Made by a program: the position numbers and the translations under genes
The notes under the pieces: generated by a model
Databases searched by the model: none
What the model was told of the DNA's origin: nothing
What the model saw: the letters and a program-made list of their open reading frames with translations, nothing else
Origin: Candidatus Peribacteraceae bacterium
Lineage (GTDB): Bacteria; Patescibacteriota; Gracilibacteria; Peribacterales; Peribacteraceae
Assembly (NCBI GenBank): GCA_028703445.1
Contig: JAQVMW010000001.1
Location: 1 to 64,000 of the forward strand
Direction: 5' to 3'
Length of the DNA: 64,000 bases
In this document: positions 1 through 64,000 of the stretch, piece by piece
Numbering within the stretch: the stretch's first letter is position 1
Layout of the letters: each line of letters opens with the position of its first letter

Positions 1-192
1 CAATTTCCTTTCAAGGCAAAGGAAATCTGCAATGAACGGCCCCAGGGGAACTTGCCGACGAAACTTCAGACCGCGAAAACGCTTGGCCCGGACTTGCCTC
101 CACAAGGCAATTTCCCCCAGAGTTTGCTCCATGCGAAGTCGGCGTGCCCTACGGAGGGAAATGGACGATGGTGGCAACACATCTTGCAACAT
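1..192 (-). CDS. DUF559 / Vsr-like endonuclease-domain protein, N-terminal part (cut by window edge)
   Basis: The reverse strand encodes 64 codons with no stop before the window edge. The segment LKFRRQVPLGPFIADFLCLE is the hallmark of the DUF559 family (PD-(D/E)XK nuclease fold, related to Vsr), preceded by the usual helix around LGEIALWRQVRAKRF. The catalytic acidic residues would follow outside the window. The ATG was chosen because a TATACT -10 hexamer (201-206, read in reverse) lies 8 nt upstream, the leaderless pattern seen across this window. Members are often solitary and of unknown role. The family call is firm, the function is not. Confidence 0.8.
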   Translation of the reverse strand, partial: MLQDVLPPSSISLRRARRLRMEQTLGEIALWRQVRAKRFRGLKFRRQVPLGPFIADFLCLERKL

Positions 193-232
193 GGAGAGAA
201 AGTATACCCTTGGGATTCCCCCTCTCCCCGCC

Positions 233-253
233 CCTCTCCCGATGGGAGAGGGA
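233..253. terminator. Perfect hairpin after rnc
   Basis: CCCTCTCCC, a 3-base loop, then GGGAGAGGG. It sits between the rnc stop and the divergent DUF559 start. There is no clear U-tract on the rnc side, so it may be a REP-like CCCTCTCC palindrome rather than a classical terminator. The same motif recurs at 51508-51663 and 55300-55386. Confidence 0.5.
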
Positions 254-274
254 GATTGCTTTCAGCCTTTATCA

Positions 275-964
275 TCACTTCCACTTCTTCACTTTGAGGC
301 CGGCTTCCGCCGCCGCCTGTTCCGCTTCCTGCTTGCTCGCCCCGGAGCCGCTGGCCACTTCTTCGGACCCGAGGAACACGGCGGAGGTGAACTTCTTGTC
401 ATGGTCCGGACCGCTCTCTGCAACGACTTCGTAGTGCGGCGTCACCCCTTTGAGTTCCTGCGCCTTCTCCTGGAACACGCTCTTGAAATCCCTGTGCTTG
501 CCGGCCTTGAGCAACTCTCCCAGACGCATGAGGATGTGGTCGAAGCAGAACGTGCGGGCCTGCTCGAACCCCTGATCGAGAAAGATCCCACCGATGAGTG
601 CTTCCAGCGCGTTGGCGAGCGTAGATTCCTTGTTCCGGCCGCCACTCGCCTCCTCGCCGCGGCTCATGAAGAGATACTCCCCCAACTTCAGCTCCCGCGC
701 GACCGAGGCCAGCTGCTTGCCATTCACGAGCGCGGCACGCCAGTTGGTGAGCTCCCCCTCCGATTTGCTCTCGAACGTAAACAGGTACTCGGTGGCCACG
801 AGCTCGAGGACGGCATCTCCGAGGAACTCCATACGCTCATTGTGCTTGTGAATATGGGCCTTTCCCGTGGCGCTGCGGTGCGTGAGCGCCTGCGCGAGCA
901 GGTCTTTGTTCTTAAAGGAGAGATGGAGTGATTTCTCGAGAAGACTTAAGGGCTGTGGAGGCAT
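275..964 (-). CDS. rnc: Ribonuclease III
   Basis: Cleaves double-stranded RNA in rRNA maturation and in structured transcripts. The signature HNERMEFLGDAVLELV spans residues 41-56 (E43, E46, D50), with the second acidic patch LANALEALIGGIFLD at 116-130 and a C-terminal double-stranded RNA-binding domain from about 160. At 229 aa it is full length. Where E. coli has Asp114 in the second patch, Asn118 is seen here; Glu121 is kept. It follows nusB and the bL32-like gene on the same strand, separated from nusB by an inverted repeat. Substrates could include the many hairpins in this genome (inference). Confidence 0.95.
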   Translation of the reverse strand: MPPQPLSLLEKSLHLSFKNKDLLAQALTHRSATGKAHIHKHNERMEFLGDAVLELVATEYLFTFESKSEGELTNWRAALVNGKQLASVARELKLGEYLFMSRGEEASGGRNKESTLANALEALIGGIFLDQGFEQARTFCFDHILMRLGELLKAGKHRDFKSVFQEKAQELKGVTPHYEVVAESGPDHDKKFTSAVFLGSEEVASGSGASKQEAEQAAAEAGLKVKKWK

Positions 965-970
965 CAGACG

Positions 971-1064
971 GAATGGAGAATGTAAAATTCAGAATGTAGA
1001 ATGAAAAAGATAAACAACGGCTGACGCTTGCAAATTCTACATTTTACATTCTCCATTCTACATT
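971..1064. repeat. GAATGTA microrepeat inverted pair between nusB and rnc
   Basis: AATGGAGAATGTAAAAT (972-988) is perfectly complementary to 1041-1057, and both arms extend as degenerate GAATGTA units. The nusB stop codon TAA (1063-1065 in reverse) lies at the outer edge of the right arm. Confidence 0.8.
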
Positions 1065-1467
1065 ATTTTCCTGTTCCCTGTGCAATAGCGTTGAGGACGC
1101 CGTTCACGAATTTTCCACTCTCAGCGGTGCCGTACTCCTTGGCAATCTCGATGGCTTCGTTCATCACCACGGCCGGCGGCGCCTCTTTGAGGAAAAGGAG
1201 CTCGTAGGCACCGACGAGCAGGACGCAGCGTGAAATGGGATCCATACGCTCGAGTGACCAGCCGGGAGCATGCTTGGAAACCGCTTCTCTGAGCGCGCTC
1301 TCTTTCTCGGCAATACCCAGGAGAAGCTTCTCTGCGAACGGCCGGTCCATCTCGCCCAATTCCCCGGCATTCCGTTCAAGAGACTCCACCTCGTCGCACG
1401 GACGACGTTCCCGCTCGAAGAGTGTTTGCATAACGGCAATCCGGGAGAGGTGACGACGTCGGGCCAA
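1063..1467 (-). CDS. nusB: Transcription antitermination protein NusB
   Basis: A 134-residue all-helical protein of normal NusB length. The start MARRRHLSRIAVMQTLFERE and the C-terminal block PPAVVMNEAIEIAKEYG with KFVNGVLNAIA are characteristic. It binds boxA RNA with S10 to support rRNA antitermination. It lies between the bL32-like gene and rnc, a grouping that fits a ribosome-biogenesis operon. The stop codon is built into the following GAATGTA repeat arm. Confidence 0.92.
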   Translation of the reverse strand: MARRRHLSRIAVMQTLFERERRPCDEVESLERNAGELGEMDRPFAEKLLLGIAEKESALREAVSKHAPGWSLERMDPISRCVLLVGAYELLFLKEAPPAVVMNEAIEIAKEYGTAESGKFVNGVLNAIAQGTGK

Positions 1468-1469
1468 GA

Positions 1470-1605
1470 GATTAGGGATTAGGGATTAGAATATTAGGAT
1501 ACTGGCGTTTCAATGCAATGATTCTGCACTCCATGTCTGCGGAACACCACAGGCAATGCTCATGGAGCATCTCAAATCCCCAATACTCTAATCCCCAACC
1601 CACCG
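1470..1605. repeat. TTAGGGA microrepeat inverted pair
   Basis: The left arm has three GATTAGGGATTAG-type units (1470-1500). The right arm (1572-1603) contains AATCCCCAATACTCTAATCC, whose reverse complement reads like the left arm. It fills the spacer between the bL32-like gene and nusB. Confidence 0.6.
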
Positions 1606-1791
1606 TCACGCTTTAATCCGTGTGATGCCCTTCAGGGCCTTCGCCGCCTTCTTCTTTGGGGCGGCAGGGGCACCGTACGGGGAACGTTGCCTGTTCAAAA
1701 GCTTACGGATGCGCTTCTGCACGTAGATGGAATGCTGCCGTCTGCCGCGGCTTTTCTCGCGTCGCTTCTTGGGTGTAGGACGTTTGGACAT
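1606..1791 (-). CDS. Small basic protein, possible divergent ribosomal protein bL32
   Basis: 61 residues, extremely rich in Lys and Arg. The N-terminal PTPKKRREKSRGRRQH resembles the VPKRKTSKSRRDKRR start of bL32, but the usual C-terminal zinc ribbon (CxxC...CxxC) is absent; instead there is a KRIRKLLNRQRSPYG block and an Ala/Lys tail. Its position immediately upstream of nusB and rnc supports a translation role, since bL32 is often next to these genes. An unrelated nucleic-acid-binding peptide is the alternative. Confidence 0.55.
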   Translation of the reverse strand: MSKRPTPKKRREKSRGRRQHSIYVQKRIRKLLNRQRSPYGAPAAPKKKAAKALKGITRIKA

Positions 1792-1841
1792 ACCGGCCTA
1801 GGGTAAAGGAGAACAAAGGGTAGTGCAAAGAAAAATGCAGG

Positions 1842-1920
1842 GAATGAATGGAAAATTGTCCATTGGCAATTTGCCCATTGGCGATAGTTCTCACATCAAA
1901 TCGCCAATTGCCAATCAATC
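1842..1920. repeat. TTGGCGAT microrepeat inverted pair
   Basis: ATTGGCAATTTGCCCATTGG on the left and AAATCGCCAATTGCCAATC on the right are imperfect inverted copies. The same motif forms another hairpin at 15356-15442. Confidence 0.6.
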
Positions 1921-1933
1921 ATCAATCCGTCAC

Positions 1934-2623
1934 CTACCGCCGGTTGCCCGAGAGCGCGAGCATGAAACGCAGGATAGAGAGGAACAGATTGAAGATATCG
2001 AGGTAGAGGCTTAAGGCCAGCAGGAAAGGATTGGCCCCCAGACGCCCCAGAGCCTGTACGCGCTGCACATCGTAGGCGGTGAACGCCGCGAAGAGGACGA
2101 CCCCGATGCCGGAGATCACCACTTCCGCCCCGCCGGTTCGAAGTGCTGGAACAAAGAGCTGCAGGAGTGCGATCACGATGAGGCCGATCAACCCCATGAA
2201 GAGCATCCTCGAAATACCCGACAGATCCGTCCTCGTCGTAAGCGCGAACACCGCGGATCCAATCGCCATGAAGATCGTTGCCGCGCACGCATTGAGCAGG
2301 ATAGAGGCGCCATTCACGTACCCCGCGAGCACGTACAGAATGTAGGGCGTCACCGTGATGCCCGACAGCAAGGGGAAAACCGCAAACAGAATCATATTGA
2401 GCGGCGATGAGCGCATCCACATCCGCGAGGTGAAGATCACGATGAGTTCGGCGATGAGAAAGAAAAGTTGGACCCCTGAACCGATGAGCACCTGCGCATA
2501 CGTGATGCCGAGAAAGACCCCCACCACCGTGAGGGCGAGGGCGAGGGCGAAGAGACCATAGACCTTGGCCTCGGAGGAGGAATCAAGCACGACCGGACGG
2601 CTGCGAATGGAGGAAAGTGTCAT
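1934..2623 (-). CDS. BAX inhibitor-1 / YccA family membrane protein
   Basis: About 229 residues with seven hydrophobic segments. The late segment AFTAYDVQRVQALGR followed by LALSLYLDIFNLFLSILRFM is the characteristic BI-1 end (an Asp-bearing helix, then a final membrane helix). Family members are inner-membrane proteins linked to Ca2+ leak or to FtsH-dependent quality control; the role here is unknown. The internal ATG at 2623 is preferred because a TATCAT -10 lies 8 nt upstream and it removes a non-conserved 12-residue extension. Confidence 0.85.
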   Translation of the reverse strand: MTLSSIRSRPVVLDSSSEAKVYGLFALALALTVVGVFLGITYAQVLIGSGVQLFFLIAELIVIFTSRMWMRSSPLNMILFAVFPLLSGITVTPYILYVLAGYVNGASILLNACAATIFMAIGSAVFALTTRTDLSGISRMLFMGLIGLIVIALLQLFVPALRTGGAEVVISGIGVVLFAAFTAYDVQRVQALGRLGANPFLLALSLYLDIFNLFLSILRFMLALSGNRR

Positions 2624-2740
2624 AGAATGCCATGATAGGGTCGGATCATGAGAAAGCAATTGCGCTCAGTGAAGCCTCTTTGGGACATCTCTCCTTACGG
2701 ATAGTCAAGGAATCCCATTTCTGGTACAATATATGGATTT

Positions 2741-3547
2741 ATGAGAAAGCTCTCATCTGCCATCTTCGCCTCACTTGCCGTCCTCCTTCCGCTCGCTGCG
2801 CTTGCAGCCTCGAATCCGAGTCCGGACGTCATTCAGACGTGCGTCGTGCCCGGAATTTCCTGCCTCGGCGGCGATCTGGCCTCCTACTTTGATTCCACCA
2901 TTCTTCGCGGAGCACGCGTCGCCTTCACGGGGCTCCTGTTCGGAGCCATCCTCTACTACGGCATCAAACTCCTCGTTATGCCGGAAAGTGACAACACCGT
3001 CACGGAAACGAAGCAAGCCTTCGAGTATGCGCTCTTCGGCGTCATCTTGATGCTCGGCGCCGAGCTCATTGCATCCAGTTTCGTGACGGGAGGCGTGGTG
3101 GAACCTGCAGGACTGAATACCGTTCTCGGCACCGCCGTCACGTTCATCAAGGCACTCGTGGCGACTGCCCTGCTCATCAATATCACCATTCAGGGATTTG
3201 CCATGATCACCGCAACCGAAGAGGGAGGCGTCACCAAAGCACGCACGAAGTTCCTGCACGGCGTCTACGGGGCGGCAATCGTCTTGCTGGCCTCCCCCAT
3301 CGTAAACATGATGTATGACAAAAACCCCTCCGCGGGGGAAATCGAGCTCAAGGGGATCGCCAATTACATCATCACCATCTTCGGCCTCCTCGCCGTGGTC
3401 GCACTGATCGTGAGCGGCATCCTGCTCGTGATCTCGGTGGATGAAAGCTTCAAGGACAGGGCAAAGAAGCTGGCCACCGCAAGCCTTGTCGCGCTCATTG
3501 TGGTGATCTCCGCCGGGGCGCTCGTCAACTTCTTCATCATCACATAA
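2741..3547 (+). CDS. Type IV secretion pilin-like (TrbC/VirB2-type) membrane protein, paralogue 1
   Basis: 268 residues: a signal peptide (about 1-22) and two similar halves, each with membrane helices around 55-110 and 125-270. The repeated layout (helix, short polar loop with ETKQAFEYALFGVILM or DRAKKLATASLVALIV, helix) matches the T4SS_pilin families common in CPR genomes. Two adjacent Cys (QTCVVPGISC) lie just after the signal. A TACAAT -10 lies 10 nt before ATG, giving an almost leaderless mRNA. The stop overlaps the start of the next gene. A role in a surface filament or DNA uptake is inference. Confidence 0.65.
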   Translation: MRKLSSAIFASLAVLLPLAALAASNPSPDVIQTCVVPGISCLGGDLASYFDSTILRGARVAFTGLLFGAILYYGIKLLVMPESDNTVTETKQAFEYALFGVILMLGAELIASSFVTGGVVEPAGLNTVLGTAVTFIKALVATALLINITIQGFAMITATEEGGVTKARTKFLHGVYGAAIVLLASPIVNMMYDKNPSAGEIELKGIANYIITIFGLLAVVALIVSGILLVISVDESFKDRAKKLATASLVALIVVISAGALVNFFIIT

Positions 3548-4353
3548 TGACACCGCGCTCCTCTCTCCGCTGGCTCCTGACTTTCGCTCTCTGGACGATT
3601 CCGATGGCGGCGTACGGTTCCTTCGAGGACACCATTCAGCATGTGGGCGGCGCGCTGCCGAATGCCATCGGATCCACAGAGTTCGGCGGCATCTTCCAAA
3701 CGATCATCGCATCCTTCGTAGGCGTAGCCTCGCTCGTCGGCATCGTGATGATCGTTCGCGCCGGCCTGGCCCTGACTGTCAGTCAGGATGAAGGGCAATT
3801 CGAAAAGACGAAGAAGACCATCATCGCCATTTCCGCCGCCCTCATCATCATCAACTTGGCACCGCGTGTGGCTGAAGCGTTTTTGGCCTATCAGAGCGGA
3901 GGCGCAGGCATCATCGATACGGAAATACGCGGCCTCTTGAGTTTCTTCGAGACCGTCGCAGCCATCACGGCCGTCATCTTTCTCATCGTCAGCGGCATCC
4001 GCGCCGTGGTGAGCTACGGAGGCGAAGACGGCCTCGCGCATCTGAAACGCGCGATCTTCGGCATCGGTGCTGGCATCCTGCTGATCGCCGTGAAGCTCCT
4101 CATCCTGAATGCGGTCGTCGTGGAGCGCACCCCGAGCGGGCTCCTCTCGATCGTCTCCAAATTCATGCAGGTGCTGCTGGGATTCGGCGCCTTCGTCGCA
4201 ACCATCGTTCTCATCTGGGCCGGCCTGCTGATGATCGTCAATCTGGGAAAGGACGATCAGTACACGCGGGCGAAGAATCTGGTCATTCGCGTGGGCATCG
4301 GACTCATCGTCATCCTCGTGAGCTTCGCACTCGTACGGTTCGTCATCTCGTGA
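3547..4353 (+). CDS. Type IV secretion pilin-like membrane protein, paralogue 2
   Basis: 268 residues, the same length and architecture as its upstream neighbour: a signal peptide (1-24), then two pilin-like units with paired membrane helices (about 55-120 and 150-268) and the polar connectors QFEKTKKTIIAISAALIIIN and QYTRAKNLVIRVGIGLIVI. The start overlaps the preceding stop (TAATG), so translation is probably coupled. Internal duplication plus gene duplication gives four pilin-like units in a row. Paralogue 1 has a Cys pair near its N-terminus that this one lacks. Confidence 0.65.
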   Translation: MTPRSSLRWLLTFALWTIPMAAYGSFEDTIQHVGGALPNAIGSTEFGGIFQTIIASFVGVASLVGIVMIVRAGLALTVSQDEGQFEKTKKTIIAISAALIIINLAPRVAEAFLAYQSGGAGIIDTEIRGLLSFFETVAAITAVIFLIVSGIRAVVSYGGEDGLAHLKRAIFGIGAGILLIAVKLLILNAVVVERTPSGLLSIVSKFMQVLLGFGAFVATIVLIWAGLLMIVNLGKDDQYTRAKNLVIRVGIGLIVILVSFALVRFVIS

Positions 4354-4407
4354 GTCTAGTGAACAATGCGAATTTTTTCGCAGATTTCCCATTTTGGGCA
4401 TCAATTC

Positions 4408-6096
4408 TCATGCCCTCCACGCCTTATCCAGGTACTCCTGTACGCACCGATGCGCGTTGAAGTACCCGAGAAGCCCGATTGCGCGCTTCATGCGGCGGAT
4501 CCAGCGTGCGCGCCCCTCATAGTAATACTCGGGGATGAGCTGATACTGAAGCTCCGTATAGATGTCCTCCGCATCGATCGAACGCGACGTATCAACATTC
4601 GTGGCCAGAGCGAGCGGCCCGATCCTCCAGCCGGCTTCCGGATCGCGCTCGTAACCCTCGATCCACCAGCCATCGAGCGTGGAAAAGTTGAGCACGCCGT
4701 TGAGACACGCCTTCATGCCGGATGTGCCCGAGGCTTCGTGCAAACGCATGGGCGTGTTGAGCCACACATCCGCTCCCTGCACGAGAAGCTTGGCCAGATC
4801 CGGATTGTAATTTTCGAGGTAGGCGATCTTCACTTTGTCCTTGAGCGCACGCGACCGCTCCACCATGCGCTGAATCACCCCCTGCGCGAACGCATCGGAC
4901 GGGTGCGCGTTGCCCGAGTGCACGATCTGTACGCGACCATGACACACATCCGCCAGACGCTTCAGATTGTCATACAGAAGTTCCGGCTGCTTGTACGAGA
5001 CCACGCGACGCGCGCTGGCAATCGTCAAAATCTCCGGATCGAACGCAAGTCCCGTGCGACGGTTCACCTCCGCGATCAGGCGCATCTTGGCCGCCTGGTG
5101 GGCCTGCCACAGTTCGCCGTCTTCGTAGTTACGACAGGTGGATGCGAGGATGGAAGGATCCTCCCTCCACCCTTTGCTCCGTTTGTCGAAGAGCGCCTGC
5201 ATCTCTTCGCTGGACCAGGTGAGGTGATGCACGCCGTTGGTGATGGCATCGATTGAAAAACCCGGGAACATGCGTCGCGACACCTCGGCATGAATGCGCG
5301 AGACCCCGCACGTAAAACGGCTCATCGTCATTGCCAGCTTCGTCATCGAGAGCGCGTTCTCCCCCGCAATCTTCCGGATGTGCCACGGGAGGTTATCGCC
5401 GGCAATGCGCTCCGCAAGATCATACGGGAACACGTCGTGGCCCGCTTCGATGGGCGTGTGCGTCGTGAAGGCGCATGACCGGCGCACGGCCTCATCCTGC
5501 CACTGGCGCTCCCGAAGGAGCTCGAGCGTGAGGAATGCCGCATGGCCCTCGTTCATGTGGTATGTGCCGATATTGTTGTAGCCGAGAGCGCGCAACATCT
5601 TCACGCCGCCGATGCCAAGCACCAGTTCCTGACGGATGCGCATGCTCAGGTCGCCGCCGTAGAGTCTGTGCGTGATCCGGTGCACCTCCTGTGGATTTTC
5701 GGGCAGACTGGTATCGAGAAAGATCACCGGCACCGTCCCCTTCGCGCCCTTAAGATCGAGCCGCCACGCACCCACAACCACAGGCTGACCTTCAATCGTG
5801 ACGATCACGCGCTCCGGGAGCCTCTTTAAGTGCGTCGAGATATCCCACTCGATCTCCTCGTAGCGCTGGGATCCATCCGGATTCAAGGTCTGCCGCAGGT
5901 ACCCGTGCTTCCAGCAGCCGGTCACGCACACCGCCGGAACACCCAAATCCGCGCACGACTGCATCAGATCGGCCGTGAGGATGCCGAGTCCGCCGGCATA
6001 GGTCGGAATGGCGCTCTTGAGACCGATCTCCATCGAGAAGTAAGCGACGGTCAGGCGCTCTTGACCCTGAGTGAGCCGGGTGAAAGGGTTTAACAT
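4408..6096 (-). CDS. glgP: Alpha-glucan phosphorylase (GT35, short bacterial type)
   Basis: Releases glucose-1-phosphate from storage or malto-oligosaccharide glucans using pyridoxal phosphate. The N-terminus VAYFSMEIGLKSAIPTYAGG and the PLP region PMRLHEASGTSGMKACLNG, with the Schiff-base Lys, are diagnostic. At 562 aa it belongs to the compact alpha-glucan phosphorylase group rather than the 800-aa muscle/MalP type. A TATAAT -10 lies 8 nt upstream of ATG. The phosphohexomutase 360 bp away on the opposite strand could convert its product to glucose-6-phosphate. Confidence 0.93.
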   Translation of the reverse strand: MLNPFTRLTQGQERLTVAYFSMEIGLKSAIPTYAGGLGILTADLMQSCADLGVPAVCVTGCWKHGYLRQTLNPDGSQRYEEIEWDISTHLKRLPERVIVTIEGQPVVVGAWRLDLKGAKGTVPVIFLDTSLPENPQEVHRITHRLYGGDLSMRIRQELVLGIGGVKMLRALGYNNIGTYHMNEGHAAFLTLELLRERQWQDEAVRRSCAFTTHTPIEAGHDVFPYDLAERIAGDNLPWHIRKIAGENALSMTKLAMTMSRFTCGVSRIHAEVSRRMFPGFSIDAITNGVHHLTWSSEEMQALFDKRSKGWREDPSILASTCRNYEDGELWQAHQAAKMRLIAEVNRRTGLAFDPEILTIASARRVVSYKQPELLYDNLKRLADVCHGRVQIVHSGNAHPSDAFAQGVIQRMVERSRALKDKVKIAYLENYNPDLAKLLVQGADVWLNTPMRLHEASGTSGMKACLNGVLNFSTLDGWWIEGYERDPEAGWRIGPLALATNVDTSRSIDAEDIYTELQYQLIPEYYYEGRARWIRRMKRAIGLLGYFNAHRCVQEYLDKAWRA

Positions 6097-6127
6097 TTCT
6101 TTCCATTATAGCCGTTTTCGCCAGGAA

Positions 6128-6155
6128 TTGACAGATTTTTTTGTTGTCGAATATC
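6128..6155 (+). promoter_or_regulatory. Promoter TTGACA-16-AATATC
   Basis: Consensus -35 at 6128-6133 and -10 at 6150-6155. An in-frame ATG follows 6 nt later at 6162. Confidence 0.6.
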
Positions 6156-6161
6156 GTAACG

Positions 6162-6389
6162 ATGTACCCTTTCGCCATGAACACTCCTCCAGAATCTCCA
6201 GGCACAGGCAGCACACAACCTTCACAGAAACCATTGCTCTTCCAGGGACGTGAGATCAATAACCTCGGAATGACGTGGGACGAATGGGCGAATTGTCTCC
6301 GTACAGGGTTGCCTTTTCGGCACTACCTCGGGCGCATCCGGGAGACTCTTGCCGGGCAAACGGAACATGCTGAAAAACCTCGCGGCTGA
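6162..6389 (+). CDS. Small protein of unknown function (75 aa)
   Basis: No family recognised. The N-terminal third is Pro/Ser/Thr-rich and probably disordered; the rest (LLFQGREINNLGMTWDEWAN then LRTGLPFRHYLGRIRETL) looks like a small amphipathic helical domain. The start at 6162 is chosen because a consensus promoter ends 6 nt upstream; a second in-frame ATG lies at 6177. That promoter is the main reason to believe the gene is real. Confidence 0.55.
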   Translation: MYPFAMNTPPESPGTGSTQPSQKPLLFQGREINNLGMTWDEWANCLRTGLPFRHYLGRIRETLAGQTEHAEKPRG

Positions 6390-6453
6390 CCGCAGGGTTA
6401 AAGAGGGAGACACGAACTGGATCTCGCGCACTCCTTCACAGTAAGCTACCCGC

Positions 6454-7842
6454 ATGGCCGCACTCGACCCTCACATCTTCCGCGCCTACGACATCCGCGG
6501 AAAAGTCCCTGCGCAGATGAACGAAGAAGTCTACCGCCTAATTGGACGGGGCTTCGGATCGATCGTGCGTGAACTCTACAAGATCAAGCACCCCAAGCTC
6601 GTCGTCGGACGGGATATGCGTCTCCACAGCGCCTCATTGGAAAAAGCGCTCATCGAGGGACTGGTTTCGACCGGCTGTGAAATTCTGGATATCGGCATGA
6701 CGCCAAGTCCTGTCAATTACTTCGTGATTTGCGACCGAAAGCTGGATGGAGGACTGCAGGTGACGGCAAGCCACAATCCGAAGGAGGATAATGGCATCAA
6801 GCTGCAGATCCGCGCTGCCGTCGCATTCGCAGGGGAGGACATCCAGACCCTGCGGAGGAGGATTGAGTCTGGCACGTTTCTGACTGGAAAAGGATCGACG
6901 AAGGAAATCGACGGCGTCGGCCCGTACCTGGACTGGCTTCAGAAGCAATTCGGCAGGTGCGCCGAAGGCGCGAAGGTCGTGATCGACACGGGCAACGGCG
7001 CCTCCGGACCCGTCATGATGGAGGCACTCAGGCGCACCGGTGCGCAGGCCACCGGGCTCTATCTGGAGCCGGACGGCACCTTCCCCAACCACCCCGCAGA
7101 CCCCAGCAAGCGCGCAACGCTCAAGGCACTGCAGGAAAAAACAGTGGAAGAGAAAGCGGACATCGGCTTCGCCCTCGATGGTGACGGGGACCGGCTGGGC
7201 GTCGTGGATGAACAAGGGAACATCGTAAGCTGCGACCAGACACTGCTCTTTCTGACTGAGGATTACCTCAAGCGTTTTCCGGGCAAGCCAGTTGTGTTCA
7301 CGACCAGCATGTCTTCGACGCTGGAAACCGAAATCACCCGATGGGGAGGCGAGCCCGTCATGTGCAAAGTCGGCCACTCCTTCGTGGAACACGAAATGCA
7401 GAAACACGGCGCACCGCTGGGCGGAGAGCAATCTGGGCACTTCTTTCTTTCGGATTTTGCCCATGGGTACGACGACGCGCTGATCGTGGCGCTGCAGGTA
7501 CTCAGGATTCTCAAACAGGGAAAGGAACTTCTCTCGCAGCGTCTCGCGCACTATCCCAGGGTCTACGTGTCACAGGAGCTTCGCCCCGCGTGCTCTGATG
7601 ATCGCAAGTTCCAGACCATCGAGAGCATCATCGGCTTTTTCCAGAAGAGCTACCCGGTGAACACGATGGACGGTGCGCGCATCGATTTCGGGGAGGGTGC
7701 GTGGTCGAATATCCGCGCGAGCAACACGAGCCCCTCTCTCTCCATCTGCATGGAGGCTCGTTCCCCCGAAAAGCTTGCGGAGATTGAAGGGCTCATCCTC
7801 AACCATCTGAAGACGTACCCGGAGATCAGCCTGAAAGAATGA
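6454..7842 (+). CDS. Phosphomannomutase/phosphoglucomutase (alpha-D-phosphohexomutase)
   Basis: Interconverts hexose 1- and 6-phosphates through a phosphoserine. Four family loops are present in order: the active-site Ser loop VTASHNPKEDNG, the metal loop LDGDGDRLG, the sugar-recognition loop GGEQSGHFF, and the phosphate-binding loop WSNIRASNTSP near the C-terminus. At 462 aa it is full length. A TAAGCT -10 lies 6 nt before ATG. It can feed glycogen breakdown (phosphorylase upstream) or nucleotide-sugar synthesis; substrate preference cannot be read from the sequence. Confidence 0.93.
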   Translation: MAALDPHIFRAYDIRGKVPAQMNEEVYRLIGRGFGSIVRELYKIKHPKLVVGRDMRLHSASLEKALIEGLVSTGCEILDIGMTPSPVNYFVICDRKLDGGLQVTASHNPKEDNGIKLQIRAAVAFAGEDIQTLRRRIESGTFLTGKGSTKEIDGVGPYLDWLQKQFGRCAEGAKVVIDTGNGASGPVMMEALRRTGAQATGLYLEPDGTFPNHPADPSKRATLKALQEKTVEEKADIGFALDGDGDRLGVVDEQGNIVSCDQTLLFLTEDYLKRFPGKPVVFTTSMSSTLETEITRWGGEPVMCKVGHSFVEHEMQKHGAPLGGEQSGHFFLSDFAHGYDDALIVALQVLRILKQGKELLSQRLAHYPRVYVSQELRPACSDDRKFQTIESIIGFFQKSYPVNTMDGARIDFGEGAWSNIRASNTSPSLSICMEARSPEKLAEIEGLILNHLKTYPEISLKE

Positions 7843-7889
7843 GACTTCTAGCTTGCACTGCATTTCAACTGGCATAGGATGCGTTTCTT

Positions 7890-8204
7890 ATGATTTCGCT
7901 CTGCATCGAACCCATTCCGCTGAAACAGGCATTGCGGAATGACACGAGGCAAAATGAGGAGATACTCGAAGCAACGCGCGCGGCGATCACCGCACAGAAT
8001 ATTGCGGGTCTGCAGTGGGGTACGTCACATGCGTTCCAGTGCGCACTCTGGTTGAGGGGTCCAGCCGAGGCAATTGCATCACTCCGGACATTCCTTGATA
8101 GTCAAAACATGCGGCATGAAGCCTATGAAGGGACGACGGACGATACCGATGATTCGCATACAGAACCGGATGCAGGCAAGCGCAATCCGACCGCTAAACA
8201 GTGA
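7890..8204 (+). CDS. Conserved-looking hypothetical protein (104 aa)
   Basis: No family recognised. Residues 1-80 read as a compact alpha/beta domain (CIEPIPLKQALR, then ALWLRGPAEAIASLRTFLDS); the last 25 residues are acidic and polar. It is preceded by TTGCAC-16-TAGGAT ending 9 nt before ATG, so expression from its own promoter is likely. Confidence 0.5.
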   Translation: MISLCIEPIPLKQALRNDTRQNEEILEATRAAITAQNIAGLQWGTSHAFQCALWLRGPAEAIASLRTFLDSQNMRHEAYEGTTDDTDDSHTEPDAGKRNPTAKQ

Positions 8205-8219
8205 GAACGATCACAATAT

Positions 8220-8248
8220 TTGCTCAAACTTTTCGATCGTGCTAGAGT
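8220..8248 (+). promoter_or_regulatory. Promoter TTGCTC-17-TAGAGT
   Basis: -35 at 8220-8225 and -10 at 8243-8248, with ATG 7 nt later at 8256. Confidence 0.55.
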
Positions 8249-8255
8249 GGACGCA

Positions 8256-8420
8256 ATGTGGCCGTTTCGTCGTCGCAAGAGCGAAGAGAAGAAGGGCAAC
8301 CGCCTGATCAAGCGTCTCGTCGTCGGGTTGATCATCGGGGGCGCCATCGGCTCGATTGTGGGAAGCAAGGTGCTGGATAAACACCGCAGCGAGCGCGGAG
8401 TGGATAAGGATGAGGAATAG
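8256..8420 (+). CDS. Small single-pass membrane protein (54 aa)
   Basis: MWPFRRRKSEEKKGNR, then a glycine-rich hydrophobic helix (about residues 20-38, LVVGLIIGGAIGSIVGSKVL), then a charged tail. The layout resembles YtxH/glycine-zipper small proteins, but no family is assigned. The ATG at 8256 is favoured over an upstream TTG because the promoter -35 overlaps that TTG. The stop TAG opens the following repeat arm. Confidence 0.55.
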   Translation: MWPFRRRKSEEKKGNRLIKRLVVGLIIGGAIGSIVGSKVLDKHRSERGVDKDEE

Positions 8421-8496
8421 GGTGAGGACTAGGTTTAGGAAAACTTTCGAGGTGCCTCTGCTTTCCTAACCTTAACCTTATCACCTAGCCCTACTC
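8414..8496. repeat. Inverted microrepeat pair, TAGGTTTAGG type
   Basis: The left arm (ATAGGGTGAGGACTAGG, TTTAGGAAA) is imperfectly complementary to the right arm (TTTCCTAACCTTAACC, ACCTAGCCCTA). It lies between convergent genes and borders the stops of both. Confidence 0.65.
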
Positions 8497-9483
8497 TTCG
8501 AGTTCCCCCACCAAACTCCTCTCCATCAATTCGCGGAACCTGTGTCCATTTTGCGTCTGCGTGAGCGCCCACATCAGTTTGACAAGGGCGCACTCGAACG
8601 TCATATCCTTGCCGGAGATCACGCCGAACTGTTCCAGCGTCGTCTGCTTGCGGAACCGGTGCAAATCCACCTTGCCGCGAATGGTTTGGGAAGTCATCAC
8701 AATGGGAACTCCCTGTGCCGTCACCCGACGGAGCCACGGAAAGAGCCACTCCGGAAGCATGCCCGGACCATAGGCGCGCATGACGATGCCATGCGGCTTG
8801 CTCGAGAGGATGGCATCGAGAAGCGCCAGCTCAAGACCGGGGTGCAGCGTGATCGTCGCCACATGAGAATCGAACGTCGGGCGGCAGAGAAGCTGACGCT
8901 TCCGCCGGACACAGCGGTGCTCCCCCAGGTGCACGCCCTCGTTGAATTCCGCCAGCGGCGGGATGCGCGTGGTATCGAACGTCTGTAGGAGCGACTGGTC
9001 CACTTTCTTGGCCCGGCAGCCCCGAAGCACGCGCGGACCCAGGACGACGCAGACTTCGGCGATATCCAACTGCGCGGCGCGGATGGCGTAGACCAGATTC
9101 ATCCGCCCATCCCCGGAAATATCGTTGATGGGAAGCAGCGCCCCCGTGAGAACCACCGGCTTGCTCAGACCCTGCAAGGCGAAGCTGAGCGCGGCGGCCG
9201 TATAGCTCATGGTATTCGTGCCGTGCACGACCACGAATCCGTCAAAATCATCGTAATGCCGTTCGATCGTCTGGGCGATCTCGACCCAATCCTTCTGCGT
9301 GACCTCGGATGACCCGACGTTGCTCAAGGAAAAGAACTTGAGCGCCACTTCCCGCTGCAGCTCGGGCAGAAAGCGGTGGATCTCGTTCAAAGACTCGATC
9401 GGTTCGATGCGACCGGTCTTGCGATTCATTTTCATTCCGATGGAGCCGCCGACATACAGGAGTGCAATCTTCGGACGTGCCAT
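8491..9483 (-). CDS. ansA: Type I L-asparaginase-like amidohydrolase with altered active-site residues
   Basis: 330 residues with the two-domain asparaginase layout: N-terminal YVGGSIGM, the HGTNTMSYTAAAL block at 87-99, GALLPINDISGDGRMNL, and GPRVLRGCRAKKV. The fold is clear, but three catalytic positions differ from the usual set: Ser14 replaces the nucleophilic Thr of GGTI, Asn90 replaces Asp in HGTDT, and Arg replaces the Lys before VLRG. Activity may be weak, changed or lost. A TAGACT -10 lies 6 nt from ATG. It is convergent with the 8256 gene. Confidence 0.8.
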   Translation of the reverse strand: MARPKIALLYVGGSIGMKMNRKTGRIEPIESLNEIHRFLPELQREVALKFFSLSNVGSSEVTQKDWVEIAQTIERHYDDFDGFVVVHGTNTMSYTAAALSFALQGLSKPVVLTGALLPINDISGDGRMNLVYAIRAAQLDIAEVCVVLGPRVLRGCRAKKVDQSLLQTFDTTRIPPLAEFNEGVHLGEHRCVRRKRQLLCRPTFDSHVATITLHPGLELALLDAILSSKPHGIVMRAYGPGMLPEWLFPWLRRVTAQGVPIVMTSQTIRGKVDLHRFRKQTTLEQFGVISGKDMTFECALVKLMWALTQTQNGHRFRELMERSLVGELEE

Positions 9484-9534
9484 AGGTGGAGTCTACTCAA
9501 ATGTTCACTAGGTGCAACAAAATGAACGACGGAG

Positions 9535-9612
9535 TGAGGATGGGGCTAAGGCTAGGATTAGGAGTAGGCGTAGGCGCAGGAGTAGAAAACAACCCTATGA
9601 AAAAACTTACCC
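9535..9612. repeat. CTAGGATTAGGAGTAGG microrepeat
   Basis: Degenerate (T)AGGMK units run from 9541 to 9586, immediately followed by the gmk stop codon; the reverse-strand gmk end itself reads TAGGGGTAAG. A single arm between gmk and the asparaginase gene. Confidence 0.6.
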
Positions 9613-10224
9613 CTATCCCAGAATTACCTTCGAAACTTCCAGAACAGTGTCCTCAAGCTTGCCATCGCGGTTCACGATCTGCGCCGTGCACAGGGAGGCA
9701 TCTTTCAGCTCCCGGTCCATACTGGCAATGCGACGGGTGAGTTCCTCCTCCGCAATCGGAGAACGCTTGCGGATGCGCTCGATGAGCTGCTCACGGCTCT
9801 CAGGAAGGATGAAAACGGATCGGAGAGGAAAACGCGGGTGCACGCCTGAAAAGAGAGTGTGCCTTCGAATGGAATGGAATCCTTCGATGTCCACCTCGCG
9901 CACAACTGTCCTGCCATCTTCAATCGCCGGAATGATTTCATCAACGAGTGTCCCATAGCGCGCGCCGTCGTGCACCACTGCCCACTCCAGAACCTTTTTA
10001 CCCCTCACGAGGGAATCGAACTCCGCATCAGAGACAAAACAATAGAGATCATTTCCTTCGCCGGGCCGCCGCTCGCGTGTGGTAGCGCTACGCGGGAAGA
10101 CGAACTCCGGATGACGTGACTTAAGCTTTCTCAGCACCACACTCTTACCGACCCCGCTCGGCCCGATAATGAGGACCAGCATGCCCTGAGAGGATGTGCC
10201 TGCAGTGCGGCCGGAAGAAGCCAT
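9613..10224 (-). CDS. gmk: Guanylate kinase
   Basis: Phosphorylates GMP/dGMP with ATP. P-loop GPSGVGKS, GMP-binding block SATTRERRPGEGND followed by YCFVSDAEF, the WAVVHDGARYGT segment, the lid arginines and the C-terminal helix all fit. An upstream ATG at 10266 exists, but the ATG at 10224 is preferred: it has TAGGAT 11 nt upstream and gives the usual length of about 203 aa. It is divergent from the structured-RNA promoter; the two -10/-35 sets lie within 50 bp. Confidence 0.93.
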   Translation of the reverse strand: MASSGRTAGTSSQGMLVLIIGPSGVGKSVVLRKLKSRHPEFVFPRSATTRERRPGEGNDLYCFVSDAEFDSLVRGKKVLEWAVVHDGARYGTLVDEIIPAIEDGRTVVREVDIEGFHSIRRHTLFSGVHPRFPLRSVFILPESREQLIERIRKRSPIAEEELTRRIASMDRELKDASLCTAQIVNRDGKLEDTVLEVSKVILG

Positions 10225-10254
10225 CGTATGTACGCATCCTACCGTACCGTACGG

Positions 10255-10283
10255 TTGTCTGACCATGCAAAGAATGCTATACT
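10255..10283 (+). promoter_or_regulatory. Promoter of the structured RNA, TTGTCT-17-TATACT
   Basis: -35 at 10255-10260 and -10 at 10278-10283, with predicted start near 10290. No start codon follows at the leaderless distance, unlike protein genes in this window. Confidence 0.65.
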
Positions 10284-10289
10284 AACCTG

Positions 10290-10945
10290 ATTTGTTCTTT
10301 GACACTCCCGCTGTCCCAAAGCAGGGAGAAGTGAGAAGTGACACCGCGATTACACGGCTGCGGAGGCGCACCATCTATCTGAGCGCAAGCGAATGGTACA
10401 TGGCTCCGCTCCCGTCGTCCGTGTCTCTCGCGTTCCTCCTGAAGATCTTCTTCAGGCCCCGCACCTTTCCGTGCAAGCACGGAAAGGTGCGGGGTCAGTC
10501 ACTTCTCTCTCCTCCCTGCCTTCTTCTCTGCCCCGCACCTTTGCTCTGCAAAGGTGCGGGGCAGAACACGGCTGACCACCGTGCCACGCTGGAGCTTTAC
10601 GCTCCGGCACACACAAACAATTCCTGCTCCCGGGATAACGGGAGGCCGACCCGCCTCGGCGAAGTCCCGCACCCGCGGGACGAAGACGGGTGCCCGAGCA
10701 CTCGGGCCTGTCCCGCACCGAGCGTTCAACGCTCTGGTGCCGGGGCTCACACCAACACAAACAGTGGTGCGCGCCCACTCAAGCGCGTCTAAGGACAGGG
10801 AGCCAGAACCGGTCACTCTGGGATTGATCTCTCGCACACCACAATCGTGCGTGAGGTCACCGGGACACGTCGCACATGTGCGACGTGTCGGGGCACTCGC
10901 CTCTTGGGTTCGCAGCGGAACTTAAGACGCGGGTGCCCCATTTTT
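10290..10945 (+). ncRNA. Candidate large structured RNA (about 650 nt), family not recognised
   Basis: No plausible protein in any frame, its own promoter and a terminator. Long-range helices seen: 10333-10342 with 10498-10507 (10 bp). Inside it are nested pairs 10345-10349/10428-10432, 10352-10357/10419-10424, 10360-10365/10404-10409 and 10370-10374/10393-10397. Local hairpins: 10438-10456; 10457-10494 (18 bp); 10527-10565 (17 bp, sharing the CCCCGCACCTTT arm with the previous one, so swapped pairing is possible); 10591-10605 inside 10581-10610; 10627-10643; 10664-10681; 10692-10707; 10715-10740; and 10864-10889 (13-bp palindrome). Hallmarks of tmRNA, RNase P and SRP RNA were looked for and not found. 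Confidence 0.7.
10889..10945 (+). terminator. Rho-independent terminator of the structured RNA
   Basis: GGGGCACTCGC pairs with GCGGGTGCCCC, followed by ATTTTT. The stop codon of the convergent gene (10944) lies directly beyond the T-tract, so the hairpin may serve both transcripts. Confidence 0.75.
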
Positions 10946-11414
10946 AATCAGCGATCACAGCAGCATCTTGTTCCGGCCGCTCAGAAGGCACCGGAAATTT
11001 CACGATTGTTGGGCCCGCTTCTTCTCCGTCTATCAGGCGAAGACGATCCTCACAAACGGAAAATATATGGAAATCAGAGTCAGTTCTCTGCTCAGTTTCG
11101 CTCCATGTCCGTTCCATGGATGCCCAGATCGTTCCATCGTTCTCCACCCAAAGACTCTGAACGATCCCCTTCCACGGAAAATGCTGATGCGCGACCGCAT
11201 CGCCCTCACGGAAACGGGCTCGAAGGAGAATATCCGTCTTCTCCTGCACACTGAATCGTGTGACGCCAATACGGGAATCCGCAGTCGACGGCTCACGAAC
11301 CGTCGCAATCGGTACGACTTCAACGCTGCCTGCTTCGGGGAGCGTGGACGTGCTAATTACACCGAAGCATACACAAATCCCCCGCAACGAAAAGGGAATT
11401 GCATGGACCTGCAT
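10944..11414 (-). CDS. Hypothetical exported or membrane-anchored protein (156 aa)
   Basis: Starts MQVHAIPFSLRGICVCFGVI, a probable signal or anchor helix, followed by a soluble beta-rich domain (VVPIATVREPS, TRFSVQEKTDILLRARF, VQSLWVENDGTIWASM, HIFSVCEDRLRLIDG). No family recognised. It begins 7 nt after the methyltransferase stop, so the two form an operon, and it ends against the structured-RNA terminator. Confidence 0.6.
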   Translation of the reverse strand: MQVHAIPFSLRGICVCFGVISTSTLPEAGSVEVVPIATVREPSTADSRIGVTRFSVQEKTDILLRARFREGDAVAHQHFPWKGIVQSLWVENDGTIWASMERTWSETEQRTDSDFHIFSVCEDRLRLIDGEEAGPTIVKFPVPSERPEQDAAVIAD

Positions 11415-11421
11415 CTCAACG

Positions 11422-11901
11422 TCACCACTCGTAGAGCAACAGCGTATTCCTCCTTCCCAACCAGGGAACGGATTTCTGAGCGATGGGTTTTTTGTGCGGA
11501 AACGGAAAGACGTACGAAACGACCTTCGTTCCAGGCTTGAGTTCCCGATTGAATTTCTCTTCGAGGGATGGCATGACCGTCGGAAAGAGATAGAGAAAAA
11601 TACAATCGGCATCGCGCATGTCCTGCTTCTGGGAATCGCCCAGCCGAAAAAGAATGTCCTGCCGGCTCCACCAGATCCGCAGTTTGCCGAGCAGCCAGAC
11701 AGTGGGAACGTACTCCCATCCGATGGCACGTAGATGCGGATGCAGTCGCTTCGCCGCAATGAGAATGCGCCCGTCCCCCGCCCCAAGGTCATAAACGGTC
11801 TCCGTGTTCTTGAGCCCGGCGAAGCGCACCATCTCCTCCGCGACCCGCTTCGACGTGGGCACGAAAGGAACGCGTACAAAAAGATTGCCCGCCATCGTCA
11901 C
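11422..11901 (-). CDS. Class I SAM-dependent methyltransferase, probably with an N-terminal membrane helix
   Basis: The SAM-binding motif I is VYDLGAGDGRILIAA, followed by an acidic end of strand 2 (GWEYVP) and DADCIFLYLF. PFVPTSKRVAEEMVRFA before motif I is typical of a membrane-anchored CPR methyltransferase group (recalled, not searched). The annotated start is GTG 11901, but the reading frame is open upstream and encodes DIILVYLLLGLEFLLLLTII, a membrane helix, with no ATG/GTG/TTG. A TACAGT -10 (11965-11970) points to an ATT codon at 11958, 6 nt downstream. The substrate is unknown. Confidence 0.75.
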   Translation of the reverse strand: MTMAGNLFVRVPFVPTSKRVAEEMVRFAGLKNTETVYDLGAGDGRILIAAKRLHPHLRAIGWEYVPTVWLLGKLRIWWSRQDILFRLGDSQKQDMRDADCIFLYLFPTVMPSLEEKFNRELKPGTKVVSYVFPFPHKKPIAQKSVPWLGRRNTLLLYEW

Positions 11902-12094
11902 GATGATTGTGAGAAGAAGCAGGAATTCAAGGCCGAGGAGCAGATAGACGAGAATAATGTCGCCACTGTACGCCTAAAGTGCAGGATTTCGCGCTTCGAA
12001 ACAGGCACTGAACCGGTTGTTTCGCAATTGGCCAGATGCTACCCTTCCTCGAGCCTTACAAAGGCCTTGTCCACGCAGCTCTTTTGAAAATCGT

Positions 12095-12172
12095 GCGCCC
12101 GTAGTTCAGCCCGGATAGAACGCCAGGTTGCGGACCTGGAAGTCGTAGGTTCAAATCCTGCCGGGCGCACCA
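12095..12172 (+). tRNA. tRNA-Arg (anticodon GCG)
   Basis: Cloverleaf checked by hand: acceptor GCGCCCG/CGGGCGC, D stem GTTC/GAAC, anticodon stem CCAGG/CCTGG with loop TTGCGGA, T stem GTAGG/CCTGC, CCA encoded. The anticodon GCG reads CGC/CGU; most bacteria use ACG (inosine) instead. Confidence 0.93.
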
Positions 12173-12201
12173 TTCGACTCGTCGCTACGCTCCTCGCTCA
12201 T

Positions 12202-12234
12202 GGCAAGCCACCCTGAGCCGGGACGGGGCTTGCC
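12202..12234 (+). terminator. Hairpin after tRNA-Arg
   Basis: GGCAAGCC...GGCTTGCC stem without a strong T-tract. It may be a processing or pausing structure between the two tRNAs. Confidence 0.4.
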
Positions 12235-12269
12235 CCCGCACCGATACGAGCGAAGCGAGCATCTGGTGC

Positions 12270-12345
12270 GGGGCTGTAGCTCATCTGGTAGAGCGCTTCC
12301 ATGGCATGGAAGAGGTAAGGGGTTCGAGTCCCCTCAGCTCCACCA
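12270..12345 (+). tRNA. tRNA-Ala (anticodon GGC)
   Basis: Acceptor GGGGCTG/CAGCTCC (one G-U pair), D arm GCTC...GAGC, anticodon stem CTTCC/GGAAG with loop ATGGCAT, T arm GGGG-TTCGAGT-CCCC, CCA encoded. Its 3' end is the source of the partial copies at 12401-12455 and 13020-13051. Confidence 0.95.
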
Positions 12346-12359
12346 TTCGTCGTCCTTTT

Positions 12360-12387
12360 GGACTCCTCATGGCAAGCCATGGAGTCC
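12360..12387 (+). terminator. Hairpin terminator after tRNA-Ala
   Basis: GGACTCC...GGAGTCC with an inner ATGG/CCAT stem, followed by ATTTAAAAT. Confidence 0.6.
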
Positions 12388-12400
12388 ATTTAAAATATGC

Positions 12401-12455
12401 AGGGGTTCGAGCTTGTCCTGAGGGCGAAGCCTGAAGGATCCCCTCAGCTCCACCA
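12401..12455 (+). repeat. tRNA-Ala 3'-half remnant with an insertion in the T-loop
   Basis: AGGGGTTCGAG (12401-12411) and TCCCCTCAGCTCCACCA (12439-12455) match the T arm and acceptor end of the tRNA-Ala 94 bp upstream, split by 27 bp (TTGTCCTGAGGGCGAAGCC...) resembling a common REP-type palindrome. It has no D or anticodon arm, so it is not functional as a tRNA. Confidence 0.7.
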
Positions 12456-12499
12456 CTACGTGCGCGTCCAAAGCAACCTGCCAAGTCAAACTCAAAAAC

Positions 12500-12880
12500 C
12501 TATATAAGATGTAGCTCTGACAATGCTGATCTAATTTCGGCGATGGCTTCCGCGATTTCACCGCTCGTACGTCTCTCGTCATCTTTTTCCAAAGCTATCA
12601 GGAGATTGGTGATGCTACTCCGAGGAAAGTCATTGGGATCGGTTCCTTTCTTCGCTGCACGATAGAAATGGGCCATCGCTCTCGTAAGCTGAGGATACCT
12701 TGATGTATCACCAGTCCATTCGCCCTTGGAGTGCAAGGGATCAGGACAGGGAAGATTGCACCAGGCTTGCCACACTTGCTCTAATTCTCCAGTGCTGAAG
12801 TGCTGCCCAATTCGTGTCAATAATTCAGCCTCGCGAGGTGTTTGCTGATGATGAGCGAGGTCACTTTCGTGATTTTCCAT
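12500..12880 (-). CDS. Hypothetical protein (126 aa)
   Basis: No family recognised. An all-helical, soluble-looking protein; the C-terminal third (SSITNLLIALEKDDE, then SGEIAEAIAEIRSALSELHL) could form a coiled coil. It is the only gene inside the tRNA-bounded island. An AT-rich stretch with AATATA just before ATG could serve as -10. No signal peptide. Confidence 0.5.
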   Translation of the reverse strand: MENHESDLAHHQQTPREAELLTRIGQHFSTGELEQVWQAWCNLPCPDPLHSKGEWTGDTSRYPQLTRAMAHFYRAAKKGTDPNDFPRSSITNLLIALEKDDERRTSGEIAEAIAEIRSALSELHLI

Positions 12881-13101
12881 GTTTATATTTTGACATAATT
12901 AATTATCTTATGCAAACGTCGCTGAAATATGACCAGACCCGAGAGGTCGGTTCTACCATAGAAAATGGATCTCCAAGGACCCCCAGAATATTCTTCAAAA
13001 GCCCCCGCAAGACTGGAGTGCTCCACCATTCGTCGTCCTTCGGACTCCTCAGACAACCCGAAACCTTGTCTTTCAGAGGTACGATGTTTAGCATACAACT
13101 C

Positions 13102-13377
13102 ATGCCCGAAGACACTCGTGAACCAATCCCGGAAAGCGCCAGAAGTCCTGTGTCTTATCTCACCATTGAACAGTTCAATGCTTTCAAAGGCCAGCTCGTT
13201 GCCTTTCTGTTGGATGGACCCGATAAAGGCACAGTCATCGCACACGCTCCTCTCGATTTTGCCTATCCTATGAAACCGAGAATCGCTGTCCATGAGCAGG
13301 TAACGGCATCGGCATTCCATGATCGCCGCTATCAATTGCGGCAGATTCTTGATACTCCAGCCACCGAAAAACAATAA
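13102..13377 (+). CDS. Hypothetical protein (about 91 aa)
   Basis: No family recognised. Residues such as VSYLTIEQFNAFKGQLVAFL and GTVIAHAPLDFAYPMK look like a small folded soluble domain. ATG 13102 is favoured because TTGTCT-17-TAGCAT ends 7 nt upstream; ATG 13084 is in frame and possible. An equally long reverse-strand frame exists over the same bases but lacks a comparable promoter. The right repeat of the tRNA island ends 50 bp upstream. Confidence 0.45.
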   Translation: MPEDTREPIPESARSPVSYLTIEQFNAFKGQLVAFLLDGPDKGTVIAHAPLDFAYPMKPRIAVHEQVTASAFHDRRYQLRQILDTPATEKQ

Positions 13378-13415
13378 GATCTGGGGTCTTGGCGCTTTTT
13401 TGCTACACTAGAGCC

Positions 13416-13865
13416 ATGCTGGTCACCCTCCTCCTCGGCAGTAAGACAGATATGGAATTCGCTTTGAAGATCGCAAGCGTACTCAAGGAGTTCTCGGTCC
13501 CGAATGCAATCGTGATCGCCTCGGCGCACAAGGTGCCCGAGAAGGTAGTCGAGATCATCGCCGCGCTCAACGCCGATCCACAGCCGCAGGTCGTCATCAC
13601 CGTGGTCGGGATGAGCAACGGATTGGCCGGAGTCGCCGCGGCCAGTTGCGTGCACCCCGTGCTCACCTGCCCTCCCGCCAAGTCGCTGGAAGAATATCAG
13701 GTGGATCTGAACTCAAGCCTTCGCATGCCCTCGGACGTGCCGGTAATGACCGTGCTCCACCCCAAAAACGCCGCGCTGGCCGCCGTGCGGATATTGGCGG
13801 AGACGGACCAGAACCTGAAGAAGAAGGTGCTGGAGCGCATTGAGAAGATCAAAGCGGAGTACTAG
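13416..13865 (+). CDS. purE: AIR carboxylase, class II-type PurE
   Basis: Purine synthesis: converts AIR to CAIR. The Gly-rich start LLGSKTDMEFALKIASVL and SAHKVPEKVVEII mark PurE. The motifs VVGMSNGLAGVAAAS and HPVLTCPPA, with LNSSLRMPSDVPVMTVLHPKNAA, follow the animal PAICS/class II pattern (SNGL...ISCPP), which uses CO2 directly, rather than class I (AAHLPG), which needs PurK. Start ATG 13416: TACACT ends 6 nt upstream. purM is in the same window. The stop TAG opens the four-helix-element left arm. Confidence 0.88.
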   Translation: MLVTLLLGSKTDMEFALKIASVLKEFSVPNAIVIASAHKVPEKVVEIIAALNADPQPQVVITVVGMSNGLAGVAAASCVHPVLTCPPAKSLEEYQVDLNSSLRMPSDVPVMTVLHPKNAALAAVRILAETDQNLKKKVLERIEKIKAEY

Positions 13866-14382
13866 GGATTGGAGTACTGGGGATTGGAATACTCGAATAC
13901 TGGGAGGTGTACGGTTGTTTTGTTGTATGGAAAAGCTCTCCATTGCAATATTCCCTTTCTATGGATTCATACAGGGATCTTCAGGCGTGGAAAGTCGGGC
14001 TCTCGCTCGTAAAGGAAATGTATGCCCTCACCAAAAAACTCCCGAAAGAAGAGCTCTTCGGACTCGTCAGTCAAATGCGACGGTGCTCCGTGAGTGTTCT
14101 CGCAAACATTGCCGAAGGTTTTGGGCGTTTCACGTTTGCCGACAAAGCAAACAAATACACCATTGCCCGTGGGGAATGCACGGAAGCCGAAGCTCTGATC
14201 CTGATTATCCTAGAGCTCAGTATGGTAAAAGCGGAAGAAACGAAATCAATTCTTTCCCTGATCGACCGTGAAGGGAAATTACTCTCCGGTCTTATCGCCT
14301 CCTGTCGCCAACATCGATAGTTTCATTCCCGTCCCCTAGTATTCCAGTATTCTATTATTCCAGTATTCCAGTATTCTCCCTT
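13863..14382. mobile_element. Four-helix-bundle gene flanked by inverted GGAATACT microrepeats (element A)
   Basis: The left arm 13863-13905 (GGATTGGAATACTCGAATAC) and the right arm 14334-14380 (AGTATTCCAGTATTCTATTA) are inverted copies of the same GGAATACTNGAATACT unit and enclose a single gene with almost nothing else. No transposase. Compare element B at 44034-44482 and the gene-free hairpin at 38326-38396. Confidence 0.6.
13961..14320 (+). CDS. Four-helix-bundle protein of the 23S-rRNA intervening-sequence (S23/IVP) family
   Basis: 119 residues. DSYRDLQAWKVGLSLVKEMY, ELFGLVSQMRRCSVSVLANI, AEGFGR and ECTEAEALILIILELSM are the four-helix-bundle family signature (bvIVP/S23; also related to Avd of diversity-generating retroelements). 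In Leptospira and Coxiella such ORFs sit inside hairpin intervening sequences in 23S rRNA; here it sits in a chromosomal spacer within inverted repeats. The start is chosen for CAATAT 9 nt upstream. The molecular role of the family is unsettled. Confidence 0.85.
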   Translation: MDSYRDLQAWKVGLSLVKEMYALTKKLPKEELFGLVSQMRRCSVSVLANIAEGFGRFTFADKANKYTIARGECTEAEALILIILELSMVKAEETKSILSLIDREGKLLSGLIASCRQHR

Positions 14383-14387
14383 CGATC

Positions 14388-14960
14388 ATGGTCATCACAC
14401 TTCCCGCCCTGCAGGAGAAATTAAAAACATGGAAAGGTTGCCCGCTCCATACCTCGGCCAACCCCGTTCTCGGCGAAGGCAATCCCCATGCCAGGATCAT
14501 GTTCATCGGCGAAGCGCCGGGCGAGCAGGAAGACCGTCTCGGCCGCCCGTTCGTGGGACCCGCTGGCAAGTTTTTGGATGAGCTCCTCGCGCGTATCGGA
14601 TTCAAGAGATCGGACGTGTACATCAGTAACGTGGTGAAGTATCGTCCGCCCGCGAATCGTGACCCCACGGACGAAGAAAAGGCGCAGTGTGAACCGTGGC
14701 TCAAGATGGAAATCGCTCTCGTCAAGCCAGCCGTGATCGTTCCGCTGGGACGCCATGCGCTGGGACACTTCTTCGCCAAACTCAGCATCACGGCCGCGCA
14801 CGGAAAACCGCAGAAACTCACGGACATGGTCACGGTGTTCCCCATCTACCATCCGGCCGCCGCCCTCCACAACGGCAATCTGCGCCAGTCGCTTTTGGAT
14901 GACTTCAAAGCCCTAGGGGAATTTCTGAAATCCCAGGAAACTCAAGCCCCTACGCCCTAA
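14388..14960 (+). CDS. Uracil-DNA glycosylase, family 4-like, with two Fe-S ligands missing
   Basis: Removes uracil from DNA. Motif A is [20 protein letters not shown] (41-60), motif [13 protein letters not shown] near 160. Family 4 enzymes carry a [4Fe-4S] cluster held by four Cys; here C18 and C101 remain, but the first position is W15 and the third is Y85 (VVKYRPP instead of VKCRPP). The cluster is therefore probably absent. 190 aa, normal length. The stop TAA starts a CCCTAA-type repeat. Confidence 0.88.
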
Positions 14961-14990
14961 CCCTAATCTCTAATCCCTAATCTCTAACCG
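14955..14990. repeat. CCCTAATCT microrepeat, single arm
   Basis: Six degenerate CCTAAYCT units join the UDG stop (the TAA is part of the first unit) to the next gene start. No inverted partner seen nearby. Confidence 0.7.
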
Positions 14991-15352
14991 TGACTTCCCT
15001 CCTCTTCGGCCTCTCGCTGGCTTCACTCCTCTCGATCACCTCCCTCGTGATCATCCTGCTCCGCGTGAGCCCGCTCACGGTTCCCGCGCAGGCGATCCCC
15101 GCATTCTTCTTAAGCCTCTTCCTCTCCATCTCTACTGTGGGGTCACTGCTCTTCCTCGCGCTCTGGAAGTGGCTGCCCACGCACAGCTGGGATTCCGGCA
15201 GAATCATGAGCATCGCCATTCGTCAGGGAATCTTTCTGGCTCTGGCCGTGGTCATTCTCGTGCTCTTCCACCTGTTGGAACTTTTGACCTGGTGGATCGC
15301 CATCCTGATTTTCTTGGTGTTCGGACTGATCGAACTCGCCCTGGATCAGTGA
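14990..15352 (+). CDS. Hypothetical integral membrane protein (120 aa, three helices)
   Basis: GTG start. Hydrophobic segments at about 4-24, 35-58 and 78-118, with few charges between; the C-terminal part is one long or two adjacent helices. No family recognised. It follows the UDG gene after a microrepeat spacer on the same strand. Function unknown. Confidence 0.55.
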   Translation: MTSLLFGLSLASLLSITSLVIILLRVSPLTVPAQAIPAFFLSLFLSISTVGSLLFLALWKWLPTHSWDSGRIMSIAIRQGIFLALAVVILVLFHLLELLTWWIAILIFLVFGLIELALDQ

Positions 15353-15355
15353 GGG

Positions 15356-15442
15356 ACGAATTGGCGATTGTATGATTGGCGATTGTTTGCGCTTTAAGAT
15401 GCAGTATCGCCAATAGAAAAATCGCCAATTGGCAATTCATAG
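15356..15442. repeat. TTGGCGATTG inverted microrepeat pair
   Basis: Left ATTGGCGATTGTATGATTGG, right TATCGCCAATAGAAAAATCG then CCAATTGGCAATT. Same motif as 1842-1920. Confidence 0.65.
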
Positions 15443-15490
15443 GATCACCGGTGTTCCTCAGTTCCCTCACGAGGTACACTGTCGGCGACT

Positions 15491-16510
15491 ATGACCGATC
15501 CACATGCCGACTGGGAATCCTTCGATGCGCGCATCCGTGCAGCCAAGACAGCCGATGAGCTCGCAGCAGTCGAGCAGGAACTGTTCGGGCGGAAAGCCGG
15601 TGTCATGACCCTCGCGCTCAAATCGCTCCATGATGTAGCGGCCGAGGAGCGCAAATCCGCCGCAGCCGGGCTCAATGCGTGGAAACGAACGTTCGATGAC
15701 CTCATCACGCTTCGCAGGAAAGAGTTCTCGAGCCCTTCTGACGAGACGCTTCGCACTGCGGATCGCATCGATGTGACATTGGAACTGCCACAGCGTGAGC
15801 GTGGGCACTTGCACCTGATTCCGGAATTCATCCGCGAGGTGGAGGAGGTCTTCGGCCGGCTGGGATTCGACGTGGCGACCGGCCCCGAGATCGAGACGGA
15901 GGAATTCAACTTTAATCAGCTCAATATCCCCCGCGACCATCCCGCTCGCGACGCGCAGGACACGTTCTGGCTCAAAACGAAAAACCCGGAGGATCGCCTC
16001 CTCCTGCGTACCCAGACCTCCCCGATGCAGATCCGCTACATGCAGAGTCATAAGCCCCCGCTCCGCGTGATCGCGCCGGGCAAGGTGTACCGCAAAGATT
16101 CCGATGCCACGCACTCCCCCATGTTCCATCAGTTCGAGGGATTGATGATCGGCGAGGATGTGACGCTGGCGAACATGAAGGCCGTGATGATCGAAGCGAT
16201 TCGCACGCTCGTCTCACCGACGGCGGAATTCCGCTTCCGCACGGGATTCTTTCCGTTCGTGGAACCGGGTCTGGAGGTGGACATGCGCTGGCAGGGTGAT
16301 GAGGAAGACAGCCGCGAGGGCAAGTGGCTCGAGATCGTTGGCTGCGGCATGGTGCACCCGAACGTGCTCCGCAATTGCGGCATCGATCCCAAGAAGTATC
16401 AGGGCTTCGCCTTCGGATTCGGTGTGGAACGCATGATCATGATCAAGCACCAGATCCCGGACCTAAGAGCATTTTTTATCGGGGATTTGAGGTTTTTGAG
16501 ACAGTTCTAG
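15491..16510 (+). CDS. pheS: Phenylalanyl-tRNA synthetase alpha subunit
   Basis: Class II synthetase catalytic subunit charging tRNA-Phe. Motif 2 region LRTQTSPMQIRYMQSHKPPL with VIAPGKVYRKDSDATHSPMFHQ, and motif 3 FAFGFGVERMIMIKHQIPDLR, are diagnostic; the N-terminal coiled-coil arm is shorter than usual, consistent with 339 aa. TACACT ends 10 nt before ATG. pheT is not adjacent, so the subunits are encoded apart. Confidence 0.95.
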   Translation: MTDPHADWESFDARIRAAKTADELAAVEQELFGRKAGVMTLALKSLHDVAAEERKSAAAGLNAWKRTFDDLITLRRKEFSSPSDETLRTADRIDVTLELPQRERGHLHLIPEFIREVEEVFGRLGFDVATGPEIETEEFNFNQLNIPRDHPARDAQDTFWLKTKNPEDRLLLRTQTSPMQIRYMQSHKPPLRVIAPGKVYRKDSDATHSPMFHQFEGLMIGEDVTLANMKAVMIEAIRTLVSPTAEFRFRTGFFPFVEPGLEVDMRWQGDEEDSREGKWLEIVGCGMVHPNVLRNCGIDPKKYQGFAFGFGVERMIMIKHQIPDLRAFFIGDLRFLRQF

Positions 16511-16719
16511 CGACCGCGCTGTCTGCGTCTCCATGAGGCCAGAGACTCATAGTTCGCCGGCCCGATCCTGACGTAAGCATTCACCTCACTGGTCTCGCCC
16601 GGAAGGATCTGTCCAAGACGCCGGCGCGTTTCAATCTGCACGGCATTGAGAAATTCAAAACGTGTGCTGCTCCCCTCCTGCACTCTAATCTTCCAGTACA
16701 ACTCAGGCGTTTGTGTCAT
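16507..16719 (-). CDS. Hypothetical small soluble protein (70 aa)
   Basis: No family recognised. The sequence TPELYWKIRVQEGSSTRFEF then VNAYVRIGPANYESLAS suggests a small beta-rich fold. Its stop overlaps the pheS stop from the opposite strand. A perfect TATAAT (16726-16731) lies 6 nt before ATG with TTAGAC 18 bp further up, so a real, separately promoted leaderless gene is likely. Confidence 0.6.
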   Translation of the reverse strand: MTQTPELYWKIRVQEGSSTRFEFLNAVQIETRRRLGQILPGETSEVNAYVRIGPANYESLASWRRRQRGR

Positions 16720-16809
16720 GTGGATATTATAACATCATTATAATATGCAGTCTAACTTAGGCGAAACGGGCTGAAATCTGTCCCCCGATCATAGAAATCC
16801 TCGTTTCAT

Positions 16810-16850
16810 AAAAAACCACCCAGCTCCTGTAATGAGGAACTGGGCGGTGG
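16810..16850 (-). terminator. Rho-independent terminator downstream of the surface-protein gene
   Basis: CCACCGCCCAGTTCC / AGGAGCTGGGTGG stem followed by TTTTTT on the reverse strand. A second hairpin (GCCGTTTTTCCC / GGGAGAAACGGC) lies between it and the stop at 16923. Confidence 0.85.
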
Positions 16851-16922
16851 TGCCGTTTCTCCCGCGAGGGAAAAACGGCGAATGCCGCTTGGCGGTTGGC
16901 TTTCGTTTCTGTCAGGGCCTTT

Positions 16923-18995
16923 CTATCCCTGGTAGAGAGTCGACTGAATCTCGGAGTCGGGGTAATCCAGCCAGTCGAATCTGTGGCTGGAGCCGTAATC
17001 CTGGTCGTACCACGCGAAGAACCCGTCACGGAGCCGGAGCGTGGTCTGGAGAGACGAGGAACCGCCGGTCGCGACTGCGGTGTTGGGGTTCGTAATGTTC
17101 GCCCGGAGGGCAAACGTCGCGCTCCCACCGCTCCCGATCGCCGTATCCACCGCGCTCGCCGCGAGACCCGTGAAGGTCACGCAGTAGCCGCTCCCCGTCA
17201 CTTCCACGGTAGAAGCCGCAACGGAGACGGTCGGGTTCAGGGTGTTGATCAGGTTGAACCCGGACGGATTGATCCCCACTTTCACGGTATCCACCACGAA
17301 CGTCAACGTGTCCGGGATTGCCCGATTGGGAGCATTCGTGTAGTTGAAGTTCGCCGCCGCGAAGCAGGAAAACATGCCGATCTCGCGATCGGCTCCCACG
17401 GGCATCGCCTCGGTCGCTGCACCGCCATTGGTAATGGCAGAGATTTTGGACATCACCACCGTCTGCCATGGCCCCACAACGGGGCCATCCATCACGGGCT
17501 GGAGGGTATTACCCGAGATGACGCCCCTCGCCATGACAGTCGAGATTTCGAGAGTGAAACAGTCGTTTGACTGCCCTCCGTTCACGTCCGTCAGGATATC
17601 GGGGCAGAGCAGCGCGATTGTTTGCGTCCCTTCGGCGACGACCAGTTCCCGATTGGTGAACCGGACACCGAAGTCGTCGTCGGACTCCGCACCGTAGCGG
17701 GTCGCGGAGGAGATGGGCATCTCTTGCCCGGGCAGTTTGATAGCCACCCGGTCGATGCTGCGGAGCTGGCCGTCCCCGCGAATGCCGATGTAGCAGACGT
17801 CAGAATCCTCGAGTGCGGCCGTGAGGGCAGCGCGAGTGACGGCAACGCCGCCCGTTCCGCCGAGCAACTGATGGGAACGCACCGGCGTCGTGTCGTTAGA
17901 AACCGTGAGGCTGCCGTGGTCATCGAATGACCAGAGCGTCTGGTCGGCATGGACGAGGTGGATGTTCCTCGGGAAACCGACCTCCTGCCCCGTCTGGAGC
18001 ACCTCGGCACTGGCGAATGTCGAAGTGATCTGCAACGAGGGATCGGGCATGAGGGACAAAGCAGCAGTGGCGCGGACTTCGAAGAGTCCGCTCGTATCCT
18101 CAGGAATCACCACGCCGCCGCCAACGAAATCGAAGACAACCAAGGGATTGGACGAGATGGATCCGTTGCTCACAATCGTGTCAACGAAACCATTGTCGTC
18201 GCTGTCGAACCACACCTCGGGGCGCGTGATATTGTAGAGGCTCCCCTGCTGCGCCTCGACATGCAAACCGGTAAAGAGCAGATCGGCCCCTTCCGCGGCC
18301 ACTCGAACGCGACCGAGAACGAGACCTTGCTGGTTTGAAACGGCCGTATCGGACGAGGGACCGGCCAGCTCCGTCACGAACATCTCCGCCTGTGCGTACT
18401 CCAGCGTGTGCAACGTCGGCGGGGCACCGGTGTAGCGGATGTCGGAGATCAGTCGCCCGCGCAGATCGCGAGCCACCACCTCCGCCAGTTCGACACCGAT
18501 CCGCTCTCCCGAGAGGTCATTGCCCATGGAAGCATAGACCTCCGTGCGCAACGTTTTTCCCGGGCGGCCCCACACTGGCCGGACCATGTGAAAATCCACG
18601 AGATCTGAATCAGGATCCGGTCGGGTCTTGGCAACGGTGGCCTCGCATCCGTCTCGCGACAGACCATTCAGGTCCGCTTTGAGCAGGAGCTCGTCGGCGT
18701 TGCCGAACAGCAGATCGGATCCCTCGGCACTCACGAACGCCATGTCCGTGATGCGGGCGTAGGCGCGCAGCGAGGTACAAAGATCAATCCGAGCAATCAT
18801 CCCAAAATCATCCGCGCCCAGCGTAAGAGAGGGCACGACACGATTCATCGCCGTGAGGACAGGGACGGAGACGGGCACGGACGCTCGCGGCGGCACGGTG
18901 ATAACCGGCGCCAACGAGAGCAACTCGCGCTTCTCCAGACCCTCGATCCTCAGGTTTCGAACACTATGGCAAACACTCGTGCATCGACGTTTCAT
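16923..18995 (-). CDS. Large secreted or surface protein with an N-terminal LEKRELLS motif
   Basis: About 690 residues, almost wholly beta-strand-like, rich in Thr/Val/Ser/Asp. The N-terminus MKRRCTSVCHSVRNLRIEGL then EKRELLSLAPV resembles the LEPRxLLS start seen on many planctomycete secreted proteins. Calcium-type Asp clusters occur (DSDDNGFVD), and repeated segments about 70-100 residues long suggest Ig-like or cohesin-like domains. Start 18995 is chosen for the ribosome-binding sequence AAGGGAG 7 nt upstream, rare in this window. It has its own promoter and terminator. Function unknown. Confidence 0.7.
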   Translation of the reverse strand: MKRRCTSVCHSVRNLRIEGLEKRELLSLAPVITVPPRASVPVSVPVLTAMNRVVPSLTLGADDFGMIARIDLCTSLRAYARITDMAFVSAEGSDLLFGNADELLLKADLNGLSRDGCEATVAKTRPDPDSDLVDFHMVRPVWGRPGKTLRTEVYASMGNDLSGERIGVELAEVVARDLRGRLISDIRYTGAPPTLHTLEYAQAEMFVTELAGPSSDTAVSNQQGLVLGRVRVAAEGADLLFTGLHVEAQQGSLYNITRPEVWFDSDDNGFVDTIVSNGSISSNPLVVFDFVGGGVVIPEDTSGLFEVRATAALSLMPDPSLQITSTFASAEVLQTGQEVGFPRNIHLVHADQTLWSFDDHGSLTVSNDTTPVRSHQLLGGTGGVAVTRAALTAALEDSDVCYIGIRGDGQLRSIDRVAIKLPGQEMPISSATRYGAESDDDFGVRFTNRELVVAEGTQTIALLCPDILTDVNGGQSNDCFTLEISTVMARGVISGNTLQPVMDGPVVGPWQTVVMSKISAITNGGAATEAMPVGADREIGMFSCFAAANFNYTNAPNRAIPDTLTFVVDTVKVGINPSGFNLINTLNPTVSVAASTVEVTGSGYCVTFTGLAASAVDTAIGSGGSATFALRANITNPNTAVATGGSSSLQTTLRLRDGFFAWYDQDYGSSHRFDWLDYPDSEIQSTLYQG

Positions 18996-19099
18996 GAGAC
19001 ACTCCCTTGAAATTGGTTGAAACAAAAGCCGATAGTGCCAAGGAGCGGTGCAGCGACCGCAAAAATCCTTGTAAAAGCGGCTTTTGCTGCTCCGTATGT

Positions 19100-19126
19100 T
19101 TTATACTTTTATTGACTAATTGTCAA
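19100..19126 (-). promoter_or_regulatory. Promoter TTGACA-15-TATAAA for the surface-protein gene
   Basis: -35 at 19121-19126 and -10 at 19100-19105 (reverse strand), leaving a leader of roughly 95 nt that contains a GCAAAAGCCGCTTTTAC inverted motif and ends in a Shine-Dalgarno sequence. Confidence 0.65.
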
Positions 19127-19146
19127 TATGATCTATATTACCGCAG

Positions 19147-19851
19147 TTAAACGCTAAACGGGCTGAAATTGGTGTTTCTATCATAATAATCTTCCTTTTC
19201 CGCTTTCTTGAGAAAAGAAACGACCCTATAGGTGATTGGCGTTGCGATGACCTCGATGCCGACTTTAAAGATGTAATTTGCGGCAATCAGGCTTAGGGCG
19301 ATCGCCCACGGAAAGACGCCGAAGACACAGGCCAGCGTGATGAACACGATCGTATCCAGCCCTTCGCCCACCAGTGTCGATCCGATCGTGCGCATCCAGA
19401 GGTGACGACCCGCCATCCACACTTTCATTTTGGCAAGGACGAACGAATTGGAAAATTCTCCAAACAGGTACGCGAGCAAACTCGCCGCAACGATCCCGCC
19501 GGAACTGACGCTCCCGAGAATGGCGCTGTACGCACTGTCTCCCGCATATCCGCGCCACGCTTCTTCACCGGGCAGAATCTGGATAAGCCAGAGACTCGCA
19601 CTCATCAGGAGCGCCGCAACAAATCCGCTCCAGATCACGCGACGCGAGCGCGCGTAACCGTAGACCTCGGTCAGAATGTCGCCGAAGATGTAACTCAACG
19701 GAAAGAGCAACGTGCCACCGTCAAAGGAGAGACGAATGCCCAGGACGGAAAACCCCGCGTCCACGATCTTGGCCGAAGAAGCGACATTGCTGATGAGCAG
19801 GACCGCGACGAAGGCGGCCATGACGAAGTCGAAGTAGCGGTAGGAACGCAT
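19147..19851 (-). CDS. yhhQ: Queuosine precursor transporter (YhhQ/VUT family)
   Basis: Imports queuine or its precursors (preQ0/preQ1) for tRNA modification. 234 residues with six hydrophobic helices; the signature FPLSYIFGDILTEVYGYARSRR, the EFSNSFVLAKMKVW loop and WMRTIGSTLVGEGLDTIVF are family hallmarks. TATAGT ends 10 nt before ATG. It is on the same strand as the surface-protein gene downstream, but that gene has its own promoter. Fits scavenging in a reduced genome. Confidence 0.92.
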   Translation of the reverse strand: MRSYRYFDFVMAAFVAVLLISNVASSAKIVDAGFSVLGIRLSFDGGTLLFPLSYIFGDILTEVYGYARSRRVIWSGFVAALLMSASLWLIQILPGEEAWRGYAGDSAYSAILGSVSSGGIVAASLLAYLFGEFSNSFVLAKMKVWMAGRHLWMRTIGSTLVGEGLDTIVFITLACVFGVFPWAIALSLIAANYIFKVGIEVIATPITYRVVSFLKKAEKEDYYDRNTNFSPFSV

Positions 19852-20006
19852 TGCATTGCAAACTATACCTCATGACTATGTTTGCATTTCAAAAAAACAA
19901 AGCAGAAACAAACCGTGCGTCGAAGACGCATCAAACCATTGTGCCGAAGCGCGGGTCTCGCGGGTTCCCGCGCTGGAGGCACTCCGCTGAAGGGAAGGGT
20001 GGGTTC

Positions 20007-20039
20007 ATGGGAGGGACACCGCAGGTGGCCCTTCCATGA
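20007..20039. terminator. Hairpin after pyrE
   Basis: CATGGGAGGGACACC and GGTGGCCCTTCCATG form a stem with few mismatches directly after the pyrE stop. No U-tract, so terminator status is uncertain. Confidence 0.4.
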
Positions 20040-20672
20040 TCACTGTCTCCAGTTTTCCGGATCCCGGATGAACTGTCTGGCCGTCTCGATGTGTTCCTCC
20101 GAAATCCTGCCCTGCGCGCTTGCGACGTCGAGCAGCACGGTAAACGTGGAGAGCGGATGCAGGTGCACCTGCGCGATCTGGGCCTTTTCGATGCCGGCCA
20201 TGAGTTCGTAGCTGAAAATCGCAATGACATCGCAGATCGTGGCCTTGCCTTCTTCGCGCAGCGCCTCGACCGAGGCGATGGCGCTGCCGCCGGTGGAGAG
20301 CAAATCCTCGATCAGCACGACGTGCTTCCCTTGCTTCAGATCGCCCTCGATGAGTTTCTTGGTGCCGTGATCTTTGGCCTTTGCGCGGACGTAGACGAAG
20401 GGCAGGTTCATCCGGTCCGCGACGAGCGCCGCCCAGCCGATGGCCGCCGTGGCGGTGCCTGCAATGACGTCGGGCGGAACGGAAAGGGAACGCACACGCG
20501 ACACGAACGCATCCACGATAAATTTGCGGGCATCCGGGTGGCTGTAGAGCATGCGATTGTCGCAGTAGACCGGGGATTTGATGCCGCTGACCCAGGTGAA
20601 GGGCGGATCAACCGAAAGCTTGACGGCACCGATGTTAAGCAGCAGTTCCGCGATGCGTTGTCCGTGGGGCAC
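20040..20672 (-). CDS. pyrE: Orotate phosphoribosyltransferase
   Basis: Makes OMP from orotate and PRPP. The PRPP-binding motif VVLIEDLLSTGGSAIASVEAL and the substrate segment TWVSGIKSPVYCDNR with LPFVYVRAKAKDHGTKKLIEG are characteristic. GTG start giving 210 aa. TACACT on the reverse strand (20690s) precedes it. Divergent from rsmG. Confidence 0.93.
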   Translation of the reverse strand: MPHGQRIAELLLNIGAVKLSVDPPFTWVSGIKSPVYCDNRMLYSHPDARKFIVDAFVSRVRSLSVPPDVIAGTATAAIGWAALVADRMNLPFVYVRAKAKDHGTKKLIEGDLKQGKHVVLIEDLLSTGGSAIASVEALREEGKATICDVIAIFSYELMAGIEKAQIAQVHLHPLSTFTVLLDVASAQGRISEEHIETARQFIRDPENWRQ

Positions 20673-20730
20673 GGGATAGAGGGGAAGTGTATTCTGACGC
20701 TAACATGTTCGCGCTTCAGTCTCAATTCCC

Positions 20731-21435
20731 ATGATTGCAGAAGAGACGCAGAGTCGGCTTAAGCAGCTTCAAGAAGCCTTCCTCGCGGAGAACGCGAAGC
20801 TCAATCTCTCCGCCTTCCGCACGAGCGAAGCCTGCTGGACGGGGAACATTTTGGATTCGCTGGCCGCACTGGAAACAGAACCGTTACGCGCACTTTCCCC
20901 CAGCCCTAACCCTAATCCTAATCCTTCTCCTAGAATCCTCGACCTCGGCACCGGAGGAGGGTTCCCTCTGCTGCCACTCGCTGTGTGCCTTCCGCAGTGC
21001 TCTTTCGTCGGGATGGATTCGGTGCGGAAGAAAGTCGCAGCCGTGCAGCGCATCATCGATGCAGTGAAGATCCCGAACGTCAGCCTTGTGTGCGGACGAT
21101 CGGAAACTCTCGCACGGGAGGGTGCCCACCGCGAACAGTACGACGTCATACTCGTGCGAGCGCTTGCGGAGCTGAATGTGCTGCTGGAACTGGCCGCCCC
21201 GTTGGTGAAAGTCGGGGGACACATCCTCTGTTGGAAGAGCCTCAAAATCGAGCAGGAGCTCAAAGATTCCCTCCTCGCCCGATCCGAACTCTCGTGCCAG
21301 ATGGAGAAACCCTACGAGTACGACCTGGGGGGAACCTGGGGCAGGCGCCAGATCCTCCTCTTCAGAAAACGCGCGAAGACGAATGCGAAGTACCCGCGAG
21401 AAGTCGGTGAACCCAAAAAGAATCCGCTACTCTGA
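20731..21435 (+). CDS. rsmG: 16S rRNA (guanine-527-N7)-methyltransferase with a Pro-Asn repeat insert
   Basis: Methylates G527 of 16S rRNA using SAM. LTAxR-like start NLSAFRTSEACWTGNILDSL, SAM motif RILDLGTGGGFPLLPLA, and late VRALAELNVLLELAAPLV fit RsmG/GidB. Between the helical N-domain and motif I there is an extra [11 protein letters not shown] run (about residues 56-66), encoded by the same CCTAAYCC repeat that fills intergenic spacers elsewhere. Frame and core are intact, so the enzyme is probably active. Confidence 0.9.
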   Translation: MIAEETQSRLKQLQEAFLAENAKLNLSAFRTSEACWTGNILDSLAALETEPLRALSPSPNPNPNPSPRILDLGTGGGFPLLPLAVCLPQCSFVGMDSVRKKVAAVQRIIDAVKIPNVSLVCGRSETLAREGAHREQYDVILVRALAELNVLLELAAPLVKVGGHILCWKSLKIEQELKDSLLARSELSCQMEKPYEYDLGGTWGRRQILLFRKRAKTNAKYPREVGEPKKNPLL

Positions 21436-21478
21436 CAAGTGAGGACAAGTGATGCCAATTACGCATAACACCGATTGA

Positions 21479-22336
21479 TCAGGCACGAGCCCAACGAGCC
21501 ATGACCACTGATCCGTGCATCGTGTGCACACGATCTGACAACATCCCGTCATAATTACGAGGCACCAATCTCTCCGGTTCTTTGGAACATCTCGGAATTT
21601 CGACAACCTGCCCGTGTGAAATAATCACAACGTCATTCCTCTGTATAACGCGTCCCAGTGCAATCCCATCGCCGTGGTATGGCTGAATGAATCCGCCACG
21701 AGCCAACGAAACATCGAGCTTTCCTTCGTCGTCCAAAGGGAAACCCTCGGAACCCGCATCAATCGCAATAACGTATCCTTCTCTTCTTTCCTCACTGTAT
21801 TCAACGATCAACATTCCTTCACCACCCGCATATTCTGTCACATTATCACCTAAATACTCAGCAGCATCCCTCGCACTGATCAGAAAGCTTGATTTGGGAT
21901 AAGGCACTTGTGCCTGCCTCTGCCGTGCGACATACCTCCATGTTGCGCCAACCTCGTTTCCATCTATCAGACCAGCCCACATCGTCACAGCTTTCTCAAA
22001 ATCATTTCCATACCCGTGGAAAATAAAGCCATTCTGGCTACCCATACCACGTTCGATCGTCTGTACAAAAGGCAATGTACTAGCGCCCCGCTGGTTCATT
22101 TTTTCCCAAGCCAATACAACATTCTTCAGGAGAAAATCTGGCATCGGCCCCCACGAAAATTCCAGAAGTTTCTGGGAAGAATCGGGGCTTGGGGTGCCTG
22201 CAGTGACGAGACTGCCTCGAAAGGCGAATCTCATCTCCGCGGGCACCGCATTGGATTGATGTGCTGCATCACCTGAAAGGTTGCAGATCTCCTGATCGAG
22301 TCCTCCGTCATCGCGGTGGGAAGAAAGGTGAAACAT
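21479..22336 (-). CDS. Hypothetical protein (up to 285 aa)
   Basis: No family recognised. Soluble mixed alpha/beta sequence with segments GMLIVEYSEERREGYVIAID, GFIQPYHGDGIALGRVIQR and VVIISHGQVVEIPR, which read like beta-strand pairs of a barrel or swivel domain, preceded by KSSFLISARDAAEYLGDNV. The first 34 residues look poorly folded; an internal ATG at 22234 preceded by GCGGAG is an alternative start. It is isolated between convergent rsmG and divergent rlmE. Confidence 0.55.
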   Translation of the reverse strand: MFHLSSHRDDGGLDQEICNLSGDAAHQSNAVPAEMRFAFRGSLVTAGTPSPDSSQKLLEFSWGPMPDFLLKNVVLAWEKMNQRGASTLPFVQTIERGMGSQNGFIFHGYGNDFEKAVTMWAGLIDGNEVGATWRYVARQRQAQVPYPKSSFLISARDAAEYLGDNVTEYAGGEGMLIVEYSEERREGYVIAIDAGSEGFPLDDEGKLDVSLARGGFIQPYHGDGIALGRVIQRNDVVIISHGQVVEIPRCSKEPERLVPRNYDGMLSDRVHTMHGSVVMARWARA

Positions 22337-22418
22337 ATCCTCGCGGGAAGCTCTGGGGAATACTTGTTTTTATCACATTGCCAACTGCAGTCAATAAATG
22401 TCCTGATAGAATCAGGGC

Positions 22419-23012
22419 GTGCCCAAGCCCTACACCCCCAACGATGCGTGGAGCCGGAAAGCGGCCAAAGAAGGCTTTCGGGCGCGTTCCGTCTACAAGC
22501 TCATGGAGCTGGACGAGCGGTTTCACCTGCTCAAGCCCGGACAGACCGTGCTCGATCTCGCCGCCGCGCCGGGCAGCTGGCTGCAGTACGCGAGCAAGCG
22601 CATCGGACCCAAAGGACTTGCCATCGGGTTTGACCTGAAGCCTATCGCTCCCATTGCGGACAACGTGCGCACGTTCGAGCAGGACATCACGCAGCCGGAG
22701 AAGATCGATTCCCTCCTCGAGGCAGAACACCTGCCGGCCATCGGCCTCGTGCTCTCGGACATCGCCCCCTCGACGAGCGGCATCCGTGACGTGGACCAGT
22801 GGCGGAGCATCGAACTCAATCAGGCCGTACTCGCGATTGCGGAGCGGTGGCTCACGTCCGGCGGGTTCTGCGTGCTCAAGGTCTTCCGCGGCGCGGACTT
22901 CGACGGCTTCCTACGCGAGGTGAAGGCACAGTGGAAAGATGTGCGCATCGCAACCCCGCGGGCGAGCCGCGACCGGAGCAAGGAAGTGTATCTGGTGATG
23001 AAGAAGCTTTAA
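22419..23012 (+). CDS. rlmE: 23S rRNA 2'-O-ribose methyltransferase RlmE (FtsJ)
   Basis: Methylates U2552 of 23S rRNA. FRARSVYKLMELDERFHLLK carries the first catalytic Lys, VLDLAAAPGSWLQYASKRIG is the SAM motif, VLSDIAPSTSGIRDVDQ the Asp region, and CVLKVFRGADFDGFL the second Lys. 197 aa, family length. GTG start with TAGAAT ending 6 nt upstream, a clear leaderless example. Confidence 0.94.
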   Translation: MPKPYTPNDAWSRKAAKEGFRARSVYKLMELDERFHLLKPGQTVLDLAAAPGSWLQYASKRIGPKGLAIGFDLKPIAPIADNVRTFEQDITQPEKIDSLLEAEHLPAIGLVLSDIAPSTSGIRDVDQWRSIELNQAVLAIAERWLTSGGFCVLKVFRGADFDGFLREVKAQWKDVRIATPRASRDRSKEVYLVMKKL

Positions 23013-23017
23013 ATATG

Positions 23018-23092
23018 TCATGGTGAACTCTGTCGAACCATGACATTTGAAATTTGCCGCACTTCGACAGGGCTCAGTGTGACAAATTTTCT
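23018..23092. repeat. REP-like double palindrome
   Basis: ATGTCATGGT...ACCATGACAT and AAATTTG...CAAATTT stems; the latter encloses CACTTCGACAGGGCTCAGTG, a motif widespread in bacterial intergenic REP sequences. Between rlmE and ftsE. Confidence 0.6.
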
Positions 23093-23157
23093 GTTTCAAT
23101 AATTTTTCCAAAAATAAGAAGCTCTATCTGACACACAAGTCCGCTATACTGCTTTCC

Positions 23158-23946
23158 ATGATCGTCCTTAGGGAAGTGACCAAAACCTTCGGGAAGAAAA
23201 CCGTCCTCGATCACGTATCGCTCACGATCAATCCGGGAGAGTTCGTCTGTGTCGTAGGCCCGAGCGGCGCCGGCAAAACCACCCTGTTGCATTTGCTCAT
23301 TGGCGCGCAGCGTGTGACGGAAGGGGGCATCGAAGTGGATAGTGTCGACCTCAGAGGTATCCCGCCGCCGGTGCTCCAGCTCTATAGGCGCAGAGTCGGC
23401 TTCATTTTTCAGGATTACCGCCTGATCCCCCATCGCACGGTCAGAGAGAACTGCGCATTCCCGCTCGAGGCGGCAGGTTGGAGCGACGACGCCATCAAAG
23501 AGCGCGTAACGGATGTCCTGCAGATTCTGGGCATCTCATCGCTCGAGGCAACTCTCCCCTGCGATCTCTCGGGCGGCGAACAGGCGCGCGTGGCGATCGC
23601 CCGGGCCGTCATCCACGAGCCAATGATCCTGCTCGCCGACGAACCGACGGGGAATCTGGATCCCGAGCAATCCATGGAAATTCTCCGGCTCTTTGCTCAA
23701 ATCCATCAGGCCGGCACAACCGTCATCCTCGCCACGCACGACAGCGACCTCGTTTCGGCGCTGCAGACCCGCGTCGTGTACCTGAAGGATGGCAAGATCG
23801 CGCAGGACGCAAAGGGCGGCTATCCGGGACAGGCGACACCGGCGCCTCCCTCGAATCACAAGATCCTCGAGCAGGAATCTTTGACGCCCACCGGCGAAGA
23901 CCCTCCCGAGAAGCGAAAAATAAAAATCACAGCGATCCATTCTTAG
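23158..23946 (+). CDS. ftsE: ABC transporter ATPase, FtsE-like
   Basis: Walker A GPSGAGKTT, Q-loop FIFQDYRLIPHRTVRENCAF, signature LSGGEQARVAIARA, Walker B ILLADEPTGNLDPE and switch ATHDSDLV are all intact. The FtsE-type sequence VTKTFGKKTVLDHVSLTI at the start and the length support FtsE, which acts with FtsX to activate septal hydrolases. An extra polar tail of about 40 residues follows the ATPase domain. No ftsX is adjacent, so a related transporter ATPase is possible. TATACT lies 7 nt before ATG. Confidence 0.8.
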   Translation: MIVLREVTKTFGKKTVLDHVSLTINPGEFVCVVGPSGAGKTTLLHLLIGAQRVTEGGIEVDSVDLRGIPPPVLQLYRRRVGFIFQDYRLIPHRTVRENCAFPLEAAGWSDDAIKERVTDVLQILGISSLEATLPCDLSGGEQARVAIARAVIHEPMILLADEPTGNLDPEQSMEILRLFAQIHQAGTTVILATHDSDLVSALQTRVVYLKDGKIAQDAKGGYPGQATPAPPSNHKILEQESLTPTGEDPPEKRKIKITAIHS

Positions 23947-23977
23947 CTTCTTAGCTGGTTAGCTTCTTAGGAAGCTC

Positions 23978-24433
23978 TTATGAATCGCTTTTTTGAGAAG
24001 GGGCAATTTCATTCTGAGAAATATTGTTCTTATTCTCCTTCACACCATTGTTCTGCACCACCGGAACAAATCGCACCAACCCCGCCATCAGCAGAACGAA
24101 CGCGATCATCTCGGGCAGCAGGGCGCCAAACGTCATCTGTCCGCGCACGAGCACGATCACATCGACGAGGAAGAAACAGAAATAGGCCAGCAGGAGCACA
24201 ATGGTCATGGCTCGGAACCCGACCGGCCGAAGGAACGCGAGAAGAGAGACCACTGCAAGAAGCAGGAACGCCGCCGCGCGGCTGAGGGCAAGATACGCGT
24301 GCAGGCCATCGAGGAGCGGCAAACCGTACAAACGTTCTACAAGTCCGGGCGCGAAGGCGAAGAGATTGGCCCAAGCGAGATTGAGGACGAGAGCGAGGCC
24401 CAAGACGACGCGCAGCGAGCGGGTGTTTGACAC
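23978..24433 (-). CDS. Hypothetical integral membrane protein (four helices)
   Basis: 151 residues with hydrophobic helices at roughly 5-28, 42-63, 70-93 and 98-122, then a polar Asn/Lys-rich tail. No family assigned; the layout resembles small DUF4345-type proteins. GTG 24433 is preferred over an upstream GTG because TACGCT ends 6 nt before it. It is convergent with ftsE. Confidence 0.55.
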   Translation of the reverse strand: MSNTRSLRVVLGLALVLNLAWANLFAFAPGLVERLYGLPLLDGLHAYLALSRAAAFLLLAVVSLLAFLRPVGFRAMTIVLLLAYFCFFLVDVIVLVRGQMTFGALLPEMIAFVLLMAGLVRFVPVVQNNGVKENKNNISQNEIAPSQKSDS

Positions 24434-24478
24434 GGGGCAAGCGTACACCGACCCCCGTAGAGATGCGATGAGATTGCT

Positions 24479-24883
24479 TCATTCACCGGCACCCAAGCCG
24501 ACCTCAGTCCATGGGACCAACGTCCCCCCTCCCAACGACTCTCCTCGATGGTGGATGCCCACGATCTCACCGTGTCTGCTCTTGAACGGTCGGTATCCCA
24601 ATCCATCGAGTACTGCCGCGACCGCGCGTTTGCCCTTGGTACGGAGATCATTCAGAATCGTGTGCGCTCCTGCCCCCATCTCGTTGTCACGTGCAATCAC
24701 GGCAGCCATGAGTGCCCCGCGCACCTCCACGGGCTGCTGATCGCTCCAGAGGAGCCGGAAAAATGCATCGCGCTCCATTGCTTTCAGAGCATCAATTTGT
24801 TCGGCGGAGTACCCTTGATTGCGTAAGTTGGGTGCGGCGCTGTGGACATATTCGCTCACGAACACTGCTGGCCCTGCTGTCAT
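24479..24883 (-). CDS. Hypothetical protein (134 aa)
   Basis: No family recognised. Helical N-terminal half (NQGYSAEQIDALKAMERDAF, EVRGALMAAVIARDNEMGAG) and a Gly-rich C-terminal part (FKSRHGEIVGIHHRGESLGG). Start 24883 is set by a consensus promoter upstream (TTGACA-16-TATACC) with a leader of about 17 nt. Confidence 0.55.
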   Translation of the reverse strand: MTAGPAVFVSEYVHSAAPNLRNQGYSAEQIDALKAMERDAFFRLLWSDQQPVEVRGALMAAVIARDNEMGAGAHTILNDLRTKGKRAVAAVLDGLGYRPFKSRHGEIVGIHHRGESLGGGTLVPWTEVGLGAGE

Positions 24884-24906
24884 GGTAAAGGGGTAAATGG
24901 GAGTTT

Positions 24907-24934
24907 GGTATACGCCCCTATGGTCAGATGTCAA
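24907..24934 (-). promoter_or_regulatory. Promoter TTGACA-16-TATACC
   Basis: -35 at 24929-24934 and -10 at 24907-24912 on the reverse strand, serving the 24479-24883 gene. Confidence 0.65.
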
Positions 24935-25016
24935 TGAGCCTGTCGTGCCATTGTTCCAAGCACACCGCGCGCGTCCCGCTAGGCAGCGCGGCCCTTGCGC
25001 GTATACTTTTCCCCGG

Positions 25017-26090
25017 ATGACCACCTACAAAGATTCCGGCGTCAATATCCGCGAAGGGGACAAGGCTTCCGCCATCGCCTACGCGCACGCCACCTCTACC
25101 TTCGCCTCGCGCAGGAACAGGATCGGCGCGCCCGTGGAAGAGAAGGACGGGTACGGGGGATTTTTGGACATGGGCGACCACTACCTCGTCATCAGCGACG
25201 ACTCGACGGGATCCAAGATCGATCTCGCCTTCGATGTGGGAAAGTTTGACACACTGGGATTCGACCTCGCCGCCATGGTGGCCGATGACGCCGTGTGCAC
25301 GGGGGCGGAATCCATCGCCATCTCGAACACCATCGACGTGCCCAAGATCGATGCCGCGATCATTGACCAACTGATGGGCGGGCTCGCAAAGGCCTGCACC
25401 GCGCAGAAGATCGTCGTTCCGGCCGGCGAGATCGCCGAAGTGCCGGGTGCGGTCACCCGGGGCGTGTGGAGTGCGACGGTGATCGGCATCGTCGCCAAGG
25501 ATCGTGTTCTCAAGCCCGAAACGATCCGGCCGGGTGATGCCATCATCGCCCTCAAAGACGATGTGGCGCGGAGTAACGGGTTCTCGCTGCTGCGTGCGAT
25601 TCTCCTGAAACAATTCGGCAAGGAGTGGTTTAAGAAAGAATGGAAGGACGCCGTGACGTGGGGAGAAATTCTGCTCACGCCCAGCATCATCTACTCCGCC
25701 GCAATCCTTGCATTGATCGGACGCTTCGGGAAGCCGGCAAGTGTCCCCGTGAAAGGCATCGCGCACATCACGGGCGGCGGCATCCCCTCTAAACTCAAGC
25801 GCGTCCTGAAGAAATCCGGCTGCGGAGCCGTGCTCACCGGTCTCTGGCCGCCTCATACAGCACTCACGGATATCATCAAGTTCGGCTCCGTCGAAACGGA
25901 GGAAGCGTACCGCACGTGGCACATGGGCAGCGGCATGTTAGTGATCGTGGAGGAGCAACATGCGGGGAAGACGATCGAACTGCTCGCAGGAAACGGCATA
26001 CAAGCCAAACGCGCGGGGACGGTCATGGAGAAACCCACCATCGAAATCACCGCATTCGACGGGAAGGCGCTCTCATTCGCGGTGAAGTGA
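25017..26090 (+). CDS. purM: Phosphoribosylformylglycinamidine cyclo-ligase (AIR synthetase)
   Basis: Closes the imidazole ring in purine synthesis, making AIR, the substrate of PurE. TYKDSGVNIREGDKA at the start, the DDSTGSKIDLAFDVGKFDTL with FDLAAMVADDAVCTGAE block, and the late IAHITGGGIPSKLKRVLKK segment are PurM signatures. 357 aa. Start ATG 25017 is supported by TATACT 9 nt upstream; a longer frame upstream has no family match. Confidence 0.93.
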   Translation: MTTYKDSGVNIREGDKASAIAYAHATSTFASRRNRIGAPVEEKDGYGGFLDMGDHYLVISDDSTGSKIDLAFDVGKFDTLGFDLAAMVADDAVCTGAESIAISNTIDVPKIDAAIIDQLMGGLAKACTAQKIVVPAGEIAEVPGAVTRGVWSATVIGIVAKDRVLKPETIRPGDAIIALKDDVARSNGFSLLRAILLKQFGKEWFKKEWKDAVTWGEILLTPSIIYSAAILALIGRFGKPASVPVKGIAHITGGGIPSKLKRVLKKSGCGAVLTGLWPPHTALTDIIKFGSVETEEAYRTWHMGSGMLVIVEEQHAGKTIELLAGNGIQAKRAGTVMEKPTIEITAFDGKALSFAVK

Positions 26091-26133
26091 GGGGCGTTGT
26101 TCTCGGGAACCTCTGCGGCGTACGCTCCCTGCA

Positions 26134-27000
26134 ATGGAGAAGCTCTCTGCTCTTGAGCGGCGCCGACCCAGGCGCTCCGATCGCTCCTCCATCACCAACC
26201 TCTCGATTCTGCGACGCATTGCGATGCTCGGAGTGCTCGTGGGGGGAATCGAAGAACTCGCCCAGGACAAAGATCCCCATCCGCAACGCGCACCAGTCAC
26301 GCGAAATCAGACCATGGAGGACGTCCTCTACCAGTGCCGCGCGGCACTCGGTCCCCTCAACGTCGTGGAGCGCAGAGCCACGCCGGAAGACGAACACCTG
26401 CCGCCGGATCCCGGCATCGCCCCCGTGCGGATGACCGGTACCGCCGCATCGAAATTGTGGAAGATATGCAAGAACTTCTGTTCGAGCCCATCCGATACTG
26501 CCGGAGAAATTTCTGATGACGTGCGGGCTTCTGTACGGTACGTCCGTGATTACCGGATGTCAGAAGAGAAGGTGCAAACAACAGATTCCGCACTACTCGA
26601 TTGCAACGACTACGCAAACATCACTTGCCAGAAACTCGAACGCTTGAGATTTCCCATGTACCTGCTCTCTACCTGGCCGGAAGATCCACAACTTCGCTTC
26701 GATGAAGGATGGCATCAGATGGCGGCCTGCAAATTGGCGGACGACTGCTACCTGATTTTCGATGATCATGGCCAAACACTCTGGCAAGGGAGCCTGCAAT
26801 CCTTTGGCCGGAAATACGGCTCGAAGGTGACTATGCGCATTATTCCGCGGGTGGGCATCTCGGCATTTGCGGAACCGAAGTACGACAATGGAATATCCAA
26901 ATTTCTGGTGCAGACGAAGCACGGCATCGCCGATGAACATGAGATGCAATCGCTCGACATTCATGAGCGCAGAGAGAGCTTCCGAATCGCCAGCCGGTAG
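26134..27000 (+). CDS. Transglutaminase-like Cys-His-Asp protein (288 aa), function unknown
   Basis: The C-terminal half reads like a bacterial transglutaminase/BTLCP fold: Cys157 in LLDCNDYANITCQKLERLRF, His194 in EGWHQMAACKLADDCYLIFD, and Asp210, with spacings of 37 and 16 residues as expected of that triad. The N-terminal 100 residues are polar and probably flexible. No signal peptide is obvious, though SILRRIAMLGVLVGGIEELA is moderately hydrophobic. TACGCT ends 7 nt before ATG. The assignment rests on motif spacing alone. Confidence 0.55.
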   Translation: MEKLSALERRRPRRSDRSSITNLSILRRIAMLGVLVGGIEELAQDKDPHPQRAPVTRNQTMEDVLYQCRAALGPLNVVERRATPEDEHLPPDPGIAPVRMTGTAASKLWKICKNFCSSPSDTAGEISDDVRASVRYVRDYRMSEEKVQTTDSALLDCNDYANITCQKLERLRFPMYLLSTWPEDPQLRFDEGWHQMAACKLADDCYLIFDDHGQTLWQGSLQSFGRKYGSKVTMRIIPRVGISAFAEPKYDNGISKFLVQTKHGIADEHEMQSLDIHERRESFRIASR

Positions 27001-27024
27001 CGGCGAAGATCCACTCCCTGCTCA

Positions 27025-27052
27025 TTGACAAGAGACCAAACCAAGCTAAGAT
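27025..27052 (+). promoter_or_regulatory. Strong promoter TTGACA-16-TAAGAT
   Basis: Consensus -35 at 27025-27030, -10 at 27047-27052; ATG of the 23-residue ORF follows 9 nt later. Confidence 0.75.
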
Positions 27053-27061
27053 AGCGCCGTC

Positions 27062-27133
27062 ATGCACCAGAGGAATCTGCTCCTCGGGCTTAACCTTCTC
27101 CTCCTTACGGCGGAAGGCAGGCTGCGTGCGTGA
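27062..27133 (+). CDS. Leucine-rich 23-residue leader-type peptide
   Basis: MHQRNLLLGLNLLLLTAEGR plus three residues: eight Leu, seven of them in two runs. It starts 9 nt after a strong -10 and is followed within 25 bp by a terminator. The arrangement (promoter, short single-amino-acid-rich ORF, terminator, downstream gene) is that of an attenuator. A small membrane peptide is the alternative. Confidence 0.45.
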   Translation: MHQRNLLLGLNLLLLTAEGRLRA

Positions 27134-27156
27134 AAAAAATTCTGAAATCAGCACGA

Positions 27157-27214
27157 GCCTCCCTTCCAAGTGAGGCATGTCGTTCGCGAACGACATGCCG
27201 AGGCGAGGTTTTTT
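27157..27214 (+). terminator. Rho-independent terminator after the leader peptide
   Basis: GGCATGTCGTTC / GAACGACATGCC perfect stem, with outer GCCTC/GAGGC pairs, then TTTTTT. Confidence 0.85.
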
Positions 27215-27239
27215 GCATTTCCATTTTCCCCCTTCACCT

Positions 27240-27686
27240 ATGGAACAGACAATATTTGACATCGAACATCCGGAAGCCGAACGCTACGACGCGATTGACC
27301 GCAGTATGATGCGACGGATTGGAGTCACAGTTGCTCCGCCCGAACCTATCCAGCGCGATGAGCAAGCCCTGCGCGAGTATGCGGAAAGTCGCGGCATCGA
27401 TTGGGCGGATGTCGAAGCCACGCAACGACTGATCAATGCCCTCATCATGGCAAATGTCGGTACTGACCGTGTGCAGATGCAGAGAGTCATCGATCGTCAT
27501 AACGATAATGGGTATAATTTCCTGAGACCATTCATTAATGCGCATGAGCTTGGTATCACGGGAGCGGAAGTGGTCAACGGCATGCACCAAGATTTCATCG
27601 ACTGCCTCTGCGGTGTGCGTTTTGATCTGCCACCCGAACAGGAAGAAACGTTACCTTCCTCTGACGACGGACAGAGAGTAAAGTAG
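27240..27686 (+). CDS. Hypothetical protein (148 aa)
   Basis: No family recognised. Acidic, mainly helical: REYAESRGIDWADVEATQRL then INALIMANVGTDRVQMQR and FLRPFINAHELGITGAEVVN. The last 20 residues are Glu/Asp/Ser-rich. It follows the leader-peptide terminator by 26 bp, so readthrough of that terminator could control it. No clear promoter or ribosome-binding site of its own. Confidence 0.55.
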   Translation: MEQTIFDIEHPEAERYDAIDRSMMRRIGVTVAPPEPIQRDEQALREYAESRGIDWADVEATQRLINALIMANVGTDRVQMQRVIDRHNDNGYNFLRPFINAHELGITGAEVVNGMHQDFIDCLCGVRFDLPPEQEETLPSSDDGQRVK

Positions 27687-27711
27687 CCGACAAATCTTCC
27701 CCTTCTCTTTC

Positions 27712-28011
27712 ATGCTTGCTCCAATCTTCGGTCTCACGCTCGTCACAGGTTTCGCCTTCATGGTCATCTGGGCAGTGCGCTTCGCCACGAAGCCGCAACT
27801 CAAGTCCGCAGTCTCGTGGTTCCTCGCCATCGGCATCGTCGGTACCCTGCTCGCCGGAACCCTGAGCGGCATGGCGGTGCGCCGCTTCTCAAGCCTTCGA
27901 CCGGGCTATGGCATGATGGGTGGAGCATTCCGTGACGCGGATGGTCAGAAAGACTGGTTCGGCTGCTCGCGCGCGCAATCGAGCTCCTCCTCTGCCGCGC
28001 TCCGCAAGTAA
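27712..28011 (+). CDS. Small membrane protein (99 aa, two helices)
   Basis: Hydrophobic helices at about 3-24 and 33-56, followed by a polar tail with RFSSLRPGYGMMGGAF and a Ser-rich stretch. No family recognised. Probably co-transcribed with the preceding gene (25 bp gap). Confidence 0.5.
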   Translation: MLAPIFGLTLVTGFAFMVIWAVRFATKPQLKSAVSWFLAIGIVGTLLAGTLSGMAVRRFSSLRPGYGMMGGAFRDADGQKDWFGCSRAQSSSSSAALRK

Positions 28012-28073
28012 GCGAACGACAGACAGTCGAGCCACCTAGCCGCAGGATCAACGCGAGCTTACAATGACCATGT

Positions 28074-29063
28074 ATGGCAGTTATGACCTTTCTGGAAGTG
28101 GACCCGGAAGATAGCGCGCTCGTGAAGAGCATCTACCCGGACGCTCTCATCCTCAAAGACAACCTGGCAGCGAAGGGCGTAGAGGAACGATGCAGGGATA
28201 CGGAAATTCTCTGCTGCTTCATCTATTCAAAAATCACAAAAGCGGAGCTCGGGAAGCTTCCCGAGCTGAAATTGCTCATCACCCGCTCCGTGGGATTCGA
28301 TCACATCGATCTCACAGCCTGCAGGGAAAGGAAGATCGTCGTCTGCCATGTGCCGGACTACGGCTCGCACGTGATCGCGGAACACGTCTTCGCCCTGCTC
28401 CTCTCCACCATGCGCCACATCACCGAGGGGGAGAAGCGGGTCGAAGGCGGGACTTTCGATTACCACGGCCTCAAGGGTATGACGCTCAGGGGCAAGACCA
28501 TCGGCATCGTAGGCACCGGCAAGATCGGCCGCAGGGTCGCGCAGGTGGCACACGGCTTCGGCATGAAGATCATCGCATTCGACCGATGCCGTACGCTCGA
28601 GCTCACTGACCTTCTCGGCGTCGAGTACGTGTCACTGGAGGAACTGCTGCGCTTAAGCGACATCATCACATTGCACCTGCCCGCGATATCCGAAGCGGAG
28701 CACATGATCAATGACAGAACGATCGCCCAAATGAAGAACGGCGTGATTCTGGTCAATACCGCGCGCGGATCGATCATCGACTCGAAGGCGCTTCTGAAGG
28801 GACTCAAGAGCGGCAAGATCCGCTATGCACTCCTGGATGTGCTGGAACACGAGAAGAACTTTGCAGAGAACAAGGAACTCATCGATCACCCGAATGTGGT
28901 GACCACCCCGCACATCGGGTTCTACGCCGATGTGAGTGTGACGAGCATGTACACCGACTGCTTCGAATCCATCAAACAGTGGCAGGACGGCCAAATCCCG
29001 GAACACATCATCAAACCGACAACGAAGGTGTGCGACCTGCCGGGAATCGGACGAGCTGGTTAG
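28074..29063 (+). CDS. D-2-hydroxyacid dehydrogenase (D-lactate dehydrogenase-like)
   Basis: NAD-dependent reduction of 2-oxoacids such as pyruvate. Rossmann motif GKTIGIVGTGKIGRRVAQVA, substrate Arg in VNTARGSIIDSKAL, the Glu region LLDVLEHEKNF and catalytic His in VVTTPHIGFYADVS are in order; the DLTACRERKIVVCHVPDYG block is typical. 329 aa. TACAAT ends 8 nt before ATG. Would regenerate NAD+ in fermentation. The exact substrate is not deducible. The stop TAG opens a TTAGCTTG repeat arm. Confidence 0.88.
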   Translation: MAVMTFLEVDPEDSALVKSIYPDALILKDNLAAKGVEERCRDTEILCCFIYSKITKAELGKLPELKLLITRSVGFDHIDLTACRERKIVVCHVPDYGSHVIAEHVFALLLSTMRHITEGEKRVEGGTFDYHGLKGMTLRGKTIGIVGTGKIGRRVAQVAHGFGMKIIAFDRCRTLELTDLLGVEYVSLEELLRLSDIITLHLPAISEAEHMINDRTIAQMKNGVILVNTARGSIIDSKALLKGLKSGKIRYALLDVLEHEKNFAENKELIDHPNVVTTPHIGFYADVSVTSMYTDCFESIKQWQDGQIPEHIIKPTTKVCDLPGIGRAG

Positions 29064-29135
29064 CTTGTTGGCTGATTAGCCTGTTCACCTATGAGAGATT
29101 GGCAAGGAAACCAATAAGCCAACAGCCCTTTCTCT

Positions 29136-29164
29136 TTGACAACACTCAACACCCCTTGTACAGT
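29136..29164 (+). promoter_or_regulatory. Promoter TTGACA-17-TACAGT with a structured leader
   Basis: -35 at 29136-29141, -10 at 29159-29164. The leader of about 90 nt carries AAGAAGGAA...TTCCTTCTT (9-bp stem) ending about 10 nt before the ATG at 29260. Confidence 0.7.
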
Positions 29165-29259
29165 AGAGTGGCAAAGTCCTTCGTACAGACGCTATCGGTA
29201 CCACTGAGAAACCTGGAAGAAGGAACAGCGCATTTACTTCCTTCTTTCCTATTCTCTGT

Positions 29260-29532
29260 ATGGCAGATCAACAGATCACCTGCCGCGACTGCGGTGCCGC
29301 ATTCACGTTCACGGAGGGCGAACAAGAGTTCTACGCCTCCCGAAACCTCAATGCTCCCCAGCGGTGCAAGGATTGCCGTAACAAGCGCAAGGACGAGCGG
29401 AACCAAAAGTTCGACGCCGTCTGCGCCCAGTGCGGTGCTCAGTGCCAGGTGCCATTCAAGCCGAAGCCGGAGTCCGAAGGAGGCCGTCCCGTGCTGTGCA
29501 CGGCGTGCTTCCGGGCCTCGAAGGCAGCGTAA
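29260..29532 (+). CDS. Double zinc-ribbon protein (90 aa)
   Basis: Two Cys4 modules: CRDCGAAFTFTEGEQEFY with CKDC (zf-trcl type, probable zinc-ribbon), and CAQCGAQCQVPF with CTAC. The linker is Lys/Arg-rich, suggesting nucleic-acid binding. Such short proteins are common in CPR and Chloroflexi; function unknown. Strong promoter, hairpin leader and terminator indicate a highly expressed, separately controlled gene, reminiscent of cold-shock genes. Confidence 0.8.
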   Translation: MADQQITCRDCGAAFTFTEGEQEFYASRNLNAPQRCKDCRNKRKDERNQKFDAVCAQCGAQCQVPFKPKPESEGGRPVLCTACFRASKAA

Positions 29533-29553
29533 TAAGCTTCCTATTCGACTGTT

Positions 29554-29584
29554 AAAGAGCGTCTTCACCAGGGCGCTCTTTTCT
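29554..29584 (+). terminator. Rho-independent terminator
   Basis: AAGAGCG...CGCTCTT stem followed by TTCTT, directly after the zinc-ribbon gene. Confidence 0.8.
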
Positions 29585-29643
29585 TGGCTTAATAGAGCCA
29601 ATTATTGAAATACTCGACCGTAATTGTGTTACGATTGGCAGCG

Positions 29644-31215
29644 ATGGAAGAACTCTCTCCGGGCATCGAAGCAGATGATGCGTTCAGCGGTTTCCCCGCT
29701 GAATGGATCGACGAACCGGTATTCACCCTGGAAGAGCCAACTGAAGAAAACAACGATGGGGAATTCGATCTCAATCAGTTACGGGATGGCGAGTCCGCTT
29801 CAGACAGCGATGAACAGATCTACCTCACTCAAATGGGGGAAACCCCCCTGCTCACACGCCAGCAGGAGGTTACCCTCGCGAAGAGGATCGAACATGCAAA
29901 AAAGCAGATGCAGCAACGCATGCTCTTAAGCAGCTTCATCCAGAGGGAAACACTCCTCATGCTGAAGCACGTGTTCGAGGGCAAGCGCATCATCAGCCAG
30001 GTGCTCACACTCTCTCCCACAGATTACGCAGGAAAAGACCGTGCCCGCAGGATTCTTCTCCTCCATCTCAAGACACTCCAGCAAATCCTCGAACGACAGC
30101 AGAGCGACTATGCTCTCGCACTCCACCGAGACGCACCCACTGCAGCGCGAAGCGCTGCCTGGAAGCATTTGGGACAACAACGCGCACATGCGGCACAACT
30201 GCTCAAGGAGTGTCTGATCCGGACGCAGCGCCTCACTGCACCATTTAAACAACTGGAGGCAGAGAGCCAACGAGTTGATCAACTCAGCTCCGACATCCAC
30301 AATCTCTCGCAACAAATGGAATCGCTGGAAGATCATTCGACTCCCGAACAAGAAATTGCCCTGGAAACACTCATGCAACAGCGTACGAATCTGCTGCGAG
30401 AGAAACGTAGAATTCTGCGAATACTCCAAGAGACGCCGACAAGCCTCAAGAACAGCGTGACTGGCATCCGGGCCGTAGAGGATGAGCATACGAAAGCCAC
30501 ACAGGAATTCACCTCCGCGAATCTGCGTCTTGTCGTTTCCATCGCCAAGCAGTACTGCAATCGCGGTCTTTCCTTCCTTGATCTGGTCCAAGAGGGAAAT
30601 ACCGGACTCATACGGGCAGTTGAAAAATTCGAATGGAGGCGCGGGTACAAGTTCTCCACGTATGCCACATGGTGGATCCGACAGGCCATTTCCAGAGCAA
30701 TCGCTGATCAGAGCCGAACGATCCGCGTCCCGGTTCACATGCTTGAAACGATATCAAAAATGCGAGCAGGCACTCGGAAATTCCAGCAGCAAGAGGACCG
30801 GGAACCAACGACTGAAGAGGCTGCCCAACTGAGCGGCCTCTCCGTCTCCGAAACAACAAAAGTTCTCCGTGCGAGTGAGCAACCACTCTCGCTTGATCAA
30901 CCCTATGGTAATAACCATGATGGGTGTTTGGGGGAATGTATCCCCGATCATCGTGAAAAAGATCCGGAGACAATGGTGGATGATGTCATATTGAAAAACA
31001 GAATCGGCACATGGATCGCGCAATTCCCCTATCGCGAACGTGAAATCATCTGTTTACGCTTCGGCCTGAAAGACGGTCATGAGTACACACTCGATGAAAT
31101 TGGCAAGATATTCAGCGTCACACGTGAGCGGATCCGCCAGATTGAGAGAAGAGTGCTAGAAAAGATCCGAATGTTTTGGAAAAGAACGAAACCTGAGAAT
31201 GCTCGGCATCCATAG
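29644..31215 (+). CDS. rpoD: RNA polymerase primary sigma factor (RpoD/SigA)
   Basis: Region 2 is [20 protein letters not shown] to [20 protein letters not shown], region 3 follows with [17 protein letters not shown], and region 4.2 [20 protein letters not shown] provides the -35-binding helix. Region 1.2 ([20 protein letters not shown]) is followed by a long helical non-conserved region of about 190 residues; region 1.1 is replaced by a short acidic N-terminus. Start ATG 29644 sits 8 nt after TACGAT. It reads the -10 and -35 elements listed in this annotation. Confidence 0.95.
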
Positions 31216-31264
31216 GAAAAACACTTCACATCCATTCAATCCATGCTAGGATAGCCGCCTTTCA

Positions 31265-31771
31265 ATGGTTCGCACCCTCGCTTCCATCGCGCTCTTCTGC
31301 TGCAGCCTGTTCACTGCCACGCCTGCATGGGCGATTGCTCCACTGCCCAAAAAGGAGTTCACGGAGCGAGAGAAGGAACGCATCCTGCTGCCCTGCAAGC
31401 GGGCGAGCCCTGATCGTCGTATCCGCTGCGAAGTGCGCGAGCTCAAGCGGGCGGAGGCCGAGTGGGGCAAGAGCAATCCCACCGATGCGTACGCAGTCTA
31501 CGACTGGATGGACTTGGGCGGGCAGCACCTTCGCGACCGTCTGCAGCAGGAGCGGGTCGATGCCTTTACGGAGCACTGGGAACAGACACGTAAGGTTTAC
31601 AGCCAATTCACTCCGACAGACGATGTGAACACACAGCGTCTCCCGTACGTGAATGCCATCCGCGAGAGCCGCCTCGATTGCATGTACGTGCAGCACGGCC
31701 GCGCACGGGCCAAGTGCTTTGATATCCAGATAGACGTCTCGCAACGGATGATGCGTACACCACAAAAATAG
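31265..31771 (+). CDS. Secreted hypothetical protein (168 aa)
   Basis: Signal peptide with cleavage likely after TPAWA (residue 22). The mature part is charged and helical with four Cys (LLPCKRAS, RIRCEVRELK, RLDCMYV, AKCFDIQ), possibly two disulfides. No family recognised. TAGGAT ends 12 nt before ATG. It is placed directly upstream of the copper cluster, so an envelope role is plausible but unproven. The stop TAG begins a GGATTGG repeat. Confidence 0.6.
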   Translation: MVRTLASIALFCCSLFTATPAWAIAPLPKKEFTEREKERILLPCKRASPDRRIRCEVRELKRAEAEWGKSNPTDAYAVYDWMDLGGQHLRDRLQQERVDAFTEHWEQTRKVYSQFTPTDDVNTQRLPYVNAIRESRLDCMYVQHGRARAKCFDIQIDVSQRMMRTPQK

Positions 31772-31874
31772 GGATTGGAATATTGGGAATGAGGAATTGG
31801 GCTGAATGGCACAATTCGCCGACAGGAATCGTATTGATGCAATCATGCAAATGCCCTATTCTGGGGCTTCTCTT

Positions 31875-32258
31875 ATGTGCTACGTGCTCCCGATCCTCAT
31901 CGCGCTCCAGATAGCCATGAGCCCCCTCTGCATGACGCAGATGGTGCAAGCCCAGGTTTCCGCGGGGACGGATAGGTCCATGGTCCACATGGACCGCACG
32001 CAGCACATGCATCACAGGACGGATGCCGCGCAATCGTCACCTGTCGATCCTCTTCCCTGCGGACACGGACACTGTTTTTCAGAGTCTGGCCTTGAGTCCG
32101 CATTGGCCCCCGATCTGGAATTGCCCGCCACCGTCGCGGCCATGCTGCCGACGCCGTGCACGATTGATGAAATCCCTGGTGACTATCGCCCGCTCCCGCA
32201 GCCGGAGGAGCCGCCTCCCATTGTCTTATCCGTTGAAACAGTCGTTCTGCTGCAGTAG
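31875..32258 (+). CDS. Exported Met/His-rich protein, probable copper handling
   Basis: 127 residues: a signal sequence (MCYVLPILIALQIAMSPLCM), then a mature N-part rich in Met and His (SMVHMDRTQHMHHRTD, PCGHGHCF), then a Pro-rich tail. Met/His clusters are typical of periplasmic copper binding, and the next two genes are copper exporters. ATG 31875 is chosen because TTGATG-17-TATTCT ends 12 nt upstream; further in-frame ATGs lie at 31806 and 31845. Confidence 0.6.
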   Translation: MCYVLPILIALQIAMSPLCMTQMVQAQVSAGTDRSMVHMDRTQHMHHRTDAAQSSPVDPLPCGHGHCFSESGLESALAPDLELPATVAAMLPTPCTIDEIPGDYRPLPQPEEPPPIVLSVETVVLLQ

Positions 32259-32300
32259 TAGAGGGAAATCAAGTACCGGACTATTCCGGTAGAGCTCTAT

Positions 32301-33752
32301 TTGATGATTTCCCCTCTCCCTATGACAACACATGAATCTTCGCGCTCGGTGCACCTGCGCATCGCAGGCATGCACTGCGCCGGCTGTGAGCTCCTGCTCG
32401 AGCGCAAATTCAAGTCCCTCCCGGGCGTTCTCTCCGTGCGCGTGAACAACCGCAAGGGCACCGCCACACTGTGGCTCAATGACACCGCATCCCTCGCAAG
32501 AGGCGACATCGAACAGACTCTTGCCGGCAGCGACTACCGGCTCGTCTCATTCGGGACCGAAACTGTAGTACACGTCTCCTCTGCCCAGACGAGTGATGTC
32601 CCGTCCCACCAACGCTTTCTCGAAATTGGCGGGGCGCTCGTGATCATCTTCGCCGTCTACAAGCTTCTGCAGACGTTCGACATCGTGTCTCTCGCCCCCT
32701 CTACTGCGGGCGCACTCACTTTCGGCGGCGTCTTCGTGATCGGCCTCGTCGCGGGTACGAGCAGCTGCCTCGCCGTCACGGGAGGCCTGCTGCTCGCCAT
32801 GGCCGCCAAGTACCACGAGATCCATCCGTCCGACTCGTCCATGCAGAAGATGAAACCGCTCCTGCAATTCAATAGCGGACGACTCATTTCGTACTTCGTG
32901 CTCGGCGGCGTCGTGGGCGTGATCGGTGAGTCCATCACCCTCTCTGCCCAAATCACCGGGTACATGAACATCGTCATTGCCCTCGTGATGATCTATCTGG
33001 CCATGACGATCCTCAAAATCCTTCCGAAAGGGCTTTTGGGCATCCGGCCACCCAAGGCGATGTCACACTGGATCGCAGACCTTGCGGAAAACAAACATCC
33101 CGCAGCGCCCTTCGCGCTCGGCGCGCTGACGTTCTTCCTGCCCTGCGGCTTCACACAGTCACTGCAACTCGTTGCGCTCGCCTCGGGCAGTTTCGTCTCG
33201 GGCGCGCTCGTGATGGGTATTTTCGCCCTGGGCACGCTGCCCTCGCTCCTCGGCCTGAGCTTCATTTCCTCCAACGCCCGGGGATCAGCCTCGCGGCTCT
33301 TTCTGACTTTCTCGGGCACACTGGTGCTCCTGCTCGCCCTGTTCAATCTGCGAAGCGGTTTGGCACTCGCCGGATATACTGTGGATCTTCCCTTCACCAG
33401 CGTGACTCAGCAGGCGCAGCAATCCACGGACGATCCCTCTTCCCCCGATCCTAACCCCAGCCCCAGCCCTAATCCTAACCCTACGCTCTCCGTTCAGGAC
33501 GTCTCCATGGCCGTCACGGGCTACGGCTACGAACCGAGTGAAATCACGATTCGCTCCGGTGTTCCTGTCCGTTTTCACGTGGATGGCACCAACGCCGGAG
33601 GCTGCACACGGGGCTTCGTGATCCCCTCTCTCGGCATCCAGAAAATTCTGGCAGCGGGAGACAACGTCTTCGAATTCACGCCGGAGTCACCCGGCCGCAT
33701 CCCCTTCAGCTGTTCCATGGGCATGGTCCGCGGTTCCTTTACCGTCCTCTGA
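32301..33752 (+). CDS. HMA domain - SafE/DsbD-like transporter - cupredoxin fusion, copper handling
   Basis: Three parts. Residues 17-75 are a heavy-metal-associated domain with GMHCAGC. About 105-360 are six membrane helices of the sulfite-exporter/DsbD_2 (SafE) type, with [13 protein letters not shown] and [10 protein letters not shown]. The C-terminal 100 residues are a cupredoxin-like domain ([20 protein letters not shown] and FSCSMGM ligands). The linker between parts 2 and 3 is a [11 protein letters not shown] run encoded by CCTAAYCC-type repeats. It ends 1 nt before copA, so they are co-transcribed. An in-frame ATG at 32322 is an alternative start. Confidence 0.8.
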
Positions 33753-33753
33753 T

Positions 33754-36078
33754 ATGGAAACGAAACGCACCATTCTTGCCATCACCGGCATGCACTGCAG
33801 TAGCTGCGCTGCACTGATTTCTGATCACCTGAAACAGACGACGGGCGTGACGGAGGCGAACGTCAACTTCGCCTCCGCCAAAGCCTCCATCCTCTTCAAT
33901 CCTTCCATCGTCAGCGAAGATGACCTGATCAAAGCAGTGAAAGAAGCGGGTTATCGAGCCACCAAAGCATCGGATCATAACCGGGATGCCGACCGCAAAC
34001 GCCGCATCGAAGAGATCACTTCCGCGCGCTCAAGCTTTCTCCGGGCGTTCGTCCTCAGCCTGCCGCTGCTCCTCACCATGCTCATCCCCTTCCTGCCGGA
34101 CGGCGGGTGGAAAGTCTCCTTCGATCCGTGGATGGGCATCTTTTCGCTCGTCTTTGCGACACCCGTGCAATTCTGGCTCGGAGCGGGTTTCTACCGTGGT
34201 TTTTGGTCCAGTCTGAAGATGAAGACATTCACGATGGACAGTCTCATCGCCATCGGCACTTCTACGGCATACTTCTACAGTCTCTTGAACTTCATCATCG
34301 CCACGGTGGAACGCCGGTCACTCCTCGGCGAAACACAAAACCTCTACTTCGAAGTCGCCGCCCTGCTCATCACATTCGTCCTGCTCGGCAAGTGGCTGGA
34401 AGCGCGGGCCAAAGGCCGCACGAGCGAAGCCATCGAGAAACTGATGGGGCTCACGCCCAAGACCGCTCGCGTACTGCGTGCAGGTCAGCCGACGGATGTG
34501 CCCATCGAGCAGGTGCAGGTCGGGGACACGATCATCGTGCGCCCGGGCGAAAAGATCCCCGTGGACGGTCTCGTGACGCGCGGCCTCTCGTCCGTGGATG
34601 AATCCATGCTGACAGGAGAGAGCATCCCCGCGGAGAAGAAGGAGGGCGACCGCGTGTTCGGCGCGACCCTGAACCAGCACGGCTCCATCGAATTCACGGC
34701 AGACAGAATCGGAGCGGAAACCGCGCTCGCGCGCATCATCCGCTTCGTGGAAGAGGCGCAAGGATCGAAAGCCCCCATTCAGGACTTCGCGGACAAGATT
34801 TCGCGCTGGTTCGTGCCCGCGGTGATCCTGGCCGCCATCGTCACATTGGTCATCTGGCTCCTGCTGGGTCAGACGCTCACCTTCGCCCTGCTCGCGTTCG
34901 TTTCGGTCATCGTCATCGCCTGCCCCTGCGCGCTCGGACTCGCAACGCCGACGGCCCTCATGGTCGCCACCGGACGGGGCGCGGAGCTGGGCATCCTGAT
35001 CCGCGGCGGCGAACCGCTGGAAGCCGCTCAGGGCATCGACACCATCATCTTCGACAAGACCGGAACCCTCACCAGAGGCAAACCAGAGGTAACGGACATT
35101 CTGCCGACCGGCTCTCTGGATGAAACGAAGCTCCTCGCGATCGCGGCGAGCATCGAGCAGGTTTCGGAGCACCCGCTGGCCGAAAGCATCGTGCGCAAAG
35201 CGACGGAAGATCATGTCTCCCTTTCGTCTGTGGAAAACTTCCGCGCGATTCCCGGCCACGGCGTCATGGGACAGATTGCCGGAGTGATCTACTCCTTCGG
35301 CAACCGCAAACTGATCGAGCAGATTCGCCTTCCTGCGGAGAATATCGAGGAACGTCTGCGCTCTCTCGAAGACGCCGGTAAGACCGCCATGATCCTCGCG
35401 ACGGAAAAGGGAATCCTCGGCATCATCGCCGTGGCGGATACACTCAAAGAGACAACGCCGTCCGCCATCGGCGCGCTGAAGCGCTTGGGAATCACTCCCG
35501 TAATGATTACCGGGGATAACGACCGCACGGCCCGCGCCATGGCCAGACAGGCCGGCATCGATCAGGTGCTCGCGGACGTGCTGCCGGAAGAGAAGGCCAA
35601 TGAAGTGAAGCGTCTGCAGGCGGAAGGGAAAAACGTCGCGATGGTGGGTGACGGCATCAACGACAGCCCGGCTCTCGCACAGGCCAATCTGGGAATCGCC
35701 ATGGGCAGCGGCACCGACATCGCCATGGAGACCGGAGGCATCGTGCTCGTCAGAAACGACCTGCGCGATGTCGCGACCTCGATCGCCCTCAGCCGCGCCA
35801 CGGTGAGCAAGATCAAGCAGAACCTGTTCTTCGCGCTCTTCTACAACATCATCGGCATCCCCATCGCCGCGCGCGCCTTCGCCTCGTTCGGCATCGTACT
35901 CAAACCCGAGCTTGCCGGATTCGCCATGGCATTGAGCTCCTTCTCCGTCGTGACCAATTCCCTTTTGCTCAAAGGTTGGCAGCCGGGCAAATGGAATCTC
36001 CTCTCGCGCTTGGCACCGGTGATCATGGCTGTTGGCTTCACGGCACTCTTCCTCTTCTTTGCACGGCTGAGTGCATGA
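33754..36078 (+). CDS. copA: Copper-translocating P-type ATPase
   Basis: Exports Cu+ from the cytoplasm. One N-terminal HMA domain (GMHCSSC), the membrane copper site [10 protein letters not shown], phosphorylation motif DKTGTLT, HPLAES in the nucleotide domain, TGES in the actuator domain, and [16 protein letters not shown] are all present. 774 aa, full length. It is the last gene of the copper operon; a perfect 16-bp hairpin follows the stop. Confidence 0.96.
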
Positions 36079-36090
36079 CTTCATGTTTCT

Positions 36091-36122
36091 CCGTAGCGGA
36101 GATTCGCGAATCTCCGCTACGG
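36091..36122. terminator. Perfect 32-bp palindrome after copA
   Basis: CCGTAGCGGAGATTCG is followed immediately by its reverse complement. No T-run follows; possibly a terminator or protein site. Confidence 0.6.
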
Positions 36123-36240
36123 ATTATAGATATCTGAATATTATGAACAATTCTTTTATTCAATGTCAGAATTTCTTTTCACTAAGAGCCTTGAAATTCG
36201 GGCTCAAACACTTAAGATGCGCCGAAATTCCTCTCCCCAC

Positions 36241-37224
36241 ATGCACGAAGAGCTGTCTGATGAGCCAAAGTTCACAACGGAAACCGGCCACCCTGTCGTT
36301 GGCACGCCTCATCTTGAGAATCGCAGAGAATTCTTGGAACATGCAATGGCCGGTACCGCTGCCGCACTCGCTACTTCCCTCCCTTCCAATATGGCCATCG
36401 CCCAGGATCACCCTCAGCATGAACACCATCCCGATATGGGACCGCTGCTCGCAAAAGAACTCGCCCACCCCTTCAACCAGGATCCCAACAAGTGGCTGGA
36501 TGCTCACGAGAAGGAATGGCAGGAATGTTTCGACTGCAGCTCTGAACCCGTGACCGAAGTAGAGATGGTCTGTATCGACGAGCGCATGCTCATGCAGGCC
36601 ACCACGCAGTCCGGCAAGCGCATCCTGCGCATGGCGGGTTCGGGCGTGCTCTGGAAGAACGCCGATGAGCTTGTGAATGCGATCGAGTCGTATATCAAAA
36701 AACTGGCGAATGGGAGACCTCTCAATACCATCACGGTCAAGATCAGCGCCCACCTGACCTGCGGAGCAGCAGGAATCGCTTTTGGGAATGAGGAGAATCC
36801 GGACAAGGCAGCAAGCAACTATCAGGAAGGCACGATTGTCGCAAAACTCAGGGCACGCGGCATCAACGCCGTGCATACCGGCAATGCCCCGATGGTCAAA
36901 GGACCGCACACGGGCATCGCAGCCGCAGTGGATTGCACGGACGGGCGCCTGCAGCGGTTACCCGGCATCAATTCCTTCGTCATCTCCTCTCCGAATAATG
37001 TTGAGCAAGCCATTAAGGAGGCCATGCTGGCACTCCAGATCGCCGCGGGCAGCCACGCCTACGGCGAAGCGCTCAATCAATTCACTTTCGTCATTTTCTC
37101 CGATCCTGCGCGTCCTGAAGTGGCAGAGCAAATCACGAAAGCTCTGCAGGAGCAGACGAAGGAGTACACTGCGAAGGGCATGGACATTCGCTTCGTGACG
37201 CGGAGAGCACCGGCAGTGAAGTAG
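36241..37224 (+). CDS. Tat-exported beta-carbonic-anhydrase-like protein
   Basis: 327 residues from ATG 36241. A twin-arginine signal is visible (NRREFLEHAMAGTAAALATS), followed by a His-rich segment (DHPQHEHHPD). The body carries CxDxR (C111, D113, R115 in MVCIDERML) and HxxC (H171, C174 in SAHLTCGAA), the zinc-site and dyad arrangement of beta-carbonic anhydrases, at the usual spacing of about 60. The rest is divergent. TTGAAA-16-TAAGAT precedes it by about 22 nt. In-frame ATGs at 36163 and 36217 lie at or upstream of that -10. Its position after copA may mean metal-linked regulation. Confidence 0.65.
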   Translation: MHEELSDEPKFTTETGHPVVGTPHLENRREFLEHAMAGTAAALATSLPSNMAIAQDHPQHEHHPDMGPLLAKELAHPFNQDPNKWLDAHEKEWQECFDCSSEPVTEVEMVCIDERMLMQATTQSGKRILRMAGSGVLWKNADELVNAIESYIKKLANGRPLNTITVKISAHLTCGAAGIAFGNEENPDKAASNYQEGTIVAKLRARGINAVHTGNAPMVKGPHTGIAAAVDCTDGRLQRLPGINSFVISSPNNVEQAIKEAMLALQIAAGSHAYGEALNQFTFVIFSDPARPEVAEQITKALQEQTKEYTAKGMDIRFVTRRAPAVK

Positions 37225-37253
37225 GCAGTTCCCTCTACACCCTATTCCTCGCC

Positions 37254-38180
37254 CTATTTAAGCGCCGCTTTCGCCGCCGACAGTTCGGCCAGTTCCGACG
37301 TGATCTTCGCCTGTCTCGTCTGGTTGTAGACGATGGTGAGGTCGCCAAGAAGCTCCGTGGCGTTATCAGAGGCCGCACGCATTGCCACCATCCGCGCGGA
37401 GTGTTCTGAGGCGCCGGCCTCGAGGATGGCCTGATACACCTGGATCTCGGTGAGTTGGGGCAGGATGGTCTGCAGGATCGCATCGGCCGACGGCTCCAGC
37501 ACATACTCCCCCACCCCTTCGGCATGCATCGCCTGCTGCGTCTCTTTGCGGTACTTGCGCGGGAGCAGACTCTCGAGCATGTCTTTGAGATCCGTCTGCG
37601 AGAAGGGTAAGAGCACCTTCACCGTCGATTCCTGCACAAGCGCCGAAACGAAGTCCGGGAAGATGAGCGAAACGGAGTCGTAGATCCCTGCGAGGAATCC
37701 TTCCGTCGCCATGCGTGCAATCGGCAGGACATCCTTGAACGTGGGGTAGCTGGAGAATGCCGGGAAAGCCGCAACCACCTTCTGGTTCAATCTCGGGAGG
37801 AATTGCTGTCCCTTGCGCCCGACTGCGATGAATTCGACAGACTCGAACGTGGAAAGCTTTTTGAGTCCCTGGAGGTACTGCGTGGTCGTGCGCAGCAGCT
37901 GGGCATTCAGATTGCCGCACATGCCGCGGTCGGGCGTGAAGAGGATCGCGAGAATCTTTTTGGGCTCGCGCTTCTGCAGGTATGGATGGAGCTCCGGATG
38001 CACGTCGGCAAGCTTCTGCAGGACCTGCCACGCGAGAAAAGCATAATTGCGAAGCTTCTGTGCATTCGAGACCGCACGGCGCATCTTGGAGGCCGCGACA
38101 AGCTCCATGGCCTTGGTGACCTGATGGGTGGCCTTGATGGCTTTCATCTTACGTCTCAGGTCTCGCAGACTACGCGCCAT
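37254..38180 (-). CDS. atpG: ATP synthase gamma subunit
   Basis: Central stalk rotor of F1. MARSLRDLRRKMKAIKATHQ, VTKAMELVAASKM at the start and the C-terminal SARMVAMRAASDNATELLGD with YNQTRQAKITSELAEL are the two conserved helices. 308 aa from ATG 38180; the frame extends 15 codons upstream without conservation. It is last in the ATP synthase cluster here. Confidence 0.93.
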   Translation of the reverse strand: MARSLRDLRRKMKAIKATHQVTKAMELVAASKMRRAVSNAQKLRNYAFLAWQVLQKLADVHPELHPYLQKREPKKILAILFTPDRGMCGNLNAQLLRTTTQYLQGLKKLSTFESVEFIAVGRKGQQFLPRLNQKVVAAFPAFSSYPTFKDVLPIARMATEGFLAGIYDSVSLIFPDFVSALVQESTVKVLLPFSQTDLKDMLESLLPRKYRKETQQAMHAEGVGEYVLEPSADAILQTILPQLTEIQVYQAILEAGASEHSARMVAMRAASDNATELLGDLTIVYNQTRQAKITSELAELSAAKAALK

Positions 38181-38325
38181 AGAGATGAGTGGAATGGGAC
38201 AAAGTCGTATGGTGAGCGGAGCCACGGAGGCCGCAGCCGCAGTGGCGGAGTCGAACCATGCGCCGGAGATCGCGGAGGGAACGAGCCATGTGTTGAGCGT
38301 GTTGTGGGAGTGAGAGAAGGAACGA

Positions 38326-38391
38326 AGTAGTTGGTAGTTAGTAGTTGGTAGCTCGGAAACACAAGCCGAACTACTAGCTACGAGCTACCAG

Positions 38392-38396
<5 letters not shown>
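38326..38396. repeat. GGTAGTTAGTAG perfect-looking hairpin, gene-free
   Basis: Left arm AGTAGTTGGTAGTTAGTAG then TTGGTAGCTCGG, a 9-nt loop, right arm CCGAACTACTAGCTACGAG then CTACCAGCTACC. The same arms flank the four-helix gene at 44046-44447. The atpA stop codon lies in the right arm. Confidence 0.85.
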
Positions 38397-39930
<1,534 letters not shown>

Positions 39931-39934
39931 GTTC

Positions 39935-39975
39935 CTAGGGGGTAGGGATAGGATTAGGGTTAGGATTAGGGCTTA
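39935..39975. repeat. TTAGGATTAGGG microrepeat, single arm
   Basis: Telomere-like GGATTAGGGTTAGGATTAGG units between atpA start and atpH stop; the atpH stop TAA is inside the array. Confidence 0.75.
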
Positions 39976-40383
39976 GGGAAGCGGAATGGGGGCAATGAGC
40001 TGCGCCGAGAGATTACGGAGAGCTCCGCGGAGTGTTGCGTCGTACCGCTCGTCACCGACCTGGAGCAGGATGCCACCCAGAAGGGACGGATCAGCATGTT
40101 CCTCCACAGAGCACGAACGCTTGAGCGCCTGTTCGACCACGTGCGCGATGTCCTTCTTGAGTGTACCGGCACTCTCCGCCGTCGTGATCTTCACCGGCAC
40201 CGTTCCGTCACGCTTGAACCACTCGCGCTCTACCATCCGCGGAAAGATGTGCGCGTCCTTAAAGAGTCCCTGTGCGATCAGAATATGCGCGGCAGCCTCC
40301 GCCAGTGCGGGAATCTCGGCTTCCGGCAGTGTTCTGGCGGTCTCCACGAATGCCCGAGCAAGGGAGGCAGCGGTCATCTTCAT
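39973..40383 (-). CDS. atpH: ATP synthase delta subunit (short)
   Basis: Peripheral stalk protein linking b to alpha. 136 aa, shorter than the usual 170-180. The conserved C-terminal region is visible (VEEHADPSLLGGILLQVGDE then YDATLRGALRNLSAQL). It overlaps the atpF stop by 4 nt. The N-terminal helical domain is reduced. Identity rests on the C-terminal motif and position between atpF and atpA. Confidence 0.88.
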   Translation of the reverse strand: MKMTAASLARAFVETARTLPEAEIPALAEAAAHILIAQGLFKDAHIFPRMVEREWFKRDGTVPVKITTAESAGTLKKDIAHVVEQALKRSCSVEEHADPSLLGGILLQVGDERYDATLRGALRNLSAQLIAPIPLP

Positions 40384-40886
40384 CGCACCATCTTGGGAAG
40401 TTCTTGGACCAGCTGCTCCTGAATGCGTTTCTGGTCGGCAGGGGTGAATTCGCGCTCGAGGAGCTTCTCAGTCATGCGGACGATGACGGTATTCACGGTT
40501 TTCATCACATCCTCCATCATGCTTCGTCTCTCCTCGTCGATGCGCTTGAGGGCATTCTGGATCATGGCTTCGGCCTCTTTTTTGGCGGTCGCATGCATCT
40601 GCTCCTGGAGTTCCGCGGCTTCCTTGCGGATGCGATCGAAGTGCTCGCCACTCTCTCTATCGAGGCGCTTCATCGCCTCTTCGCGCAATTTGGCCATCTC
40701 CTGCGCCTGGTTCTCGATGCGCTTGGCTTCTTCCATGGCCTTGCGGATGCGCTCCGTGCGGGAATCGAGAAGGTTTAAGATCGGACGGTACAGGAAGTAG
40801 CCAAGCACCCCCATGACGATAAGGAAGTTCACGATCTGGGCGATCAGGAGTTGCCAGTTGATGCCGAGTTTGGTGAGTAGTTCCAT
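40380..40886 (-). CDS. atpF: ATP synthase b subunit
   Basis: One N-terminal membrane helix (INWQLLIAQIVNFLIVMGVL) followed by a long charged coiled coil (RKAMEEAKRIENQAQEMAKL onward), the classic b-subunit layout. 168 aa from ATG 40886; the upstream in-frame extension comes from the repeat region and is excluded. Overlaps atpH. Confidence 0.92.
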   Translation of the reverse strand: MELLTKLGINWQLLIAQIVNFLIVMGVLGYFLYRPILNLLDSRTERIRKAMEEAKRIENQAQEMAKLREEAMKRLDRESGEHFDRIRKEAAELQEQMHATAKKEAEAMIQNALKRIDEERRSMMEDVMKTVNTVIVRMTEKLLEREFTPADQKRIQEQLVQELPKMVR

Positions 40887-40925
40887 GCCCTGAGTTGGAT
40901 GAATGATAAGAGGAAGGGAGAAAGT

Positions 40926-41355
<430 letters not shown>

Positions 41356-41423
41356 GGGTCTAAGAGCCGACTCTGCCGATATTTGACAGAAAGTTTGGTT
41401 GTTTTTTTAGCTGATTTTTTGTT

Positions 41424-41651
41424 TCAGCCCTGAGCATGACCCGGTTGCTCCGCCAGACTGCGCTGAATTTTCTCTCGGAATCGTTGGCAAACCTTCTCCT
41501 TCCATCCTCTTTCCAATCTGGCACCTCGCTTCCCGATGCTGCGTAATACCGATTTTTCCTTTGAATCTCCAGCCTTAAGGATTGCATAGGCATCTGCTAG
41601 TTGCTCTTCCGATAATTGGTCTACCAGGATGATTGCTTCTTCGTTCGGCAT
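41424..41651 (-). CDS. Hypothetical small protein inside the ATP synthase cluster (75 aa)
   Basis: MPNEEAIILVDQLSEEQLAD then AYAILKAGDSKEK and a basic C-terminal half. No family recognised; the acidic-then-basic helical make-up could suit a protein-binding role. TACCAT ends 8 nt before ATG. It separates atpB from atpE. Confidence 0.55.
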   Translation of the reverse strand: MPNEEAIILVDQLSEEQLADAYAILKAGDSKEKSVLRSIGKRGARLERGWKEKVCQRFREKIQRSLAEQPGHAQG

Positions 41652-41787
41652 TGGGAGGCATGGTACGCGCGGCCGCGAGCCAGTACAAGATCTTCCTAAA
41701 GAAGAACACCGCAGTCCGTCCCAACAAAACAACCAACAAAAAAAAACTAATCCTTCGTCCTAAGTCCTAATCCCTAATTCCTCATCC

Positions 41788-42627
41788 CTACGCCCGCGCC
41801 ATTTTCACCACGTCGCTCTCGAGCGACCGTGGCTCCACCGCATGCTCCCCATGCCCATGCTCCTCATGCCCTCCGTGCGCCGTCACGGCCATCTTGAGGA
41901 AGACCGCCGTCAGCATCGAGAAGACCAATGCCTGGATGAACCCGACGAAGATCTCGAGCCCCATGAATGGAATGGGTGCGAGGTACGGCATGAGGAAGCT
42001 GATGACCACGAGCAGAACTTCACCCGCAAAAATGTTGCCGAAGAGACGGAAGCTGAACGAGATGATCTTCGCCATCTCGGCAATGAGCTCCAGAATACCC
42101 ACGAACGCCCCGATCGGATCGCGCCACGGAGCCACGAAGAACTTGTTGGCATAGGGCATCACGCCGAGTGCCGCAATCCCGAAGAGCTGCGTCGAAATGA
42201 CCGAGATCAATGCGATCGCGAGCGTCATGTTCACGTCCGCATTCATGGAGCGGAAGAGCGGCAGATTGAGGATTTCGCCCGCATGTTCCTCGGCAATGGT
42301 GATGCTCCCCACGCCCGGAAGAATGCCCATCCAATTGGCGGTCATGAGGAACAGGAAGATCGTGGCGATGAGCGGGAAGAACGTTCTGGTCTGCTTCTTG
42401 CCACCGATGATGGAATCGAAGAACGAAAAGAGCCCCTCGACGATCAATTCAAGGAGAGCCTGAAAACGCCCGGGAACCTCTTTGAATTTCGTCCGGCGGG
42501 CGAAGAACACCACCACGAAGATCACCAGCATCGCCAGCCACGCCATGATCAGGGTATTTCGGATCTCGAAGGACCCGATGTGCGCGATCGTTTCAGAGGC
42601 GAGTGTGGGCGGTTCGATGGCGGCCAT
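41788..42627 (-). CDS. atpB: ATP synthase a subunit
   Basis: Membrane channel subunit. The essential Arg is in FSFRLFGNIFAGEVLLVVIS, and IQALVFSMLTAVFLKMAV is the last conserved helix. 279 aa from ATG 42627 with five or six helices. The C-terminus ends in an unusual His-rich tail (HGGHEEHGHGEHAVE). TATCCT lies 7 nt before ATG. The stop TAG opens a GGATGAGG repeat arm. Confidence 0.94.
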   Translation of the reverse strand: MAAIEPPTLASETIAHIGSFEIRNTLIMAWLAMLVIFVVVFFARRTKFKEVPGRFQALLELIVEGLFSFFDSIIGGKKQTRTFFPLIATIFLFLMTANWMGILPGVGSITIAEEHAGEILNLPLFRSMNADVNMTLAIALISVISTQLFGIAALGVMPYANKFFVAPWRDPIGAFVGILELIAEMAKIISFSFRLFGNIFAGEVLLVVISFLMPYLAPIPFMGLEIFVGFIQALVFSMLTAVFLKMAVTAHGGHEEHGHGEHAVEPRSLESDVVKMARA

Positions 42628-42802
42628 CGGAGGGAGGATAATGGAAAATTCGAAATTGAAAATACAAAGTGTGCAGGAATTGTCCGCGATGCCCATGGAC
42701 TGCTGAACATGAGAGGACAGCAAAAAATCGCTTTCCTACGCAGGAAAATCAGGGGGAGTGAGGTTCCATGGACAAAATCCGGCACAGAGGAATAATGCAG
42801 CC

Positions 42803-43183
42803 ATGAATGAAACCAACGATCTCTACGCGGGAATCTACTGGTCCAGCGTCGCCCTCGTTTTAACTGAAGAAGGGTACAAGGATCCGAGAAACGACCAACG
42901 GTTCGCACAGCATGACCCAGCTCTTACGAATCCTGTAGACGGCCGATTTGGGCGACCGATGCGCGAAGCAGGCGGTATTGCCCGGCAGTTCGCCGGACCG
43001 GATGTCACAATCGAACCGAACTCCGATGCCAGCTTCTATGTTCGTGGTCTCTCTCTATCACAATGTGAACTCATTCGAGAAGCGCTGGAAGGTATTATCA
43101 GTGAAAACCGCGAACATCTATGGTACGTCTCGACCCAGGCAGCCAAAGCGAAACAGCCCCCGAAAGAACCACTTGCAGCCTGA
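42803..43183 (+). CDS. Hypothetical protein on the opposite strand inside the ATP synthase cluster (126 aa)
   Basis: Soluble, no family recognised; segments IYWSSVALVLTEEGYKDPRN and LSLSQCELIREALEGIISEN suggest a small alpha/beta domain. AATAAT ends 6 nt before ATG. Convergent with atpZ (3-nt gap) and divergent from atpB, so it breaks the operon. Confidence 0.55.
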   Translation: MNETNDLYAGIYWSSVALVLTEEGYKDPRNDQRFAQHDPALTNPVDGRFGRPMREAGGIARQFAGPDVTIEPNSDASFYVRGLSLSQCELIREALEGIISENREHLWYVSTQAAKAKQPPKEPLAA

Positions 43184-43186
43184 TGA

Positions 43187-43438
43187 CTAAGGAGCTCCGA
43201 GAATCTCCTTCACCTTGCGGTATACCCCAACCCCAGAAAGCACGATGGCAAGTACAAATCCCGTGATGACGAAGATCGGGGAGGTGCCGAAGTGCTTATC
43301 GAGATAGGCGCCTCCGAAACCGAAAACAGCGACGGGAAGGGCAATGATAAACCCCAGATTCCACGCAAGCCGGAGACTCAACATGAGACCCATCTCCTTG
43401 GAGCCACTTTGGTTCGGCTGTTGCAACATATCTGACAT
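43187..43438 (-). CDS. atpZ: AtpZ/AtpI family F0 accessory protein
   Basis: 83 residues, two membrane helices: LRLAWNLGFIIALPVAVFGF and IFVITGFVLAIVLSGVGVYR, with GGAYLDKHFGTSP between, the AtpZ/AtpI pattern. Such proteins help assemble the c-ring or move Mg2+/Ca2+. TACACT ends 6 nt before ATG. Confidence 0.85.
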   Translation of the reverse strand: MSDMLQQPNQSGSKEMGLMLSLRLAWNLGFIIALPVAVFGFGGAYLDKHFGTSPIFVITGFVLAIVLSGVGVYRKVKEILGAP

Positions 43439-43459
43439 GAGAAGAGTGTAGAGAAAAGG

Positions 43460-43600
43460 TCACAAGGAACCAAGGCTCCAAGAATTCAAGGAAGGACTCA
43501 GGATCCCAGGATCTCAAGGGACGCTATCCGCCTTGAAATCTTTTCGTCTTGGAATCTTTCCTGAATTCTTGTATTCCTGAATTCTTGAAATCCTTCCCTC
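43460..43600. repeat. CAAGGAATTCAAGG inverted microrepeat pair
   Basis: Left GGAACCAAGGCTCCAAGAAT then TCAAGGAAGG; right CTTGGAATCTTTCCTGAATT then CTTGTATTCC. The atpC stop TGA adjoins the right arm. Confidence 0.7.
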
Positions 43601-44033
43601 ACTGTCCTTCCGTGTGCGGCAGTCTCGTCCCTGTCCGCCTTCGGCGCACCACATGCAATCGTGCAAGTTCACGTTCGAGAATGGCAGTTGCCTCCGCGAA
43701 GCCTTCGCGGTCATCGCGCCTCTCTTTCTGCAGCTTCTCGGCTTCGGCCTTGGCCTTGAGAATCGCCTGCTCCTGCAATTCATCGGCGCGATCGGCCGTA
43801 TCCACCATCACGCGGATCGTCCTGCCATCCACCTCGATGACCCCGCGCGACACTGCCAGCACCTGCTCGCCGCCCTTCCAGCGGATCGTGATGGCTCCCG
43901 GCGCAATGATGGAGATCAGCGGAATGTGATGCGGCAGAATCGTGATCTCCCCTCCGGGCGTCGGAAGGGACACGGAGTTCACTTCCCCATCGAACATGGG
44001 GCGGTCGGGCGTGGTGATTTCGAGACGGAGCAT
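43599..44033 (-). CDS. atpC: ATP synthase epsilon subunit
   Basis: N-terminal beta sandwich (LRLEITTPDRPMFDGEVNSV, GEITILPHHIPLISIIAPG) and C-terminal helical hairpin with ADRADELQEQAILKAKAEAE. 144 aa, full length. It follows atpD but is separated from it by the inserted four-helix element. Confidence 0.93.
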   Translation of the reverse strand: MLRLEITTPDRPMFDGEVNSVSLPTPGGEITILPHHIPLISIIAPGAITIRWKGGEQVLAVSRGVIEVDGRTIRVMVDTADRADELQEQAILKAKAEAEKLQKERRDDREGFAEATAILERELARLHVVRRRRTGTRLPHTEGQ

Positions 44034-45895
<1,862 letters not shown>

Positions 45896-46051
45896 AGGGG
45901 TAAAGAGGGAACTTTTTCCATGTGAGAAAAATACGGTGATTTCGGCATTTTCACCATACGCGATGGGATCCACTCGCTTCTTGCGCGCCTTCAAACAATG
46001 ACAGTAAAACGAATGGAACGATCAAGAAACATACACGACTGCATCAGCCAC

Positions 46052-47155
46052 TCATAACGGTACAACAGGCAAACTGTGGCCATACCGCGTTCGAAATTGT
46101 GCATAGTCTGCATCATCAACGTCCCCGTCATCTTCATAATCAAACACAGGCACTCTTTCCGGGTTGTTTGGATCAAGCGCCATTGCCATTCTCAAGGCAT
46201 TGAGATCCATTCCGTCCGTGTCACGATCGCCATCCGCATCCCCGAAGTAACGGTGGAAACTGATGTCACTGCTTGAAGAGAGCTCTCCGAAGGATGTCCT
46301 CAGCTTGGTCCCATCTACTGTGAAAGAGTATTGCCCATCGTTGAGAGCGTAATCCTGTGCCACGAAGAGCGGATACGTTGAAGCACCACTTCCAAACTTG
46401 ACTGTGATCACCGTCTTGCCACCAACAACCTGGGCAGTCGGCAATACATCAACAACCGTCCCCATCAGCATCAAGCCGAAGGCTGAATAGTCGATTGGCT
46501 CTTGCAGTGTATCGTTGAAGGTTAACACAATCCGCGTGACCATGGAGTGCTGCCGACCGCTCTGGGTGCCGTCTGCCAACATGGCATCGTCGCTTTCACC
46601 TGCGTAACCCGCATCAGCAACGATGCTTTCGGGACCAAAAGCTCCACGAGAACTCAGAGATGACCCCTCAGAACTGCTGCTACTTGCAGCGTACTGATCA
46701 CCCGCTTCCCCCATGTACAGAGCAATGATTGTCGGCCTGCTCCCCTCCTCGTAAATGGCATATCCGCTGTAGTTCTGATTTTCCTCCAACGGATCCACGG
46801 GGATCTGCGCAATGTACTCCGGCACGAGAATATCGAGGTTCATACAACCTGGATCATCCGTGATGCCACTCTTGCAGATCGGTTTTGCCGTTTCCGCACT
46901 TCCGGGCAAATCTTCGCTTACGGACTGCCATTCGTCGATCAGACGTTGGTACAGGGCATTATTCATCTGCCGTTCATTATTCTTGCGCATGGCATCCTGT
47001 GCATCTTTCAACTGCTTTGTGGGATTCACTGCGACAACAACAATGGAAGAGAGAACCCCTATGATACCGGTCACGATCAACACTTCTATCATGGTAAAAC
47101 CTTTCCTCCGCGGGGAATGTCGCCGAGAACCTGTGAGTGGGAACCGGAGTTTCAT
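46052..47155 (-). CDS. Type IV pilin-like protein with a dockerin-like C-terminus
   Basis: The prepilin peptidase site is RRKGFTMIEVLIVTGIIGVL, the class III N-methylation motif with Glu5, followed by the pilin helix. A middle domain contains a Ser-rich linker (SSSSSEGSSLSSR) and a beta-rich part. The C-terminus has paired calcium loops, DADGDRDTDGMDLNALRMAM and YEDDGDVDDADYAQFRTRYG, as in dockerin/EF-hand repeats. 367 aa. The start overlaps the upstream stop (ATGA), so it is translationally coupled to the membrane protein before it. Confidence 0.75.
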   Translation of the reverse strand: MKLRFPLTGSRRHSPRRKGFTMIEVLIVTGIIGVLSSIVVVAVNPTKQLKDAQDAMRKNNERQMNNALYQRLIDEWQSVSEDLPGSAETAKPICKSGITDDPGCMNLDILVPEYIAQIPVDPLEENQNYSGYAIYEEGSRPTIIALYMGEAGDQYAASSSSSEGSSLSSRGAFGPESIVADAGYAGESDDAMLADGTQSGRQHSMVTRIVLTFNDTLQEPIDYSAFGLMLMGTVVDVLPTAQVVGGKTVITVKFGSGASTYPLFVAQDYALNDGQYSFTVDGTKLRTSFGELSSSSDISFHRYFGDADGDRDTDGMDLNALRMAMALDPNNPERVPVFDYEDDGDVDDADYAQFRTRYGHSLPVVPL

Positions 47156-47757
47156 AGGTACAGGAGTATCCAGAGAAGAAGCGTTGCAACGGACACTATT
47201 TGCGCTCTACGAGAAGGCGACGCAGGAAGTGTCCACCACGCCAGAGCTGCGGACAAAAAGAGCAGGATCAGGAGAACGGCGGAGAGGAGCGATCTCCCCG
47301 TAGGGAAGATGAATTTCAGCATGAGAAAGATGTACGCTACCGCCGTACCCAGGATGAAAGGGAACCAGTACTCCCGCGCACCCTTCCAGCGTAGCTCCAT
47401 AAGGATGCCCACGGCTGCCGTGAGTACGAACAGAGCGGCAATGTAGAGCCACTCATACGGTCCGCTGAATGGCCCCACGTGAGCGACAGAATTCAGTGCC
47501 ACGATGAGGAGCGTCACACAGCACAGGAAAATGCTCACAATCACCCGCAGCGAAGGAATGTGCGGGTGCGTCAGCTCAATTTCCTTGAGGGATATTGGTT
47601 CAAGAATGGAGAGGTGCACTGCTTGAGACCACACGAGTATGGCCACACCCGTGAGGAGAACGAATGTACTCAAAAGGAATACCTGCGTGGGGAGAGACGT
47701 TGTCACCTGTGTCCATGCGGCGATGAACCATTCCATGAGGAAAAGGAGAATTCTCAC
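47152..47757 (-). CDS. Integral membrane protein (201 aa, about six helices)
   Basis: Hydrophobic helices near 8-28, 28-50, 72-92, 103-122, 132-150 and 158-200; no motif recognised. GTG start; an in-frame ATG at 47736 is an alternative. The stop overlaps the pilin start, so the two are a coupled pair; a pilus-assembly or surface-anchoring role is inference from context only. Confidence 0.6.
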   Translation of the reverse strand: MRILLFLMEWFIAAWTQVTTSLPTQVFLLSTFVLLTGVAILVWSQAVHLSILEPISLKEIELTHPHIPSLRVIVSIFLCCVTLLIVALNSVAHVGPFSGPYEWLYIAALFVLTAAVGILMELRWKGAREYWFPFILGTAVAYIFLMLKFIFPTGRSLLSAVLLILLFLSAALAWWTLPASPSRRAQIVSVATLLLWILLYL

Positions 47758-47853
47758 ACTTACCCTATTCCTTTAGAGCTCTGCTTCCAAGCCCTTCTTT
47801 TCTTGCTACGACGGCACAGCGTTATCTCGCAACTGCCCCTCCAGCATCAAGCT

Positions 47854-47916
47854 TCACTTGCGCGCCTTCCAGTTTGCCCCGCACCGAGGGCACTCACATT
47901 TGAAAGAGATGCGCAC
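47854..47916 (-). CDS. Possible 20-residue Cys-rich mini-protein
   Basis: GTG start, MRISFKCECPRCGANWKARK. It has a CxCxxC pattern like half a zinc ribbon and starts 23 nt after the DUF5661 stop on the same strand. No promoter of its own. May be a gene remnant or chance. Confidence 0.25.
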   Translation of the reverse strand: MRISFKCECPRCGANWKARK

Positions 47917-47939
47917 CACACCGCAAAGAACAAATCCAC

Positions 47940-48224
47940 TCACTGCCCTCTGGTGCGGTGGTACGCATCGGCCTCCTCCTCCATTTCGGAGAGTCGCGTG
48001 TAGTAGTCGGGAAACTCTCGCAGGTGAGCCAGCGCGATCTTGCCCGTCAGCACCGGATCATCGTCCGTCACATTGGTCTGCGGATCCACTTTGCCGTGCT
48101 CCAGTTCCACGTCCATGCCCATGCGGAATTGCTCGACGTCGAACGTCTCTTTGCCCCAATGAAGACCGATCTTCTCGCCGATGCTCTGCGCCTGTTCAGC
48201 GGTGAAAACTTTCTTGGGGGACAT
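47940..48224 (-). CDS. DUF5661 family protein
   Basis: 94 residues: KVFTAEQAQSIGEKIGLHWG, FDVEQFRMGMDVELEHGK, and the C-terminal IALAHLREFPDYYTRLSEME, which together mark DUF5661, a small family frequent in CPR and phage-like contigs. A soluble helical protein of unknown function. TATACT lies 26 nt upstream. Confidence 0.75.
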   Translation of the reverse strand: MSPKKVFTAEQAQSIGEKIGLHWGKETFDVEQFRMGMDVELEHGKVDPQTNVTDDDPVLTGKIALAHLREFPDYYTRLSEMEEEADAYHRTRGQ

Positions 48225-48327
48225 ACGGGTGTGGGGGAATGAGGAACTTCAGTATAGGGAAGAACGGGATACCAATCACGTCGTCTCAAGTGGCAAAGGG
48301 AATGAAAATCCTTCAAGATAGTCGCAT

Positions 48328-49503
48328 ATGGAATGCACGCCACCCGATCCACGTTACGTCAAGCGCACCGTTTGGACCTTCGCTTCCGCATCCTTCCTCC
48401 ACGACATGGGCGCGGACATGATCTTCTCGATCTGGCCGATGTTCCTCACAACCGTTCTTGGGGCGAACATGGCGGTAGTAGGGCTCATTGACGGGCTGGG
48501 CGATGCGTTCGTCAGTATCGCGCAAGCTGCCGCCGGCTATCTCTCGGACCGGACGCGCAAGCGCAAACCCTTCGTGTGGATGGGCTACTTCTTCGGCGGC
48601 ATCGCCAAGGTGGGCTACTCCCTCTCCCCCACGTGGCACTGGATCCTGCCGTTCCGCCTCCTCGATCGCTCGGGCAAGATGCGCGGCGCCCCGCGGGACG
48701 CGATCGTCTCGGATCTCTCGACTGTCCGCAACCGCGGCCGGCACTTCGGCATCATGCGCATGATGGATAACGCCGGAGCCATGGTCGGCATCCTCGCCTC
48801 CATCCTCCTCGTGCAGTTCATCCCACTGCGCACGCTCATGATGATCGCCGCGATCCCCTCCATGCTCGCCGTGCTGCTCGTGCTCGGTATTTACCACGAG
48901 CAGAAACCGGATGGAACGAAGGTGTTTAAAGGAATCCATCTGAAAGATTTTTCGCCGAACCTGCGCCTCTACACCGTTCTGAGCGCCTTCTTCATGCTCG
49001 GCTCTTTCAGCTATTCCTTCCTGCTCCTCTCGGCCAAGTCGCTCGGCTTCTCCATCGGAACGATGCCGGTGCTCTACCTGCTCTACACCGCCGTGGCCGC
49101 GGTTCTCTCGATGTTCTTCGGCCGCCTCGCGGACCGTATCGGGCGCAAAACCGTGCTGCTCTTTTCGTACGGATGCTGGATCGGCGTGGCACTTCTGTTT
49201 ATCTTCTGTAAATCCCCTGTTCTGGTGATCGCGGCTTTCGCGCTCTACGGCGTGCACATCGCTTCCTTAGAACCGGTGCAGAAAGCGCTCGCTGCGGAAT
49301 TGGCCCCGAAGGATCTCGTCGCCTCTACCCTCGGCGGTTACCAGATGGTCATCGGGCTCGTGAGTTTTCCCGCCTCCTTCATGGCGGGAATTTTGTGGGA
49401 CCGCTTCGGGCTTACCGCGCCCTACCTGCTCTCGCTTACTCTCACTGTTTTCGCGGGATTCCTGCTGCTGTTTTTGAAGGACGGGAGCGCGAAAGGGAAA
49501 TAA
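48328..49503 (+). CDS. Major facilitator superfamily transporter
   Basis: 391 residues, twelve hydrophobic helices. The loop 2-3 motif GYLSDRTRKRKPFVWMGY and its second-half partner FFGRLADRIGRKTVLLFSYG mark MFS. HDMGADMIFSIWPMFLTTVL in helix 1 and RAPRDA-type DRSGKMRGAPRDAIVSDLS are shared with a drug or solute exporter subgroup. Substrate unknown. A weak -10 (CAAGAT) lies 8 nt before ATG. Confidence 0.88.
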   Translation: MECTPPDPRYVKRTVWTFASASFLHDMGADMIFSIWPMFLTTVLGANMAVVGLIDGLGDAFVSIAQAAAGYLSDRTRKRKPFVWMGYFFGGIAKVGYSLSPTWHWILPFRLLDRSGKMRGAPRDAIVSDLSTVRNRGRHFGIMRMMDNAGAMVGILASILLVQFIPLRTLMMIAAIPSMLAVLLVLGIYHEQKPDGTKVFKGIHLKDFSPNLRLYTVLSAFFMLGSFSYSFLLLSAKSLGFSIGTMPVLYLLYTAVAAVLSMFFGRLADRIGRKTVLLFSYGCWIGVALLFIFCKSPVLVIAAFALYGVHIASLEPVQKALAAELAPKDLVASTLGGYQMVIGLVSFPASFMAGILWDRFGLTAPYLLSLTLTVFAGFLLLFLKDGSAKGK

Positions 49504-49574
49504 CTGTGCCGAACCCGTTTATAACCTTCACGCACCCATGAAACGGGAGGAATGGTATACTTTCCTCAACCACC

Positions 49575-50066
49575 ATGAACGAAGACCAAGGAAAATCCGA
49601 ATTTGTGTACCAGCAGGCAAAGCTCCGGCTCGATGCCAGCACTGAAGCTGCAGAGACATTAGAGAAGAAGGCGTTCACATTGATATCACTCATCATCCCA
49701 CTAATGAACATCCTTTTAGGATATGCGATTGTGGCCCCAAAAGTATTGGGAGAAGTCGTCTGGTTCTTCTCATGGTTATATGCGCTCACACTCGCAGGGT
49801 GCCTTGGCATACTGGCTTATTCGATTTCGCCATGGGACTGGAATGCCTCCGGAAACGATCCTGACAGCCTCCATGAATCAGAGGTATACGGTCAATCCTT
49901 GCCGAATCTGATCCTTGGGGAGGCTTTGACATACCAGAGCCGCATTAACAAGAATCAGCAAAATGTGGAGAACAAAGGAATCGCTTTACAGCGTGTCATT
50001 TATACCCTCGCATTTGGCCCGCTGGTTTCGCTGGCAGTTGCGTGGGGACTCTCCCTCCTCTTTTGA
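49575..50066 (+). CDS. Membrane protein with N-terminal amphipathic helix (163 aa)
   Basis: QQAKLRLDASTEAAETLEKK precedes a two-helix hairpin (about 38-60 and 66-88), then a soluble segment and a last helix (about 140-162). The pattern of a charged EKKA helix leading into a transmembrane pair resembles small membrane effectors of defence systems (Pycsar/SLATT type), but similarity is only in layout. TATACT lies 13 nt before ATG. Its 3' end overlaps a convergent small gene. Confidence 0.55.
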   Translation: MNEDQGKSEFVYQQAKLRLDASTEAAETLEKKAFTLISLIIPLMNILLGYAIVAPKVLGEVVWFFSWLYALTLAGCLGILAYSISPWDWNASGNDPDSLHESEVYGQSLPNLILGEALTYQSRINKNQQNVENKGIALQRVIYTLAFGPLVSLAVAWGLSLLF

Positions 50067-50169
50067 AAGGTGTAGGTGTCTTTGGCAGGATTGGCTGCGG
50101 AGTAGCTGGCTGCACTGGTTGACTCGGAGCAGGATTAACTGGTTCCGAACCGGAAGAGGAATTATCCAT
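49996..50169 (-). CDS. Pro-rich small protein overlapping the convergent gene (57 aa)
   Basis: MDNSSSGSEPVNPAPSQPVQ with repeated Pro-Ala/Thr-Pro units, then a basic end (FKRGGRVPTQLPAKPAGQ). Likely disordered. TATACT (50177-50182 in reverse) ends 7 nt before ATG, the leaderless pattern. The last 71 nt overlap the end of the 49575 gene. The only alternative is chance. Confidence 0.45.
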   Translation of the reverse strand: MDNSSSGSEPVNPAPSQPVQPATPQPILPKTPTPFKRGGRVPTQLPAKPAGQMRGYK

Positions 50170-50237
50170 CGTCCACAGTATACCCTTCTCCCTATTCTGT
50201 GGGTGCGTTATGGTAATAAACGGGTGTGCCGAAGCAT

Positions 50238-50265
50238 TTGACGTATTTTGAAAGTATGAGATAAT
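50238..50265 (+). promoter_or_regulatory. Promoter TTGACG-16-GATAAT
   Basis: -35 at 50238-50243, -10 at 50260-50265; ATG of the next gene 6 nt later. Divergent from the TATACT promoter at 50177-50182. Confidence 0.65.
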
Positions 50266-50271
50266 TTCAAC

Positions 50272-50535
50272 ATGGACACGAATGAACGTTCTGTCGATCC
50301 GGAAAAAGACAAAGGCTCTCCGGGCAACGACCGGCATCCCGATGACAGCGCACAACTTCTGGCCAATGAAGCACATCGACTCACGCAACTGGCTTATGGA
50401 TATTCGGTCCTCGAACAAGGGGGACGATTACCGGCGGGCATTCGCAAAGGGACGTTCGCGGCAATTGTGGCTCTCGTGAAAGAGGCCAAGAAACAACTCG
50501 ATGCAGTATCGCCTCATGATCGCACCGGCACCTGA
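50272..50535 (+). CDS. Hypothetical small protein (87 aa)
   Basis: Acidic N-terminus, then one helical domain (SAQLLANEAHRLTQLAYGYS, GTFAAIVALVKEAKKQLDAV). No family recognised. Well-supported promoter. Convergent with the DUF475 gene. Confidence 0.55.
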   Translation: MDTNERSVDPEKDKGSPGNDRHPDDSAQLLANEAHRLTQLAYGYSVLEQGGRLPAGIRKGTFAAIVALVKEAKKQLDAVSPHDRTGT

Positions 50536-50540
50536 AACCG

Positions 50541-51473
50541 TCACAGTTCTTTCGTCAGCGTCTTCAGCGCGTTCTTTGATTTGAGAAAGAAGTACCCCAC
50601 CACGCCGAACGTCGTCACCGGCGACACGAAGCTCGGAATGTGGACGCCGAACGCATCGAGCAGCATGATGAGACCGAGGAAGAAAATCGAGTACATCGCA
50701 CCGTTCTTGAGATACAGAAACTTCTTGATGCGATCGATGTTGCCGACGGTGATCTGGCGCACGACGATGGCGCCCAGCCCGTTGCCGAGGAGAATGAGCG
50801 GGACGGAGAGCGTGAAGGCAAAGGCTCCGAGCACACCGTCGATGGAGAAGGTCATGTCGATCACCTCGAGATAGCAAATCTTGCTGATGTCGGAAAGATG
50901 CCCTTTCGACATGAGCGACTTCTCGACCTTCTCCGCGTTCTCTTTGAAACCGTGCGTGATGAAGAACGCAGTGGACCCGACCACCGCCCCGAAGGCCATC
51001 ATGGCTTCCCGCTCCAGTGCAAACCACACGATGAAACACAGAAGGATGGAAACGACCGCATAGAACCACACGCCCTGCGCGTGGAAGAACTTTTCCCCGA
51101 TGAGCCCGTAATTCTTGGGCTCCATGAAGAGCCAATAGAAGAAGAGGAAAAGCAGGAACGTCCCGCCTCCGGTCAGGAGCACAGGAGCTGATTTCTCAAC
51201 GGCCAAGAGAACATCCGGATCATTGCTGAAAGCCGCCGTCAGTGCCGCCATGGGTCCGATGCCCGGAGTTGCGAACCAAATAATCAGCCAGGGCAGCAAA
51301 CCACGAACCAGAAAAACGCCGAAGAGGAGACCCCACAATAGAAACCACTTGCGTGCTTTGGGCTGCATCGTACCGAGGACCTCCGCATTGATGATCGCAT
51401 TGTCGACACTGCTCACGACTTCAAAAAAACAGAGACCGGCAACGACGACCGCAAACGAGATATAGGCAGACAT
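50541..51473 (-). CDS. DUF475 / TerC-like integral membrane protein
   Basis: 310 residues, about eight helices. FFEVVSSVDNAIINAEVLGT in helix 1 and YLEVIDMTFSIDGVLGAFAF carry the paired acidic/Asn motifs (E...DN and D..FS.D) shared by the TerC/YkoY/DUF475 group, proposed to export Mn2+ or load metal during protein export. TAGAGT ends 9 nt before ATG. A metal-transport operon lies next to it. Confidence 0.88.
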   Translation of the reverse strand: MSAYISFAVVVAGLCFFEVVSSVDNAIINAEVLGTMQPKARKWFLLWGLLFGVFLVRGLLPWLIIWFATPGIGPMAALTAAFSNDPDVLLAVEKSAPVLLTGGGTFLLFLFFYWLFMEPKNYGLIGEKFFHAQGVWFYAVVSILLCFIVWFALEREAMMAFGAVVGSTAFFITHGFKENAEKVEKSLMSKGHLSDISKICYLEVIDMTFSIDGVLGAFAFTLSVPLILLGNGLGAIVVRQITVGNIDRIKKFLYLKNGAMYSIFFLGLIMLLDAFGVHIPSFVSPVTTFGVVGYFFLKSKNALKTLTKEL

Positions 51474-51507
51474 GACGGCGACACTCTAGCGAATAGTGCG
51501 GCGGCTT

Positions 51508-51663
51508 CCTACCTCACCCCCTCTCCCCCTCTCCAAACCTTCCACGATTCCCTCATGGAGAGGGGGCATACTCTTTCATTCTAAAAAGCCTTATAAACAG
51601 AAAGGGTACGCCCCCTCTCCCGTTGGCGTCGGTGCGGAGGGGAGAGGGGGTAGGGAGGTGAGG
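51508..51663. repeat. CCCCTCTCC REPIN-like paired palindrome
   Basis: Outer arms 51508-51534 (CCTCACCCCCTCTCCCCCTC) and 51636-51663 (GGGAGAGGGGGTAGGGAGGT) are inverted; an inner GGAGAGGGGG / CCCCCTCTCC pair lies between. It occupies the 330-bp spacer before the NRAMP-like gene; nothing else is seen there. Confidence 0.75.
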
Positions 51664-51801
51664 CAGGGACAGGAAGTAAGGCCTTTCGGTTTGAGCTTCC
51701 CCACGAAAGAGCATAGGCTGCTTCCACATTTTCAAGGACGTCCGGATTCGATCATACCCACGTCCTCATGCCGCATCGATGATCTTCTTCACAACGCGGC
51801 C

Positions 51802-53073
51802 ATGAACCTCTTCTCGAAGCTCTTCTACAAGTATCGGCGCATGAGCAAGGTAATCCGCCTCTACCTCCTGATCTCCGGACCGGGGATCATCGTCATGCTC
51901 GCGGATAACGACGCCGGCGGCATCACCACCTACACCGCCACGGGCGCCCGCTTCGGCTACGGACTGATCTGGTTCCTGGTCCTGCTCGGACCCGCGGCCT
52001 ACTTCGTGCAGGAGATGACCGTCCGGCTGGGCGCGGTGACGAAACGGGGCCATGCGGAGGCCATCTTCGACGCCTTTGGATCCTTCTGGGGATGGTTTTC
52101 GCTCTTGGACCTCGTCCTCGTGGACTGGCTCACCCTCATCACGGAATTCATCGGCATGACTGCGGCGTTGGCGATCTTCGGTATCCCGGCGTGGCTCACT
52201 GTCCTGCTGGTCTGTCTCATCATGTCGTTCATGGTGCTGCGAGGGCGTTACTGGACATGGGAAAAGCTCGCTTTCTTCTTTTGCGCGCTCAACGTCATCT
52301 ACATTCCTGCGGCATTCCTCGTCCATCCCTCCGTCTCCGATGTCCTCAGGAACGGAATAATCCCGCATTTCCCCGGCGGGTTCAGTTCAGAGATGTTCTT
52401 CTTCCTCATGGCGAACATCGGTACGACAATCGCCCCGTGGATGGTCTTCTTTCAGCAGAGCGCCGTCGTGGACAAGGGTCTGCAGGAGAAGGATATCCCC
52501 TGGGGAAAATTCGACACGCTCATGGGATCCTTGTTCACCGTGCTCGTGGCGATCTTCTGCGTGGTCGTGACCGGTACGCTCCTCACCGGCGTGAATATCC
52601 AGAGCGCCGCGGAGGCCGCCATTCTCCTCATGGGAATCAACCCCTCCCTCGGCACACTGCTCGCAATCGGGCTCTTTAATGCCGGATTCCTCGGAGCCAT
52701 CTGCATCTCGCTCGCCAGTTCGTGGGCGTTCGGCGAGGTCTTCGGATGGGCGCACTCGCTCAATCACAAGGTACGTGAGGCACCATGGTTCTACGCTTGC
52801 TACTTCATCACTCTGCTCACCGCGGGAGGTGTTGTTCTCATCCCCGGCGCCCCTCTCGTCCTCATCACACTCTTCGTCCAGGTCATCGCCGTCACTCTCC
52901 TTCCGGCCGCTTTGGTCTTCCTCCTGCTCCTCCTCAATGACCGGTCCATCATGGGGGAATATCGCAATACCCTCTTCCAGAACATCATGAGCGGCACCAT
53001 CATCGTGGCGATCATCATCCTCTCCACCCTCTACGGTGTGAGCGCACTCTTCCCCTCGCTATTCCCTGCTTAG
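51802..53073 (+). CDS. NRAMP-related transporter, probable Mg2+ (NRMT) type
   Basis: 423 residues, eleven helices of the SLC11 fold. In helix 1 the canonical DPGN site reads DNDAGGITTYTATGA, and in helix 6 the metal-site Met region reads NIGTTIAPWMVFFQQ instead of MPHN. These changes characterise the NRMT branch shown to carry Mg2+ rather than transition metals (established knowledge; not re-searched). Downstream lie a one-helix protein and an MgtE-N/CBS protein in the same operon, which supports Mg2+. Start ATG 51802; an internal ATG at 51838 is possible. Confidence 0.85.
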   Translation: MNLFSKLFYKYRRMSKVIRLYLLISGPGIIVMLADNDAGGITTYTATGARFGYGLIWFLVLLGPAAYFVQEMTVRLGAVTKRGHAEAIFDAFGSFWGWFSLLDLVLVDWLTLITEFIGMTAALAIFGIPAWLTVLLVCLIMSFMVLRGRYWTWEKLAFFFCALNVIYIPAAFLVHPSVSDVLRNGIIPHFPGGFSSEMFFFLMANIGTTIAPWMVFFQQSAVVDKGLQEKDIPWGKFDTLMGSLFTVLVAIFCVVVTGTLLTGVNIQSAAEAAILLMGINPSLGTLLAIGLFNAGFLGAICISLASSWAFGEVFGWAHSLNHKVREAPWFYACYFITLLTAGGVVLIPGAPLVLITLFVQVIAVTLLPAALVFLLLLLNDRSIMGEYRNTLFQNIMSGTIIVAIIILSTLYGVSALFPSLFPA

Positions 53074-53079
53074 ACCTCC

Positions 53080-53286
53080 GTGCTTTCACGCTTCCTCTCC
53101 CGATGCGGCACACAGTGGAAGGAATTCTCCGAAAAACACTTCGGGAAGATTCTGGAAATCAATCGACGCTATAGAAAGCCGCGTATTCAGACAAGCCGCT
53201 GGGTTTGGGCAACACTACTCTTCCTCCGGCTTTACCTGCTCTTCCTTGTGGGAATACTGTTCTTCAAGTTCTTCACGCTCCTCTGA
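53080..53286 (+). CDS. One-helix membrane protein between NRMT and MgtE-N genes (68 aa)
   Basis: GTG start 6 nt after the NRMT stop. A basic amphipathic N-terminal half (KHFGKILEINRRYRKPRIQT) followed by one membrane helix (LLFLRLYLLFLVGILFFKFF). It ends directly at the ATG of the next gene. No family recognised; may be a small transporter subunit. Confidence 0.6.
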   Translation: MLSRFLSRCGTQWKEFSEKHFGKILEINRRYRKPRIQTSRWVWATLLFLRLYLLFLVGILFFKFFTLL

Positions 53287-54573
53287 ATGCCGCTCACGTC
53301 TGAAACACCGGGACGCGTCCTCTACCTCACGGATATGCTGGGGACGCGGGTGACCCTGCACGGCAAAAAAATCGGTCGGCTCGCGGACCTCGTCATCGTC
53401 GAAAACCACCACTTGCCCAAGGTGACGACCCTCTATGTGCGGCGGCCATACGGGGATCCTTCGCTGCTGATCCCATGGGCGAAGGTGAAGCTCTTGGATG
53501 AACGGGAGGTGGTCGTCACCCTCGAAGACGTGCAATCCTTCGAAGGCGAACCATCTGCAGAAAACGACATCCTGCTCCGCGACCACATTTTGGATAAGAA
53601 GGTGATCGATACGGAAGACCGCGAGGTGGAAATCGTCTACGACATCAAGCTCATGCTGCGGAATAACACGCTGTATGTGACGGACGTGAATATCAGCCGC
53701 TACAGGCTACTCCGGCGTCTGGGACTGAAGTGGTTCGCAAAATTCCTCTACAGTTTCAAGAAGGAAAAACGGGACGAAAAGATCCCCTGGACACTCATCC
53801 AGCCTCTGCCCGCCGACATCGACAGCTTCCGCGGGGACGTAAAGCTCACCGTCCTGAAAGAAAAACTCTCCGAGATCCATCCGGCCGATCTGGCGGATAT
53901 TCTGGAAGAACTCGAACATCCGCAACGTGTCGCCCTCTTTCGTGAACTCGACCCTGAGCGGGCCTCCGACACGCTGGAGCAAATCGATCCGTCGGTGCAG
54001 CGCGATCTCATCCCCGCTCTCGACAAACGCCAGGTAGCCCGCCTCCTTTCCCTCATGACATCCGGTCAGGCGGCAGACATCCTCTCCGCCCTCCCGCGGG
54101 AGGAAGCCCGCATCATCCTGCCCCTCATTCAGGAACATCGTCCGGAACACGCGCGGAAAATCGAAGCCATCTTGGGCAAGCAGGAAGAACGCGTGGTGAA
54201 TTACACGACCTCCCGCATCATCCGGGTTGGCCATCACCTGACCGCGCAGGAGGCCCGTGACCGCTACTTCGAGAACGCCAAAGACAAAGAAGTGATCATG
54301 TACCTCTACGTCGTGGATGACGCTGCCCGACTCATCGGCGTGCTGGATCTGAAAGAGCTGCTCGTCACCGACCCATCCCGAGTGTTGAAGGACGCGATGA
54401 TCGACCGGATCATCACCCTCAAACAGGACAGTACCCTCAAAGATGCCCTCGAACTCTTCAATCGCTACGATTTCCGCGCCCTTCCAGTGGTCGACGGAAA
54501 CGGAGTTCTGCTCGGCGCCCTGACGCATCGCGATGTCATCAGCCTCCGGCACCGCTTCTGGGACTGGGAATAG
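53287..54573 (+). CDS. PRC-barrel-like + MgtE-N + CBS-pair protein
   Basis: 428 residues, soluble. Residues 10-165 carry two PRC-barrel-like beta segments (GRVLYLTDMLGTRVTLHGKK, VIDTEDREVEIVYDIKLML). Residues 200-300 are an MgtE N-domain superhelix (EIHPADLADILEELEHPQRV, RASDTLEQIDPSVQRDLIPA, GQAADILSALPREEARIILP). Residues 310-425 are two CBS motifs. This is the cytosolic gating part of MgtE without its channel, so it probably senses Mg2+ and controls the adjacent NRMT. Confidence 0.88.
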   Translation: MPLTSETPGRVLYLTDMLGTRVTLHGKKIGRLADLVIVENHHLPKVTTLYVRRPYGDPSLLIPWAKVKLLDEREVVVTLEDVQSFEGEPSAENDILLRDHILDKKVIDTEDREVEIVYDIKLMLRNNTLYVTDVNISRYRLLRRLGLKWFAKFLYSFKKEKRDEKIPWTLIQPLPADIDSFRGDVKLTVLKEKLSEIHPADLADILEELEHPQRVALFRELDPERASDTLEQIDPSVQRDLIPALDKRQVARLLSLMTSGQAADILSALPREEARIILPLIQEHRPEHARKIEAILGKQEERVVNYTTSRIIRVGHHLTAQEARDRYFENAKDKEVIMYLYVVDDAARLIGVLDLKELLVTDPSRVLKDAMIDRIITLKQDSTLKDALELFNRYDFRALPVVDGNGVLLGALTHRDVISLRHRFWDWE

Positions 54574-54686
54574 GCGCGAAAGGGCCACTTCCCTCCCACT
54601 GTTCCGACATATCCGCGGAATAAGCGCAATTGGCAGCAAATGGGAAATTACGTACGGTGAACAGCAATCATTCCCCTCTTCTCTCC

Positions 54687-55289
54687 ATGGCTCTCTCTCC
54701 TCTTCACTGGCGCAAGTACGTTGCGGAGCTGCTTGGCACTGCGACACTGACGTTCGCAATCCTTGGTTCCATCCAGCAACAGACGGCAACGCCGTTCGTC
54801 GCCGCCCTCGTACTCATGCTCGCCGTCTACATGCTGGGACCTGTGAGCGGCGCCCACGTCAATCCTGCTGTCACCGTAGGGCTCTGGAGCATCCGGAAAA
54901 TCAAGACGCCTGAAGCACTCGCCTACATTGCCGCTCAACTCGTCGGCGCCGTCGCGGCGCAGTTTCTCTTTCAGTACTTGATCGGCGGGCTTCCGCAGGT
55001 GCCCGTGACGCCCGGCTGGGGCGTTGCCTTCGCAGAGGCGCTCGGCGCGTTTTTCCTGCTCCTCGGCATTTCTGCCGTCATGCATGGCAAAGTGCACTCT
55101 GCCGCAGGCGGACTCGTGATCGGCTGTTCCCTGCTCCTCGGAATCCTGCTGGCTTCGCTCATGAGCAACGGCTTGCTGAATCCAGCCGTCGCCTTGGGCT
55201 TGCGTTCCTACTCGCTCTCGTACCTGATCGCACCGTTCATCGGCGCCGTAGCCGCGGTGTATCTGTACCAGTGGATGGTCAAAGAGTGA
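54687..55289 (+). CDS. Aquaporin / MIP family channel lacking the filter Arg
   Basis: About 200 residues, six helices and two NPA boxes: GAHVNPAVTVGLWS and NGLLNPAVALGLRS. After the second NPA, water-selective aquaporins have Arg (NPARS); here it is Val, so the selectivity filter is wider or altered. ATG 54687 begins MALSPLHWRKYVAELLGTAT, typical for the family. Terminator follows. Confidence 0.88.
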   Translation: MALSPLHWRKYVAELLGTATLTFAILGSIQQQTATPFVAALVLMLAVYMLGPVSGAHVNPAVTVGLWSIRKIKTPEALAYIAAQLVGAVAAQFLFQYLIGGLPQVPVTPGWGVAFAEALGAFFLLLGISAVMHGKVHSAAGGLVIGCSLLLGILLASLMSNGLLNPAVALGLRSYSLSYLIAPFIGAVAAVYLYQWMVKE

Positions 55290-55299
55290 GGCTGTTTGT

Positions 55300-55386
55300 T
55301 TTCCCCCACCCTTACCCTCCCCCTTCGGGGGAGGGTTTTTTAGACTCCCTTCCCCCGGCGGGGGAAAGGGTCGGGGATGGGGGAGA
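55300..55386. repeat. CCCTCCCCC double hairpin, the first also a terminator
   Basis: CCCTCCCCCTTCGGGGGAGGG plus TTTTTT (55315-55341) is a good Rho-independent terminator for the aquaporin gene. A second hairpin (CTTCCCCCGG/CGGGGGAAAG) and outer CCCCCA/TGGGGG arms make it REPIN-like. Confidence 0.8.
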
Positions 55387-55414
55387 AAGAACAAAAAGGT
55401 AGAATGTGAAGCAC

Positions 55415-56437
55415 ATGCACCAACATTCCATCGTCATCGGCCTCTGTCTGCTTCTCGCGGCGTGCTCTTCGCGTCCGGCAGGATCATCCGATTTGACCGG
55501 CAGCGTCATCGAGCCTCCCCCCACCTCTTCGCAGCCGAAAATTGGCGCATTGGAACAAGTACCTGAAGAACTCTCGCTCGCGCACTTCGCGAACATGCGA
55601 CTGGAGGGAACCGACTTTGCTCTCGGTGATGTACTGGAAGAGAATGCCGCTTACACGCGCTACGGAGTCACGTACCGGAGTAATGGCCTTCTCATCAGCG
55701 GCATCATGAATATCCCCAAAGGGAAGGGGCCTTTTCCACTCGTCATCCTCAATCACGGCTACATTGCGCCATCGGTCTACACGCGCGGCCGGGGACTCAA
55801 GCGCGAACAGGATGAGCTGGCGAGGCAGGGTTTCGCCGTGCTCCACACCGATTACCGCGGCTTTGCCCTGTCGGACGAAAGCCCCGACGTGCGCGAGGTC
55901 TACGACGCCGGACTGGAGTACGCCATGGATAGCGCCAATGCCATCAACGCCGTGCGGGCGACAAATATTCCCAATGTGGATGCGCGGCGGGTCGGCATGC
56001 TGGGTCACTCGCTCGGCGGCGGGGTCTCGCTCAATATCGCCGTTGCGCGGCCGGATCTGGTTGACGCTTTCGTCCTGTACGCACCCGTGCACAGCGACGC
56101 GTGGGAGAACTTTGCGCGCTGGAGGTCGAAGCGTGATGATAAAGATCGCACACTCGAAGTTTTAGGAACGCGGGAGGAGAATCCGGAAGCGTGGGATGCC
56201 CTTTCATCCCTTACGTTCCTCAAAAACATCGCTTCCCCCGTCCTGCTCTTTCAGGGAACCAAAGACGCGGACGTGCCGCCCGCATGGTCCGATTTTCTTG
56301 ATGCAAAACTCACGGAGCTGAACAAGGACATCACGTACGTGAGCTTCGAAAGCGAGAAGCACGAATTCATCTCCAAGTGGGAGGATTTCATGCGGCGCAC
56401 GACTGCGTTCCTGCGCGCGCATTTGGCGGTAGAATAA
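55415..56437 (+). CDS. Alpha/beta hydrolase lipoprotein
   Basis: Signal with lipobox LLAAC (Cys19), so lipid-anchored outside the membrane. Nucleophile elbow GHSLGGG, oxyanion region LVILNHGY, acid DADVPP and His in SEKHEFIS give a complete Ser-Asp-His triad of the dienelactone hydrolase/S9 peptidase type. TAGAAT ends 9 nt before ATG 55415. 340 aa. Substrate unknown, perhaps an ester or short peptide. Confidence 0.85.
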   Translation: MHQHSIVIGLCLLLAACSSRPAGSSDLTGSVIEPPPTSSQPKIGALEQVPEELSLAHFANMRLEGTDFALGDVLEENAAYTRYGVTYRSNGLLISGIMNIPKGKGPFPLVILNHGYIAPSVYTRGRGLKREQDELARQGFAVLHTDYRGFALSDESPDVREVYDAGLEYAMDSANAINAVRATNIPNVDARRVGMLGHSLGGGVSLNIAVARPDLVDAFVLYAPVHSDAWENFARWRSKRDDKDRTLEVLGTREENPEAWDALSSLTFLKNIASPVLLFQGTKDADVPPAWSDFLDAKLTELNKDITYVSFESEKHEFISKWEDFMRRTTAFLRAHLAVE

Positions 56438-56478
56438 GTGGATGCGGAGACGGTGTTTGGATTGTTATAAATGAAATT

Positions 56479-56553
56479 TGGCTGGGGAGGAGGGATTCGA
56501 ACCCCCGAATGCCTGCTCCAGAGGCAGGTGCCTTACCACTTGGCGACTCCCCA
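56479..56553 (-). tRNA. tRNA-Gln (anticodon CTG)
   Basis: Reverse strand: acceptor TGGGGAG/CTCCCCA, anticodon stem CCTGC/GCAGG with loop CTCTGGA, T arm GGGGG-TTCGAAT-CCCTC, G discriminator and CCA encoded. TATCTT lies about 10 nt upstream. A second tRNA-Gln (TTG) must exist elsewhere to read CAA. Confidence 0.92.
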
Positions 56554-56659
56554 ATGCGCGGAAAAGATAGCACAGGATCGGCAACCGTACAGGCAAATCA
56601 TGCCCATCCGCACTTCAATCTCTTGGATGTCTGACCGCCCCGCGCTAGAATACGCATCT

Positions 56660-58072
56660 ATGCTCACCATCACGAAGCGTGAAGCCGTCTTTGCGACGAT
56701 TTTCCTTGCTCTGTACTGGATTCTCACCCTGTGGGGCATCTGGACGAAAGATGTCTCCGCACTCGGCTGGAACCTGACGGTGTTCGTTGTTGCCCTCCTC
56801 TGTCTCTATACCCACGCCGGACGCCCGGAGCGCCCGGGCAAACGTGAATATGTATGGCTGGTTCCCCTGCTGCTCATCGCAGTGAGTTACACGCTCTACG
56901 AGAATCCCTACATCAAGGCGGTGAACATGCTCGTGCTTCCGCTGCTCTTCGTTGCGTACTTCATCATTACTTCCACCAGGCATCACGAAAGAGTTGTGTG
57001 GAACAGTGCGTGGATCTGGAGGATGGTGGAACGTGCGCTTGGCTTTGTGAAGCAGATTGAACCGGCTATCTCGGCAACTATGCACGCGCTTATTCCGGGA
57101 GGGAAACAAAAATCCGATCTGATCAAGCGCATCGTGATCGGCCTCGCGATCTTGATCTTCGTTTCGCTTGTCCTGTTCATTCCCCTGCTCTCCGGTGCCG
57201 ATGCCGCATTCGCAGCCATGGTGCAGAGCGTGCAGGAGTTCGTGCTGAACCTGATCGCATTGGAAACATTGCTCAAGATCGTGGTCTTCGTCGTGCTCAC
57301 CGTTTTGATACTGGCGGGCTTACTTCAGTGGACGAAAGAAGAGGAATTCCTGGTGCAGAAAGAGACGAAACACATGGATGCGGTGGTTTCGGGCATCGTC
57401 CTTGGCGGCATTTTGGTCCTCTACGTTCTTTTCCTGTTCACACAGCTCAAAACACTGTGGGTGTACCAGCTGCCGGAGGAATTCCTCTCGACGGAACGCC
57501 TCGTCAAAAGCGGCTTTTGGCAGCTGTTCTTTTTGAGCGGCATCAATGTGCTCTTGTATGTGCTGTACTACCGCCGCACGTCGAAACCTGTGCAGAACCT
57601 TTTGACCGTATTCATGTTCGCATCGCTGTTGCTGCTCCTTTCGGCGACGAAGCGCATGGGCATGTACGTGTTCTACTATGGCTTCAGTTACGAGAAGTTC
57701 TTTGCAGCGTACACGGTCGTCTTTGCCATCTTCCTCTTCATCCGTTTGATTGCCGCGCTCTTCCAGAAAGAGAAAACGGATATCGTGCGCTATCTTGTCG
57801 TGGCCTTCGTCTGGATGTACGCGGTGGCGACCGTGCTCCCGGTGGAGCAAATAATCTTCCGCGCCAATCGCGCGCTGGCCCTGCGCCCCGATTCCAGGCT
57901 CGATATGAATGAATTGGTCATGCTTTCGGCAGACGTATTCAGCTTTGGCAAAGAACAGAGCCTCGCGCATCCGGATTCCGGGTGGACAGCGTGGGTGGAA
58001 GAAAAAACATCCATTGCAGCTCAAAAGCATTTCTACGAGAAGACGCTTACGGATCTGATTATTGGGAAGTAG
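56660..58072 (+). CDS. DUF4173-type multi-pass membrane protein
   Basis: 470 residues with about twelve hydrophobic helices. The central SATKRMGMYVFYYGFSYEKF then FAAYTVVFAIFLFIRL block is the DUF4173/DUF4153 hallmark. Function unknown; some members sit beside two-component systems. ATG 56660 follows TAGAAT by 8 nt; the upstream in-frame extension crosses the antisense tRNA and is excluded. Confidence 0.82.
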   Translation: MLTITKREAVFATIFLALYWILTLWGIWTKDVSALGWNLTVFVVALLCLYTHAGRPERPGKREYVWLVPLLLIAVSYTLYENPYIKAVNMLVLPLLFVAYFIITSTRHHERVVWNSAWIWRMVERALGFVKQIEPAISATMHALIPGGKQKSDLIKRIVIGLAILIFVSLVLFIPLLSGADAAFAAMVQSVQEFVLNLIALETLLKIVVFVVLTVLILAGLLQWTKEEEFLVQKETKHMDAVVSGIVLGGILVLYVLFLFTQLKTLWVYQLPEEFLSTERLVKSGFWQLFFLSGINVLLYVLYYRRTSKPVQNLLTVFMFASLLLLLSATKRMGMYVFYYGFSYEKFFAAYTVVFAIFLFIRLIAALFQKEKTDIVRYLVVAFVWMYAVATVLPVEQIIFRANRALALRPDSRLDMNELVMLSADVFSFGKEQSLAHPDSGWTAWVEEKTSIAAQKHFYEKTLTDLIIGK

Positions 58073-58109
58073 AGGGGATGGGGGCGGGGCGGGGATGAGG
58101 GCGGACAGA

Positions 58110-58136
58110 GGCTGAAGGAGGCCTTCCTCTTCAGCC
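58110..58136. terminator. Hairpin between the DUF4173 and STAS-like genes
   Basis: GGCTGAAG...CTTCAGCC with an inner GGAGG/CCTTCC stem; lies between convergent gene ends and may stop both transcripts. Confidence 0.55.
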
Positions 58137-58157
58137 AATTGTGCTGTTGTAGGTAAA

Positions 58158-58454
58158 TTACCTACCTTGCCATCTAAATTTCCGCTTATTAATTTCTTCC
58201 AAAAGATGGATTGTGGCTTTTACTGATAAATTATCAGATGGTAGAAGCAATAGCCGATCACCAAACTCCTGCAAGAGCGGTGTCAAAAACTCATCGGCCC
58301 ATGAAGGTGAAAAAGTCAGAACATCACTGAAATCAACTTCTACATTTTCATCAGTTTTGATTGCACGCAACATTGGCTGCAATGCCTTCGAGGCTTCATT
58401 TCCCATCTGGCGGGAAGTGAGAGTTGTCCCAAATTTTTTCAATTCAATGCGCAT
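58158..58454 (-). CDS. STAS-like protein (DUF4325)
   Basis: 98 residues: TLTSRQMGNEASKALQPMLR, VEVDFSDVLTFSPSWADEFL and the C-terminal helix match DUF4325, a STAS-like fold usually found beside a GHKL ATPase. STAS proteins act as phosphorylatable partners in anti-sigma switches; Ser49/Ser51 in TFSPSWAD sits where the switch Ser is expected. Starts 20 bp after the ATPase gene stop. Confidence 0.8.
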   Translation of the reverse strand: MRIELKKFGTTLTSRQMGNEASKALQPMLRAIKTDENVEVDFSDVLTFSPSWADEFLTPLLQEFGDRLLLLPSDNLSVKATIHLLEEINKRKFRWQGR

Positions 58455-58474
58455 ATTTTTTCAAAGAATTCCGA

Positions 58475-59194
58475 TTAAAATTCGATTGTGGCAAAACAGC
58501 CGCGTGTCAGTATAGCTGATCTTGTAATCAGCAAATTCTTATCGGGATCTTTCATTCGCAATTCAGCATCCCCACTTGTAAAAAATAAATTGATTGGATT
58601 ACTCTTCACCACTTCTCGAACATACTTAAGACCATTGCCCCTTTTCTCAGGTGATCTGCCCGAAATAATCTCAGTAAATGCAACCTGTAAGGCCTGATTA
58701 TAATTGGCAAGACTAGGCCTAACCTGACGAAGAGTCTCGAGTATCCCCAAGCCACGATCAGCAAGAACAGCAAGACCCTTACGAACATCATATCCAAAAA
58801 ATATTCCCGGTTCGTCCGGCCACTTCCCGATGTTATGGTCGAACGAATTATTTCCTATCTCTCCAACAACAGCGACGATAAGCGAGAATAGTTTTTCAAA
58901 GCCCTGCCTCTGCATAAGCTCTGTCTCGAATTTAGTTAATCTCGCCTGAAAAATGGCAGTGTTCTGACAGTAATACCCCCGTGGAAAATCCGCCTTCTCC
59001 TGCACCCAATCGTGAGCAAGCTTCACAAGATCATTGGCAATTAATTCTAAATCCCTTTGACGATAATATCTGTGCGTGCCCCCATCCTTACGAATGGCGA
59101 TAAGCTTTCCACTTTCATCCCACCGACGGAGTGTCATCAAAGAAACTTTGAGATAGGCAGCAGCTTGGCCAATGGTGAGTAGCTGATCTTCCAT
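58475..59194 (-). CDS. HTH (MerR/excisionase-type) - GHKL ATPase fusion regulator
   Basis: 239 residues. The N-terminal 50 (LTIGQAAAYLKVSLMTLRRW to GGTHRYYRQRDLE) are a MerR-like winged helix. After a helical linker come the N box VVGEIGNNSFDHN, G1 box VLADRGLGI and G2 region GRSPEKRGNGLKYV of a complete Bergerat ATPase, without a phosphorylated His domain. With the STAS-like protein downstream it forms a partner-switch module fused to DNA binding. Perfect TATAAT 6 nt before ATG. The region is clearly AT-richer than its surroundings, suggesting transfer. Confidence 0.85.
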   Translation of the reverse strand: MEDQLLTIGQAAAYLKVSLMTLRRWDESGKLIAIRKDGGTHRYYRQRDLELIANDLVKLAHDWVQEKADFPRGYYCQNTAIFQARLTKFETELMQRQGFEKLFSLIVAVVGEIGNNSFDHNIGKWPDEPGIFFGYDVRKGLAVLADRGLGILETLRQVRPSLANYNQALQVAFTEIISGRSPEKRGNGLKYVREVVKSNPINLFFTSGDAELRMKDPDKNLLITRSAILTRGCFATIEF

Positions 59195-59222
59195 ACCCCA
59201 ATTATACCAGAAAAATCCTTGT

Positions 59223-59273
59223 AATCTATACAAAATACATATAAATCTATACATTATTATAGCAATCTATACA
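59223..59273. promoter_or_regulatory. Three AATCTATACA iterons at 20-21 bp spacing
   Basis: Copies at 59223-59232, 59244-59253 and 59264-59273. The first overlaps the expected -35 region of the HTH-ATPase gene, whose -10 is 59201-59206. Spacing equals two helical turns, as expected for cooperative binding of a dimeric regulator. Confidence 0.8.
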
Positions 59274-59395
59274 TATTATGCAAAATATATACATTTCGAA
59301 TATTCTCTAGATCTCCTTATAGGAATCGCTCTTCCCCAGCCACTATCTCGGAGTGTTGATAGATCCACGAACCTCATCCAATTACAATACACCGT

Positions 59396-59779
59396 ATGTT
59401 CACTGGCAATGCGCTTGCGCTCATCTTTCAGAAAACAGAAGGTCATTGTCACTTTTGCGGTGACCCGCTGATTCTGAAAAAGTATGGATGCAAAAACATC
59501 AACGATCTCAATGGGGCATGGGAAGCCGATCACGTGATCCAGAGAGCGAAAGGCGGCAAGAAAGAAGCGGATAACTGCCTGCCCGCCTGCGTGTACTGCA
59601 ATCGGCTCCGTTGGAACAGAAAGGGAGACAATCTGCGGGAAGTGTTGCTCCTTGGGCTTATTGCCAAAGATCAGATGAAAAAATCCTCGCCGATCGGAAA
59701 GACACTTACCGGTCTGATGATGAAGAGGCTTACAAGCAATGAACGCCGCCGCAGAAAACCTTTGTCCGTCCAAAACTAA
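59396..59779 (+). CDS. HNH endonuclease
   Basis: 127 residues with the zinc pair CHFC and CVYC framing the HNH core WEADHVIQRAKGGKKEADNC, NCLPACVYCNRLRW. TACAAT ends 7 nt before ATG. Next to the HTH-ATPase/STAS pair and a RAYT. Role (restriction, homing or domestic) not deducible. Confidence 0.88.
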   Translation: MFTGNALALIFQKTEGHCHFCGDPLILKKYGCKNINDLNGAWEADHVIQRAKGGKKEADNCLPACVYCNRLRWNRKGDNLREVLLLGLIAKDQMKKSSPIGKTLTGLMMKRLTSNERRRRKPLSVQN

Positions 59780-59814
59780 TCGCTCAAACGGAACGGAATG
59801 TTCACATCAGAAAC

Positions 59815-60442
59815 CGCACCCGCGAAGGGGTGCTGCTGGGTTCGGGGGGGCAAAATTCATCACGCACATAGACGCGGCCGTTCCTGGCCGCGGGTAGAAT
59901 GAAATGGCCGCGATTACTACAATCCCCAATCCGTCACGTCCCATTTGCCGGATGCGGATGACCATGGATATTCCTCGTTTGTTTCTGCCAAGCCAGCCTT
60001 CACGGGATTTTCGCGTATGTAGCGCAAGGCTGCCGGAACATTGTGCACGGACCGGATGTGATAGCGCGCCTGCCACAATTTCGGGATGCCCACATTGAAT
60101 GTCATGCCCGATTTGAAGACGTTCATGATCGTGGAAATTTTCTGCGGTGAAGGTACGCGCAGAAGAAAATGACAATGATCCGGCATAATCACGAATCCAT
60201 AAAGGAAGAATGGGTGCCGTGCCTGGACACGATACAAACATTCGATCGCTTCATGCGCATGGGCAGGATCGGCAAACACGGGCATGCGCCGTGCGGTCAC
60301 CGTCGTGATCAATTGCACGTCCTCGTTTTGAACGGGATGTCGCTGGGACATAGCGGATGATTATAGACCACGAATTTTACGCGGGAAACCGTAGGAAACC
60401 GCAGAAATCGCACCCGCGAAGGGCTGCTGCTGGGGTTCGGGG
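59815..60442. mobile_element. RAYT unit with 34-bp flanking direct repeats
   Basis: CGCACCCGCGAAGGGGTGCT then GCTGGGTTCGGGG (59815-59847) recurs with small changes at 60409-60442, bounding the transposase gene. A hairpin GCGGCC...GGCCGC (59872-59892) lies beside the gene's 3' end. Confidence 0.65.
59917..60351 (-). CDS. REP-associated tyrosine transposase (RAYT, Y1/HUH)
   Basis: 144 residues. HUH motif is VIMPDHCHFLLRVP, the catalytic Tyr lies in ALRYIRENPVKAGL, and the YPWSSASGKW end is typical of PF01797 RAYTs. Single-strand DNA nicking and joining enzyme that moves REP palindromes. Complete length. Given the many palindromes in this window it is the only visible candidate to mobilise any of them. 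Confidence 0.93.
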   Translation of the reverse strand: MSQRHPVQNEDVQLITTVTARRMPVFADPAHAHEAIECLYRVQARHPFFLYGFVIMPDHCHFLLRVPSPQKISTIMNVFKSGMTFNVGIPKLWQARYHIRSVHNVPAALRYIRENPVKAGLAETNEEYPWSSASGKWDVTDWGL

Positions 60443-60451
60443 AACAATTCC

Positions 60452-60487
60452 TCACAGCATCACCTCCAACTTCCCCATCATGGAATT
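60452..60487. repeat. 36-bp exact direct repeat, copy 1 (copy 2 at 60744-60779)
   Basis: TCACAGCATCACCTCCAACT then TCCCCATCATGGAATT occurs at both places, 292 bp apart. Copy 2 is the end of the secreted-protein gene; copy 1 lies between the RAYT unit and the small membrane gene. Confidence 0.95.
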
Positions 60488-60695
60488 ATTGAGGAATCAC
60501 AAACTTGGCAGGCGGGTGCTTACTAATAATGTCCGTGATCGATAAGAGCATCTTAAATAGAGGAGGAAGAACGTACGGCATCAGGTAGAGAAATGCGATG
60601 AGAAAAATAAATGCAAGAATGCGGGCAACCACTTCATTGAAAAGCGCTCGAAGCCCAAGGATTTTTGCAGTTCGGTCCAGAATGCCTTTCGCCAT
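60486..60695 (-). CDS. Small membrane protein (69 aa)
   Basis: A basic N-terminus (KGILDRTAKILGLRALFNEV), one strong membrane helix (ILAFIFLIAFLYLMPYVLPP) and a second weak amphipathic one. No family recognised. Its stop codon overlaps copy 1 of the 36-bp repeat, so it sits within the duplicated segment. Confidence 0.5.
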   Translation of the reverse strand: MAKGILDRTAKILGLRALFNEVVARILAFIFLIAFLYLMPYVLPPLFKMLLSITDIISKHPPAKFVIPQ

Positions 60696-60743
60696 ATGAA
60701 ACAGTATAGCAAACTTGTCACATTTTTTCTACTGGATTCCCCG

Positions 60744-62885
60744 TCACAGCATCACCTCCAACTTCCCCATCATGGAATTGTTGACGGCGAAGGTCATGCG
60801 TAGCGACCGGCCGACTTTGGACACATTTAAGACTCCCCCTTCGGCTTCATCCACTTTGTAGCTAAGCGCCACTAATGCCTTCTGCACCGCTTCGCGATCC
60901 ACTACCGTCGCCTGACGGGGGAAGATGTAAGTGAGCCAGAGGCCACTCGTGTTATCGGTCATCTTCACCTCGCCGAATACTTTTTGGAGGATCGGGAGAA
61001 GCTCCGCATGGATCTGCCGGCTCTTCTCGGTTTCGATTTGGGCTTCTGTGGCGTTGTCGAAATAGATCTGCGGGTACGTCGCGGCCTTGGGCGAAGTCGC
61101 CGGGGCGGTTGGCTGACTGGTGGAGGACTTTCTCGTGCCCCTGTTTCGCACTGTTGCACTGCCGGTCTTCGCCTTCGAACTGGCGGCTTTCGTCGTGGAG
61201 CTTCCGGTACTCAGCGTGCCGCACACCGGCGTGACCGTTACCTTGGCAGGGGCCACGATGGTGCGCTCCTTGTCTTTGATATCCGAGAGCACGGCCTTCA
61301 CCTTCTTGTTGACCGGTAGCGTCATCTCCTCGGTATCCGCGCTCATGTTCTGCATGATCAGCTGCGAAGTCTGGTCCGCAGCCGTCACCGGGCCGCCATC
61401 GGCGATGACGCCGGCCCCGCTCACGTTCCCGTTGGCATCCGCTTTGATCAGAAGCGCTTCCTCGTACGGCTCCATGCTCCCCATGATCATGTGCTCCTCG
61501 GTCGTGATGATTCTGCCCGACAGCGCGATGCCGCCGTCCTTCGTCGCCTGCAGGTCGAAGCCGGCCGCATCCCGCTCGATATCGATCTTCTTCACCCATC
61601 GCGGGTTCATGTCGCTATCCACCTTCATCACCTCCACATTGCCCGCGAAATCCGTGAGCTTTGTTGATCCCGCCTTGCGCGTGATCGTGTGCATGATGAC
61701 GAACGCGCCGTCACTCGTCTTCACGGCTTTCAGGTCCATTCCGAGGGAACCATTGGCGGTCTTGACGCTCCTGGCCCACTGGTACGTCCCCTGTGCATCT
61801 ACCTTCACGGCCACGGTGGCGACGGGATCGGTGGGGCTCTTGATCATGGCACCCGCGTTGCCGCCCAGAAGTTGCGCGGCATTGAAGTAGCGTCCGAACG
61901 CGATGAATCCGCCGTCGGGCGTTTGTTCCACGGACTTGAAATCGCCACCCGCCACGCGGATGGTCATCTGGTTGATTTTCATGGTTGATTTCGAGGTACC
62001 CGTCGGCATCGCAAATCCTATGGACGGGGCTTCGATGCTCCTGGCCCACTGCACCTTCAGCTTGCTGTCCATTTTCACGATCACCGGCAATGCACCGGTC
62101 GCCTGCTGCGTCGCGCGCGTGTCGATGTCGGCAAGAGCGATGAAGCTGCCGTCGGACAGGTACTCCATATCGGTCACGACAGCACTCAGGTTCTTGCTCC
62201 ACGCGACCTTGCCGTTCTTGTCGAACTTGATGACGACGCTGTGTCCCGGCACGGCGTCAAAATCCGCGACGTCGGAGCCGTATCCTGTCTTCTTGAATTT
62301 GGCGAGCAGGATCACGCCGCCATCGGACGCCGCCCACAGCTCCTGCGGAAAATCCATGCTGTAATCGCCGACCATCGTGGACCACATCACTTTTCCGCTG
62401 GTGCTCACTTTCGTAACGAGAACATCCCCCCAGCCTTCTTTCCTGTCCTCATACGCCGCGTCGTAGAAATCAATGATGTCTCCCGCCACGACGAAATTGC
62501 CATCACTCGTCTGTACGGAAAGGCGCTTTGTTTCCGTGAGTACGCCCTGCGCCGCGCTCTGGCTGTCGAACTGGCGGCTCCACAGGGCGGTACCCTTGGC
62601 GTCGGTTCTGACAATGAAGGCGTTCCACACCCCCATGCCGGAACTGAGGACGGTATCGCCGGTGACGAGGTATCCGCCGTCTTTCGTCGACAGGAGTCCG
62701 TACCCCTCGGCGCGATCGCGCATGCGGTACGTCTTGATGAAGGTATCCGTTGCAACAGGAGCGGCGGTGCAGCTGCCCGAGACATCTGCGAGGTAATCCG
62801 AAGATCTTCCGACGGCAATCGTGGTGAGACCCGCCATCGCCAAAGCGGCGATCCCTATGAGTTTCCGGAGTGTATGTTTATTCAT
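60744..62885 (-). CDS. Secreted beta-propeller-like repeat protein (713 aa)
   Basis: Signal peptide (residues 1-26). Residues 45-480 hold about eight repeats built around SxDGGYLVTGD...VRTDAKGTALWSRQF and similar (DGGFIAFGRYF, VDAQGTYQWARSV), the delta-60/WD40-like propeller pattern. A Thr/Ser/Ala-rich linker (about 560-610) leads to a C-terminal alpha/beta domain. Perfect TATAAT ends 7 nt before ATG. Surface or periplasmic; partner unknown. Confidence 0.72.
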   Translation of the reverse strand: MNKHTLRKLIGIAALAMAGLTTIAVGRSSDYLADVSGSCTAAPVATDTFIKTYRMRDRAEGYGLLSTKDGGYLVTGDTVLSSGMGVWNAFIVRTDAKGTALWSRQFDSQSAAQGVLTETKRLSVQTSDGNFVVAGDIIDFYDAAYEDRKEGWGDVLVTKVSTSGKVMWSTMVGDYSMDFPQELWAASDGGVILLAKFKKTGYGSDVADFDAVPGHSVVIKFDKNGKVAWSKNLSAVVTDMEYLSDGSFIALADIDTRATQQATGALPVIVKMDSKLKVQWARSIEAPSIGFAMPTGTSKSTMKINQMTIRVAGGDFKSVEQTPDGGFIAFGRYFNAAQLLGGNAGAMIKSPTDPVATVAVKVDAQGTYQWARSVKTANGSLGMDLKAVKTSDGAFVIMHTITRKAGSTKLTDFAGNVEVMKVDSDMNPRWVKKIDIERDAAGFDLQATKDGGIALSGRIITTEEHMIMGSMEPYEEALLIKADANGNVSGAGVIADGGPVTAADQTSQLIMQNMSADTEEMTLPVNKKVKAVLSDIKDKERTIVAPAKVTVTPVCGTLSTGSSTTKAASSKAKTGSATVRNRGTRKSSTSQPTAPATSPKAATYPQIYFDNATEAQIETEKSRQIHAELLPILQKVFGEVKMTDNTSGLWLTYIFPRQATVVDREAVQKALVALSYKVDEAEGGVLNVSKVGRSLRMTFAVNNSMMGKLEVML

Positions 62886-63130
62886 CTTTTATATTATAAC
62901 ATAATATTATTATTTGTACAAAGAGGCGTTCTGCCCTGGCCGTTTTGCCTCCCCATCCCCGAAACCCAACCATCAAAACCCTGTCTGGTATTCATCAACC
63001 TCCCACTTCTGCGCTCCACTCCTGCCCAATCTACCGTGCCAGATTATGCAGAGATAACGATGGCTTAGACGGACAAAGGAGTCTATGATCTCCCCGTCAT
63101 TCGACACATTTTTTTTCCCCATCTACAGTC

Positions 63131-63325
63131 ATGGCTACAGGAACTATCAAAAAGAAGACCGACAAGGGCTTCGGTTTTATCACCGTTCCGGGTTCGGCTG
63201 ATGTGTTTTTTCACAACAGCGCCTGCAACGGTCAGTACGACAGTATGAATGAAGGCGACACCGTAACGTTCGACATCGTGAAAGGCGACAAGGGTCCCAA
63301 GGCGGAGAACGTGGTCGCAGCCTAA
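63131..63325 (+). CDS. Cold-shock domain protein
   Basis: 64 residues; RNP1 is KGFGFITV and RNP2 DVFFHNSA, both complete. It binds single-stranded nucleic acids as an RNA chaperone. The 245-bp spacer upstream holds a TATGAT -10 candidate and a T-rich leader; no other gene is seen in it. A terminator follows. Confidence 0.93.
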   Translation: MATGTIKKKTDKGFGFITVPGSADVFFHNSACNGQYDSMNEGDTVTFDIVKGDKGPKAENVVAA

Positions 63326-63340
63326 TTCGTCTCTTGCATT

Positions 63341-63375
63341 CCCCGTGTTCCTTAAAAAAGGAGCGCGGGGTTTTT
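63341..63375 (+). terminator. Rho-independent terminator of the cold-shock gene
   Basis: CCCCGTGTTCCTT / AAGGAGCGCGGGG stem followed by TTTTT. Confidence 0.9.
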
Positions 63376-63394
63376 GCATGACAAGAATGCAAGC

Positions 63395-64000
63395 TCAGTC
63401 CCCTCTCTTCTTCGCGATCAACTCCGGAGGAAACCTCACCGCGCCTTCCGGCCGGAGTCGGTGCGCCTCCGCGATGAATTCCTTCCACAGGGGGGCCGCC
63501 ACGTTCATGCCGTCCGCCGTCGGGGCGAGCGGTGAGTAGTCGGCATTGCCCACCCAGATGCCCAGCACAAACTCGGGCGTGTAGCCCACCGTCCACACAT
63601 CCCCCGGCAGGTCATAGCACCTTTCCGTCGCGGGATTGAAGCCGATGCAGCGGTTTGATGTCCCCGTCTTGATGGCGGTCTGGATGCCGGGAACGGTCAG
63701 GGCTTTGTTCCACGCGGCAGTCGGGCGGAGAGAAGTGTCGCTCAGAATGGACGTGAGCCAGCGTGCGGCAAGCGGCTCGATGGCCTGCGTCCCGCCGCCG
63801 TGTCGGGAGCTCTGCAGCGGCTGACCGTCCACCGTACGAATACTCTCGATCGCGGTGAGCGGCCGCAGCCTGCCAGCATTGGCGAGGGTGAGGTACCCCT
63901 GCACCATCTCGAACAGCGGCACCTCTGCGGCTCCGATCGCAAGCGGGTAACCGAAGGAGTACTGCGGATCGGACTGTCTCTGATGGTCACGCATGGACAG
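63395..64000 (-). CDS. Class A penicillin-binding protein, C-terminal part (cut by window end)
   Basis: The visible 200 residues are the end of a transpeptidase domain: KTGTSNRCIGFNPATERCYD with the KTGT box, then DVWTVGYTPEFVLGIWVGN, the usual segment after it, and APLWKEFIAEAHR. The upstream QYSFGYPLAIGAAEVPLFEM block is typical of PBP1A/1C-type enzymes. It cross-links peptidoglycan in the periplasm. The SxxK and SxN boxes and any glycosyltransferase domain lie outside the window. Confidence 0.92.
   Translation of the reverse strand: MSMRDHQRQSDPQYSFGYPLAIGAAEVPLFEMVQGYLTLANAGRLRPLTAIESIRTVDGQPLQSSRHGGGTQAIEPLAARWLTSILSDTSLRPTAAWNKALTVPGIQTAIKTGTSNRCIGFNPATERCYDLPGDVWTVGYTPEFVLGIWVGNADYSPLAPTADGMNVAAPLWKEFIAEAHRLRPEGAVRFPPELIAKKRGD

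Follow-up and report, generated by a model that had tools for sequence, protein, structure and literature searches.

The RNA gene, its flanking signals and its parts

The window analysed here is a 64,000-nt stretch of Candidatus Peribacteraceae bacterium DNA (contig JAQVMW010000001.1, positions 1 to 64,000). Positions 10284 to 10945 of its plus strand are predicted to form an untranslated RNA gene of ~650 nt, of which the genome (G000) has one full-length copy. On the left lies a divergently oriented gmk-like gene (9613 to 10266, minus strand); the genes on the right also read leftwards, from 10944, and the next gene 3' of the RNA in the window is convergent with it. The gmk product scored below the curated cut-off of the guanylate kinase model TIGR03263 (130 versus 160 bits) and resembles a divergent, class-specific form.

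An earlier note on this DNA had described the locus as a 650-nt, highly structured RNA flanked by a promoter and a terminator of its own and comparable in size to large ornate bacterial RNAs. This description is supported by homologues that show extensive compensatory change, by the lack of an Rfam match, and by the location of RNase P RNA and tmRNA elsewhere in the genome. The proposed promoter, TTGTCT-17-TATACT, is present at 10255 to 10283 of the plus strand and consists of the -35 element TTGTCT (10255 to 10260), a 17-nt spacer, and an extended -10 (TGCTATACT), TG standing upstream of TATACT (10278 to 10283). Taken alone, this pattern is near chance (two found versus 1.3 expected), yet TGNTANNNT is kept at the equivalent promoter position in relatives. 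The T-tailed terminator (10890 to 10945, plus strand) comprises a terminal hairpin at 10890 to 10939 (GGGGCACUCGC..GCGGGUGCCCC) followed by ATTTTT, AUUUUU in the RNA. A simple terminator scanner did not list this hairpin because its loop is too long; the hairpin and the U-run are kept across 12 aligned sequences.

The plus strand folds with a minimum free energy of -374.7 kcal/mol, whereas 20 dinucleotide-shuffled versions give -251.5 +/- 6.6 kcal/mol (z -18.7, a value inflated by perfect repeat hairpins), and five relatives fold at z -5 to -13 versus shuffles. Helix P1, formed by CUCCC-GCU-GUCC at 10305 to 10316 and GGACAGGGAG at 10793 to 10802 (class-wide form ..GGUAGGGAG..), is predicted to close the molecule. 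Within it, the P2 helix pairs the near-invariant GCAGGGAGAAGUGAGAAGUGAC (10321 to 10342) with GUCACUUCUCUCUCCUCCCUGC (10498 to 10519), and its strands covary. The 10-bp long-range helix reported earlier (10333 to 10342 with 10498 to 10507) belongs to this longer helix and shows almost no variation among 26 relatives. P2 encloses the P3 arm (10344 to 10431), whose nested stems (10352 to 10357 with 10419 to 10424, and 10361 to 10367 with 10408 to 10414) correspond to covariation helices 2 to 4 and which carries a genome-specific insertion. P2 also encloses the P4 hairpin (10438 to 10456; 74.7% of cells paired, with double changes in five of seven pairs) and the GC-rich P5 hairpin (10457 to 10495), which contains the first copy of CCCCGCACCTTT and varies in length among relatives.

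Downstream of P2, a repeat-type hairpin of 18 bp with the second copy of CCCCGCACCTTT (10526 to 10566), missing from most relatives, is followed by the hairpin CACGG-CUGACCA-CCGUG (10567 to 10583), the loop of which (UGACC, 10573 to 10577) is predicted to pair with GGUCA at 10811 to 10815 in a distal loop pairing, PK2. An unpaired A/C-rich linker, ACACACAAACA (10609 to 10619), keeps its position in relatives, and the alignment of relatives also supports the hairpin CUCCC..GGGAG (10627 to 10644) and a second A/C-rich linker, CACACCAACACAAACA (10748 to 10763). Between these last two lie the hairpin UGCCCGAGCACUCGGGC (10691 to 10707), kept in most Peribacteraceae, and an additional inserted hairpin of this genome (10716 to 10739). 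The H-type pseudoknot PK1 (10763 to 10788) combines AGUGG/CCACU (10763 to 10767 with 10775 to 10779) and GCGCGC/GCGCGU (10769 to 10774 with 10783 to 10788). Two 3' hairpins, at 10826 to 10858 and 10864 to 10889, precede the terminator; the latter is a palindrome. Two of the stems counted by hand in the earlier note, of 18 bp (10526 to 10566) and 17 bp (10457 to 10495), are exact, while the third, of 13 bp, is best matched by this palindrome of 11 bp.

In searches with Rfam 15 at gathering scores, three tRNAs were the only matches in the whole window, and none, including OLE, GOLLD, and ROOL, fell at the RNA locus. Relaxed thresholds added only hairpin-type matches far under the cut-off, and the regions upstream of gmk at 16 distant loci gave tRNAs only. 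The result that the earlier note had named as removing novelty, a significant Rfam match, was not obtained. A literature search, with subscription papers and bioRxiv outside its scope, returned no prior description of the RNA.

Relatives and maintenance of base pairs

A DNA search of 97 relatives gave long matches within the genus and short ones within the family, the P2 strands being best kept, and twelve full-length sequences, including that of the window, were extracted and aligned. With R1, a covariance model built on the P2 domain, 27 family members are found among 353 class genomes (E values, 1e-34 to 1e-13), and strong matches to it were seen only in Peribacteraceae. The gmk gene is adjoining and divergent in all 26 Peribacteraceae loci in which the flank is present. 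In a closed genome of the same genus (G004), neither gmk nor the RNA was found at the thresholds used, which suggests that the RNA can be lost together with its neighbour and counts against its universal essentiality.

The earlier note had named homologues with compensatory changes as the check on a structured RNA; such relatives were found, and their changes exceed those in shuffle controls. In a MAFFT alignment of 26 Peribacteraceae sequences, fitted without use of the structure, 91.5% of the P2-domain cells are paired (44% to 51% in slid controls), 24 of 43 pairs show double changes, and the covariation score is 0.334, versus 0.163 in shuffles, with none of 500 shuffles as high. For the P2 helix itself, the corresponding figures are 98.3% of cells paired and double changes in eight of 20 pairs. 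P1 was assessed by swapping strands among 21 relatives: the leader strand pairs with the 3' strand of the same RNA at -13.8 kcal/mol and with foreign ones at -11.8 kcal/mol (permutation p = 0.0002).

The two pseudoknots were compared across the class. An automated, anchored search for PK1 in the 45 nt preceding the anchor of each of 68 class segments gave a mean of 23.8, versus 11.2 in shuffles (Wilcoxon p = 1.5e-11); the arms read and picked by hand for a PK1 swap test include 36 different stem-2 sequences among 40 members. For PK2, an automated swap test of the loop of the post-P2 hairpin against the stretch following the P1 3' strand gave 14.0 for own and 11.5 for foreign partners in 47 class members, a value reached in none of 10,000 permutations. 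Its pair variants include CGACUA/UAGUCG, CGAUUA/UAAUCG, CGGCAA/UUGCCG, GCGGCUA/UAGCCGC, and UGACC/GGUCA. The permutation tests take genomes as independent, and their significance is therefore somewhat overstated; the variety of pair types is unaffected. Comparison among relatives shows that the predicted P1, P2 domain, PK1, and PK2 are maintained through compensatory change, and the locus is almost certainly a real, conserved gene for a structured noncoding RNA.

Outside Peribacteraceae, ~43 of 70 class loci, counted by hand from motif and model matches, show an RNA at the gmk-divergent place. Its parts follow the same order: the promoter precedes a BoxA-like site and a long hairpin, after which come A/C-rich linkers, an H-type pseudoknot, a covarying distal loop pairing, and often a conserved 3' domain. 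In Peregrinibacteria and Gracilibacteria, the sequence upstream of gmk has TGNTATAAT as promoter and then a BoxA-like site; the long hairpin has a 3' strand reading ..CCCUACUUUUCGAUGG, the linkers are of the type (CAAAAA)n, and the pseudoknot is followed by ..AAGAACGGUAGGGAG.. and by a 3' domain centred on CACCUCUG..CAYGUGNAA. In 25 members, 94.4% of the 3'-domain cells are paired and all nine outer-helix pairs show double changes; a model-fitted alignment gave 96.3% paired cells, and across the 3'-domain tests 12 of 16 pairs have double changes.

R2, a covariance model built on the 3' domain and searched against 380 genomes of the phylum with strict filters that may drop weak matches, recovered class members and one marginal match outside the class (G616; E value, 0.008), and did not recover the Peribacteraceae form. 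No single model matches both groups, so their union in one family is indirect and rests on synteny, promoter, BoxA, part order, PK1, and PK2; taken together, these suggest that the Peribacteraceae RNA and the other class types very probably share a common origin.

Two further features were observed in the class-wide RNAs. An internal loop of the 3' domain, in which CACCUCU faces CAYGUGNAA and is invariant among 25 members (alignment A4, columns 31 to 40 and 66 to 76), is likely a binding site for a protein or ligand. In six loci (L096, L153, L182, L200, L208, and L212), a CU-rich strand, CCCUAC or CUCUAC, has two potential partners containing GUAG, the 5' AAGUAG(GG) strand and the 3' GUAGGGAG/GUAGAGAG strand, and this alternative pairing could possibly act as a conformational switch or competition.

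Transcription control and proposed role

A BoxA-like element, TGTTCTTTGACA, lies just past the start of the RNA (10293 to 10304, plus strand) and matches at 12 of 12 positions the consensus TGYTCTTTRAMA, which is taken from the rrn BoxA sequences of Escherichia coli and Bacillus subtilis. A match of at least 10 of 12 within 60 nt of the -10 is reached by 53% of 60 class loci, versus 2.7% of shuffles, and its median distance past the -10 is 9 nt. In this genome, TTTTCTTTGAAC also occurs in the 16S leader, 40 nt ahead of the 16S gene. By its sequence and its position shortly after a promoter, the element marks the RNA as a candidate BoxA-controlled transcript. The rRNA leader with its NusB-S10 system offers a parallel, a BoxA close to where a long untranslated transcript begins; the present case differs in having no rRNA downstream and in the location of BoxA inside the first ~20 nt, and its control by BoxA is predicted from a sequence match. 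BoxA recruits NusB/NusE and shields untranslated transcripts from Rho (PMC4807359). It is fairly likely that this RNA is subject to rRNA-like, BoxA-driven antitermination, in which the 5'-end BoxA would recruit antitermination of the NusB/S10 type and allow the long transcript to avoid premature termination. BoxA is in addition a first handle on the expression of the RNA.

On the best reading of these data, the locus represents a new family of large, ornate RNAs linked to gmk, which matches no known family and is probably the core of a ribonucleoprotein. The simplest product of 10284 to 10945 would be a large untranslated RNA working in trans, and not a leader or an antisense transcript, given its own promoter and terminator, the convergent downstream gene, and the long-range pairings. 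P1 would close this RNA around the near-invariant P2 domain with its nested arms and around two A/C-rich linkers, with PK1 beside the P1 3' strand and PK2 joining a hairpin loop to a strand outside P1. The folded RNA may be stable and abundant in growing cells and could provide a ribonucleoprotein with its scaffold, or possibly its active core, the linkers acting as flexible joints or docking sites. We hold this explanation as a whole, comprising a trans-acting untranslated RNA with flanking signals, a kept fold, BoxA control, and a ribonucleoprotein role, to be likely. A scaffold or core tied to growth is favoured by the resemblance of the control signal to that of rRNA and by the fixed association with a gene of nucleotide metabolism, and a growth- or translation-linked role is tentatively proposed. 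Rather unlikely is the more far-reaching idea of a class-defining RNA machine of Gracilibacteria, Peregrinibacteria, and Peribacteria, a pseudoknotted ribonucleoprotein core under rRNA-type control with a function that has no known bacterial counterpart; such a function could be catalytic, ribosome associated, or a replacement for part of a lost system, e.g., co-translational targeting in a class apparently without a signal recognition particle.

To our knowledge, very few large ornate RNAs have been described in bacteria, and for none is the function settled. The present RNA is several hundred nucleotides long and multidomain, with pseudoknots and covariation, and by these sequence features it would belong to that descriptive group, alongside OLE, GOLLD, and ROOL by description and with none of them by homology. 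The comparison with these RNAs in the earlier note is thus apt for size and complexity and fails for homology. The OLE (Ornate Large Extremophilic) RNA is likewise about 600 nt long, ornate, chromosomal, and taxon restricted, and its mechanism is open (PMC9723947, PMC12286853); its model does not match here, it differs in phylum, neighbour, and architecture, and no protein partner is known for the RNA of this locus. The present RNA is chromosomal with one constant neighbour gene, lies outside Rfam, and is apparently kept through a deep class of the candidate phyla with reduced genomes; its survival amid such extensive loss points to an important role.

ROOL and GOLLD are encoded by phages and prophages, close to tRNA islands, and these RNAs share with ours a large size (ROOL env-120 is 659 nt), several pseudoknots, and variable linkers between conserved domains (PMC12286853). 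An RNA-only assembly of this kind, an oligomer held by loop-loop contacts that encloses or displays the linkers, is conceivable here also, and PK2 could equally form between molecules. The partner of PK2 is, however, present in the same molecule, and neither the Rfam result nor the setting, with fixed gmk synteny across the class in place of a phage-type context and with a 5' BoxA, resembles ROOL or GOLLD; we consider such an assembly unlikely. Still less probable is a cis-acting element or divergent regulator that controls gmk. The constancy of gmk as neighbour (in every family locus with the flank present, and in the corresponding position across the wider class) would fit such a regulator, as would the minus strand of the RNA region, which also folds better than shuffles (z -8.7). 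However, the RNA runs away from gmk, from its own promoter to its own terminator, the covariation across the pseudoknots belongs to the whole plus-strand product, and the convergent orientation of the next downstream gene in the window argues against a leader.

Known housekeeping RNAs, coding potential and genomic repeats

The trans-acting RNA proposed above resembles tmRNA and RNase P RNA as a large, pseudoknotted RNA of housekeeping type, and its size range, single copy, and housekeeping-like promoter with BoxA would suit a divergent form of RNase P RNA, tmRNA, signal recognition particle (SRP) RNA, or 6S RNA. The earlier note had seen no hallmarks of tmRNA, RNase P RNA, or SRP RNA, and in agreement with this no model for them matched at the locus; RNase P RNA (C2:122413-122872) and tmRNA (C11:95733-96146) are both located elsewhere in the genome, and the 6S model (RF00013), searched at the locus only, gave no match there. 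Two Rfam models and a core pattern gave nothing convincing for SRP RNA in 11 relatives, the RF01854 negative being weak since its control missed Bacillus subtilis. The Ffh M domain (PF02978) was found in none of 11 class genomes (G000 to G006 and G058 to G061) and in all 14 control genomes. The class appears to be without a signal recognition particle, rather than to encode its RNA at this locus, and apparently offers no SRP protein as a partner for such an RNA. A replacement for SRP RNA, raised by the silent SRP models, was dropped on the same Ffh result. A housekeeping identity is thus strongly disfavoured and very improbable.

The open frame at 10292 to 10792 (166 amino acids) has next to no chance of being a protein-coding gene, as the ORFs inside the RNA lack Pfam matches, the longest one changes frame and length across relatives, and base-paired covariation dominates. 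Equally remote is a region of unselected palindromic, REP-like hairpins in intergenic DNA: at least two hairpins of the RNA are genomic repeats (CCCCGCACCTTT and CACGTCGCACATGTGCGACG), but the conserved core lies outside them, with many invariant positions and covariation, and the REP-like reading is valid for the inserted hairpins only.

The CCCCGCACCTTT arm noted earlier as common to the hairpins at 10457 to 10495 and 10526 to 10566 is real, and both hairpins are instances of a repeat found elsewhere in the genome, even within the RNase P RNA gene. The exchange of partners between them was dropped as a conserved feature, the second copy being absent from most relatives. As a palindromic hairpin, CCCCGCACCTTTGC..GCAAAGGTGCGGGG, this repeat occurs at the two window positions and at C2:122675-122706, C11:224310-224342, and C10:2527-2556 of G000, and at least two structured RNAs, the present one and RNase P RNA, have acquired it in their peripheral arms. 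The second palindromic repeat, CACGTCGCACATGTGCGACG, is found at 10864 to 10889 in the window and also at C12:11066-11099 and C8:55602-55635. Elsewhere in the window, the spacer between tRNA-Arg and tRNA-Ala (12179 to 12265) is rich in repeats of the CGAGCGAAGCGAG type and in GGTGCGGGG/CCCCGCACC repeats.
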